This document shows positions 1-43,325 of a DNA stretch of 43,325 nt, piece after piece. Location of the stretch: positions 1 to 43,325 of the forward strand of contig JAUSDY010000152.1 in the NCBI GenBank assembly GCA_030650395.1, written 5' to 3'. A model generated the notes under the pieces. It was not told the DNA's origin. It saw only the letters and a list, made by a program, of their open reading frames with translations, and ran no database searches. Within the stretch, counting starts at the first letter, position 1. The number at the start of each line of letters is the position of its first letter. This DNA is from Acidobacteriota bacterium (GTDB taxonomy: Bacteria > Acidobacteriota > Vicinamibacteria > Vicinamibacterales > UBA2999). Made by a program: the position numbers and the translations under genes.

Positions 1-750
1 CGCCTGCGCTGGATGGCCGAGCAGGTCAGCCCGGCGCGGATTGCCGCCGCCGGCAGCATGCTCGACCCCGAGGCGATCACCATCGGCTACGCGCGCCGCT
101 TCGCCGCGTACAAGCGGCCCGAGCTGATCTTTCACGACACCGATCGGCTGGCGCGGATCCTCAATGCCACCGATCGCCCGGTCCAGCTCGTGTTCGCCGG
201 CAAGGCGCACCCGGCCGATGATCCCGCCAAGCATCACCTGCAGCATGTCTTCAAGCACACGCTCGACCCGAAATTCGGCGGGCGGCTGGCGTTCATCGAC
301 GACTACGACATGCACGTGGCGCATTACCTCGTGCACGGCTGCGACGTGTGGCTGAACAACCCGCGCAAGCCGCTCGAGGCCAGCGGCACCAGCGGGATGA
401 AGGCGTCGCTCAACGGCGTGCCGCACTTGAGCATCGGCGACGGCTGGTGGGCCGAAGGGTTTAACGGCAAGAACGGCTGGCTGATCGAAAGCCGCACCGA
501 CCCCGACGATCAGGCCGCCACCGATGCCGCCGACGCCGACTCGCTCTATCGCCTGCTGGAAGAAGAGATCGTGCCGGCGTTTTACGATCGCGACGCGCGC
601 GGGCTGCCGCGGCGCTGGATCCAGATCGTCCGAGAGGCGATGCGCTCGAACGTGCCTCGCTTCTCAACCCGGCGGATGGTCAAGCAGTACATCACCGAGA
701 TGTACGGGCCTGCTGCGCAGGCCTCGACGATCTCAGATCTCAGATCGTAG
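1..750 (+). CDS. glgP: alpha-glucan phosphorylase, C-terminal part (gene runs off the left edge)
   Basis: This is the C-terminal ~249 residues of a glycogen/maltodextrin phosphorylase of the short alpha-glucan phosphorylase family, a cytoplasmic PLP enzyme that releases glucose-1-phosphate from alpha-1,4-glucans. The frame is open from base 1, so the N-terminal part lies outside the window. Visible family features are the KRPELIF segment, the FAGKAHP segment and the PLP-lysine motif EASGTSGMKA, whose lysine codon is at 400-402. The last residues (ISDLRS) and the stop codon lie inside a tandem heptamer repeat, so the native C-terminus has probably been replaced or extended by repeat sequence. 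The family call is firm; the exact native end is not. Confidence 0.93.
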   Translation, partial: RLRWMAEQVSPARIAAAGSMLDPEAITIGYARRFAAYKRPELIFHDTDRLARILNATDRPVQLVFAGKAHPADDPAKHHLQHVFKHTLDPKFGGRLAFIDDYDMHVAHYLVHGCDVWLNNPRKPLEASGTSGMKASLNGVPHLSIGDGWWAEGFNGKNGWLIESRTDPDDQAATDAADADSLYRLLEEEIVPAFYDRDARGLPRRWIQIVREAMRSNVPRFSTRRMVKQYITEMYGPAAQASTISDLRS

Positions 751-841
751 ATTGCAGATTAATCTCAGATCTAAGATTATCTAAGATCTGAAATCGATCT
801 GAGATCTGAGATCTGAGATCTGAGATCTGAGATCTGAGGTT
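730..841. repeat. inverted tandem heptamer array A (ATCTCAG / CTGAGAT)
   Basis: Six perfect head-to-tail copies of ATCTGAG occupy 797-838. To their left (730-790) lie degenerate copies of the complementary heptamer ATCTCAG, giving two inverted arms that meet near AGATCT/CGATCT palindromes. The array supplies the stop codon of the glgP reading frame from the left and the last ~30 codons of the broken M28 frame from the right. The architecture matches the heptamer loci near 19.1, 25.65 and 27.8 kb, although the heptamer sequence differs. Confidence 0.9.
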
Positions 842-1507
842 CTCGATCAAAAACGTGCCGCCCGTCTTCGCCGTGTCCTCGCCCGTCATGTTGAGCGACA
901 ACATCGCCAAGACCCGCTTGACCCGCGCCGCATCGTCCTTGACCCATTGATCGCTGCCGCGGATTTCATCCACCCAGAGAAAGGTAATCGTTCGCGCCGG
1001 CGCCGCCAGCACGCCGCGCCGGATGCCGTCCTGGATGGCAAGCGCCGAGGCCAGCAGCGTGCCGCAGCCGTTGGCATTGTCGTTGGCGCCGGACTCCTGC
1101 ACGTGCGCCGCGAGCACGATGCGCTCGTCGGGCTTCGACCGGCCGGGGATCTCGACGACCAGGTTGCGATTCGGGCGTCGATGGAAGGTTGACTGGATGA
1201 TGAACTGTTGCGATTGCTCGAATGCCGGATTGCCGGCGAGGCGCCAGAGCGGCGCCATCATGCGTGCGGTGTCCATGGCGACGCCCGGATCGACGAACAC
1301 CACCATCTGTTGATAGATCGCGTCCGCGCGCGACGGCAGCACGCGATCGAGCCCTTCGACTCGTCCCGCCGATTGAGACTCGCTCAGGACAGGCGGCGGC
1401 AAGTGCCCTTCGACTCGTGCTTGGTCTTGCGACTCGCTCAGGACAGGCGGCATGTGCGCCGTGACGGCCACTGAAAACAGCAGCACCCCTACGCACTTCT
1501 GCACCAT
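740..1507 (-). pseudogene. M28-type zinc aminopeptidase, 3'-truncated remnant
   Basis: The frame begins with a signal peptide (MVQKCVGVLLFSVAVTA) and continues with a segment resembling secreted M28 peptidases: AAHVQESGANDNANG corresponds to the family's metal-binding GAHxDS...GxDDNASG region, followed by TITFLWVDEI. Homology stops after GGTFLIEN, where the reading frame enters heptamer array A and ends in repeated SQISDLR-like residues. The second half of the catalytic domain, with the remaining metal ligands, is missing, so the product should be inactive. Near the N-terminus two copies of a CCTTCGACTCG...CTCAGGAC repeat are translated as PPVLSES..ARVEG. The start at 1507 is chosen because it begins the signal peptide; the upstream in-frame codons are a nonamer repeat. 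Confidence 0.7.
1351..1451. repeat. two direct copies of a CCTTCGACTCG...CTCAGGAC element
   Basis: The copies are 1351-1397 and 1405-1451, with a 54-bp period. Both start GCCCTTCGACTCG and end GACTCGCTCAGGACAGGCGGC-like; the 13 bases between these ends differ. The element lies within the coding frame of the M28 remnant. CCTTCGACTCGCTCAGGAC-like repeats are widely dispersed in GC-rich soil bacteria; that recognition is from general knowledge, not from a search. Confidence 0.8.
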
Positions 1508-1530
1508 TGGCACTTGACGCACCAGCACCC

Positions 1531-1566
1531 TTCGCACTCTTCGCACCGTACGCACTGTACGCACTC
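1531..1566. repeat. four tandem nonamers (TTCGCAC / TACGCAC type)
   Basis: Four consecutive 9-bp units (1531-1539, 1540-1548, 1549-1557, 1558-1566) follow the pattern T[T/A]CGCAC[T/C][C/G]. They lie just upstream of the M28 remnant. On the minus strand they stay open in its frame and would encode RTVRTVRRVRR-like residues, but this is probably non-coding. Confidence 0.8.
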
Positions 1567-1597
1567 TAGCTTTTGGTTGAAGTAGAATTTATGAGAT

Positions 1598-2059
1598 ATG
1601 TCCCGCAAGTCAATCGGTAACAAGAAGGGCTGCGCGCTGTGCGGCGCCAAGGAAGTCTCGGAGCCTCGCGGCGAGGAACGCTACTGCCGCGACTGCTGGG
1701 ACAAGAAGATCGCGGTCGAAGAGATCGTGGCGCGCGAGTTCGCGCTGAAGCGCTACATCCGCGCGCATAGCGCCGAGAAGTACCTGGTCTATCACTCGAC
1801 TCAGAAGCGGCCGATCGGCCAGATCATCGTCGTCGACGACGGCTACGATCTGTTCCTCACGATGACGATCTATCCGAACTTCGCGTGGGACGATGCCGCG
1901 TATCACCTGGAAGGCGACCCGGAGGGCCGGACGTTTGCCGAGCTGCTGGTCGACGTGGTGGCCACCGAGGTCATCGAGCCGTGGGGCGGCGGCAAGTGGC
2001 ATCTCGAAGTATTCCGGTCGACGGCTGCCGAGCCCGAAGACTGGAACGGCGAAATGTAG
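1598..2059 (+). CDS. hypothetical protein with N-terminal zinc-ribbon-like cysteines
   Basis: A 153-residue soluble protein that I do not recognise. Near the N-terminus are two Cys pairs, CALC and CRDC, about 17 residues apart, which is the spacing of a small zinc ribbon. The rest is a mixed alpha/beta region rich in aromatic and acidic residues, with no signal peptide or membrane segment. There is no Shine-Dalgarno sequence, but a TAGAAT hexamer at 1583-1588 lies only 9 bases before the ATG, suggesting a very short or absent leader. The gene stands alone between the M28 remnant on the other strand and a small secreted protein. A nucleic-acid- or protein-binding role would be a guess. Confidence 0.75.
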   Translation: MSRKSIGNKKGCALCGAKEVSEPRGEERYCRDCWDKKIAVEEIVAREFALKRYIRAHSAEKYLVYHSTQKRPIGQIIVVDDGYDLFLTMTIYPNFAWDDAAYHLEGDPEGRTFAELLVDVVATEVIEPWGGGKWHLEVFRSTAAEPEDWNGEM

Positions 2060-2118
2060 CGTCCGCCTGCGCGCCAGGCGCTACGGCGAGACTTCGCCAA
2101 GAAAAGTGGGCGAAGGGT

Positions 2119-2138
2119 TATAATCCTGCACCGGAGGG
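2119..2138 (+). promoter_or_regulatory. -10 box and ribosome-binding site of the small secreted protein
   Basis: A TATAAT hexamer (2119-2124) is followed by a strong GGAGGG Shine-Dalgarno sequence (2133-2138), 8 bases before the ATG at 2147. No good -35 box is visible at the expected distance. Confidence 0.5.
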
Positions 2139-2146
2139 TTCATCGT

Positions 2147-2596
2147 ATGAAATTGCAACAGCGGATGGCAGTGGCGGCGATAGCATTGCTGCTCGCCCCG
2201 GCGGCGTTTGCAGGCCAGGCTGCGCCGGCCGCGCCAGCGGCACCGGCCGCACCCCGGAAGCTCATCTCGCCCGTGCGTGGCGAGGCCCAGGTCGAGTACA
2301 CCAAGCCGAATACGAAGGTTGCCGGCACAGAAGTGGTGACCATCATCATGGTCAAGAACGTGTCGAACGCGCCGATCGCCGGCTTCAAGCTGGAGGAAAG
2401 CTGGATCGACAAGGCGGGCACCCTGTCGGGCGGAGATACCTACCGCCACCCGAAACCGTTCATGCCCGGCGAGATCATCACCGTCACCCTGCGGACGCCG
2501 AAGAACGCGCGCATGGCGAGCAACAGCTACAACTTCTCGCACGCCAACGGCACCGTGAAGCCGAAGTCGGTGCCCAAGATCGTCCCCACGACGTAA
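2147..2596 (+). CDS. small secreted protein, FxLYD-like fold possible
   Basis: A 149-residue protein with a clear signal peptide (residues 1-22, cleavage after AFA), an Ala/Pro-rich linker (AAPAAPAAPAAP) and a compact C-terminal domain. The segment VKNVSNAPIAGFKLEESW, followed by MPGEIITVTL, resembles FxLYD-type or other immunoglobulin-like extracytoplasmic domains that compare conserved with added interactions, but the match is by eye only. It is expressed from its own promoter with a strong Shine-Dalgarno sequence and converges with the VWFA gene. Its function is unknown; it probably sits in the periplasm or on the cell surface. Confidence 0.75.
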   Translation: MKLQQRMAVAAIALLLAPAAFAGQAAPAAPAAPAAPRKLISPVRGEAQVEYTKPNTKVAGTEVVTIIMVKNVSNAPIAGFKLEESWIDKAGTLSGGDTYRHPKPFMPGEIITVTLRTPKNARMASNSYNFSHANGTVKPKSVPKIVPTT

Positions 2597-2626
2597 GCGA
2601 TCTCGTCGGAATTCGGATCAGGATAA

Positions 2627-2644
2627 GGGGACGGAAACGTTCCC
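2627..2644. repeat. GGGGACGGAAACGTTCCC near-palindrome between convergent genes
   Basis: An 18-bp imperfect palindrome followed by TTGTTTTTTG. It lies between two convergent genes and could serve as a bidirectional terminator. The same type of element (GGGGACGGAAACGTTCCC, GGGGTCTGACCCC) is a common dispersed intergenic repeat in some bacteria. Confidence 0.5.
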
Positions 2645-2656
2645 TTGTTTTTTGTC

Positions 2657-5158
2657 TTATTTCTTGTCGACCTTCTCGAATCGAATCTCACCCGTAAACT
2701 TCGGGATCGCCACGATCTGAGCCGGCGAGGTAATGACCTGCGCGGTAATGTCGCCGCGGCCGGGGCTGCGTTCGGCCCATTCCACGATCAGCGCGTCGCC
2801 CTGGCGCCGTGTACCGACGATCTCGACCTGGTAACCCGCCGACATTTTCGAGCCGAGAAACACCGCCACCACGGTTGACGCATTGAGATCGACCCTGGGC
2901 GCCGGCTTGTCGCTGGCGTGCTGCCGCCACAACGCGGCCCACTCGGCGGGCGTGCGGGCCACCGCCTGCCGCGGCTGGTCGATGTTGCTCATCATGTCGG
3001 TGGCTATGGTCTGCATGGGGGCACTCTGCGCTGGAGAAACGCCTGGCGCGGGCCCGGGCGTCGGCAGCACGCGGAACACGGTGTCGGTCGCGACGGTCGG
3101 GCGGTCTCCCAACCTCGAGATCGCTTCGACGCGCAAGACATAGAGTCCCGGCGCCATCTGCTTGAGCGGGATCCGCGCGGTGAATCCGTACCCGCCGGCC
3201 GACCCTTTGAGCTCGGAGCTGTCGCGCTCTTCCTTCGTCTCGAAAACGGTCTGGCCGCCTTCGGCCTTGACCGTCGCGGAGAGCTCCACCTTGTGCGGCT
3301 GGTTGCCGGTGTTGTCGTAAATCTCCGCGAAGAACGCCACCTCGTCGATCGGCGGGAACTCGCGGTAGCTCGACAGCGGTCCGGGCAGGATCTTCTCGAG
3401 CGGATCCTTCGGACGGATCGTCGGCGCCACGCCGCTCAACGCCGAGGTGATCGCGACCCCGCTCATCGACAGTTTCTCTTTCGCAAAGTCCGGCACCATG
3501 AGGTCGAACGTCACCGAGCCGGCTTTCTTGGTGTTGTTCTCCTTGACGCCGACGCGAAGCTGATACCGGCCCGGCGCGAGATCGAGCGTCGAGATGACGC
3601 GGAACCCGCTGGCCTTCACACGATTGGCGGTGTCGGGCTTCATGTTGAGATCGATCGTGCTGCGGTCCGACGGGAACGTCTTGCCCTTGTCGTCGCTCGC
3701 AATCACGAGGACCTCGAGCGCGTTCCGGAACGTGCCGTCTTTTTCGACAAACGGCAGGCTGCTGCCGCCGACCAGGGTCGAGACGATGACCGAGCCCTTC
3801 GGCGCCGGTCCCTTGAACACCACCGCCGTGGTCGCCAGCGGCAGTGCCACGAGCGGCAGCGGACTCTCCATGGCTTCGCGCAGCTCGGGCGACGCGCCGG
3901 TCGGCGGCGCCGGCTTGGCTTCCGGCGCGCGGCCGCGTGCCGCGACGTAGCCCTTTCTCGCGCGCACGGTGACGCCCGGCCGGTTCGGCAGGCGCACCTC
4001 GATCTTGCGGAACCGCCCGTCGCGGCGATCGTTGGTCGAGTAATAGCCCATCACGTAGTACGAGCTGTTATCGTCGACGATCCGCTGGAACGCAGTTCCG
4101 AAATCATTGCGATTGACCGCGGCGAAGCCGCCGGTCTCGTCGGAGAGCACGCGCAGGCTGTCTTGCGCGAGCCGCACTTCGTTGTAGAACGACCCGGTAT
4201 TGAGGCCGAGCGTGGTGTCGTCAGGGAACGACTGCACCTCGATCAGCTCGTCGCCGACGGCGCCGCCGAGGCCGCGCGGATCGACGCCGTAGACCGCGAC
4301 GTTGGCGCGGGTCGCCGCCGCGAGCACGTCGCGCGTGGCGTCCATCACCATCGTGGCGTCCTTGTTGGCGAAGACGTCGGTGATGTCGTAGTCGATGCCT
4401 TCGCTGAACAGCACCAGCGCCTTGCGGCGCCCGCGGATGTTGCCGAGGTACTCCGAGAGGTTCTTGATGGTGTCGAGCGCGTTACGCGCCTGGTAGCCGC
4501 GCTCGGCGTCATCCATGTCGGTGACGGCATCGCTGGGGTCCATCCGCCGGCCCGCCGCGTCGATCTTGTTCGCCGTCGACGAGCGCAGCTTGCGCCCCAT
4601 GAACTTGTCGACCGCCTGCAGCAGCAGGCGCCGGCTGCTGGTGAAATCCTGGCTGGTGTCCGACCGGCCGGTATAGACGACCGCCGCGGTGTCGTTGGCG
4701 CCGATGTACTTCTCGATGAACAGGCGGGCCGCGGCCCTGGTGCGCTGCGAGCGGAGCGCGCTGGTGTGCAGGTCGTCGAGCACGATCAGGTAGATGCGGC
4801 CGTCGGCGCCCTCGAGATTGGTCCGCACGTCAGGCTCGATCGGCTGCGCGGCAAACAGCGGCCGCGCCGCGCGCTCGACCGGAATGTTGACGAGCGAGAA
4901 CGCCGTGACCTGCTGCGGCTTGCCGTCTTCGAACACCTGGAAGTCGGAAGGCTTGAGGTCGGTGATGAACTTGCCGTTCTGATCGAGCACGCGCGCGTCG
5001 ACTTCGACGTAATTGACTTCGGCGCGGAACGTAATCGGCGGCTGTTGCGCCGCCGGCGCGCTGGATCCGGGAATGGGCGCCTGAGGGGTCTGCGCGCGAA
5101 CGAATCCGCCGCCAGCCATCAAGGCGAGAAGTCCGAACAGAGTGATTTGCTTCGTCAT
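2657..5158 (-). CDS. secreted VWFA-related protein fused to a PrcB-like C-terminal domain
   Basis: An 833-residue exported protein. After a signal peptide (MTKQITLFGLLALMAGGGFVRA) comes the N-terminal region typical of the acidobacterial VWFA-related family (FRAEVNYVEVDARVLDQNG, then SDFQVFEDGKPQ). A von Willebrand A-like domain follows, starting at IYLIVLDDLHTSALRS. The middle part (about residues 400-690) looks like beta-sandwich repeats. The last ~110 residues (AEWAALWRQH, VVAVFLGSKMSAGYQVEIVG, IVAIPKF) match the PrcB C-terminal domain found in protease-complex regulators. The start at 5158 is preferred because it begins the signal peptide; the frame is open further upstream. No MIDAS-type DxSxS is obvious, so metal binding is doubtful. 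The substrate or partner is unknown. Confidence 0.85.
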   Translation of the reverse strand: MTKQITLFGLLALMAGGGFVRAQTPQAPIPGSSAPAAQQPPITFRAEVNYVEVDARVLDQNGKFITDLKPSDFQVFEDGKPQQVTAFSLVNIPVERAARPLFAAQPIEPDVRTNLEGADGRIYLIVLDDLHTSALRSQRTRAAARLFIEKYIGANDTAAVVYTGRSDTSQDFTSSRRLLLQAVDKFMGRKLRSSTANKIDAAGRRMDPSDAVTDMDDAERGYQARNALDTIKNLSEYLGNIRGRRKALVLFSEGIDYDITDVFANKDATMVMDATRDVLAAATRANVAVYGVDPRGLGGAVGDELIEVQSFPDDTTLGLNTGSFYNEVRLAQDSLRVLSDETGGFAAVNRNDFGTAFQRIVDDNSSYYVMGYYSTNDRRDGRFRKIEVRLPNRPGVTVRARKGYVAARGRAPEAKPAPPTGASPELREAMESPLPLVALPLATTAVVFKGPAPKGSVIVSTLVGGSSLPFVEKDGTFRNALEVLVIASDDKGKTFPSDRSTIDLNMKPDTANRVKASGFRVISTLDLAPGRYQLRVGVKENNTKKAGSVTFDLMVPDFAKEKLSMSGVAITSALSGVAPTIRPKDPLEKILPGPLSSYREFPPIDEVAFFAEIYDNTGNQPHKVELSATVKAEGGQTVFETKEERDSSELKGSAGGYGFTARIPLKQMAPGLYVLRVEAISRLGDRPTVATDTVFRVLPTPGPAPGVSPAQSAPMQTIATDMMSNIDQPRQAVARTPAEWAALWRQHASDKPAPRVDLNASTVVAVFLGSKMSAGYQVEIVGTRRQGDALIVEWAERSPGRGDITAQVITSPAQIVAIPKFTGEIRFEKVDKK

Positions 5159-5260
5159 GATGTGTCTTCGCAGGGCGGGCATCGTGGCACCCGCCCACAG
5201 GCTCTTAGCAGGCACCCTCAAGTATAGACGCCCTGCTCAGGGTAACGGTTTTAGGTCCGC

Positions 5261-5266
5261 TATAAT
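5261..5266 (+). promoter_or_regulatory. TATAAT -10 box 9 bases before an ATG, leaderless start likely
   Basis: A perfect TATAAT ends 9 bases before the ATG at 5276 and no Shine-Dalgarno sequence is present. Transcription would start within a few bases of the start codon, so the mRNA is probably leaderless. No recognisable -35 box is seen. Confidence 0.5.
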
Positions 5267-5275
5267 CATCCGTCT

Positions 5276-6460
5276 ATGCCACTTGACATCGCCGCCGTCC
5301 AGAAGGCGCTCACAGCCGACGGCCTCGATGCATGGCTGCTGTACGACTTTCATGGCTCCAACCCCGTGTCGGCCGGCCTGGCGAGCGGGGGCAAGGTCGG
5401 ACATCTCGCCACGCGGCGATGGTTTTACCTCATCCCCGCAACCGGAGAGCCGCGGGCGTTGGTGCACGCCATCGAGCGATACAACCTCGACCACCTGCCC
5501 GGTACAAAAACCGTGTATGCCGGGCGGGAGCAGCTCGAATCCGGCCTCGGCCACATCGTCACGGGCATGAAGCGCGTCGCGATGGAGTACTCGCCGCGCG
5601 CCGCCATCCCGTACGTCTCGCGCGTCGACGGCGGAACGATCGAGCTGGTGCGCTCCCTCGGTGTCGACGTCGTCTCGTCGGGCGATCTCATCCAACAGTT
5701 CGAAGCGCGCTGGGACGACGCGGCGATCGCCAGCCATCGCACAGCGTCTGAAGCGCTGTACCGCATCAAGGATCGCGCGTTCGAATTAGTCGCAGAGCGG
5801 CTTCGCGACCATGTGCCGACCACGGAATTCGACATTCAACAGTCGATGGTGGGCTGGTTCAAGGACGAAGGCCTCGTCGCCGATTCGGCGCCCTGCGTTT
5901 CGGCCCAGGAAAATGCCGGCAACCCGCACTACCTGGCGACCGCCGCCGAACACCGGGTCATCCGTAAGAACGAGCTGGTGTTGCTGGACCTGTGGGGAAA
6001 ACTCGCTGCACCCGGGACGGTATTCGCCGATATAACGTGGATAGGGTTCGTGGGCGACGCGGTACCCGAAGCCATGACCAAGGCGTTTGCCACGATCTGC
6101 GGCGCGCGAGACGCGGCGGTGACGGTGGTACAGGACGCCGCAAAAGCGGGACGGGACGTGCGCGGGTTCGAAGCCGATCGCGCGGCGCGCAAAGTGCTCA
6201 TCGACGCCGGCTACGGTGACGCGATTCTTCACCGCACCGGCCACAGCCTGGGCGAGCAGGTCCACGGCAACGGCGCGCATCTGGACGATTACGAAACGCA
6301 TGACGAACGCCGGCTGCTGCCCGGTACGGGCTTTACGATCGAACCTGGGCTGTATTTCAAGGACTTCGGGGTCCGGACCGAAATCAACATGGTCTGGCCG
6401 CCCGCAAGTGGACCAGAAGTGACCGGGCCGCGTCAGAAGAGTATCGTTACACTTACATAG
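5276..6460 (+). CDS. M24 family metallopeptidase (Xaa-Pro aminopeptidase-like)
   Basis: A 394-residue cytoplasmic enzyme with the two-part M24 layout: an N-terminal creatinase-like domain (about 1-165) and a C-terminal pita-bread catalytic domain. The expected five metal ligands can be traced in order: Asp in VLLDLWG, Asp in VFADITW, His in HRTGHSLG, Glu in TIEPGLY and Glu in RTEINM. The family removes N-terminal residues preceding proline, or cleaves related small substrates, using a dinuclear metal centre. The gene has its own likely leaderless promoter and precedes a periplasmic protease gene. Whether it is an aminopeptidase P or a prolidase cannot be told from sequence alone. Confidence 0.9.
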   Translation: MPLDIAAVQKALTADGLDAWLLYDFHGSNPVSAGLASGGKVGHLATRRWFYLIPATGEPRALVHAIERYNLDHLPGTKTVYAGREQLESGLGHIVTGMKRVAMEYSPRAAIPYVSRVDGGTIELVRSLGVDVVSSGDLIQQFEARWDDAAIASHRTASEALYRIKDRAFELVAERLRDHVPTTEFDIQQSMVGWFKDEGLVADSAPCVSAQENAGNPHYLATAAEHRVIRKNELVLLDLWGKLAAPGTVFADITWIGFVGDAVPEAMTKAFATICGARDAAVTVVQDAAKAGRDVRGFEADRAARKVLIDAGYGDAILHRTGHSLGEQVHGNGAHLDDYETHDERRLLPGTGFTIEPGLYFKDFGVRTEINMVWPPASGPEVTGPRQKSIVTLT

Positions 6461-6511
6461 GCACCCCCTTCTTGGGGCTGCCTGAACTCGCTGAAGGTGT
6501 TGGAGGACGAA

Positions 6512-8080
6512 ATGTCGAGTCGGAAGACGACGCTCTTTTATTCGTTGCTGATCGCGGTGGCCTCGCTGGCGGTGGGAATGGTGATTGCCTCGCGGCTGGA
6601 TCTGTCGCCCGCTTCGGCGGCGCAGACCATGGTGGCGCCGCCGATGAACAGCGCCCCGCTCAGCGGGCCCGTTGACGCCAGCACCTTCCGCAATATCGCC
6701 AAGGCGATGAGCCCGGCGGTGGTCAACATCCGCAGCACGTCGAAGGCGCGCGCGCAGGAGATGACCGAATTCTTTGGCGGCGGCGGGGGCGGCGGCAGCG
6801 ACGACTTACTCGAGCGCTTCTTCGGCGGTCAGGGCCGGCAGCAGCCGCAACAACGCCAGCGCCCGCCGCGCGAGCAGGAAACACAGGCCGCCGGCACGGG
6901 CTTTGTGATCAACAAGGAAGGCTACATCCTCACCAACAACCACGTGGTCGAGGGTGCCACGAAGATCGAGGTGTCGTTCTTCGGCGAAGACCGGGACGAC
7001 GTCTATCACGAGGCCAAGCTGGTCGGGCGCGATCCGCTGACCGACAGCGCCTTGATTCAGCTCGTGGAGCCGAAGGCCGGCTTGACCGAAATCAAGTTCG
7101 GTGACTCGTCGAAGATGGAGCCTGGCGACTGGGTCGTCGCGATCGGCAACCCGTTTGGCCTCGCCCATACCGTGAGCGTCGGCGTGATCAGCGCCACCGC
7201 GCGCTCGTTCCCGATCGCCGAACAGCGCTTCGCCGATGTCCTCCAGACCGACGCGGCGATCAATCCAGGCAACTCCGGCGGGCCGCTGTTGAACGCGCGC
7301 GGCGAAGTCATCGGCATCAACACCGCTATCTATACGGATTCACGGCAGGCGGGCAACATCGGCATCGGCTTCGCGATTCCGATTAACGCCGTGCGCGAGC
7401 TCATTCCGCAGCTGCGCAGCGGCAAGGTGTCGCGCGGCGTGATCGGCGTCAGCGTGTCGGCGGTCCCTGCCGATGCGTTGGCCGAGTTCGGTTTGAAGGA
7501 ACGCAAGGGCGCGCTCATCGGCACCGTGACCCGTGGCGCCGCGGCATCGAAGGCCGGCATTCAGCCGGGAGACATCATTCTCGAGTTCAACGGCAAGGTT
7601 GTTCGTAATCGCGACGAGCTCGTTAGCACCGTCGTCGCCACCAAGCCCGGGTCGACCGTGCCCGTGAAGGTGCTGCGCGATCGCCAGGAGAAAACGCTCA
7701 GCCTCACCGTCGACGAGCTGAACCTCGACGAGGAAGGCAGCCGCAATAACCCGACGCGCGAGACGACCGTCGAGCCGGACGACGACCAGTCGTCGCAGGG
7801 CTTCGGGATCACCATCAGCTTGCTGACGCCCGACGTGGCGCGCCGGCTGCGCGCGCCGTCGGATACCGAAGGCGTGCTGGTGTCCGAGGTCGAACAAGGC
7901 AGCCCGGCGTTCCGCCAGGGCCTCGCCCGCGGCGACATCATCCTGCAGGTCAACCGCAAATCGGTGAAGTCGCCGCAGGACGCGAGCCGCGCCCTCGCCC
8001 AGGTGAACTCGGGCGGCACCGCGTTCCTCCTGGTGATGCGCGGCGGACAGGAACAGTTCTTCACCGTCCGCAAGGAATAG
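6512..8080 (+). CDS. degP: Do/DegP-type periplasmic serine protease with two PDZ domains
   Basis: A 522-residue envelope protease. An N-terminal membrane/signal segment (FYSLLIAVASLAVGMVIAS) is followed by a low-complexity glycine and glutamine linker. The trypsin-like domain has the triad His in TNNHVV, Asp in LTDSALIQL and Ser in GNSGGP. Two PDZ domains follow: the first begins near RGVIGVSV, the second near GFGITISLL and ends with DIILQVN. The family degrades or refolds misfolded envelope proteins. The start at 6512 is chosen for its GGAGGA Shine-Dalgarno sequence at 6502-6507; a GTG at 6497 is also in frame. DegP, DegQ and MucD-like names cannot be separated here. Confidence 0.93.
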   Translation: MSSRKTTLFYSLLIAVASLAVGMVIASRLDLSPASAAQTMVAPPMNSAPLSGPVDASTFRNIAKAMSPAVVNIRSTSKARAQEMTEFFGGGGGGGSDDLLERFFGGQGRQQPQQRQRPPREQETQAAGTGFVINKEGYILTNNHVVEGATKIEVSFFGEDRDDVYHEAKLVGRDPLTDSALIQLVEPKAGLTEIKFGDSSKMEPGDWVVAIGNPFGLAHTVSVGVISATARSFPIAEQRFADVLQTDAAINPGNSGGPLLNARGEVIGINTAIYTDSRQAGNIGIGFAIPINAVRELIPQLRSGKVSRGVIGVSVSAVPADALAEFGLKERKGALIGTVTRGAAASKAGIQPGDIILEFNGKVVRNRDELVSTVVATKPGSTVPVKVLRDRQEKTLSLTVDELNLDEEGSRNNPTRETTVEPDDDQSSQGFGITISLLTPDVARRLRAPSDTEGVLVSEVEQGSPAFRQGLARGDIILQVNRKSVKSPQDASRALAQVNSGGTAFLLVMRGGQEQFFTVRKE

Positions 8081-8092
8081 GAACCGCGGCCA

Positions 8093-8686
8093 TTGGCGCT
8101 CGAGCGCGAGATCAAGCTTCGCTTTGACAGTGCCGACGAGGCACGCGCGAAGATTCTCGCGCTCGGAGCCACGCCGCTGCGCGGCCGCCGGCTGCAGGAA
8201 GACGCCCTGCTCGACACCGACGACGAGTCGCTCCGCCGGCAGAGATCGACGCTGCGGGTGCGATGCGAGGGCGGCAAGAGCCTGCTCACCTACAAAGGTC
8301 CGGTCCTGCCCGGACTCGTCAAGACCCGCGACGAATTCGAAACCGTCGTCGCCGACGGCGAAGTGCTGCTGACCATTCTCGAGCAGCTGGGGCTGCACGT
8401 CTGGTTCCGCTACGAGAAGTTCCGCGAGGAGTTTTCGGCAGACGACGTGGTGATGGCGGTGGACGAGACGCCGGTCGGCGTTTTTGTGGAGCTCGAGGGC
8501 GGCGAAGCCGCCATTCACGCTACCGCGCGGGCGCTCGGCAAGACCGTCGGCGATTACATCACCGACTCGTACCGCTTCCTCTACCTGCAGCATCGCGACG
8601 CGAACGGTCTGGCCGGACACCACATGGTGTTCGCCGGCTTGCCCACCGAAGCGCCCGGCGCGAAGGTGGGTCGCGCCGACGCATGA
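8093..8686 (+). CDS. CYTH domain protein (triphosphate-binding, CyaB/ThTPase-like)
   Basis: A 197-residue protein with the CYTH signature at its N-terminus (LEREIKLRF, the ExExK motif), followed by strand-rich segments with alternating charged residues (STLRVRC, LLTYKGP, TRDEFET, FVELEGG). The fold is a triphosphate tunnel that binds inorganic triphosphate, nucleoside triphosphates or thiamine triphosphate with divalent metal. The TTG start at 8093 is needed to include the ExExK motif. The last ~17 residues are encoded by one arm of a nested palindrome, so the native C-terminus may be shorter. It is followed closely by nucleotide-sugar genes; a direct link to them is not established. Confidence 0.85.
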   Translation: MALEREIKLRFDSADEARAKILALGATPLRGRRLQEDALLDTDDESLRRQRSTLRVRCEGGKSLLTYKGPVLPGLVKTRDEFETVVADGEVLLTILEQLGLHVWFRYEKFREEFSADDVVMAVDETPVGVFVELEGGEAAIHATARALGKTVGDYITDSYRFLYLQHRDANGLAGHHMVFAGLPTEAPGAKVGRADA

Positions 8687-8716
8687 CCCACCTTCGCTAA
8701 AGCTACGGTGGGCAAG
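8638..8716. repeat. nested palindromic element overlapping two gene ends
   Basis: Outer arms CTTGCCCACCG (8638-8648) and CGGTGGGCAAG (8706-8716) are exact reverse complements. Inner arms CGAAGGTGGGTC (8661-8672) and GACCCACCTTCG (8685-8696) are also exact. The element encodes the C-terminus of the CYTH protein, and the annotated GTG start of the next gene lies in its right outer arm. It resembles dispersed GCCCACC...GGTGGGC repeats of soil bacteria. Confidence 0.85.
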
Positions 8717-9631
8717 CCTTTCCCATGGCCGGCGCTGGTGTTGACCGCGGGGCTAGCAACCCGACTGCAGCCGCTCTCATCCGTCCGCGCCAAGGCGGCG
8801 CTGCCGGTGGCCGGCGAGGCTCTGGTGCTGCGCATTCTGCGCCGGCTGCGCCGCTCGGGCGTGACGCGAGTGGTCCTCAACCTGCACCACCTTGCGGACA
8901 CCATTACGCGTGAGGTCGGCGACGGATCCGCGATTGGCCTCGAGGCCAGGTACTCGTGGGAGCCCGAGGTGTTGGGCTCCGCGGGCGGCCCCGCGCGCGC
9001 GCTGCCTTTGCTCGAAGCCGATCGCTTCCTGATCGTGAACGGCGATACGCTCGCGGATGTCGACCTCGAGGCGCTTGCCGCGCAGCATGTCGACACCAAC
9101 GCGGTCGTCACCATGGCCGTGGTCGACGGCGACCCTCGCTACAACGGCATCGTGGCTGATGCGGCGGGGCTGGTTCGCGGTTTCGGCCGCGACCCGGGTG
9201 CATTTCATTTCATCGGGATTCAAGCGGCGAACGCGTCTGCATTCGCGGGTGTGAGCCCGGACGCGCGATCGGAAACCGTGCACGGAATTTATCCGGCAAT
9301 GATCGCGAGCCGGCCCGACAGTCTTCGCGTGATGCGGACGACTGCGGAGTTCTTCGACATCGGCACACCCCAGGACTATCTCGACACCGCCCGGACCATC
9401 GCCCGGCGCGAAGGCCGTGGTCTCGATCGCGGTCATGGCTGCCAGGTCGCCGACGACGCGCGAATCGATTCGACGATTCTCTGGAACGATGTCACCGTCG
9501 GCGCCGGCGCCACGCTCACCGACTGCATCGTCACTGACGGCGTGACCGTCCCCGCCGGCGCGCGCCACGATCGGTGTTCCCTGGTGGCGACCGATCGTGG
9601 GATGATCGCGACGCCGTTCGCCAACGCATAG
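8708..9631 (+). CDS. sugar-1-phosphate nucleotidyltransferase, MurU-like, with C-terminal beta-helix
   Basis: A 307-residue nucleotidyltransferase of the NTP_transferase family, with ALVLTAGLATRLQPL and RAKAALPVAG at the N-terminus and NGDTLAD in the metal-binding region. The canonical GxGTRLRP loop reads GLATRLQP here, so the second glycine is replaced by alanine. The last ~70 residues contain hexapeptide-like turns (DARIDSTILWNDVTVGAGATLTDCIV) typical of a left-handed beta-helix. Directly downstream is an AmgK-like kinase; the MurU-AmgK pair converts MurNAc to UDP-MurNAc in cell-wall recycling, so a MurNAc-1-phosphate uridylyltransferase role is inferred. The GTG start at 8708 lies in a repeat arm; an in-frame GTG at 8738 is possible but would cut into the conserved ALVLTAG segment. 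Confidence 0.8.
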   Translation: MGKPFPWPALVLTAGLATRLQPLSSVRAKAALPVAGEALVLRILRRLRRSGVTRVVLNLHHLADTITREVGDGSAIGLEARYSWEPEVLGSAGGPARALPLLEADRFLIVNGDTLADVDLEALAAQHVDTNAVVTMAVVDGDPRYNGIVADAAGLVRGFGRDPGAFHFIGIQAANASAFAGVSPDARSETVHGIYPAMIASRPDSLRVMRTTAEFFDIGTPQDYLDTARTIARREGRGLDRGHGCQVADDARIDSTILWNDVTVGAGATLTDCIVTDGVTVPAGARHDRCSLVATDRGMIATPFANA

Positions 9632-9637
9632 ACCCCT

Positions 9638-10624
9638 GTGGACCAGCGCATTTCCGAATACCTCGAGCAGCAGGGCCTTGGGCCGCAGGCGGCGCAGGTC
9701 GTGCCGCTGACCGGCGACGCGTCGGATCGGCAGTACTTCCGCGTACTGCTCAAGGGGACGCGGCCGATCGTGCTGGCCCTCCATCAGGGACCGATCGAGT
9801 TTGCGACCATGCCATTCGTATCGGTGGCGAGGCTGTTGGCCCAGGTGCCGCTGCCCGTGCCGGCCATTCTTCATCACTCGGATCCGCTGGGCGTGCTCGG
9901 TCTCGAAGATTTGGGCGACGTCACGCTGCAGGCGCACCTGGGCGCCACGACGGCGGCGGAGCACGCCGCGTTATATCGACAGGCGGTAACGCTCATCGCC
10001 CGCATGCAACAGCGCGGCGGACAATTGCGCTCGGACGAGTACCCGCCCTACCGGATCGCTTTCGACGTCGAGAAGCTGACCTGGGAGCTCGAGTTCTTCG
10101 TCAAGCATTACCTCGTCGCATATCGCGGCGCCAACCTGTCGGATGCCGATCGAGACGCGCTTCGCGCCGAATGGAGTGCGATCGTGACGGAGCTGGCCGG
10201 CGAGCCGCGCGTGCTGTGCCACCGCGATTATCACAGCCGCAACCTGATGCTGCACGAGGGCACGCTGTACATGATCGACTTCCAGGATGCGCGCATGGGC
10301 CCCGACACCTATGACCTGGCGTCGCTGTTGCGTGATTCGTACGTCGACCTCACGGCGGCGCAGGTTGACGAGCTGATCGCGTTCTTCCTGGCGCTCAAGG
10401 GCGAGGCCGGACCCGATGGCGAGTCCGAATTCAGGCGGCGCTTCGACCTGATGGCGCTGCAACGCAACCTCAAGGCGCTGGGCACGTTCGGCTATATGAC
10501 GACGGCGCGCAACAATACGGTTTACATTCAGTACATTCCGCGCACGCTCAACTATGTGAAGGCGAACCTCGCCAAGTACCCGCGCTTCGCGACGCTGCGC
10601 GACCTGCTCGGAGCGTGGCTGTAG
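9638..10624 (+). CDS. AmgK-like anomeric amino-sugar kinase (aminoglycoside phosphotransferase fold)
   Basis: A 328-residue phosphotransferase. Visible motifs are the N-terminal DASDRQYFRV loop, LEDLGDV in the hinge, the catalytic loop LCHRDYHSRNLM and the metal-binding IDFQDARMGPDTYDLASLLRD. This arrangement is that of AmgK, which phosphorylates the anomeric hydroxyl of MurNAc or GlcNAc. The gene begins with GTG 6 bases after the MurU-like gene, so the two are co-transcribed and the products would act in sequence. True aminoglycoside resistance is unlikely given the pairing. Substrate preference (MurNAc, GlcNAc or another sugar) is inferred from family and context. Confidence 0.82.
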   Translation: MDQRISEYLEQQGLGPQAAQVVPLTGDASDRQYFRVLLKGTRPIVLALHQGPIEFATMPFVSVARLLAQVPLPVPAILHHSDPLGVLGLEDLGDVTLQAHLGATTAAEHAALYRQAVTLIARMQQRGGQLRSDEYPPYRIAFDVEKLTWELEFFVKHYLVAYRGANLSDADRDALRAEWSAIVTELAGEPRVLCHRDYHSRNLMLHEGTLYMIDFQDARMGPDTYDLASLLRDSYVDLTAAQVDELIAFFLALKGEAGPDGESEFRRRFDLMALQRNLKALGTFGYMTTARNNTVYIQYIPRTLNYVKANLAKYPRFATLRDLLGAWL

Positions 10625-10643
10625 GGTAAGATCGTCGCCAGCC

Positions 10644-11507
10644 GTGTTTGGAGTCTCCACCCATCTGTATCTGGGCGAACGCCTCGAACGGGACCACCTC
10701 GTCGAGATCGCGGCCCACTCCTTCGACGCAATCGAGGTGTTCGCGGTGCGGAACCACTTCGACTACCACGACCGCCGCGCCGCCATCGCGCTGGCCGAAT
10801 GGCTCGACGACACCCGCCTGTCGCTGCAGTCATTCCACGCGCCGATTGCGCTCGACTATGCGAATGGCAGCTGGCGCGGCGGGCTGAGCCTGGCGGCGGC
10901 CGACGAGACGCGGCGCAAGCAGGCCGTAGAGGAAACGCGCGCGGTGCTCGAGATCGCGGCGGTGCTGCCCTACCAGGTCCTGGTGCTCCACGCCGGCGTG
11001 CCGGAGCCCCATGGCAAGCCGGCCGACAACCACCTGGCGTCGATGGTGCGCAGCCTCGAGGATCTCTCGCCGGTAGCCGAGCGCGTCGGCGTGCGAATGG
11101 CGGTCGAAGTGATTCCCAACGCGCTGTCGACCGCGACGGCGCTGGTCGAGCTGCTGGAAAGCGACCTCGAAGCCACCGGCCTCGGCCTGTGCATGGACGT
11201 GGGCCACGCGCGGCTGATGGGCGACGTGGTCGATGCGATCGAAAACTCCGCGGGCCATGTGCTCACGACACACCTGCACGACAATCGCGGCCGCACCGAC
11301 GACCATCTCGTGCCGGGCCAGGGCGTGATCGACTGGGACGCGGCGTTGCTCGCGTTCCAGAAAGTCGGTTACGACGGCGTCTGGATGTTCGAGCTGGCGG
11401 TGTCACCGGAACGGCGGACGGTGCTCGAGCGCGCCATCAAGGCGCGCGAACGATTTGAATCGTTGCTGCGGATCGGCGACGAAATGCTTGGCTCTGACGG
11501 GGTCTGA
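10644..11507 (+). CDS. sugar phosphate isomerase/epimerase (xylose-isomerase-like TIM barrel)
   Basis: A 287-residue protein with the AP-endonuclease-2/xylose-isomerase-like TIM-barrel pattern: VSTHLYLG at the start, SFHAPI, VLVLHAG, MAVEVIPN, LCMDVGHARLMG and TTHLHDNRGRTDDHLVPGQGVIDW. The His, Glu and Asp residues in these strands are the usual divalent-metal ligands. It follows the kinase gene by 19 bases and is probably in the same operon, which suggests a carbohydrate role. The GTG start at 10644 is used; no strong ribosome-binding site is visible. The stop codon is part of a GGGGTCTGACCCC palindrome. The substrate is unknown, and an endonuclease IV-like activity is less likely. Confidence 0.8.
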   Translation: MFGVSTHLYLGERLERDHLVEIAAHSFDAIEVFAVRNHFDYHDRRAAIALAEWLDDTRLSLQSFHAPIALDYANGSWRGGLSLAAADETRRKQAVEETRAVLEIAAVLPYQVLVLHAGVPEPHGKPADNHLASMVRSLEDLSPVAERVGVRMAVEVIPNALSTATALVELLESDLEATGLGLCMDVGHARLMGDVVDAIENSAGHVLTTHLHDNRGRTDDHLVPGQGVIDWDAALLAFQKVGYDGVWMFELAVSPERRTVLERAIKARERFESLLRIGDEMLGSDGV

Positions 11508-11511
11508 CCCC
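11499..11511. repeat. GGGGTCTGACCCC perfect palindrome carrying a stop codon
   Basis: A 13-bp perfect palindrome whose TGA is the stop of the isomerase gene. A related split pair (GGGGTCA at 42683-42689 and TGACCCC at 42734-42740) lies in the chromate-locus promoter region. Confidence 0.7.
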
Positions 11512-11528
11512 TACGCAGATAGACAAAA

Positions 11529-12824
11529 ATGATCCAGACATACATCAACAAGATTGGCGAGCACGTCGGCGAGTCGGTGACCATCAAGGGCTGGCTGCAC
11601 AACCGGCGGTCGAGCGGCAAGATCCACTTCCTGGTGGTGCGCGACGGCACCGGCTTTCTGCAGGTCGTGATGGGCAAGAAAGACGTCGACGAGGCGACCT
11701 TCCAAACGGCCGATCACCTCAGCCAGGAAAGCGCCATCATCGTGACCGGCACGGTGCGGGCCGACGAGCGCGCGGCGGGGGGATACGAGCTGATCGCCAG
11801 CGGCCTCGACGTGGTCAACGAGGCGCACGACTACCCCATCACGCCGAAGGAACACGGCGTCGATTACCTGATGGATCGCCGCCACCTGTGGATTCGCGCC
11901 GAGCGGCAGACGGCCATCCTGCGGGTCCGTCACGAGATCATCAACGCGGTGCGCGACTTCTTCAACACCGAGGGGTTCATCCTCGCCGACACGCCGATCT
12001 TCACGCCGGCGGCGTGCGAAGGCACGACCACGCTCTTCCCCGTCCAGTATTTCGAGAACGAAACGGCGTACCTGACCCAGAGCGGGCAGCTCTATAACGA
12101 AGCGAATGCGATGGCGCTCGGCAAGGTCTACGCCTTCGGCCCGACGTTCCGCGCCGAAAAGAGCAAGACGCGCCGCCACCTCACCGAGTTCTGGATGGTG
12201 GAGCCGGAGATGGCGTACGCCGACCTCAACGATGTGATCACGCTCGCGGAGGGGTTGATCACCTCAGTGGTCGCGCGGGTGCTCGATCGGCGGCAGAAGG
12301 AATTGAAGACGCTGGAGCGCAACACCGCGAAGCTCGAAGCCGTCAAGGCGCCGTTCCCGCGCCTTCATTACGACGAGGCCGCGAAGATCCTGCTCGACAA
12401 GGGCCTGCCGTTCGTCACGGGCGGCGACTTTGGCGGCACCGACGAAACGGTGTTGTCCGAACAGTTCGATCGGCCCCTCTGCGTCACGCACTACCCCGCC
12501 GCGATCAAAGCCTTCTACATGAAGCCGGATCCGAACGAGCCCGACAAGGCGCTGTGCGTGGACGTGCTCGCGCCCGAAGGCTACGGCGAGATCATCGGCG
12601 GCGGCCAGCGTCTCGACGATCTGGATCTGCTGCTGCAGCGCATCAAGGAACACGAGTTGCCGCAGGAAGCATTCGAGTGGTACCTCGACCTGCGCCGCTA
12701 CGGCTCAGTGCCGCACGGTGGCTTCGGCATGGGCATCGAACGCTGCGTCAGCTGGATCTGCGGGCTGGAACACGTCCGCGAAACGATCCCCTACCCTCGT
12801 ATGCTCTACCGGATCTATCCATAA
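11529..12824 (+). CDS. asnS: asparaginyl-tRNA synthetase
   Basis: A 431-residue class IIb synthetase that charges tRNA(Asn) with asparagine. It has an N-terminal OB-fold anticodon-binding domain (about 1-105; [24 protein letters not shown]). The catalytic domain shows motif 2 around [20 protein letters not shown] and motif 3 in [21 protein letters not shown], ending [12 protein letters not shown]. The segment [15 protein letters not shown] and EIIGGGQR favour asparagine over aspartate specificity. Length is normal for the family. Presence of asnS suggests direct charging of Asn rather than sole reliance on the amidotransferase route. Confidence 0.95.
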
Positions 12825-12836
12825 GCAGTGGGAGCG

Positions 12837-13012
12837 CTCGCGCGGAGAGGTATCTCCCATCGCTCGCTCTCGCTCGGCCGTCCAAATGTCGCTCGGCGCA
12901 TCAAGCGCCCACGCTATGGACGCCAAGAAAGCAACTCGCCAGCGTAGCCTCCGCTCCATTTGACTCTGGCCTCGCTCGAACGCTCGCGCCGGGAGACACC
13001 TCTCCGCGCGAG
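12837..13012. repeat. 176-bp element with 22-bp inverted terminal arms (MITE-like)
   Basis: The left arm (12837-12858) and right arm (12991-13012) are reverse complements over 22 bases with one mismatch; the core is CGCGCGGAGAGGT. The ~130 bases between them have no convincing gene. The element fills almost all of the asnS-rimO gap. No obvious target-site duplication is seen. It could be a small non-autonomous element or a large hairpin. Confidence 0.75.
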
Positions 13013-13046
13013 CCGTCACCCGTTCCTGCTACACTAGGTAGTTCTC

Positions 13047-14501
13047 ATGAAGATCGGATTTGTCTCCTTGGGCTGCCCCAAGAATCTCGTCGACTCCGAG
13101 GTCATGCTTGGCATGGCGGAGAAGGACGGGCACGAGATCACGAGCGATGCGTCGCAAGCCGACGTGCTCGTGGTGAACACCTGCGCCTTTATCGATCGCG
13201 CCAAGCAGGAATCGATCGACACCATCCTCGAGATGGCCGAGCTCAAACGGCAAGCGGCAGGGCGCCGCCTAATCGTGACCGGATGCCTCGCTGAGCGTTA
13301 CAGGGATGAACTAAAAAGGGAGATCCCTGAAATTGATGCAGTGCTCGGCACCGGCGAAGTGGAAGGCTTCACGGCCGCTCTGACGGGAGGGCACTCCCTG
13401 TCGGGAAACGGCTCGTCGTCGGGAGCTGGTCACACGCCAATGACGTTCTATCGTCGGGATCCCGACAAGCAAGGCGCCTCCCGACAAGTAGCGAGCTCCC
13501 GACCCACGTCAGCCGTTCCCGTTTTCGGGGTCGACCTCCCGACATATTTGTACGATGCGTCGACCCCGCGAAAACGCGTGACGCCCGGACATTACGCCTA
13601 CGTGAAGATCGCCGAGGGCTGTGACTACAAGTGCGCCTTCTGCATCATCCCGAAAATGCGCGGGCACTATCGCAGCCGCCCGATCGACTCCATCGTCAAA
13701 GAAGCGCACGCGCTGGCGGCGCAGGGTGTCAAAGAGCTGCTGCTGATCTCCCAGGACTCGACCTTCTACGGCATCGACCGCGGCGAGCGCGGCGCGCTGC
13801 CGAAACTACTACGTGCACTAAATAACATAGCCGGCATCGAGTGGATCCGCCTGCTCTACCTCTATCCGACGACGATCAACGACGAAGTGATCGACGCCAT
13901 CGCGGAACTCGACAAGGTGGTGAAGTACATCGACCTGCCGCTGCAGCATGCGTCGGATGCCGTGCTCAAGCGCATGAAGCGGCCCGGCACGCGCCAGTCG
14001 TACGTCCGCCTGCTCGACAACATCCGCACGCGCATTCCCGACGTCGTCCTCCGCACCACCTTCATCGTCGGCTTCCCTGGTGAAACCGCAGACGACTTCG
14101 CCGAGCTCGAAGGGTTCATCTCCGAGATCGGCTTCGATCACGTCGGTGTCTTCACTTACTCGCACGAAGAAGGCACCTCCGCGCACGAGCTCGTTGACGA
14201 TGTGCCGGCGGCGATCAAGAAGAAGCGGCAAGACCGGTTGATGGCGAGGCAAAAGAAGATCGTCGCGTCGCGGCAGAAACGCCGGCTCGGCGAAACGACA
14301 CGTCTGGTGGTCGACGGCCAATCCCCAGAGCATGAGCTGGTGCTAGTGGGCCGATTGCCGGGCCAGGCGCCCGAGATCGACCCGGTCGTGTATCTCACCG
14401 ACTGCGACCCTTCCGCCTTTCCTTCCGGGTCGATGATCGATGTCCAGATCGTCGGCGCCCACGGCTACGACCTGGTCGCCCGCCCCGTGTTACACTATTA
14501 G
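13047..14501 (+). CDS. rimO: ribosomal protein S12 methylthiotransferase RimO with an in-frame repeat insertion
   Basis: A radical-SAM methylthiotransferase that modifies an aspartate of ribosomal protein S12. The N-terminal UPF0004 domain (about 1-110) has the three auxiliary cluster cysteines in SLGCPKN, VNTCAF and TGCLAE. The radical-SAM motif is CDYKCAFC at about residues 192-199, and a TRAM domain closes the protein (about 415-484). Between the first two domains, residues ~113-155 (GGHSLSGNG... to ...SSRPTS) do not look like RimO and are encoded by an 18-bp-period CTCCCGAC repeat element. The total of 484 residues is about 40 longer than usual, consistent with that insert. A TACACT hexamer at 13030-13035 lies 11 bases before the ATG, with no clear ribosome-binding site. 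Confidence 0.93.
   Translation: MKIGFVSLGCPKNLVDSEVMLGMAEKDGHEITSDASQADVLVVNTCAFIDRAKQESIDTILEMAELKRQAAGRRLIVTGCLAERYRDELKREIPEIDAVLGTGEVEGFTAALTGGHSLSGNGSSSGAGHTPMTFYRRDPDKQGASRQVASSRPTSAVPVFGVDLPTYLYDASTPRKRVTPGHYAYVKIAEGCDYKCAFCIIPKMRGHYRSRPIDSIVKEAHALAAQGVKELLLISQDSTFYGIDRGERGALPKLLRALNNIAGIEWIRLLYLYPTTINDEVIDAIAELDKVVKYIDLPLQHASDAVLKRMKRPGTRQSYVRLLDNIRTRIPDVVLRTTFIVGFPGETADDFAELEGFISEIGFDHVGVFTYSHEEGTSAHELVDDVPAAIKKKRQDRLMARQKKIVASRQKRRLGETTRLVVDGQSPEHELVLVGRLPGQAPEIDPVVYLTDCDPSAFPSGSMIDVQIVGAHGYDLVARPVLHY
13383..13503. repeat. 18-bp-period CTCCCGAC/GTCGGGAG element inside rimO
   Basis: TCGGGA-type cores recur at 13383, 13401 and 13419 (18-bp steps) and at 13454. Complementary TCCCGAC cores recur at 13460, 13479 and 13497. 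The centre is the perfect palindrome GTCGGGATCCCGAC (13453-13466), so the whole is an inverted repeat. Because 18 is a multiple of three the frame stays open. The same core is found at 24.32-24.37 and 25.16-25.22 kb. Confidence 0.85.
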
Positions 14502-14524
14502 GTCGGTTCTTAGTCTGGGTAACC

Positions 14525-14556
14525 AGAGTGGGCCTTTTAGCCCACTCTTTGTGTTT
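14525..14556 (+). terminator. hairpin between rimO and rimP (terminator or rimP leader attenuator)
   Basis: A perfect 9-bp stem AGAGTGGGC (14525-14533) / GCCCACTCT (14540-14548) with a CTTTTA loop is followed by a T-rich run (TTTGTGTTT). It lies 14 bases before the rimP start. GTGGGC...GCCCAC hairpins upstream of rimP are known as a leader element in other bacteria, so it may attenuate the rimP-nusA operon as well as end rimO. A TACACT hexamer at 14491-14496 could be the -10 box of this transcript. Confidence 0.75.
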
Positions 14557-14569
14557 ATGGGGGGCTTTT

Positions 14570-15046
14570 TTGAGCCCGCTCGAGCGTGTCCGCGAGATGG
14601 CGACCCGGGTCGCCGCGGCCTACGGGCTCGACATTTTCGATGTCGAGATGAAGCGAGAACGCGGCCAGCGGGTGCTGCGCGTGATTCTCGATCGACCGGG
14701 GCCTGCATCGACGCCGGAAGAGAGCGTTAGCATCGAGGACTGCGCCCGCGTCGCCGAAGAGTTGGGCACGATGCTTGACGTCGAAGACGTGGTGCCGGGC
14801 GAATACACCTTCGAGGTGTCGTCGCCGGGGCTGGATCGGCCGCTGCGGCATGAAGACGACTACCGCCGGTTCGCCGGCCGCTGGGCGAAGATCGTGACAT
14901 CGGCGCCGGTGCAACGCCAGACGGCGTTTTCCGGCCGCGTGAAGGGTGTAGAAGGCGAGGACGTGTTATTCGAGTCGGAAGGCAAGAAGCTGGTCAGGCT
15001 TCCGCTGCGGCTCATCTCACGCGCCCGCCTAGACGTGGAGTTCTGA
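14570..15046 (+). CDS. rimP: ribosome maturation factor RimP
   Basis: RimP assists 30S subunit maturation. The family-specific segments are visible: VAAAYGLDIFDVEMKRE near the N-terminus, VSIEDCARVAEELG in the first domain, EYTFEVSSPGLDRPLR at the domain boundary, and an SH3-like C-terminal domain (FSGRVKGVEGEDV). A TTG start at 14570 is preferred over an upstream GTG at 14528. It gives 158 residues, the normal length, has a G-rich ribosome-binding site at 14559-14564, and leaves the upstream hairpin outside the coding region. It is followed 7 bases later by nusA. Confidence 0.92.
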   Translation: MSPLERVREMATRVAAAYGLDIFDVEMKRERGQRVLRVILDRPGPASTPEESVSIEDCARVAEELGTMLDVEDVVPGEYTFEVSSPGLDRPLRHEDDYRRFAGRWAKIVTSAPVQRQTAFSGRVKGVEGEDVLFESEGKKLVRLPLRLISRARLDVEF

Positions 15047-15053
15047 GCAGATC

Positions 15054-16277
<1,224 letters not shown>

Positions 16278-16285
16278 CGGTGTAG

Positions 16286-16305
16286 CGCGGAACTTTAGTT
16301 CCGCG
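16286..16305 (+). other. CGCGGAAC-TTTA-GTTCCGCG hairpin between nusA and infB
   Basis: A perfect 8-bp stem (16286-16293 with 16298-16305) and a TTTA tetraloop, followed by AAAACG rather than a T-tract. It is better read as a dispersed palindromic repeat or an mRNA processing site than as a terminator, since infB should be co-transcribed. Confidence 0.6.
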
Positions 16306-16329
16306 AAAACGAAACTCGAGGAATAACGT

Positions 16330-19044
16330 TTGTCCACTGTCCGGATATACAGGGTCGCCGAGCTGCTCAACACCACGAGCCAGGAAGTATTGGCTCTGCT
16401 CAAGAAGGCGCACGGCATCGAGCTGAAGAGCGCGTCCAGCACGCTCGAAGAAATCGTCGCGCGGCAGTTTGTCGATCGCCTGGCGAAGCAGCGCGGCATC
16501 ACCCTGCCCAAGGGCGACGTCTTCTCGGAAGAGGCCGGCAAGGCCGTCAAGACCGCCGCCGCCAAGACCAAGTCCGCGCCGGGCAAGAAGGCCGCGGCCG
16601 CACCCGAGCCGCCCAAGCCCGCCGCGCCGACGCTGGGGCCGCCGCGCCTGATCAAGAAGGCGAAGCCGGTCGAGCCCAAGCCGGAAGAGGCGACCGAGGA
16701 ATCCGTCGAACACGCCGCCGCCGAAGCACCGGCGATCGAAGCCGCGCCGGCAGCCGAACACGAGGCGCCCGCGCCCGCCGCTGAAGCCGCGTCGGAGCCG
16801 ATGGCCGCCGAGCCGGCCGACGCGCCGGAAGTCGCGCGCGACAAGGCCGCTGGCCGTTTCGTGCCGCCCAGCATTCGGCTTCGCGTTGAAGAACCCGGCA
16901 AGGCGCCGCCCAGCGCGCCGCCGCTGCAGCCGCGCCGTCAGCTCGTGCCGCAGCCGCCCCGCGTGGTGCCGCCGGCGTCGCGGCCGGCGCAGGCCGCGAC
17001 CGGTAACCTCGCGCGTCCGCAGGGACCGCGTCCGGCACCACAATCACCGCGGCCTTCGAGCGGCACGTCCGCCGCCATGCTCGGAGGCCCACGGCCGCTG
17101 CCGTCGCAGCCGGTCCGGCCGGCCACGGGCCTGCCGCGGCCCGGTATGCCGGGCATGCGTCCGGGTTTCCGTCCGCAGTACCAACAGCGGCCCGCCGGGC
17201 CGAAGACGTCGCAGCGCCGCGACGCGCTGCAGCGTCCGCAAGCGCCCGCGGCCGTCGCCGCGCCGCCGCCCATCACGCGCACCATCACCTTCTCGGAAGG
17301 GATGACCGTGAAGGACCTGGCGGATCGCCTCGAGATCCGGGTCAAGGACGCACTCAAGTCGCTGCTCGATCGGCGGTTGATGATGACCATCAACTCGACG
17401 ATTGATATCGAAACCGCCAAGACGCTCGCAGCCGGTTTCGGCGCCGAGATTCAGACCCGCAGCTTCGAACAGGAGATCGTCGAAGAGAGCGACAAGACGG
17501 CGGATCCCGCCGACCTCGTCACGCGCTGGCCCGTCGTCACGATCCTGGGCCACGTCGACCACGGCAAGACCACGCTGCTTGATGCGATCCGCGAAACCCG
17601 GGTCGCCGAGCGCGAAGCCGGCGGCATCACCCAGCACATCGGCGCCTACCTCGTCAGCGCCGGCGGCGATGCCGGCAAGCACATCGTGTTCCTCGACACG
17701 CCCGGCCACTCGGCGTTCACCATGATGCGCGCCCGCGGCGCCAAGATCACCGACGTCGTCATCCTGGTCGTGGCAGCCGACGATGGCGTAATGCCGCAGA
17801 CGAGGGAAGCGATCGACCACGCCAAGGCCGCGAACGTGAAGATCATCGTGGCGGTCAACAAGATCGACAAGCCCGGCGCCAACCCTGAAACCGTCAAGCG
17901 CCAGCTCACCGAGCTTGGCCTGATGCCGGAAGAGTGGGGCGGCCAGACCGTGTTCGTGGAAGTGTCGGCCAAGAAGAAGCAGAACCTCGACGGGCTGCTG
18001 GAAATGATCCTGCTCGTCACCGAAATCGACGACTTCAAGGCCAACCCCAAGCGCAGCGCGATCGGCACCGTGATCGAAACCAAGCTGGATCGCGGCCGCG
18101 GCCCCGTCGCCACCGTGCTGGTGCAGGACGGCACGCTGCGCGTCGGCGACAGCGTGATCGCCGGCCCCGTGGTCGGCAAGGTGCGCGCGTTGATCGACGA
18201 CCGCGGCCGCAACCTCAAGTTCGCCGGACCATCGACACCGGTGGAGCTGCTCGGCCTCGAATCACTGCCCTCGCCGGGCGATTCGTTCCAGGCCGTCGGC
18301 GACGCCGCCAAGGCGCGGCAGATCGCGACGTTCCGCCAGGGCCAGGCGAAGGAAAAATCGCTCGGCTCGAAGGGTTCGCGCATGACCCTCGAGTCGCTCC
18401 AGGCCCAGCTGGCCGAGGGTGGCGCGAAGGAATTGGCGCTCATCATCAAGGCCGACGTGCAGGGCTCGGCTGAAGTGCTGGCCGATACGCTCTCGAAACT
18501 GACCGACGAGAAGACCAAGATCAAGATCATCCACTCGGGAGTCGGCGCGATCAACGAGTCGGACGTGCTGCTGGCCACGGCATCGTACGCGATCATTATC
18601 GGCTTCAACGTGCGGCCCGACCGCAACGCCGCCGACGTGGCCGAGCGAGAAAAAGTCGACATCCGGCACCACACGGTCATCTACCACGTCACCGACGAAA
18701 TCAAGAAGGCGATGGCGGGGCTGCTCGATCCGACGTTCAAGGAAGCGCGCATCGGCGCGGCCACCGTGCGCGAGACATTCAAGGTGCCGAAGATCGGGAC
18801 CATCGCGGGCTGCATCGTCAACGAAGGCGTGATCAAGCGCTCGGGCGACGCCCAGGCGCGCCTGCTGCGCGACAACGTCGAAATCTGGGCCGGCAAGCTC
18901 GGCTCGCTCAAGCGCTTCAAGGACGATGTCTCCGAGGTCAAGACCGGTTTCGAATGCGGGATCGGCCTCCAGAACTTCAACGACCTCAAGGTCGGCGATG
19001 TGATTGAAGTCTTCCACATGGAACGAGTCGCACAGCCCGCTTAG
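16330..19044 (+). CDS. infB: translation initiation factor IF-2
   Basis: IF-2 is the GTPase that brings initiator tRNA to the ribosome. The 904-residue protein starts with a helical IF2_N segment ([21 protein letters not shown]). A long Ala/Pro/Glu-rich linker (about 60-310) and a second IF2_N-like segment ([21 protein letters not shown]) follow. The G domain (from about 400) shows G1 GHVDHGKT, G3 DTPGH and G4 NKID. Domains II-IV follow, ending [22 protein letters not shown]. The TTG start at 16330 has a GAGGA ribosome-binding site at 16318-16322. The stop codon abuts the first unit of a heptamer array. Confidence 0.96.
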
Positions 19045-19231
19045 TTGAAAGTTGAAAGTTGAAAGTTGAAAGTTGAAAGTTGAAAGTTGTAAGTTGTAAG
19101 TTTCAGTTACAAGTTCAGTTTTAGGTTTCAGTTCCAAGTTGGACGACCAACTCGGCAGTTTTGCCACTGTAAACTTTCAACTGAACTCCAAACTGAAACT
19201 TTCAACTGTCAACTTTCAACTTTCAACTCGA
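19044..19231. repeat. inverted tandem heptamer array B (GTTGAAA / TTTCAAC)
   Basis: Six perfect GTTGAAA units run from 19044 to 19085, then two GTTGTAA variants (19086-19099) and degenerate units. The right half (about 19172-19229) carries the complementary ACTTTCAACT-type units. The array fills the whole infB-rbfA gap, starting at the last base of the infB stop codon. Transcribed, it would fold into a long hairpin inside the operon mRNA. Confidence 0.93.
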
Positions 19232-19244
19232 CAGTGAACTAGCC

Positions 19245-19682
19245 ATGGCCCTGACCCACCGCGTCGAGCGCATTCAGGCACAAGTCCGCGAGGAAGTCAG
19301 CCAGATGCTGGCCACCGAAGTGCGCGACCCCGGTGTCGGGCTCGTCACCGTCACTCGCGCCAAGGTCACCGGCGACCTGTCGCTGGCGCGGGTCTACTGG
19401 ACCATCATCGGCGACGCCAACGAGCGCAAGAAAACCACCAAGGCGCTCGAGCGCGCCACCGGGTTCGTGCGCCACCTGCTGGCCGAGCGCCTCGCGCTGC
19501 GGCGCGTGCCCGAGCTGAAGTTCATCTTCGACGAATCGGTCGCCGCGCAGGACCGCATCGAGCAGATCATCCAGGAGATTCACGCGGAAGAAGCCGCGCG
19601 CACCGTCGACAGCCCCGACTTCGTCGAGCAGCCGGCCGACCCGCCGGCGGAAGACGCGCCGAAGCATGGCGAGCCCAAGTAG
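19245..19682 (+). CDS. rbfA: 30S ribosome-binding factor RbfA
   Basis: RbfA is a cold-shock-associated assembly factor for the 30S subunit. The KH-like fold is seen from RVERIQAQVREEVSQMLATEV through VTVTRAKVTGDLSLARVYWTI to FVRHLLAERLALRRVPELKFIFDES. The 145-residue length includes a ~30-residue acidic and proline-rich tail after the conserved core. The gene lies downstream of infB across a repeat array and overlaps the next gene by 17 bases, a sign of translational coupling. Confidence 0.94.
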   Translation: MALTHRVERIQAQVREEVSQMLATEVRDPGVGLVTVTRAKVTGDLSLARVYWTIIGDANERKKTTKALERATGFVRHLLAERLALRRVPELKFIFDESVAAQDRIEQIIQEIHAEEAARTVDSPDFVEQPADPPAEDAPKHGEPK

Positions 19683-20667
19683 CCCCTTGGCCGCCGAAGC
19701 CGGGGCGAAGGCGGCGCCGGCCGACCTGATCGCGACCGTGCGCGCGGGACGGCGGTTTGTGGTGGCGTCGCACCAGCGGCCCGACGGCGATGCGATCGGC
19801 TCGGCGATGGCCATGGCGCTCGCGTTGCGCACGATGGGCAAGGAGGCCACGGTCGTCACCGACGCGGTGCCGCCCGTCTTCCTGCAGCCCTTCCCCGGCG
19901 TCGACGGCATGCAGATCACGACCAGCGTCACCGTTCGGTACGACGCGGCGTTGATCATGGAGTGCGGCGACCTGTCACGCACCGGCGTGGCCGGCCTCGA
20001 TCGATCGCCGGTCGTCAACATCGATCACCATCCCGGCAACCTCAGCTACGGCGCGATCAACTGGATCGACGAAGCGGCGGCGGCGTGCGGCGAGATGGTG
20101 TGCACGCTGATCGACGCGCTCGGCGTGCCTCTCACGCCCGACATCGCCACGCACCTCTACCTCGCGGTGCTGACCGACACCGGATCGTTCCACTTCTCGC
20201 ACCTCACGCCCTGGACCTACGAGGTGGCACGGCGCGCGGTCGAAGCCGGCGCGGATCCGCAGTGGATCGCGCAGACCCATTACGACAGCAACAGCCTGGC
20301 GCGCGTCCGCATCTTCGGCGCCGTGCTCAACGACATGGTGATCCAGAACGAGGGCAAGGTCGCGCTGCTCGCGATCACGCGCAAGGCGATGAGCGACCTC
20401 GGCGGCACCAGCGACGACCTCGAGGGCCTGATCAACTTCCCGCTGACGGTCAAGGAAATCGAAGCGGTGGCGTTCTTCAAGGAAGCCGGCGACCACGACT
20501 GGCGAGTCAGCCTGCGATCGAAAGGCGCGGTCAACGTCGGCGCGATTGCCAGGCACTTCGGCGGGGGCGGCCACAAGAACGCCGCCGGGTGCTCGACGAC
20601 GGGCGATCTCACAGCTGTGCAAAAACGATTCGGAGAGCTGATGGTGAAGGCGGTCAATGTTTCCTGA
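19666..20667 (+). CDS. nrnA: DHH/DHHA1 phosphoesterase, NrnA-like
   Basis: A 333-residue bifunctional oligoribonuclease/pAp phosphatase-type enzyme. The DHH domain shows the metal-binding motifs SHQRPDGDAIGSA, MECGD and NIDHHPGN plus a later Asp in VLTDTGSFHF. The DHHA1 substrate-binding domain ends with HFGGGGHKNAAG. The family degrades nanoRNAs and dephosphorylates 3'-phosphoadenosine-5'-phosphate. It overlaps rbfA at its start and truB at its end, which fits the common rbfA-nrnA-truB order. The first ~20 residues are Ala/Ser-rich and not conserved, so translation could start slightly downstream. Confidence 0.92.
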   Translation: MASPSSPLAAEAGAKAAPADLIATVRAGRRFVVASHQRPDGDAIGSAMAMALALRTMGKEATVVTDAVPPVFLQPFPGVDGMQITTSVTVRYDAALIMECGDLSRTGVAGLDRSPVVNIDHHPGNLSYGAINWIDEAAAACGEMVCTLIDALGVPLTPDIATHLYLAVLTDTGSFHFSHLTPWTYEVARRAVEAGADPQWIAQTHYDSNSLARVRIFGAVLNDMVIQNEGKVALLAITRKAMSDLGGTSDDLEGLINFPLTVKEIEAVAFFKEAGDHDWRVSLRSKGAVNVGAIARHFGGGGHKNAAGCSTTGDLTAVQKRFGELMVKAVNVS

Positions 20668-21565
20668 CGGCGTGCTCGTCGTCGACAAGACGCAAGGTCC
20701 AACATCGCACGACGTCGTGACCCTCGCGCGCCGCGCGCTCGGCGTCTCGCGCATCGGCCACACCGGCACGCTCGACCCGATGGCCACCGGCGTGCTGCCG
20801 CTCGTCGTCGGCCGCGCCACGCGCCTCGCGCAGTTCCTCACCGCCGGCGACAAGGATTACGAAGCGACCGTGGCGTTCGGCCGCACCACCGACACCTACG
20901 ATGCGCTCGGCAAGGCGGTCACGCAGTCGGATGCGAGGCCGGACCGCGACCAGCTCGAAGCGGCCGTGACGAAGTTTCGCGGCACGTTCGAACAGACGCC
21001 GCCCGCGTATTCGGCGAAGAACATCGACGGCACGCGATCGTACGAGCTCGCTCGGAAGATGAAGACCGGCGGCGTGGCCACGCTGCCGAAAGCCGTCATC
21101 GTTACGGCGCGGCAACTCGAGATCGTGTCGTTCGACGGCGAGACGGCATGCCTTCGGATGAGCGTCACGGCAGGGTTTTACGTCCGCTCGCTCGCGCATG
21201 ACCTCGGCGCCGCGCTCGGCATGGGGGCGGTGCTGGCCGCGCTGCGCCGGACGCGGTCCGGCGAGTTCGGGCTGGAAGGCGCCGTGCCGCTGGCCGACGT
21301 GCTGCAGTCGAGCCGGGAAACGCTCGCCGGCTGGCTGGTGCCGTTTGACGGGCTCCTGGCCGGCCTGCCGTCGGTCACGCTAAGGGGGCCGGCGCACGTG
21401 GAGCGGGTCAAGAACGGCCTGGAAGTGGCTCCCGAGGACCTTTTGGCCGCTGTCAGTCCCCTGCCGGAGCTGGTGAGGCTGCTCGGCCCGGACGGGGCGC
21501 TCGTGGGTTTGGCCAAACCCGGCAGAACGCCCGGTTTCCTGCACGCCGCGGTGGTCTTAGCGTGA
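20657..21565 (+). CDS. truB: tRNA pseudouridine(55) synthase TruB
   Basis: TruB isomerises U55 in the T-arm of tRNAs. The catalytic aspartate (about residue 40) is in RIGHTGTLDPMATGVLP. Further family segments are DKDYEATVAFGRTTDTYDALG, QTPPAYSAKNIDGTRSYELAR and VTAGFYVRSLAHDLGAALG. At 302 residues it includes a C-terminal PUA-like extension (LKNGLE-type segment near VERVKNGLEVAPEDLL). It overlaps nrnA by 11 bases. The sequence after the stop is an inverted repeat. Confidence 0.95.
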   Translation: MFPDGVLVVDKTQGPTSHDVVTLARRALGVSRIGHTGTLDPMATGVLPLVVGRATRLAQFLTAGDKDYEATVAFGRTTDTYDALGKAVTQSDARPDRDQLEAAVTKFRGTFEQTPPAYSAKNIDGTRSYELARKMKTGGVATLPKAVIVTARQLEIVSFDGETACLRMSVTAGFYVRSLAHDLGAALGMGAVLAALRRTRSGEFGLEGAVPLADVLQSSRETLAGWLVPFDGLLAGLPSVTLRGPAHVERVKNGLEVAPEDLLAAVSPLPELVRLLGPDGALVGLAKPGRTPGFLHAAVVLA

Positions 21566-21570
21566 ACCAG

Positions 21571-21650
21571 AGGGCTTGGGGGCTTATGGGCTTGAGGACT
21601 TAGGAGTTCCTCGTTTTTCAAGCCCTTAAGTCCTCGAGTCCCCAAGCCCT
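21571..21650. repeat. inverted repeat built of GGGCTTG-like units after truB
   Basis: The left arm (21571-21606) and right arm (21619-21650) are imperfect reverse complements over ~32 bases. Units such as GGGCTTG and GAGGACTTA recur with roughly 7-9-base spacing, making this a degenerate relative of the heptamer arrays. It could also act as a terminator for truB. Confidence 0.75.
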
Positions 21651-21722
21651 TTTGAGATAACATAATCAGGTTACAGGCGATGCTGTTATCGCCACATACG
21701 GCGGCTTGGTACACCGAGCTTG

Positions 21723-21751
21723 CCCTCCATAGCGCGGAGCGCGACGGAGGG
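21723..21751. repeat. CCCTCC...GGAGGG palindromic element in the rpsO leader
   Basis: CCCTCC (21723-21728) pairs with GGAGGG (21746-21751) around ATAGCGCGGAGCGCGAC. It lies 30 bases before the rpsO start. It could be a dispersed repeat or part of a structured leader; S15 autoregulates through its leader in other bacteria, but no specific match to those structures is visible. Confidence 0.55.
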
Positions 21752-21780
21752 TCGGGCACTCGGCCGTGCGTGGAGGACTC

Positions 21781-22050
21781 GTGGCACTGACGAAAGACAA
21801 GAAGACCGCCCTCATCGGCGCGTACAAGACGCACGACCACGACACCGGCTCTCCCGAAGTCCAGGTAGCGATCCTGAGCGAGCGCATCACCTATCTGACG
21901 GAACACTTCAAAACACACGCGAAGGACCACCATTCCCGCCGCGGATTGCTGAAGCTGGTTGGCCAGCGGCGTCGCCTGCTCGACTACCTGAAGAGCAAGG
22001 ACTCCGAACGTTACGCAGAGGTCATCAAGCGCCTCGGCATTCGCAAGTAA
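21781..22050 (+). CDS. rpsO: 30S ribosomal protein S15
   Basis: S15 is a primary 16S rRNA binder in the platform of the 30S subunit. The GTG start at 21781, with a GGAGG ribosome-binding site at 21772-21776, gives 89 residues, exactly the usual length. An upstream GTG at 21766 would add five residues overlapping the ribosome-binding site. Conserved segments include [46 protein letters not shown] and [12 protein letters not shown]. It precedes pnp, the classical arrangement. Confidence 0.97.
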
Positions 22051-22086
22051 ACGGGATCGGTCCCCACTCCTTTTCACAGGTTAGCT

Positions 22087-24303
<2,217 letters not shown>

Positions 24304-24313
24304 CGTTAAAAGA

Positions 24314-24396
24314 TCCCGACGGGAGGGCACCTCTCGTCGGGAGGCACCTCTCGTCGGGAGGGCACCCTCTTGTCGTCAAAAACCTCCCGCAAATTA
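24314..24396. repeat. 18-bp-period GGGAGGGCACCTCTCGTC array, left side of accessory patch
   Basis: Three tandem units (24321-24338, 24339-24355, 24356-24374) share GGGAGG(G)CACC(C)TCT(C/T)GTC, with a CCCGAC just before and CCTCCCGC just after. The core GTCGGGAG is the reverse complement of the array at 25155-25217, so the two face each other around the accessory patch. Confidence 0.85.
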
Positions 24397-24606
24397 CGCC
24401 GCCTTCGTGCGGTCACCAAAATCCTACTCATAGAACGAGCGTGATTTCAGAGTCGTGCAAGCGCCGTGCCTGGCGCACGAACGATCGAGATCGACTTTGT
24501 CCTCTATGAGTGGCCTCTCGAGAGGCCGATTCTCGTAGTGGACGGCCCCCAAAGGGCATGGCAAGAGACGTGCAGAGCTTGGCGGGCAAACTCCCATGGA
24601 GCACAG

Positions 24607-24717
24607 ATGCCAACCTATCGAGCAAATCGGGGAAACTTACTCCAGCATTGGGTTCTCGCCGAAGTCGTCTCGCTAGTGAGGACGGCCGTCCCAACGTCAG
24701 GGCCAACCGCAACATGA
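24607..24717 (+). pseudogene. N-terminal fragment of an unknown accessory protein
   Basis: A short frame starting MPTYRANRGNLLQHWVLAE, with a GGAG ribosome-binding site at 24597-24600. It runs only ~37 residues before the stop. The start looks genuine because of its ribosome-binding site and clean N-terminus, but homologous proteins of this type would be expected to be much longer, so I read it as a truncated gene. A different frame just downstream (from 24714; FTRGVQQIRDAKLQQRFDAWL) may be its displaced C-terminal part. The family is not identified with certainty. Confidence 0.4.
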
Positions 24718-24896
24718 TGTCGATGGTGTTTACTCGAGGGGTGCAGCAGATACGCGATGCGAAACTCCAACAGCGCTTCGACGCGTGGCTCAGGCAGGCG
24801 ACGGCTCCCAAACAAACGCCGGCCGGAGCCGTCGGCACTAAGAAATTGAACGGGCCGCTGCTGAATGCGAGGCCGTCATCCGTTATGGAGTCGAGC

Positions 24897-25103
24897 ATGA
24901 CTGAGTTTCGAAGTGGTAACACCAAGACGACCCAAATCGGCTACATCAACAGGAACCAGCAGGAGAGCGCTGTCATTGCCAACGTCCAGGCTGTCATTGC
25001 CGGACGAAAGAAGTGCAGCCATGTATACGGCGCGAACGGAACGGACGTGTTCCAACGGCGATGTCCAAGGTGCGGAAACGGCGCACCGGGAATACCCTTC
25101 TGA
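24897..25103 (+). CDS. small zinc-ribbon-like protein (YGANG...RRCPRCGNGAPG type)
   Basis: A 68-residue protein beginning MTEFRSGNTKTTQIGYINRN and ending CSHVYGANGTDVFQRRCPRC followed by GNGAPGIPF. It belongs by eye to a widespread family of short accessory proteins with a GYxNRN N-terminus and a C-terminal HxYGANGxDxxxRxCPxCxxGxPGxP signature. In this copy the first Cys pair is reduced to a single Cys (KKC), so zinc binding may be incomplete. A GGAG ribosome-binding site is at 24886-24889; the frame is open further upstream to 24510, where the residues look like debris. Its biochemical role is unknown. Confidence 0.65.
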   Translation: MTEFRSGNTKTTQIGYINRNQQESAVIANVQAVIAGRKKCSHVYGANGTDVFQRRCPRCGNGAPGIPF

Positions 25104-25154
25104 GGGGAACCCTTCCTACCCGTCTAGCAGCATGCGCGTGACGACAAGAATCGC

Positions 25155-25217
25155 CGTCCCGACGAGAGTTGCCCTCCCGACGGGGATTTCCCTCCCGACA
25201 AGACGTACCCTCCCGGC
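25155..25217. repeat. 18-bp-period CCTCCCGAC array, right side of accessory patch
   Basis: CCTCCCGAC-type cores recur at 25155, 25173, 25191 and 25209, exactly 18 bases apart. The orientation is opposite to the array at 24321-24374. The last unit ends 25 bases before the -10-like TACAAT of the cupredoxin-like gene. Confidence 0.88.
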
Positions 25218-25253
25218 GTCAGCCCGCCGAATCAAAGCCGCTACAATGAAGTA

Positions 25254-25613
25254 ATGGTCAAGGCGTTCGTGGTGGTCGCGATGGCAACTGCCTTGGTCAC
25301 AGCCATGGCGGGCGCACAAGAACAAGCGCCGAACCGGCGTGAGTTCGCCATCCTCGCCAAGGACCACACCTTCACCCCGAACAAGATCGAGGTCACGCAG
25401 GACGACCTGGTCAAGATCACGCTGAAGAGCGAGGACCGCCCCAGCAGCTTCGCGATCGACGCCTACCGGCTGATCAAGCGCGCCGGCGGCGGGCTGACGA
25501 TCACCTTCCAGTTCCGCGCCGACAAGCCAGGCACGTTTCCCTTCTACTGCAATCTGACGAGCGATAAGGAATGTAAAGACATGAAGGGTACGCTCGTCGT
25601 GAAGGCCAAATAA
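25254..25613 (+). CDS. secreted cupredoxin-like protein lacking the histidine ligands
   Basis: A 119-residue exported protein: a signal peptide (MVKAFVVVAMATALVTAMAGA) and one beta-sandwich domain with the order of a CoxII-type cupredoxin (FAILAKDHTFTPNKIEVTQDD, then FRADKPGTFPFYC and KDMKGTLVVKAK). The usual copper ligands are His, Cys, His and Met. Here the loop Cys (FYC) and Met (KDM) are present, but the His positions read Ala (SFAID) and Cys/Lys (ECK). Copper binding is therefore doubtful or different. A TACAAT hexamer at 25242-25247 lies 6 bases before the ATG, with no ribosome-binding site, suggesting a leaderless mRNA. Confidence 0.78.
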   Translation: MVKAFVVVAMATALVTAMAGAQEQAPNRREFAILAKDHTFTPNKIEVTQDDLVKITLKSEDRPSSFAIDAYRLIKRAGGGLTITFQFRADKPGTFPFYCNLTSDKECKDMKGTLVVKAK

Positions 25614-25699
25614 CCAATAACCAAGTACCAATAACCAACGCGTCGTGTTTTGGTTATTCGTAATTGGTTATTGGTTATTCGCTGTTGGTTCTTTGGTTA
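25607..25699. repeat. inverted tandem heptamer array C (CCAATAA / TTGGTTA)
   Basis: Left-arm units CCAAATAA, CCAATAA, CCAAGTA, CCAATAA, CCAA are followed after GCGTCGTG by right-arm units of the complementary TTGGTTAT type, up to 25696. The array spans exactly from the stop codon of the cupredoxin-like gene (TAA within a unit) to the stop codon of the convergent phosphodiesterase gene (TTA at 25697-25699). It would form a large hairpin acting on both convergent transcripts. Confidence 0.92.
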
Positions 25700-26608
25700 T
25701 TTCCTGGGAAACTTGTCCGGGTTGTCGGTGAACAGCGCGTCCACGCCAAGCGTGTAGAGGTAGTGCGACATCTCCGCCGTCACGTCCTTGAACGAGCCTG
25801 GGTCTGAAGAGCGGAACGTATACGGCGTGACCGACATGCCCTCGGCGTGCGCCCACTTCACGAAGTCGGGGTTCTTCAGCACGATCGCCTTGGCCGGGCC
25901 GAAGCCATGCACGATTCCCTTCCACGCCTTGAGCTGCGCGGGGGTCTGGAATCCGTCGGCGCTATTGAGTAACAGCACGACCGGCACACCGATCTTGATC
26001 TGCGCCAGCGTACGCGCGCTCGGCTGGCCGAACGTCTGCAAGATAACGGGGGTCTTCGGATCCGCCTTCGCGCCGCGCAGGCCGTGCTTGTCGAGCGCGG
26101 CCGCCACCATGGCTTCGAACTTGACGTCACGGCCGGCATAAATCTCCGGTGTCTTCAGCTCCGGAAAAATCCCCGCCTTGCCGCGAACGAGCGCGATCGC
26201 CTCGTCGAAGGTCGGCACCTTTTCCGCCTTGAACTTCGCATCGAACCACGAGCCGGCGTCGAGCGACTTGATCTCGGCGAGGGTGAAGTCGTTGGCGAGC
26301 CACGCCTTGCGGGTCTTGCCTTCGATGGTCTGCGTGCTGACGCGGTTGGGAAACAACTGCTCGACGTTGGTGGTGCGCTCGAGGCTGGCGTCGTGCAGGC
26401 AAATCAACACGCCGTCTTTCGTCACGGCGAGGTCCTGCTCGACATAATCGGCGCCCTGCTCGATCGCCAACTGGTAGGCGGCGAGCGTGTGCTCGGGCGC
26501 ATACGCCGACGCGCCGCGATGGGCGACGACGGTCTTGCGCGTGTACTGCGCGTGGGTGGCTGCCGACATCATCATCACCGCCAGAAAAAAAACGACGCTA
26601 CGCTGCAT
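25697..26608 (-). CDS. periplasmic glycerophosphodiester phosphodiesterase
   Basis: A 303-residue exported GDPD-family enzyme that hydrolyses glycerophosphodiesters to glycerol-3-phosphate and an alcohol. A signal peptide (about 1-20) is followed by the catalytic HRGASAYAPEHT. Then come the metal ligands in VEQDLAVTKDG and HDASLERTTN, a FPELKTPEIY segment, and the C-terminal VDALFTDNPDKF. Length and the insertion after ERTTN resemble the GlpQ-type periplasmic enzymes. The start overlaps the 3' end of the M48 gene by 11 bases, so the two are co-transcribed from the minus strand. Confidence 0.9.
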   Translation of the reverse strand: MQRSVVFFLAVMMMSAATHAQYTRKTVVAHRGASAYAPEHTLAAYQLAIEQGADYVEQDLAVTKDGVLICLHDASLERTTNVEQLFPNRVSTQTIEGKTRKAWLANDFTLAEIKSLDAGSWFDAKFKAEKVPTFDEAIALVRGKAGIFPELKTPEIYAGRDVKFEAMVAAALDKHGLRGAKADPKTPVILQTFGQPSARTLAQIKIGVPVVLLLNSADGFQTPAQLKAWKGIVHGFGPAKAIVLKNPDFVKWAHAEGMSVTPYTFRSSDPGSFKDVTAEMSHYLYTLGVDALFTDNPDKFPRK

Positions 26609-27734
26609 GGTGATCCTCTCGAGAGAACGCCCTGGCCGCCTCGATCCGTTCGTGGATCGGCGGGTGCGAATAGAACAGCCACCGCACCAGCGGCGACGGG
26701 TGCTCTTCAGCCAGATTCTGTTGCGACAGCCGCTTCATGGCGGTAACGAACGCGTCAACATTGTGTGTCGTCGCGAGCGCGTAGCGGTCGGCCGCGCGCT
26801 CCTGCGATCGCGACTGCGCATTCACCAGCGGCATCACCGCGAACGACCACGCGCCGCCGACCAGCAACAGCAGCGGCAACGCCGCCGGATCGGAAATGCC
26901 CCGCAGCTCGAGCGGATCGGCCATCGCCCGCAGCACCAGGTTGGCGACGAAGAAACCACCCGCGAGCACCAGCGCCTGCACGCCGATGCCGCGCCAGAGA
27001 TCGCGATGGACGTGGTGCGCCAGCTCGTGCGCCAGGATCACTTCGATCTCGTCCTCGGAATAATCCGCCAGCAGCGTATCAGACAGCAGGATGCGCCGCG
27101 TCTTCCCCATGCCCGCCAGCGCCGCGTTGGCTTTCCTGGTGTGCCCGCTCAGCACCCACTCGAAGACGCCGACCACGTCGGTACGGGCCTTGCGGGCGAG
27201 CCCCAGCAGGCGCTCGACGAGCGCGGGACGATCGAGCGGCTTGAAGCGGTAGAAGATCGGCAGCAGCAGCACGGGCGCGACCCGCGCCAGGCCGACCATG
27301 GCGACGGCGAACGTCGCGGCCGAGAGCAGCCACCACCAGTCGGGCCACTCGCGCAGCGCGGCGAAGACAACGGATGCGCCGATGATGGCGAAGCCGATGC
27401 CGAGCAGCACGCCTTTGGCCTGGTCCGAAAACCAGTGGCGGCCGGTCTGCGTCGACAGGCCGTAGCGATGCTCGAGTTGAAAGCCCTGGTAGAACGCGAA
27501 GGGCAGCTCGACGATCTGCAGCAGCACCATCACCATGACCGCATACAACGCCACGGTCATGCCATCGTCGAAGCCGCCGGGGATGAAGCTGGAAACCGCC
27601 GCGGCCCACTCGCGCATCTGCGAGCCGGCGCCGCTCGCGATCAGGGCAAGCAGCACGAGGCCGGCCGCAGCCGTCCCCATGAGGTCGGCGCGCCGGCGCA
27701 GTCGGTGATAACGGGTGGACTTGTCTTCGTTCAC
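26598..27734 (-). CDS. M48 family membrane metalloprotease (Ste24/HtpX-like)
   Basis: A 378-residue integral-membrane zinc protease. Several hydrophobic segments are visible (TAAAGLVLLALIASGAG; VALYAVMVMVLLQIVELPFAF; LLGIGFAIIGASVVF; LLSAATFAVAMVGLA). The HExxH motif is in VILAHELAHHVHRD, and the third ligand Glu is probably in SRSQERAADRYAL. The N-terminal region resembles the CAAX-prenyl-protease/Ste24 type. The GTG start at 27734 abuts the left arm of heptamer array D. It is followed by the phosphodiesterase gene in an overlapping operon; its substrates are unknown. Confidence 0.9.
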   Translation of the reverse strand: MNEDKSTRYHRLRRRADLMGTAAAGLVLLALIASGAGSQMREWAAAVSSFIPGGFDDGMTVALYAVMVMVLLQIVELPFAFYQGFQLEHRYGLSTQTGRHWFSDQAKGVLLGIGFAIIGASVVFAALREWPDWWWLLSAATFAVAMVGLARVAPVLLLPIFYRFKPLDRPALVERLLGLARKARTDVVGVFEWVLSGHTRKANAALAGMGKTRRILLSDTLLADYSEDEIEVILAHELAHHVHRDLWRGIGVQALVLAGGFFVANLVLRAMADPLELRGISDPAALPLLLLVGGAWSFAVMPLVNAQSRSQERAADRYALATTHNVDAFVTAMKRLSQQNLAEEHPSPLVRWLFYSHPPIHERIEAARAFSREDHHAA

Positions 27735-27836
27735 GGTCGGGGATCAGGGCTCGGGGATCAGGGGCCAGCGTAACACGGCGCTTCCTGATCCCTGATCCCT
27801 GATCCCTGATCCCTGATCCCTGATCCCTGATCCCTG
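27735..27836. repeat. inverted tandem heptamer array D (CCTGATC / GGGATCAG)
   Basis: Seven perfect CCTGATC units run from 27784 to 27832. The left arm (27738-27764) has two GGGGATCAGGG-type units in the complementary sense. The array fills the entire gap between the GTG start of the M48 gene and the stop codon of the DUF4097 gene, both on the minus strand, so any promoter of the M48 operon would lie inside it or upstream in the DUF4097 gene. Confidence 0.93.
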
Positions 27837-28679
27837 CTACGACGTCTTCGAGCCGACGCGATGGATTCCGACGCCGCCGTTGACCGTGTTGAGACTCACA
27901 CGGGCGCCGCCGCCATTGAGCGTGCCCTCGAGACGCCGTTTCGACTCGCGATCGCTGGCGCCCTCATTGTCCTTCTTCACGTCGAGGTCGGTCACCCGCA
28001 CGCCGCCGTTCACGCAGCGGGCGCTGATGGTCGCCTTGCTCTCGGACGGCAGGCCAATTTCGACGCCGCCGTTGACCGTTTCGAATTCAATCTTGCCGTC
28101 GGCCGAGAGCGGCGCGCCAAACTCGATTTCGATGCCGCCATTCACCGCCGTGGCCTGCACGTTCTGCGAGATGATGTCTTTCCCGGAAACGCCGCCATTG
28201 GTGGTCTTGGCCGCAATGTCGCCCTGCAGGCCGGTGAGACGCACGCCGCCGTTCACGGTGCGCAGGTCCACGTTCACGCCTTTGGGCACCTTGATGGTCC
28301 ACTCAACTTGATGACCGGACATGCCGCTGAGCCGCGGGGTCCTGACCTCGATGCGGACGCTCGTGGCGCCGACTTCTTCGCGCATCTCGATTTTGTCAAG
28401 CAGCTCCTTGGCCGCCTCGTCTGAGGATGCCTTGGCGGTGCGCACGCCGGTCACCTCAACGCTGTCGCCCTCGGCGGGCTCCGCGCTGATTTTGCCGTTG
28501 GTATTGATCAGCTCCAGGCGGCTGCCCGGAGCCAGCTTGTAGCTCCTCGTCCAGGTCTCCTGGGCCTTGCCGGCAGCAACGCCGACGGAAAAGCCGCCTT
28601 CACCGGCCTGAATGTCGCAGGCGGTGACGCTGAGACCGGCTGCCAGAACGAGCCCAAGCAGGGCTATCTTGCTGCGCAT
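27837..28679 (-). CDS. DUF4097 lipoprotein with repeated NGG beta-solenoid motifs
   Basis: A 280-residue exported protein. The N-terminus is a lipoprotein signal with lipobox VTAC at about residues 18-21. The body has the DUF4097 pattern: repeated turns TVNGGV, TTNGGV, AVNGGI, TVNGGV, CVNGGV, TLNGGG and TVNGGV spaced about 20-25 residues apart. Such spacing predicts a right-handed beta-solenoid like that of adhesins. It probably sits on the periplasmic face of a membrane. The function of the family is not established; it may sense or bind an envelope component. Confidence 0.85.
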   Translation of the reverse strand: MRSKIALLGLVLAAGLSVTACDIQAGEGGFSVGVAAGKAQETWTRSYKLAPGSRLELINTNGKISAEPAEGDSVEVTGVRTAKASSDEAAKELLDKIEMREEVGATSVRIEVRTPRLSGMSGHQVEWTIKVPKGVNVDLRTVNGGVRLTGLQGDIAAKTTNGGVSGKDIISQNVQATAVNGGIEIEFGAPLSADGKIEFETVNGGVEIGLPSESKATISARCVNGGVRVTDLDVKKDNEGASDRESKRRLEGTLNGGGARVSLNTVNGGVGIHRVGSKTS

Positions 28680-28775
28680 GCGAGTACCTCTGAACAGTTT
28701 ACGAACCCTGCGCGCGACAAGTTCAATCAGCGATCCGCGCCGACCAGAGGCATCTATCCCAGCGTGGACGCCGGC

Positions 28776-29144
28776 TTAGAGACCCTCGACCAGAATAAAT
28801 TGCGCCGTCGCCGCCCCGGCGCGGACCTTCTTCGCCGCTTCGTACTCCGGAGAGTTGTAGAACTCCTGCGCGCGCTCGAAGCTCGGGAACTCGACGATGA
28901 CGACCCGGCCTCGCGCCGGCGGCCCCTCGAGCGTCACTGTGCGACCGCCGCGTGCGATGAAGCGACCTCCGAATTTCTCGATGATGGCCGGCGAAGTCTT
29001 CATGTACTCGGCGTATTGCTGCGGATTAGATACCTCGACCTGTACCATCACATAGGCCTTCATGGCTGCTCCCTGGCGCGCCCATGCGGTGCCGATGGCG
29101 ACAGCGGCGAACACGGCGGCAAGTGCAAACCTGTTCCTCGTCAT
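28776..29144 (-). CDS. exported DUF1330 domain protein
   Basis: A 122-residue protein with a signal peptide (MTRNRFALAAVFAAVAIGTAWA) and one dimeric alpha/beta-barrel DUF1330 domain: AYVMVQVEVSNPQQYAEYMK at the start, GGRFIARGG in the middle and FPSFERAQEFYNSPEYEAAKKVR near the end. The start at 29144 is chosen for its GGAGGG ribosome-binding site and the signal peptide; ten more in-frame residues lie upstream. Most DUF1330 proteins are cytoplasmic, so the signal peptide is a small oddity. Function is unknown. Confidence 0.85.
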   Translation of the reverse strand: MTRNRFALAAVFAAVAIGTAWARQGAAMKAYVMVQVEVSNPQQYAEYMKTSPAIIEKFGGRFIARGGRTVTLEGPPARGRVVIVEFPSFERAQEFYNSPEYEAAKKVRAGAATAQFILVEGL

Positions 29145-29314
29145 ATGAACCCTCCCGCGACCCAGCGGAGTCACTCACCAGTTCGGCTGGCTGCGGTAAT
29201 CAGAACCTTCACGGTGAAGAGCTCACCGATGCTGGCGCCACGCGCGACCGCTCGATACAACGCCGGCGCAGTCGCCGCTTCCAGTGGCCCCACTGCTCAG
29301 CCGATCAGGGTGAC

Positions 29315-29533
29315 TCAATCTCCCGCCTGGATGGCCACGGCCTGATCACGGCCAGGTGGCACAGCGGGGCCAGGCGCTGACTGTTCCTCCACCCCGGCAA
29401 AGACGCCATGCGAGTACGCGGGATCCGAGTCGTTGGTCGATTGCGCCAGGTCGAACCACAGATCCCAGGCCCGAACCAGTTCATCGTCACTCAGCTCGCG
29501 CAGGTTCAGATCGTCCTCGCTCAACATGCTCAT
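29315..29533 (-). CDS. small acidic protein, partner of the downstream-coupled nucleotidyltransferase-like gene
   Basis: A 72-residue protein (MSMLSEDDLNLRELSDDEL at the start) that is acidic, probably helical in its first half, and has a low-complexity end. Its start overlaps the stop of the preceding 263-residue gene by four bases (ATGA), a typical toxin-antitoxin spacing. No domain is recognised. The pairing suggests that it works with the larger protein. Confidence 0.65.
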   Translation of the reverse strand: MSMLSEDDLNLRELSDDELVRAWDLWFDLAQSTNDSDPAYSHGVFAGVEEQSAPGPAVPPGRDQAVAIQAGD

Positions 29534-30321
29534 CGCGTTTCATTCTCCACGGGCCGCTGCGGCAACAACGCCTCGGCAAGCCGACACGCCACCTCGTGGG
29601 CCTGGTCCAAAGGCAACTGGTCCAGGGCCGATTGCCTGAACTCGCGAAGGTAGGCCTCCGCCGCCTGCTGATAGCGAACCAGGCGGTCACGATCCGACTG
29701 TTGCAAGGCGTCCAGTTCAAGCGCCAGCGCCGCGACCACGGCGCCGCGACCCATCCCGTCTCTGGCCGCTTGCACGGATGGCCGCGACGCAGCGCGATCA
29801 GTCAGAGTCGCAAGTTCGAGGATACGGTCAACATCAGTGGTCCATTGAATCTCTTGGTCCGGTGGCAACTGGCGCGCCAACTCCCCGATCACCGCATAGT
29901 CTTTCGCGCGCGCGGTTTGCTTCAGCCGAATCAAGACATCACGGTCGACAACGAGCAACGTCTGGCTGGCGGTCGAGTCGCGAAACATCGCCGACAACGA
30001 TTCGGCCGAGACGCGTGGCGGTCGAGAGACGAAATCGCAGCGAATGCGCCGCTGCCTGGGGTCAAGGAACTCGAAGTGGCTGGACCAGCCGCCACTGAGC
30101 CAGCGCGCATCGAGTGGCGCCGATGGCCGGTGCCGGGCACCGTATTTCGACAGAACCGAGCGCACGTGCGCGCAGGCGCCGTCCGTTTCGCGGACGATCC
30201 AGTCGCCGTCCTTGCTCATGATCGCCAGCCGGTAGTAGACCACGGCCTGACCGGACGACAGCACCGCCGCCGGTCCGAGCTGATTGAACTCGCGAGTCAG
30301 CTCGAAGTAGAGGTTGGTCAC
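29530..30321 (-). CDS. nucleotidyltransferase-like protein of a two-gene accessory module
   Basis: A 263-residue soluble protein starting with GTG. The N-terminal part (AVVYYRLAIMSKDGDWIVRE, LSKYGARHRPSAPLDARWLSGGWSSHFEF, CDFVSRPPR) recalls a small family of nucleotidyltransferase-fold proteins found in toxin-antitoxin-like pairs. The C-terminal half is helical and Leu/Ala/Arg-rich. It overlaps the next small gene by four bases. Catalytic residues cannot be assigned with confidence, so the activity is a guess. Confidence 0.6.
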   Translation of the reverse strand: MTNLYFELTREFNQLGPAAVLSSGQAVVYYRLAIMSKDGDWIVRETDGACAHVRSVLSKYGARHRPSAPLDARWLSGGWSSHFEFLDPRQRRIRCDFVSRPPRVSAESLSAMFRDSTASQTLLVVDRDVLIRLKQTARAKDYAVIGELARQLPPDQEIQWTTDVDRILELATLTDRAASRPSVQAARDGMGRGAVVAALALELDALQQSDRDRLVRYQQAAEAYLREFRQSALDQLPLDQAHEVACRLAEALLPQRPVENETR

Positions 30322-30418
30322 ACCCGGAGTATAAGCTCACGCGTCCGGGTGGCGCGCACTGGTGAAGGCAAGGCAACGCCAAGAAGGGCCGGAGGAACAA
30401 CGCAAATTACCGAACTGA

Positions 30419-30796
30419 CAGAAACCTGACAGTTCTCCACAGTCGCGGTTGTACCTCGCCAAGTCGGATGGTAGCGATCCCCGTGCGGTGTTTACTTCCG
30501 AGGGGGTAGAGGGTTCCCTCTGGGACATCGCATGGACGCCGGACAGTCGCTTCATTTATTACCATCGCAGAGACGGCAATCAGTCACAACGCTCACAACT
30601 ATGGCGAATCTCGGCAAGCGGCGGAGCACCCGAGTATGCCGGTCTTTCTTCGAGCGACGTGATCGGGTCTTTCGATGTGAGCCGCGATGGAAAGCGCCTC
30701 CTCTACGGCGTCGGTCATGCTCCGAGCGCTGAAATCTGGGCGCTCGAGAACTTCCTGCCCGCGCAGGCGGCGGCCAAGGAGCGCGCGAAGAAATAG
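30419..30796 (+). pseudogene. C-terminal remnant of a TolB-like beta-propeller protein
   Basis: The frame opens after a stop at 30416 and runs ~125 codons. It has WD40-like propeller blades (AWTPDSRFIYYHRRDG; SQLWRISASGGAPEY; FDVSRDGKRLLYG) and ends IWALENFLPAQAAAKERAKK. The intact propeller at 35915-38041 ends VWVLENFLPALKARR, so this is the last ~100 residues of a paralogue that has lost its N-terminus. No signal peptide or start with a ribosome-binding site is present. Confidence 0.75.
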
Positions 30797-30815
30797 CCGC
30801 GCGAAAACGGACCCC

Positions 30816-30847
30816 GAGGCGGCGGTTGTTTCAACGACCGCCGCCTC
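30816..30847. terminator. bidirectional hairpin between convergent genes
   Basis: A perfect 11-bp GC-rich stem, GAGGCGGCGGT (30816-30826) with ACCGCCGCCTC (30837-30847), and a 10-base loop. There is no long T-tract on the plus side. The location between a plus-strand propeller remnant and a minus-strand gene favours a terminator. Confidence 0.7.
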
Positions 30848-30870
30848 GCGCGCGCGCCCTCGAACAGCCC

Positions 30871-31386
30871 TTAAACCGACGGCGGTTCTTCGCCGTGCTC
30901 GGCAAACCAGTGGCGAAGGAACACGAGATCCGCCGCATCCTTCTCACGATGCGTCACGGCTTTCATGCGCCAGAGCAGACGCGGGGATGCGAAGGGAATC
31001 GGCACACCGTCCACTTCGTGTACGACAACATCCTTCGCCGCCTCGGCATAGTCGATGCCGCCAGCCGATCGCATCAGGTCCACGAGAATCTCGTCGGCTA
31101 CCCGGATGACGGTGTACTGCTGAAGCTCACCTGGTTGAAGCTCGCTCGCGGCATGGTCGGGGAGCGTGGCGAGCGCCGCAAAGACCAGCGCCTCGTTCTC
31201 GGCATCGGCGCCCACGATCAAGTCCACGTCCATCGTGCTGCGGATGTAGCCGGCGGCGCGGATCGCAAAGCCACCCACCACCACGTACTTGGCACCCCTC
31301 TGGTTCAACTCGCGGCACAGGTCCCGCAAGTCCTCCACCGTTGGCTCCCGCGACTCTAGTTCGTCGGACGGGCGATCATCCGCCAT
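30871..31386 (-). CDS. nucleotidyltransferase-fold protein of a toxin-antitoxin-like pair
   Basis: A 171-residue protein with the nucleotidyltransferase signature GGFAIRAAGYIRSTMDVDLIVG and a third acidic residue probably in ILVDLMRS. The layout is that of AbiEii/DUF6036-like enzymes that nucleotidylate tRNAs or other targets in some toxin-antitoxin systems. The start at 31386 is chosen because MADDRPSDELES follows cleanly; the frame is open further upstream. It overlaps the small gene before it by ~30 bases. Whether it is a toxin, an antitoxin or a housekeeping transferase is not shown by sequence. Confidence 0.75.
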   Translation of the reverse strand: MADDRPSDELESREPTVEDLRDLCRELNQRGAKYVVVGGFAIRAAGYIRSTMDVDLIVGADAENEALVFAALATLPDHAASELQPGELQQYTVIRVADEILVDLMRSAGGIDYAEAAKDVVVHEVDGVPIPFASPRLLWRMKAVTHREKDAADLVFLRHWFAEHGEEPPSV

Positions 31387-31580
31387 AGCCACCGATCGGC
31401 GTCTTCGTGCGTCTTGAAGCGATACACGCCGCGCGGAATGCGCACGCCGCCAAATGATCTTCGCCACGCCATGGATTCCGCCTTGCGACTGGTGGCGGTC
31501 GACAGACCGTCGGGCGTCTTGGTGCGCTTCCCGACAATCCGGTCGATCGTCTCTTCGGCGTTGATGAAAGGGCGCATCAC
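31356..31580 (-). CDS. small basic protein, partner of the nucleotidyltransferase-fold gene
   Basis: A 74-residue protein (MMRPFINAEETIDRIVGKR at the start, GVYRFKTHEDADRWLWRMIAR near the end). It has a small helical N-terminal half and an aromatic C-terminal segment common to short proteins encoded just before nucleotidyltransferase genes. It overlaps the next gene by ~30 bases, so the two are translated together. A DNA-binding or antitoxin role is inferred from the arrangement only. Start may be GTG at 31580 or ATG at 31577. Confidence 0.65.
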   Translation of the reverse strand: MMRPFINAEETIDRIVGKRTKTPDGLSTATSRKAESMAWRRSFGGVRIPRGVYRFKTHEDADRWLWRMIARPTN

Positions 31581-31703
31581 GATGTCATTATGTCCCGCAT
31601 GGGCGTGCGACGCCCAGTACTCTCACACGGTTGTGACGGAATCCTTACACAAGCGCATTTGGCGCCTGACACGGCCGCAGTAGTGTAAGCGCCGAGGCAG
31701 CCA

Positions 31704-32706
31704 ATGGCAGTCCATCTCGAGCACCGCATGCATGGGCATTACGAAATCCTCGGGCCGCTGGGCGAGGGCGGGATGGGTGTCGTCTACAAAACGCGAGACA
31801 CGCGGCTGGGCCGGTTGGTTGCCTTGAAGTTTCTGGCGGCCGGGCTACTGGAATCTCCCGAGGCCCGCGATCGCTCTCTGGCCGAGGCACGCGCGATTGC
31901 CGCACTCAACCATCCCAATATCGCGACCATCTACGAAATTGGCGAGAGCGATGGCGCGCCCATCCTGGTCCTGGAGTATCTGCCAGGTGGGACGTTGCGT
32001 TCACGGACCGGCGCGCGGCCGCTGTCGCTGCCGGAGATTGTAGAATTCGGCCTTCAGATCGCCGCAGGATTGGCACACGCCCACGGACACGGGGTGGTCC
32101 ATGGAGATGTGAAAACAGAAAACGTGATGTTCACCGATGAAGGCCGGCTCAAGATCACCGACTTCGGGTTGGCCCGGCTGCATGATGAGCGCAGGCATGC
32201 CGGAGCCCTTCCAGAAACTCGTCGCTCGCGCCACGGCCAGGGACCGCTCTCAGCGCTTTCAGACTGTGCAAGAAATGGCCGACGTCTTGCGGCGGCTCGT
32301 GCACGCGCCGGCGTCACGCCCGTGTGAGACACCCACGATCCTCATGATCGAAGACGATGACACGTTGCGCGACACCTTGGAAGTGGGCCTGTTGAGCGAG
32401 GGCTACCGTGTTCTGAAAACGGGCAACGGCCGAGAGGGAATCCGACTTGCCGCCGAGCAAGCGCCCCATCTCGTGCTGCTCGACGTGACGCTGCCCGGCG
32501 TGAACGGCTTTGACGTCTGCCGGGAGCTGCGGCACAAGGGATTCACCGCGCCGATCATCATGGTGACCGGCAGGGCGGAAGAAGTCGACCGGGTCGTGGG
32601 CCTGGAGATCGGCGCCGACGACTACCTGACTAAACCATTCGGCCGGCGCGAGCTGGTGGCTCGCATCCGGGTGCATCTGCGGCGGACGGCTCACATCGCG
32701 TCCTGA
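31704..32706 (+). pseudogene. Ser/Thr kinase-receiver fusion with an internal deletion and frame change
   Basis: The first frame (31704-32327) encodes a Hanks-type kinase N-lobe and catalytic core: GPLGEGGMGVVYKTRD, Lys in VALKFL, HGDVKTENVMF (HRD replaced by HGD) and TDFGLARL. Homology stops just after DFG at about 32,190. From about 32,200, in a frame shifted by one, come the end of a kinase domain (PFQKLVARATARDRSQRFQTVQEMADVLRRL) and a complete receiver domain with DD, a phospho-acceptor Asp in LVLLDVTLPGVNGFD, Thr in MVTGRA and Lys in LTKPFG, ending at 32706 without an output domain. The activation loop and most of the C-lobe are gone. An ATG at 32344 could still give an almost complete receiver protein. 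Confidence 0.8.
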
Positions 32707-32727
32707 CGCTTGGCGAAGGCGTGGATG

Positions 32728-32817
32728 CTACTTGACGTCAGGAAGAATTCGAAACGGCTGGCGACCCCTCAGGCGGTGGATCGAAAAGTCCGTCCGATCG
32801 GTCGAGGAGCAGTTCAC
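32728..32817 (-). pseudogene. VapC-like PIN toxin stub
   Basis: A GTG overlapping the antitoxin stop (GTGA) opens a 29-codon frame, VNCSS then TDRTDFSIHRLRGRQPFRILP. The last ~20 residues look like the C-terminus of a PIN-domain toxin (DxDFxxYRxxGRxxxxxLP). The rest of the domain, including the N-terminal catalytic Asp, is absent. The most economical reading is an internal deletion of the toxin gene, leaving only its start and end. Confidence 0.6.
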
Positions 32818-33071
32818 CGGCCATGCTTCAGCGACTCGATCACGTACTCACGATGTCGTTCCGCCAGGTCGGGGACGCCGGAAGCGAGGGATCCAACCAG
32901 CGCCGCCACGCGCTCGGACGCTCGCTGTCCGTGCTGCTCTCCTCTCTCCAGAAACGCTTGGAGAGCCATGCGGACGATATCGGAGTTCTTGCGGCGAAGC
33001 TGCCGTGACGCCCGACGGAGCGCCAGGCCCAGATCGGCAGGCAAGCGGACGGTGATTTGGTCCTGCACCAC
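32814..33071 (-). CDS. ribbon-helix-helix antitoxin, VapB-like (toxin lost)
   Basis: An 85-residue protein with an N-terminal ribbon (VQDQITVRLPADLGLALRR) and helices (KNSDIVRMALQAFLERG) of the CopG/Arc type, followed by a C-terminal toxin-binding-like region (PDLAERHREYVIESLKHGR). GTG at 33071 is chosen because GGAGGG lies just upstream on the minus strand; the adjacent GTG at 33068 is equally possible. It is followed directly by a PIN-toxin stub, so this is an orphan antitoxin. It may still bind its own operator or neutralise a related toxin elsewhere. Confidence 0.75.
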   Translation of the reverse strand: MVQDQITVRLPADLGLALRRASRQLRRKNSDIVRMALQAFLERGEQHGQRASERVAALVGSLASGVPDLAERHREYVIESLKHGR

Positions 33072-33226
33072 GAGACCCTCCCGGAGTCTGCAGTGCATTG
33101 TAGTGCATTGCATTTCGCGGCGGCCACTGCGCTGCGGGCTGGCGAGGAAGCGCGACTGCACTTGACACAATTCTGACCGAACCGACATCGTGACGCGACA
33201 CGACAACCCTATTCTTGGAGGACGTC

Positions 33227-35144
33227 ATGCAGGTTCGTGACTGGCTCCGACCGCCCCGTCAGCTGCTCGTCGTCTTTCTGGCCGTCGCGCTGGTATCAGC
33301 CACCGCGCTCGGCTGGCTGGGTTGGCTGCTGCTCGCGCAGGACAAGGCGCTCGACGTCCAGCGACAGCAAGACCGGATCGAACAGGCCGCCGACCGCGCC
33401 GCCGCCGTGATGCAGCGATCGCTGACGAATCTCCAGTCTCTGATTGGCCCACAGCTCGGCAAGGCCGATCCGCTGCCGGCGGGGGTCCTGGCCGTCTCAC
33501 TGGCACCAGGCGGCATCGTCGTCAATCCGGCGGGCAGCCTGCTCTACTTCCCCGTTCGCCGCGCTTCGCCGGGGCCGTCGATGCTGGCCTTCACGGACGG
33601 CGAACGACTCGAGTTCGCCGGCAGCGACCCGGCCGGCGCCGCCCGCGTGTATTCCGGGTTATCGACCGCACGGAACGAAGCGATTCGCGCTGGAGCGCTC
33701 GCCCGGCTCGCGAGGGTCCGGCGAAAACTGCGCGATCCAGACGGCGCCCTCCGCGCCTACGACCAGCTGGCGGCGATCGAGCGCGTCGACGTCGATGGTC
33801 TGCCTGCGGGTCTGGTGGCTCGCGTCGGACGCGCCAGCATCTTTGACGAGACGGAGAGAACCTCCGAGCTTCGTGAGGAAGCGCACGCGCTTCAGCAGGA
33901 TCTCCTGCGGGTGCGATGGCCACTCGTGAAATCCGAGTACCAGTTCTACGCTGCTCAGGCCAGCGACTGGCTGAAGACGAAACCGCCACAGGATGCCGAC
34001 GCGGTGACGCGCGCGGAAGCCGTCGGTTGGCTGTGGGACAACCGTGACGGCGACGCGGCCTCTGCGCGCAGATCGATGGCGCTCCCGAGTGGACCGGCAT
34101 TTGTCGCCTGGACGGCGTCGCAGGACAGGCTGGACGCGGTCGTCGCCGGGCCGACCTACCTGACCGCACTCTGCTCGGAGGCGAGTGGCCCCAATTTTCG
34201 GCTGACGCTGAGCGACCAGGATGGCCACGTCATTCTGGGTACACCCCCGCCCGCCCGTCAGGCCGCCATCCGCCCCGCGGCAGCCGCGGGACTGCCGTGG
34301 ACAGTCCATGTCTTCACCGCGCCTGGCACAGATGGCGTCGCACCGTCGGCCCGCCGCCGCCTGCTGATGCTGGCGTTCGCGGTCGTGACTCGTGCTCGTC
34401 GCCGGCTGGTACTTCATCCTGCGAGCGATTTCACGGGAGCAACGCGCCTCGCGGCTGCAGTCGGATTTTGTCGCCGCCGTATCGCACGAATTCCGCAGCC
34501 CTCTGACGTCGATGTCTCACATTGCCGAGATGCTCGCCAGCGATCGCTTCCCGACCGAGGACCTGCGCCGCAGGTCGTACGATGTTCTCGTGCGCGAGAG
34601 CGATCGGCTGCGCCGACTGGTCGAGGGGCTGCTTGATTTCGGACGATTCGAATCAGGCGCCGCAGCGCTTCGGATCGAGTCCGTCGATGTTTCCGAGCTC
34701 GTCCGCTCCACCGTGGCCGACTTCCAGCAACGCGTGGCGCCCGAGGGATACGCGATCGAGCTCGGCACACCTCCCGCCGGCGTCTTCGCCGACGCCGATC
34801 GCGAGGCCCTGTCACGCGCGCTCTGGAACCTGCTGGACAACGCCGTGAAGTACTCGCCCGATTGCCGCACAGTGTGGGTGGAGATGGAGCGCCAATCGAA
34901 GGACGTCGCCATCGTCGTGCGCGACCGGGGCCTCGGCATTCCCGTCAACGAGCAGCGTGAGATCTTCAATCGCTTCGTCCGCGGTGCGGATTCCAAGGCG
35001 CGGCGTATCAAAGGCACCGGCATCGGCCTTGCCATGGTCAGTCAGATCGTGCGCGCCCACGGCGGAGAAATTCGCCTCACGAGTGAGCCAGGACGCGGCA
35101 GCAGCTTCACGATGTTGTTGCATACCGCAGAAGGTGCGGCGTGA
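33227..35144 (+). pseudogene. membrane sensor histidine kinase interrupted by a frameshift
   Basis: The first frame (33227 to about 34385) encodes TM1 (LLVVFLAVALVSATALGWLGWLLL), a ~340-residue periplasmic sensor region and the beginning of TM2 (RLLMLAFAVV). The frame then shifts near 34385-34392. The second frame continues LVAGWYFILRAI and a complete kinase core: H-box AVSHEFRSPLTSM, N-box NLLDNAVKYS, G1 RDRGLGIP, F-box FNRFVRG and G2 GTGIGLAMV, ending at 35144. Restoring two bases (for example CT in ACT[CT]CGTG) would give a continuous TM2. A GTG at 34392 could start a soluble kinase core, but no ribosome-binding site precedes it. The start at 33227 has a GGAGGA ribosome-binding site. It overlaps the regulator gene by four bases. 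Confidence 0.85.
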
Positions 35145-35815
35145 CCCGCATCCTCGTCGTCGAAGACGAGCCCGGCATTGCCTTCGCGCTCGACGCCGAT
35201 CTCCGCAGCGAAGGCTACGCGGTCACGATTGCCACCACCGGGGATGAGGCGCTGCGGCTGGCCGGCAGCGCGACCTACGAGCTGATTCTGCTCGACGTCA
35301 TGCTGCCCGGCAAGGACGGCTTCGAAGTCTGTCGCAAGCTGCGGCGCTCGGAAGTGCGCACACCCATCATCCTGCTGACCGCGAAATCTCATGAGGCGGA
35401 AAAAGTGATGGGACTCGAGATGGGCGCGGACGACTACGTGACCAAGCCGTTCAGCCCGCGCGAGCTGCGCGCCAGAATCAAGGCCGTCCTGCGCCGCTCG
35501 ACGGATGAACCGGGGGAGGTCGTCCGGTTCGGCGACATTGACGTGAGCGTCGCACGCTGCGAGGTCCACCGCGGCGGTCAGGTCGTGGACCTGAGCGCGC
35601 TCGAGTTCAAGCTGCTCACCGCATTCGTGCGGAGCCGAGGCCGTGTGCTCACACGGGAGCAGTTGCTCGACGAAGCCTGGGGCCGCGGTGTGGTGCTCAA
35701 CGATCGCGTCGTCGATAACCACATCGTCGGCCTGCGCCGGAAGCTCGAGGCCGATCCCACCAAGCCGCGGCATTTCCTGAACATCCGGGGACTGGGGTAC
35801 CGATTCGATGTGTAG
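35141..35815 (+). CDS. OmpR/PhoB-type response regulator
   Basis: A 224-residue regulator. The receiver domain has the acidic pair VVEDE, phospho-acceptor Asp in LILLDVMLPGKDGFE, Thr in LLTAKS and Lys in YVTKPFSPREL. The C-terminal winged helix (GQVVDLSALEFKLLTAFVRSRGRVLTREQLLDEAW; VVDNHIVGLRRKLE) is complete, ending GLGYRFDV. Its GTG start overlaps the kinase stop (GTGA). Targets may include the beta-propeller gene 100 bases downstream. With its kinase frameshifted, it may be unphosphorylated or driven by another kinase. Confidence 0.93.
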   Translation: MTRILVVEDEPGIAFALDADLRSEGYAVTIATTGDEALRLAGSATYELILLDVMLPGKDGFEVCRKLRRSEVRTPIILLTAKSHEAEKVMGLEMGADDYVTKPFSPRELRARIKAVLRRSTDEPGEVVRFGDIDVSVARCEVHRGGQVVDLSALEFKLLTAFVRSRGRVLTREQLLDEAWGRGVVLNDRVVDNHIVGLRRKLEADPTKPRHFLNIRGLGYRFDV

Positions 35816-35914
35816 ACAGTGCGCTTTTCTGACAGTCGAACGGACGCAACCTGTACAGTTCCTCTTTACTGTGTCACCCATAGGCCCCGAGCTCGGACGC
35901 CAGGAGGACATGTC

Positions 35915-38041
35915 ATGACATCTCGACTCACACACCTGCTGCTAGCGATCGCAACGACGGTAGCGGTCGTCGCAGCCGATCAGAACGACACCGCCAAGGC
36001 ACTGCTAGAAGCGGCCCGGAAGACAGCGGTGGTGGACGGCAATCTGACGGCCGCCATCCGGCAGTACGCCGCCATCGTCGAAACCTACAGCAAAAGCGAT
36101 CGTGCGACGGTGGCGGACGCGCTCGTGCGCATGGCGGAGTGCTACGAGAAGCTGGGCGATACGCAGGCGCGAAAAATCTACGAGCGCGTCGTGCGCGAGT
36201 TCTCCGATCAGACTGGGCAGGTTGCGTTGGCGCGGGTCCACCTAGGTCGTGGCGAGCGTTCGGACGGGCCGCGCGCCATGGCGCTGCGAAAGGTGTGGAA
36301 TAACGAGACTCCGCAGATTGCCGGCGCCCGGGGGGATACGCAGTACGCGATATCCGCCGACGGCCGGTATATGACCTACGTCGACAACTACAACACCGCC
36401 CTCGTCCTGCGCGACCTGACGACTGGCGCCGACCGGCGGCTCACCAGCGGCGGGTACCCGGGTTCATCACCCTGGGGCGGTATCTACCAGTCGGCGATCT
36501 CGCCAGACGGCGCACAGGTGGCCTTCAACTCGTGCACGGCAAACCAGACGACATGCGAAATCCGAGTCGCGAGCCTGACGGGGACCGGTATACCGGTGTC
36601 CCGTCGTCTGTTCGGCGGTGACGACGTGACCTTCATCGCACCGCTGGATTGGTCACCGGATGGAAAGTGGCTGGCGGTGACTCTACAACGCAAGGACCGC
36701 ACAGCGCAGGTCGGGTTGCTCGCGGTATCCGACGGCGCCTTGCGCGTGTTGAAATCCGTCGATTGGCGAGGCACCACCAGGATGTTCTTCTCGCCGGACG
36801 GTCGTGACGTCGCCTTCGACCTGCCCCTCAACGAGACGAGCATTAAACGGGACGTGTTCGTCCTGGCCACTGACGGATCCCGGGAGGTGGCGGCCGTCGC
36901 GCACCCCAGCAACGACATCGTCATCGGCTGGACGCCTGACGGCGCGCATCTGTTGTTCGCCAGCGATCGAGGCGGTGCTATGGGCCTGTGGGGGCAGGGT
37001 TTCAGGGAGCGGAAGCCGCAAGGGGCACCCGAACTGGTCAAGCCCGACATCGGAAATGTGTCGCCGTTGGGAATCACCCGGACCGGCGCGCTGTACCTGG
37101 GGGTCAGGGCCACCAACCAGGACGTCGAGTTGGCGTCGATCGATCTCACGACCGGAAAGCAGATCGCTCCGCCGGTGAAGCCGGCCCTGCGTTTCACGGG
37201 ATCCAATTCGCAGCCCACCTGGTCGCCCGACGGGAAATCCCTCGCGTATGTCTCCGAACGGGGCGAGGAGTCCGTCGTGGTCATTCGTGCGATGGAGACG
37301 GGGGACATCAGGGAACTGAACGTGCCGCCGGGGCTTCCTTACTTTTCGGGATTGACCTGGGCGCCCGATGGCGGTTCCTTCGCCGTGCGCGGTCAGGATC
37401 TCAAAGGCCGCGTTGGGGTGTTCCGCATCGACGCGCGAAGCGGCGACGTCGTGCCGATCAGGCTCCGATCGCCAGCCGAATATTTGACTTACGAGGGGTT
37501 CTTCTGGTCGCCTGACGCCAGGCGGATGTACTACCACGGAAACCTCGGCTCAATCTACGAGCTTGACCTGGCGTCTGGCAACGAACGCATCCTGGTGTCT
37601 GGCCCGTCCACGGACGACGGCCCAAAGGGACCGATCAGCAGAATGGGACCGATCAGCCTGTCACCTGACGGGCGATGGATTGCTGCGTATCGATCGGAGC
37701 CTGCGACGAAATCGCAGACCGTCGTGCTCATCCCCGTGGACGGTGGCGAGCCGCAGGAACTGCTGCGCGTGAGCGAGCCAGAGCGGATCGGCAACAGGTC
37801 GATGCCGTGGGCGCCTGATGGCCACGGAATTCTTATCAAGAAGGAAACCAGCGTTGGCACCGAGCTGTGGTTCGTACCGATTTCGGGCGAATCGCCGCGC
37901 AAGATCGACCTCGATGTCAGGTCGCTCGGGACCGTACGCCTGCATCCGGACGGCAGACAGATCGCCTTTGACTCTACGCAGTTCAGCAGCGAAGTGTGGG
38001 TGTTGGAGAATTTCCTGCCGGCGCTGAAGGCGCGCCGGTGA
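35915..38041 (+). CDS. secreted protein with TPR-like helices and a TolB-like beta-propeller
   Basis: A 708-residue exported protein. A signal peptide (MTSRLTHLLLAIATTVAVVAA) is followed by a helical tetratricopeptide-like region (about 25-110; AAIRQYAAIVETYSKSDRATVADALVRMA and a second repeat). Then come many WD40/PD40-like blades with the SPDG motif (SPDGAQVAFNS, SPDGKWLAVTL, SPDGRDVAFDL, SPDGKSLAYVS, SPDGRWIAAYR). The C-terminal signature is VWVLENFLPALKARR. The ATG at 35915 is chosen for its GGAGG ribosome-binding site at 35903-35907. It overlaps the peroxidase gene (GTGA) and is thus co-translated with it. The role is unknown; TolB-like propellers usually bind proteins in the periplasm. 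Confidence 0.85.
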   Translation: MTSRLTHLLLAIATTVAVVAADQNDTAKALLEAARKTAVVDGNLTAAIRQYAAIVETYSKSDRATVADALVRMAECYEKLGDTQARKIYERVVREFSDQTGQVALARVHLGRGERSDGPRAMALRKVWNNETPQIAGARGDTQYAISADGRYMTYVDNYNTALVLRDLTTGADRRLTSGGYPGSSPWGGIYQSAISPDGAQVAFNSCTANQTTCEIRVASLTGTGIPVSRRLFGGDDVTFIAPLDWSPDGKWLAVTLQRKDRTAQVGLLAVSDGALRVLKSVDWRGTTRMFFSPDGRDVAFDLPLNETSIKRDVFVLATDGSREVAAVAHPSNDIVIGWTPDGAHLLFASDRGGAMGLWGQGFRERKPQGAPELVKPDIGNVSPLGITRTGALYLGVRATNQDVELASIDLTTGKQIAPPVKPALRFTGSNSQPTWSPDGKSLAYVSERGEESVVVIRAMETGDIRELNVPPGLPYFSGLTWAPDGGSFAVRGQDLKGRVGVFRIDARSGDVVPIRLRSPAEYLTYEGFFWSPDARRMYYHGNLGSIYELDLASGNERILVSGPSTDDGPKGPISRMGPISLSPDGRWIAAYRSEPATKSQTVVLIPVDGGEPQELLRVSEPERIGNRSMPWAPDGHGILIKKETSVGTELWFVPISGESPRKIDLDVRSLGTVRLHPDGRQIAFDSTQFSSEVWVLENFLPALKARR

Positions 38042-38955
38042 TTTGGCTGCTGCTTGCCGCATCGCTAGTGATTCCTCTGGGTCTGGATCTCTACATGCCG
38101 GTCCCAGAGGAGAATCCGATGACGGTCGAGAAGATCGAGCTGGGGCGGCGGTTGTTCAGCGACCGCCGCCTGTCGCGCGACAGCTCGACCTCGTGCGCGT
38201 CGTGCCACAGCCCCGAGCGAGCGTTCTCCACCGCTCGGCCTCTCGCCGTGGGTCTACTCGGACGCGTCGGCCGCCGCAACGCACCGACGCTGATCAATCG
38301 CGGTTATGGCCGGGCATTCTTCTGGGATGCCCGCTCAGCGTCCCTCGAGGACCAGGTTCTCAAACCAATCCAGGATCCGAACGAAATGGATCTCACGATC
38401 GACGAGGCCTCGTCGCGCGTCGGTCTGGACGCTACGACGATCTCACAGGCGCTGGCGAGCTACGTGCGGAGCATCCTCTCGGGCGATGCGCCCTACGACC
38501 GGTTCATCAACGGCGACCGTGCGGCGCTTTCTCCCGAGCAGCAGGCAGGGCTTCAGATTTTCCGAGGGAAGGGCAACTGCACCGCGTGCCATGTCGGCCC
38601 GACCTTCACCGACGAACGTTCGCACAATACTGGCGTCGCCTGGCGGGACGGTCGTCTGCACGACAAAGGGCGGTTTGCGGTAAGCGGCCGGAGCGAAGAC
38701 CAGGGCGCATTCAAGACGCCGACGCTGCGCGAAGTGGGGCGCACGGCGCCCTACATGCACGACGGCAGCCTCGCCACGCTGGAAGACGTCGTGCAGTTCT
38801 ACGACGAGGGTGGCCGGGCAAATCCCAACCGCGACGCCGAAATCCGCCCGCTTCATCTCACCGCATCGGAGAAGGGCGCTCTGATCGCGTTTCTCCACAC
38901 ACTCTCCGGGACCGTCAGCGAGGGTGTCGACCCGCGAGGCCGTCAGGAGCCATGA
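38038..38955 (+). CDS. di-haem cytochrome c peroxidase/MauG family protein
   Basis: A 305-residue exported protein with a hydrophobic N-terminus (VIWLLLAASLVIPLGLDLY). There are two CxxCH haem sites, CASCH and CTACH, and the family segments RRLFSDRRLSRDSSTSCASC, RNAPTLINRGYGRAFFWDAR and TAPYMHDGSLATLEDVVQFYDEGG. Family members reduce hydrogen peroxide or oxidise proteins and small molecules in the periplasm. The GTG start at 38038 overlaps the propeller stop codon, so the two genes form a unit. A decayed paralogue of its C-terminus is at 39985-40200. Confidence 0.9.
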   Translation: MIWLLLAASLVIPLGLDLYMPVPEENPMTVEKIELGRRLFSDRRLSRDSSTSCASCHSPERAFSTARPLAVGLLGRVGRRNAPTLINRGYGRAFFWDARSASLEDQVLKPIQDPNEMDLTIDEASSRVGLDATTISQALASYVRSILSGDAPYDRFINGDRAALSPEQQAGLQIFRGKGNCTACHVGPTFTDERSHNTGVAWRDGRLHDKGRFAVSGRSEDQGAFKTPTLREVGRTAPYMHDGSLATLEDVVQFYDEGGRANPNRDAEIRPLHLTASEKGALIAFLHTLSGTVSEGVDPRGRQEP

Positions 38956-39133
38956 CGCTCTTTCAGGTATCGTTCACGGAAGCTCTTTGAACGGGTTGAA
39001 CACTTTCAGGCCACTCCCGGACATGGACTTGCGCCGGGGTCTCGGCGCTGTTGACGCCAGAGTCACGACCGATGACAGTTGGGCAATCTAGATTCGGAAA
39101 TGAGGTTTCGAGGCGGCCGAATTCGGCGGGCGT

Positions 39134-39466
39134 TCACGACTCGAGCTGCAACGCGTTCCTGAGCGCGCGTTGGAGTTCGCGCCGCTTCCCGCCGGGCAGT
39201 GTGGCTACGAACCCGGTCAACTTGCTCTTGAACATCAGCATGAGGAAGTCACATCTCACGGCGCTTTGTCTCGGCAGCCCTTCTTCGGGCCCGATGGCGA
39301 CTTCGCTTCGGAGACCCAGGATTTCGCTGTACACCGGCGCGCAGACAACGGTCTCGACATCGTCGTTGCCTGCGATGAAATCGCGCGAGACGATGACATA
39401 GAAGCCCGGCTTGTGACCGCGCTCCGACACCTTCTCGCGGGTCCGATATATCTCGCCCCACTTCAT
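39134..39466 (-). CDS. MazF/PemK-like toxin
   Basis: A 110-residue protein of the MazF fold: MKWGEIYRTREKV at the N-terminus, GHKPGFYVIVSRDF in the second strand, TVVCAPVYSE in the third, GLPRQSAVRCDFLMLM near the active-site Ser/Thr region, and a C-terminal helix (GKRRELQRALRNALQLE). MazF-type enzymes are sequence-specific endoribonucleases that cleave mRNA. It overlaps the antitoxin gene by four bases, the standard antitoxin-first order. The canonical N-terminal GDIW segment is reduced to GEIY. Confidence 0.85.
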   Translation of the reverse strand: MKWGEIYRTREKVSERGHKPGFYVIVSRDFIAGNDDVETVVCAPVYSEILGLRSEVAIGPEEGLPRQSAVRCDFLMLMFKSKLTGFVATLPGGKRRELQRALRNALQLES

Positions 39467-39702
39467 GGCTTGCCTTGCGCCTTGACCGCCGCGCTGGCCT
39501 GCCGCGACAGCCTGGCGCGATGACGTCGCACCACCGTGGCCTCCCGCTCGTCTTCGGCCGCACGCTCGAGGCGAGACACATAGTCCTTGACGGCGTCTCG
39601 AATCAGCAGCGACCTGTTCCTGACTCTCTCAGTGCCGCGGCCGCTGATCCGTGCGATCCGATCGAGCGTCTCATCGTCTATTGTGATGGCAATAGTTTTC
39701 AT
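39463..39702 (-). CDS. ribbon-helix-helix antitoxin paired with the MazF-like toxin
   Basis: A 79-residue protein with MKTIAITIDDETLDRIARI at the N-terminus and a helix-helix region (RNRSLLIRDAVKDYVSRL) of the MetJ/Arc type, then a basic tail. It would bind its own promoter and mask the toxin. Upstream on the minus strand is an A/T-rich stretch (39698-39722) with repeated CATAT and ATCAT motifs that could contain both the -10 box and an operator. Confidence 0.85.
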   Translation of the reverse strand: MKTIAITIDDETLDRIARISGRGTERVRNRSLLIRDAVKDYVSRLERAAEDEREATVVRRHRARLSRQASAAVKAQGKP

Positions 39703-39750
39703 ATTGCCATCATATTATCATGATCTTGGTGAGCGGGGTCCTTTGGGTAA

Positions 39751-39939
39751 AGTTGTCGTTCTGGCGAGACCACTCTCATCATCGAACGCAATCAGGCGGT
39801 GGCCCAACTGATCCCCGCCGCCATCAAGACCCGCGGCGACTCCGCGGCCGCCATTGCCCCGCTGCGGCCCCTGCTCCGGCGCGCGAGGAAGGGCCGTTAC
39901 CTCGCGGTCCTGCTCGAAGACCGATTGGGCGAACAGTGA
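39751..39939 (+). pseudogene. Phd/YefM-like antitoxin, 5'-truncated
   Basis: The frame opens after a stop at 39748 and reads SGETTLIIERNQAVAQLIP, which has the pattern of the second half of a Phd-family DNA-binding domain (xGExVLIxxRxxPVARLxP). A helical toxin-binding-like tail follows (IAPLRPLLRRARKGRYLAVLLEDRLGEQ). The first ~30 residues, including the start, are absent, and no toxin gene follows. The identification is by motif only. Confidence 0.5.
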
Positions 39940-39984
39940 CGCAGGGGGACGGAATGCCGACGGACGTGATGTATCTCGACGGGT

Positions 39985-40200
39985 CTAGCTCCGTGTCCAG
40001 CCGTCCTGCGGGTGACCGCTCAGGGCGCGCAAGAAGGCAACGAGCGCGCACTTGTCTTCGACGGAAAAGCCAATCGGACGCAGGATCGAATCGAGACCAG
40101 GACTCGCACTGCCGCCGCTGTCGTAATAGTCGACGACCTCGCCGAGCGTCGTCAGGCTGCCATCGTGCATTTAGGGCGCGGTGACGCGGCGAGTCCGAAT
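39985..40200 (-). pseudogene. C-terminal remnant of a di-haem peroxidase with a nonsense codon
   Basis: The frame reads IRTRRVTAP, then a stop (TAA at 40171-40173), then MHDGSLTTLGEVVDYYDSGG and PIGFSVEDKCALVAFLRALSG. The intact peroxidase has TAPYMHDGSLATLEDVVQFYDEGG at the same place, so the stop replaces the Tyr codon (TAC to TAA). Only ~70 codons of the gene remain and both haem sites are gone. It is a paralogue, not a direct copy, of the gene at 38038. Confidence 0.8.
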
Positions 40201-40208
40201 ATAACCCG

Positions 40209-40281
40209 GGGAGAAACCGCGGTCCTCTGCTGAATGATGTTGACCGCGTCTTCGCCTTCGATGACGACGATGTGAAGGGCC
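40209..40281 (-). pseudogene. short fragment of a larger secreted protein (IVVIEGEDAVNIIQQ)
   Basis: A 24-residue stretch, LHIVVIEGEDAVNIIQQRTAV, looks like a piece of a secreted Ig-like or carboxypeptidase-regulatory-type protein, with no start or stop of its own. It joins the peroxidase remnant in a different frame near 40,200. This is a low-confidence reading by eye. Confidence 0.3.
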
Positions 40282-40428
40282 CTATTGGGCTGCGATGCGC
40301 TGGTTTCGAGTGACACCAACCGAGCACAGTCTTGCCGCGACCGCCAATGCTCTCGCGAGCGTGGAGCTCGAGTCAGCGCAGGGTGACACCGTGTGTAAAA
40401 TGACGTCGGTATCGAGCAACCAGCTCAG
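40282..40428 (-). pseudogene. VapC-like PIN toxin, N-terminal stub with CTG in place of the start codon
   Basis: Directly overlapping the antitoxin stop is a frame CTG-AGC-TGG-TTG reading SWLLDTDVILHTV, the first beta strand and catalytic Asp region of a PIN domain (xLLDTNVx). An intact pair would have ATGA at this overlap; here it reads CTGA. After ~14 codons the PIN similarity ends and the frame runs ~34 unrelated codons to a stop at 40282-40284. The toxin is therefore lost. Confidence 0.6.
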
Positions 40429-40652
40429 AGCTTGCGGCGGCGCGCGGGCGCGCGGCGGCGACGAGGCACGTCGCCAGGGCTGACAGGGCAGCTCTTGAGC
40501 ACCGCGAGCCAGTCTTCCTTGCCCGCAAGGCGCCGGAACACGAGGGTATCTTCCTCGGCGTCGAAGCGGGCGTCGAAGTGGTCCCCTGGCGATGCCGGGG
40601 CGAGGGTAGTCGGCACGGTCAATCGACGCTTGGCGTCGAGCGTGACAATCAT
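40425..40652 (-). CDS. AbrB/SpoVT-type antitoxin (VapB-like)
   Basis: A 75-residue swapped-hairpin AbrB-like protein: MIVTLDAKRRLTVPTTLAPASPGDHFDARF, followed by VFRRLAGKEDWLAVLKSCP and a basic Arg-rich tail (RRRRAPARRRKL). The start at 40652 is preferred because the upstream in-frame residues (MTVHGGGWDDPT) are encoded by the palindrome that looks like its operator. Its toxin partner survives only as a short stub. The protein may remain as an orphan DNA-binding antitoxin. Confidence 0.75.
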   Translation of the reverse strand: MIVTLDAKRRLTVPTTLAPASPGDHFDARFDAEEDTLVFRRLAGKEDWLAVLKSCPVSPGDVPRRRRAPARRRKL

Positions 40653-40669
40653 GGTGGGATCATCCCACC
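40653..40669 (-). promoter_or_regulatory. perfect palindrome at the antitoxin start, likely operator
   Basis: GGTGGGAT-C-ATCCCACC is a perfect 17-bp inverted repeat immediately before the antitoxin ATG. On the minus strand it also contains the GGTGGGA that could serve as a ribosome-binding site. AbrB-type antitoxins autoregulate through such sites. Confidence 0.65.
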
Positions 40670-40760
40670 CCCCGCCGTGGACGGTCAACCGGACCGATTA
40701 GTTCAATTGGATCGAAATCAGCTTCGACACACCCGGTTCTTCCATGGTGACGCCGTAAGG

Positions 40761-41420
40761 CTATTTCGTCACGATCGTCAGATCGTCGAACTGCGTCACA
40801 GAATCAGCCTTGGTCCACACGCCAACTTTGCCGGCCTGGCTGAACGTGCTGTCCTCGACCTCATACAGCTTGCTGCCATTGAGATACACGTCGAAGCGCG
40901 GTCCCGCGGCGACCACCCTCAACGTGCTCCACTGGCCTGACGGCACCTGCGCCTTCTTGCCGTACGTGCGGCCCTCTCCCTTCACCGCGAGATCTATGCG
41001 CTTGCCCTTCTCGACCTTGTATAAGACCACGTTGTTCTCGAGCGCGTTCGCGCGAACGATGTAGTAGTTGTCCTCGTTCTGGAAACGCCACACGAGTCCT
41101 GCGGCCTGATCCACCCGTCCCGACACGGGCTTGAATCGAACCGACAGATCGACGTCGGCGGCATTGACGTCGCTGACGACCGCGACCGGAAACCGCGACC
41201 GCGTGTTGTCCGCGTCGACTTGCGCCAAGTAATTGTTGCTCCCTTCGGCTTGCACGACCCACTTGCCCGGCGCGCCCGCCCTCGCGGTATGGCCGAATTC
41301 AAAGCCCTTCGGCGCTTGACCGACCGCGTCACTGGAGAAATCCACCTTCCGCGTGGCTCCGTCGATCACGATTGTCACGCCAAGAACAACAAACGCTACG
41401 AGAACACTGGCCATCCGCAT
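40761..41420 (-). CDS. secreted LamG/concanavalin-like (DUF1080-type) protein
   Basis: A 219-residue exported protein with a signal peptide (MRMASVLVAFVVLGVTIVIDGA) and one jelly-roll domain. Typical segments are FEFGHTARAGAPGKWVVQ at the start, VDLSVRFKPVSGRVDQAAGLVWRFQNEDNYYIVRANALENN in the middle (over two strands), and GPRFDVYLNGSKLYEVEDSTF near the end. The pattern matches the family that includes 3-keto-disaccharide hydrolase-like domains, but no catalytic residues are identified. A carbohydrate-binding role is plausible. An AAGGAG ribosome-binding site precedes the ATG at 41420. Confidence 0.8.
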   Translation of the reverse strand: MRMASVLVAFVVLGVTIVIDGATRKVDFSSDAVGQAPKGFEFGHTARAGAPGKWVVQAEGSNNYLAQVDADNTRSRFPVAVVSDVNAADVDLSVRFKPVSGRVDQAAGLVWRFQNEDNYYIVRANALENNVVLYKVEKGKRIDLAVKGEGRTYGKKAQVPSGQWSTLRVVAAGPRFDVYLNGSKLYEVEDSTFSQAGKVGVWTKADSVTQFDDLTIVTK

Positions 41421-41587
41421 GAGACTGCTCCTTTCTGAAGCCTATATTGCTTGTTGCCGACCCATCACGTCCGCGGTGCCGCACGACGGGTGACACCGGC
41501 GGCGCAGTCCCCGGCGACGGGCGTCGCTTCGCTGATCTCCGAACGCCGAGTAGCGACTGGTTGCACGCCCATCGCAAAACTTCGCAA

Positions 41588-42697
41588 CTACCGCGCGCGC
41601 CGACGCCGGACAGACTTTCCGCCATTCGACGTCGGCCGTTTTCGAGGCCGCGCCACTGGTCGTAGTCCCGCTGACCGGGCTGACTGTTCAAAGGCTCGAG
41701 ATAGGGCTTCGAACAGCGCCATCCCCTGCGCGAGCAGGGCGTCATCGTCGGCATGCGCGAGCTGGAATCCCTCAATCAGCGTGCCCACCGTGGCGCACTC
41801 CGGAGCGCCGAACCGTCCGTCCTTCAAATCGAGGTCGTGAACAACAGCCGCAACCCGCGCGACTGCTGGCTCTTGGATCCCGAAGACCGCGCACAGCGTT
41901 TCGAACGTGCAGCCCTCGCCCTGATGGCTGAAGTCGACGCCAAACATGTCGAACGGAAGCGCGTCTTCGGGAACCGCGTCTCGGTCCGCCGCAAAACCAA
42001 AACGTGCCTGAGGATCGATGAAACGTCGAATCAGCCAGGCCGACGCCATGCGATCAACGCCAGGTCGCGGACGTGTCACCCACAGCCGACCGTGATAGGT
42101 GTTCGCGTCTGCGGGACTCGGCGGCTTGGATGAAACAGCCGGAAGACGTGTGTCTGACGCCCGCTCCTCCAACTGCTTCAACAACGTCGTGACGCGATCG
42201 CGGCCCGCGCTCCCGAAGAAATCCACGCCCGCGATGGCTGTCAGCCGCTCTCGAAAGACCTCCGAAAGCCGACGTATCGCTGGCGCCCGAGTGCCGCTCG
42301 GCCGCCGAGCGCCGCTCGTGCGTTTCAGCACCTTGTCGACATCGCGAGCGAGCGAGGCGTAGGCCTCCTGCCGGGACCGCCTGAACTCCTCGACCAAAGC
42401 ATCGCCAGACCAGGAATCGACGTTGTCGGCTGAAAACACGCTGGCGTCGCCCCCGGCGGCTTTGACCTCCGTTTTCAGCCATGCAAAGTCCTCACGGGCG
42501 CTGGGGGTGTCTGGCAGAACGTACACCGCCTGTTTGATTGGGAGGGCGCCGAGTTGTTGCAGCCGGCGCCAGGTGCGCACCCTCAGGTTTGAGGGGTTCG
42601 ACGGGAGTTGGTGGACGAACAGGAGCCATCGCCGCGTGCCCTGCTGGACTCGCGGTGCGGGAGCCGCCACGTGCTCAGCTTTGGGGTCAGATCTCAT
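41588..42697 (-). CDS. chrB: chromate resistance protein ChrB
   Basis: A 369-residue protein with the ChrB layout: the N-terminal domain (WLLFVHQLPSNPSNLRVRTW, LGALPIKQAVYVLPD) and the C-terminal ChrB domain (LWVTRPRPGVDRMASAWLIRRFIDPQARFGF in two segments, FDMFGVDFSHQGEGCTFETL, ARVAAVVHDLDLKDG). ChrB is known as a chromate-responsive regulator or accessory protein of the ChrA efflux pump. The start at 42697 is chosen over one at 42784 that would read through the divergent promoter region. The ChrA transporter is not in the window. The divergent gene and the DUF1259 fragment fit a chromate-resistance locus. Confidence 0.9.
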   Translation of the reverse strand: MRSDPKAEHVAAPAPRVQQGTRRWLLFVHQLPSNPSNLRVRTWRRLQQLGALPIKQAVYVLPDTPSAREDFAWLKTEVKAAGGDASVFSADNVDSWSGDALVEEFRRSRQEAYASLARDVDKVLKRTSGARRPSGTRAPAIRRLSEVFRERLTAIAGVDFFGSAGRDRVTTLLKQLEERASDTRLPAVSSKPPSPADANTYHGRLWVTRPRPGVDRMASAWLIRRFIDPQARFGFAADRDAVPEDALPFDMFGVDFSHQGEGCTFETLCAVFGIQEPAVARVAAVVHDLDLKDGRFGAPECATVGTLIEGFQLAHADDDALLAQGMALFEALSRAFEQSARSAGLRPVARPRKRPTSNGGKSVRRRRAR

Positions 42698-42740
42698 CGT
42701 CAGTGTGTCGACTGTTGGGCTGCTGAAAGAGCTTGACCCC

Positions 42741-42775
42741 GTAACGTTCGTTTCAGAATATAAGAGAAGCGTTAC
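42741..42775. promoter_or_regulatory. inverted repeat in the chrB divergent promoter region
   Basis: GTAACG(TTC) at 42741-42749 is mirrored by G(AAG)CGTTAC at 42766-42775 with a TATAAG hexamer (42759-42764) between them. It lies in the ~120-base gap between chrB and the PepSY-like gene and could be the ChrB operator. A second pair, GGGGTCA (42683-42689) and TGACCCC (42734-42740), is probably a dispersed repeat. Confidence 0.5.
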
Positions 42776-42816
42776 GACAGTCAATTTTAGTTCGTTCTCA
42801 TTTTCAAGGAGGGATC

Positions 42817-43179
42817 ATGCATCGCAGAGTGACTCGACAGGTAATTGGTGCGACGGCGCAGCTGTTGCTTAGCGTGTACACCGCGAAGCAAGGTCGCGAC
42901 CGCGACGCGGAGCACAATACGCTCATGGAGCTGATCGGACCTGCGACGGACGCAGCCTGGAAGCCACAGACAGAGGTCTTCGCGGACAAGGAGCACCTTG
43001 CCCGCTCGGCGATGCAGCTTACGTTGATGCAGCTGACACGCCTGTCGCTCGCCGACGTGATCAAGAAGGCGGAAGCGCAACAACCCGGGACCGTGTACTC
43101 CGTAATTCCCGCGGTGCAGGGCGGGCGCCCAGTCGTGGATGTGCTCCTTGCGACACCGATGACGAAGTCGCTCCCGTGA
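42817..43179 (+). CDS. PepSY-like protein in the chromate locus, C-terminus probably altered
   Basis: A 120-residue protein with an AAGGAGG ribosome-binding site just before its ATG. The C-terminal part (LSLADVIKKAEAQQPGTVYSVIPAVQGGRPVVDVLLAT) has the helix-strand pattern of a PepSY domain. The domain ends early, and the last residues (PMTKSLP) lie in sequence that encodes a DUF1259 protein in another frame. The N-terminal region (TAQLLLSVYTAKQGRDRDAEHNT) is not recognised and has no clear signal peptide. I infer a deletion that joined the middle of this gene to the middle of a DUF1259 gene. Confidence 0.6.
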   Translation: MHRRVTRQVIGATAQLLLSVYTAKQGRDRDAEHNTLMELIGPATDAAWKPQTEVFADKEHLARSAMQLTLMQLTRLSLADVIKKAEAQQPGTVYSVIPAVQGGRPVVDVLLATPMTKSLP

Positions 43180-43325
43180 TGCAGGCCCTACAGCAAGGCG
43201 GCGTCGAAGTCACCGCCCTCCACAACCATCTGGTCGGCGAATCGCCGAAGATCATGTACGTCCATATGGGCGGCCACGGTGATCCGGTGAAGCTGGCTCA
43301 GACGATCAAGCAAGCGGTTGGGCTG
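43152..43325 (+). pseudogene. DUF1259 family protein, N-terminal half missing (gene runs off the right edge)
   Basis: The frame reads DTDDEVAPVMQALQQGG, then VEVTALHNHLVGESPKIMYV and HMGGHGDPVKLAQTIKQAV. This matches the second half of a DUF1259 domain (EVxPVxxALxxxGIEVTALHNHxLxExPRxxxMHxxGxGD). The first half is not found upstream; instead the PepSY-like gene occupies that space in another frame. Translation could only start at GTG 43176 or ATG 43179. DUF1259 genes are often linked to chromate-resistance genes, which fits chrB nearby. The gene continues beyond the window. Confidence 0.6.

Follow-up and report, generated by a model that had tools for sequence, protein, structure and literature searches.

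The inverted repeats in the linker of RimO from this acidobacterium of the order Vicinamibacterales are, on balance, probably two copies of a dispersed, lineage-specific repeat with an 18-bp unit, which spreads as short arrays and sometimes as inverted pairs. The repeat is best read as selfish or neutral, its genic copies being tolerated where the protein loop is disordered. The family has a defined unit, follows an orientation rule and resides in frame in nine genes of the host genome, and at the same loops of related species it is often absent or replaced. The host genome (G000; 5.41 Mb in 180 contigs) is a fragmented assembly, and the window, i.e. the whole stretch of 43,325 nucleotides analysed here, is its contig C135.

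The host gene of both arrays, rimO (13047–14501, plus strand), encodes the 30S ribosomal protein S12 methylthiotransferase RimO, a product of 484 aa (TIGR01125, 523 bits against a cut-off of 357). The linker that joins the UPF0004 and radical-SAM parts contains inverted GTCGGGA/TCCCGAC units in frame. The left array (13382–13424, minus strand) consists of GACGGGA at 13382 followed by GTCGGGA at 13400 and 13418, and a further minus-strand unit lies at 13453; the right array (13460–13503, plus strand) has TCCCGAC at 13460, 13479 and 13497. The outer unit on the left, GACGGGA (equivalent to TCCCGTC), is of a type that terminates 17 of the 44 arrays of the genome, and it overlaps the codons of an L/M-[ST]-G motif found in relatives. 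An earlier note on this DNA had described a single inverted insert. Its inverted, in-frame units are present, but judged from the sequence they form two arrays on either side of native codons, PMTFYRRDP (13437–13463, plus strand), and not one inserted palindrome, since the centre of the supposed palindrome is largely made of those codons. PMTF is common to the array-free G002, and FYRRDP to the array-free G013 and G035 of other genera. Three array-free members of the genus (G002, G003 and G007) have a linker without RRDP, suggesting that they may have lost part of it rather than never having had it.

The same distinction applies to the palindrome on which the repeat was said to be centred. GTCGGGATCCCGAC is indeed there (13453–13466) and occurs as an exact 14-mer in only two places in the genome, but it is encoded by RRDP plus one D and is not an inserted centre. 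The claim of a frame-keeping 18-bp period holds for the left array (steps of 18 and 18) and fails for the right one, whose steps of 19 and 18 shift the frame of the unit within the array (PDKQGA, then SRQVAS). The sequence CTCCCGAC was found eight times in the window against 3.1 expected, and 2 of 100 shuffles gave as many. Its copy at 13536–13543 (plus strand) encodes native DLPT outside the insert; it is identical in G004, and LPTY is common in relatives. The estimate of about 40 extra residues was too high, RimO being 13–35 residues longer than its counterparts in G002 (456 aa), G004 (459 aa), G005 (471 aa) and G007 (449 aa). The linker is predicted to be disordered: in a structure model built from a 28-row alignment, from which L092 (internal stop) and L106 were left out, residues 116–162 are the only stretch of at least three residues with pLDDT below 50 (mean pLDDT 84.7), and the deduced peptide QVASSRPTSAVPVFGVDLPTYLYDASTPR falls within residues 116–160.

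Genome-wide, the pattern TCCCGAC-N8-13-TCCCGAC had 85 matches and the reversed-pattern control none, which places the repeat above chance. The set of 44 arrays, from which the two-unit matches C5:3121, C14:23498 and C92:36773 were left out (foreign spacers or 16-bp steps), defines an 18-bp unit, TCCCGACAAGNRGTGCCC (GTCGGGAGGGCACYNCTT on the G-rich strand). Unit steps (n = 125) were 18 bp in 111 cases, 17 bp in 12 and 19 bp in two. Most arrays contained four (21), three (12) or five (9) units, and two had only two. The terminal unit was a variant (TCCCGTC, TCCCGGC or TCCCGCC) in 25 of the 44, giving the array a direction. The 11-bp spacers had a mean identity of 62%, against 26% after letter shuffling within spacers; the arrays therefore share a source, and independent local slippage is ruled out as the only one.

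Arrays also follow a rule of orientation. Nine neighbouring pairs were found within 1.5 kb, eight on opposite strands and one, formed by the arrays of the imuB-like and imuA-like genes, on the same strand. In all eight opposite-strand pairs the minus array, with its GTCGGGA units, stands to the left of the plus array (p = 0.008); these pairs comprise 16 of the 44 arrays, the other 28 lying outside such pairs. A second pair in the window has its left array (24314–24359, minus strand) about 10–15 bp past the pnp stop codon and its right array (25157–25217, plus strand) 797 bp from the partner. In G004 the units that face each other at the corresponding place behind pnp are separated by 4 bp, so the arms here enclose about 0.8 kb of additional DNA; a Pfam search of the two ORFs in this interval (24.4–25.1 kb) gave no match, and an Rfam scan of the whole window returned nothing at the gathering threshold. 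A REP-like sequence, CCGCCTTCGCG...GGCAAGCT, directly adjoins two arrays elsewhere in the host genome, C37:21289 and C98:24415 (L049, L035), and a similar one lies among the array units at the pnp site of G004.

Twenty-nine arrays were intergenic, 11 were in frame within nine genes and four were ambiguous, falling in what may be N-terminal extensions or in a small ORF of doubtful status. Genes were called with a simple hexamer gene finder and NCBIfam, and owing to the former a few of the arrays counted as intergenic touch the end of a predicted gene. Two of the genic arrays are in rimO, two in a gene for an error-prone polymerase of the dnaE2 type and one each in mnmE, hpnC, mfd and an imuA-like, an imuB-like, an amidase and an aldolase-like gene; the last four names rest on matches under curated cut-offs, helped for the first two by their operon with dnaE2. 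The earlier note had proposed a search of other genes, and eight besides rimO carry this dispersed repeat in frame. Since only 11 of 44 arrays are genic in a genome with a coding density of 86% (87-kb sample), genes are avoided.

In conceptual translation, the reading frames stay open through the arrays in all nine genes. At least five of the six frames are used: SRQEVP (mnmE and imuB-like), LPTRSA (amidase and imuA-like), PDKxCP (hpnC, dnaE2 and the right rimO array), LSGGHS (mfd, aldolase-like and the left rimO array) and REGTxG (dnaE2), which indicates that no particular peptide is selected. Non-18 steps were alike within genes (2/30) and between them (9/83; p = 0.72). The 18-bp period is thus intrinsic and merely happens to equal six codons, and we rejected frame selection as its cause. 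Other translated repeats may occur in the same proteins: residues about 352–413 of mnmE (L047:2225-3727) contain one beginning LHPTTHSPRGGDPGL..., with at least 11 further places in the host genome, and the dnaE2 and imuB-like operon (L033:456-5531) encodes repeat-like peptides of the AEGRRQNAEKRG...FCLLPSAF and RVQSAELR...LLTLNSSL kinds.

Related genomes were compared on a tree of concatenated RimO, DnaE2 and MnmE pieces rooted on G013, some pieces being missing for G001, G006 and G008. In this tree (G003, G007) branch first, followed by (G000, G001), G005, G008, G004 and (G002, G006). Counts of unit pairs are patchy against it: 85 in G000, 18 in G001, one in G002, none in G003, 103 in G004, three in G005, 11 in G006, two in G007 and 173 in G008, with reversed controls of six in G004, five in G008 and zero in the other seven genomes. 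Reversed-pattern controls were frequent in three further genomes (61 places in G064, 183 in G052 and 60 in G042), hinting at other repeat families, of CAGCCCT and AGGGCNN type.

The orthologous loops of the nine genes were read by eye; 18-bp arrays were found in 7 of 49 readable loops and 7-bp-period arrays in 14 of 49. Left out were the rimO loops of G001 and G006 (that of G008 was read only up to the contig end), hpnC of G007 (G005 had no match), imuB-like of G001, G006 and G007, imuA-like of G001 and G006, mfd of G001, G003, G007 and G008, and aldolase-like of G006, G007 and G008; the amidase loop, sought in genomes other than G007 and G008, was read in G001 only. None of the six other genus members with a readable rimO linker has an 18-bp array there: G004, G005 and G008 carry 7-bp G-tract arrays, and G002, G003 and G007 none. 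The comparison with related RimO proteins that the earlier note had called for thus reveals no conserved homologous insert, the finding by which it would have taken the repeat for a normal linker.

In dnaE2, G008 has an 18-bp array, G001, G002, G003, G004 and G007 have 7-bp arrays, and G005 and G006 have none. The imuA-like loop carries 7-bp arrays in G004, G005, G007 and G008, a degenerate one in G002 and none in G003, while the imuB-like loop is array-free in all five readable genus members. Arrays of the 18-bp type recur in mnmE of G004 (none in seven others), in hpnC of G004, G006 and G008 (none in G001, G002 and G003), in mfd of G004 (7-bp in G002 and G005, none in G006) and in the aldolase-like gene of G004 (none in G001, G002, G003 and G005). 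The amidase gene of G001 has no array; its loop (L342) contains a tandem insert, VRRGGTSVRRGGTSV, where the host has its 18-bp array. At the place of the 18-bp mnmE arrays of G000 and G004, the loops of G001 (L228), G002 (L230), G005 (L231) and G006 (L229) contain a GTCCGGC...GCCGGAC-like palindrome, perhaps another in-frame repeat.

Where 18-bp loops are shared, orientation and frame agree by eye with those of the host in seven of seven comparisons from five genes; for dnaE2 of G008 the agreement concerns the left arm, and one right-arm unit differs. Such agreement fits common descent or transfer, or seeding by native codons, better than independent or random insertion, and in our view it speaks against a simple model of transposition. 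The mnmE array is found only in G000 and G004 among the nine genus members, and these two are not sisters. In the aldolase-like gene, the array-free G002 and G005 have TCCCGAC at the spot of the array. The related genomes carry true 7-bp CGGGANN families, and in G004 and G008 the 18-bp and 7-bp types stand side by side. The DnaE2 loops of G002 (L208) and G004 (L206) are of equal length, with different heptamers at the same codons, GGGATCA and GGGAGTC, respectively.

Throughout the order, the RimO linker is variable in length and sequence. Of the 29 rimO loci surveyed, including the host's (a thirtieth, L077, which starts inside the gene, was left out), 10 had at least three evenly spaced G3/C3 tracts of period 7, 18 or 21 (G000, G004, G005, G010, G020, G022, G023, G032, G034 and G036), a plain count made without a shuffle control. 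The GGG arm is to the left of the conserved core in all ten, and the CCC arm to the right in all seven loci with two full arms; counted in this way, the host's rimO shows just two regular C-tracts. In G036, which like G032 is of another genus, the GTCGGGA units of rimO are spaced at 21, 21 and 18 bp, and elsewhere in G036 the GTCGGGA heptamer core occurs with other spacers. Position and geometry therefore recur while the type of repeat changes. Two records in the survey, titled Bifidobacterium breve and Cyanobacteria bacterium (L116 and L084), encode an acidobacterial-type RimO, and their bins look mislabelled.

A tentative extension, which we consider possible but doubtful, is that four loops, those of rimO, dnaE2, the imuA-like gene and mfd, have long served as landing sites and are repeatedly overwritten by the current repeat type of the species, both arms together. 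It draws on the G-tract arrays in 10 of the 29 rimO linkers, with their constant arm geometry, and on the equal-length DnaE2 loops of G002 and G004. If this were true, dispersed arrays of a bacterial genome would overwrite one another by ectopic conversion, a concerted evolution that needs no transposase, and would do so inside conserved and repair genes. The presence of both types in G004 and G008 argues against it, as these species do not have a single type.

For the spread of the repeat we propose that slippage lengthens and shortens arrays by multiples of 18 bp (six codons), and that a new site would be seeded when array DNA of another locus is copied into it while the chromosome is replicated or repaired. 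The copying would proceed by template switching at G-tract repeats, or by ectopic conversion there, and without a dedicated transposase. Native TCCCGAC-like codons, such as those of the aldolase-like gene in G002 and G005 and those of rimO, may serve as seeds. Within genes, only in-frame copies in disordered loops would survive, which should pose little difficulty, since almost every frame of the unit is open. The encoded peptide would then be a passenger, and RimO should work with or without the insert. Spacers were slightly more alike within arrays (0.68) than between them (0.62), which weakly supports recent slippage. The two arms of a pair were no more alike than arrays at large (0.59 against 0.62), so that copying from arm to arm is not visible, and we rejected the idea that one arm is copied from its partner through a hairpin.

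Alternatively, the arrays may be selected, forming a quadruplex or hairpin or binding a protein, with the rimO copy acting on expression of the gene or on replication. The best-conserved part of the unit is its two G-tracts (GGGAGGG on the G strand), G4Hunter means were 0.78 for arrays and 0.19 for random window DNA, and a motif of four G3 tracts with loops of 1–12 nucleotides matched 30 of the 44 arrays; quadruplexes with long loops are thus possible as far as motif matching can tell. The recurrence of G-tract arrays in about a third of the surveyed rimO linkers, the host's included, points the same way. However, just one of the 44 arrays fits loops of 1–7, the rimO element, as RNA, folds hardly more stably than its shuffles (z = -1.55; 15 of 200 as good), the close relatives G002, G003 and G007 do without rimO arrays, and no favoured gene context was apparent by eye. 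We regard selection of this kind as unlikely.

Somewhat less probable still is that a transposase, for example a RAYT, moves the repeat as a non-autonomous element of the MITE, REP or RPE-like kind, and that rimO caught a copy of it. REP and REPIN elements, which are associated with RAYT transposases, are dispersed inverted pairs. The arrays resemble them in this respect, and their mostly intergenic distribution, patchiness among related species and fixed pair geometry would also suit an element of this type. Exact 5-bp direct repeats at array edges (5/44 against 1.7 expected) hint at duplication. Furthermore, the C33 and C98:16704 arrays share 28 bp of inner flank at 93%, so more than the array may have been copied at least once; among the 13 flank matches listed, this was the one 28-bp pair, two further loci had REP-like sequence and the rest looked fortuitous or like array remnants. 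Nevertheless, direct repeats of at least 4 bp near array edges were hardly commoner than in shuffled pairings (11/44 against about 9.4/44) and none exceeded 5 bp, leaving no clear target-site duplication. The number of units varies from array to array, and the rimO arrays flank native codons. Unlike REP/REPIN elements, the arrays had no association with PF01797 genes: in a survey of 45 genomes PF01797 counts did not track array counts (one in the host; five in G003, with no arrays; 13 in G007, with two), and the exact unit is absent from the 3.3-kb locus of the host's only PF01797 match. On these grounds we rejected a RAYT/REP origin. A carrier search had no matches in viral contigs (one pattern scan) or in phages and plasmids (one array). 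Taken together, the lack of a clear target duplication, of a tie to PF01797 and of a carrier favours copying during replication or repair, followed by slippage.

Local slippage of native codons into a tandem repeat private to rimO is very improbable. Native linker codons do resemble the unit (RRDPD, DLPT), and the TCCCGAC of array-free aldolase-like genes could be viewed likewise, but the 18-mer consensus, spacer included, recurs at unlinked loci among the 85 genome matches, and the shared spacer consensus led us to disfavour this origin. That the linker is an ordinary variable one, as its variation across the whole order might suggest, with repeats arising by chance from GC-rich codons, is scarcely credible given counts far over the controls (85 against 0, which refutes the chance explanation) and an identical unit in intergenic DNA.

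The group offers a natural experiment, in that a given loop of a given protein holds one repeat in one species and a different one in a relative; it bears on the spread of short repeats without an obvious transposase, the origin of disordered linkers and the possible concerted evolution of dispersed repeats. For annotators it carries a warning that variable linkers in RimO, MnmE, DnaE2 and similar proteins of these bacteria may be translated repeat DNA.

Among the top-ranked titles listed in searches of the openly licensed PMC literature, none concerned this unit or in-frame arrays in Acidobacteriota. The nearest repeats found in print are the heptameric, quadruplex-type GGGNATC repeats of Xanthomonas and Nostoc. 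According to the portions of Rehm et al. (2015, PMC4692102) consulted, the Xanthomonas arrays have a mode of four units, occur as close inverted pairs 70 times in one genome and 75 times in another, are intragenic in 11% and 7% of cases, generally lack a link to insertion sequences and are of unknown function. The host's arrays are similar to these in being dispersed G-tract arrays in which four units are commonest, mostly intergenic and found in close inverted pairs. They differ in their unit, which is 18 bp with two G-tracts as opposed to 7 bp, and in the share of arrays within genes (11/44, or 25%, against 7–11%); CGGGANNCGGGANNCGGGA had no match in the host genome. Beyond the length of the unit and the residence in proteins, the two families behave similarly. 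For GGGNATC, those portions of PMC4692102 do not describe arrays that sit in frame within conserved proteins or that give way to another repeat from species to species, both of which are seen in the Vicinamibacterales family.

For life inside genes, the nearest analogue is the Rickettsia palindromic element (RPE), to which the earlier note had likened the insert. As described in the consulted parts of PMC2229807 and PMC6649704, RPEs likewise have intergenic copies as well as in-frame copies in conserved protein genes, which the proteins tolerate. Kinship is not supported: RPEs are palindromes of 105–146 bp (PMC2229807, in part), whereas the host, from another phylum, has arrays of an 18-bp unit, which stand alone or face each other as separate inverted arms with native sequence in between, and no single palindrome of that length. 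The view that such repeats are rare outside Rickettsia was too strong, as the review PMC2229807 lists ERIC/RU-1, a 107-bp Neisseria element and RU-2 in frame. These resemble the host's arrays in having open frames fused in frame to genes, and differ in being about 100–200 bp long with target duplications listed in that source. The coding palindromes of hairworm mitochondria, as covered by the excerpt of PMC6649704, are also inverted repeats in coding sequence that are gained and lost between species, but they are long, perfect and mitochondrial, in contrast to the dispersed short unit described here. Membership in either the GGGNATC repeats or the RPEs is not supported. The family is a variant of the dispersed G-tract repeats that also invades proteins, and it would add a second architecture, arrays of short G-tract units, to the few repeats living in protein genes, in another phylum.
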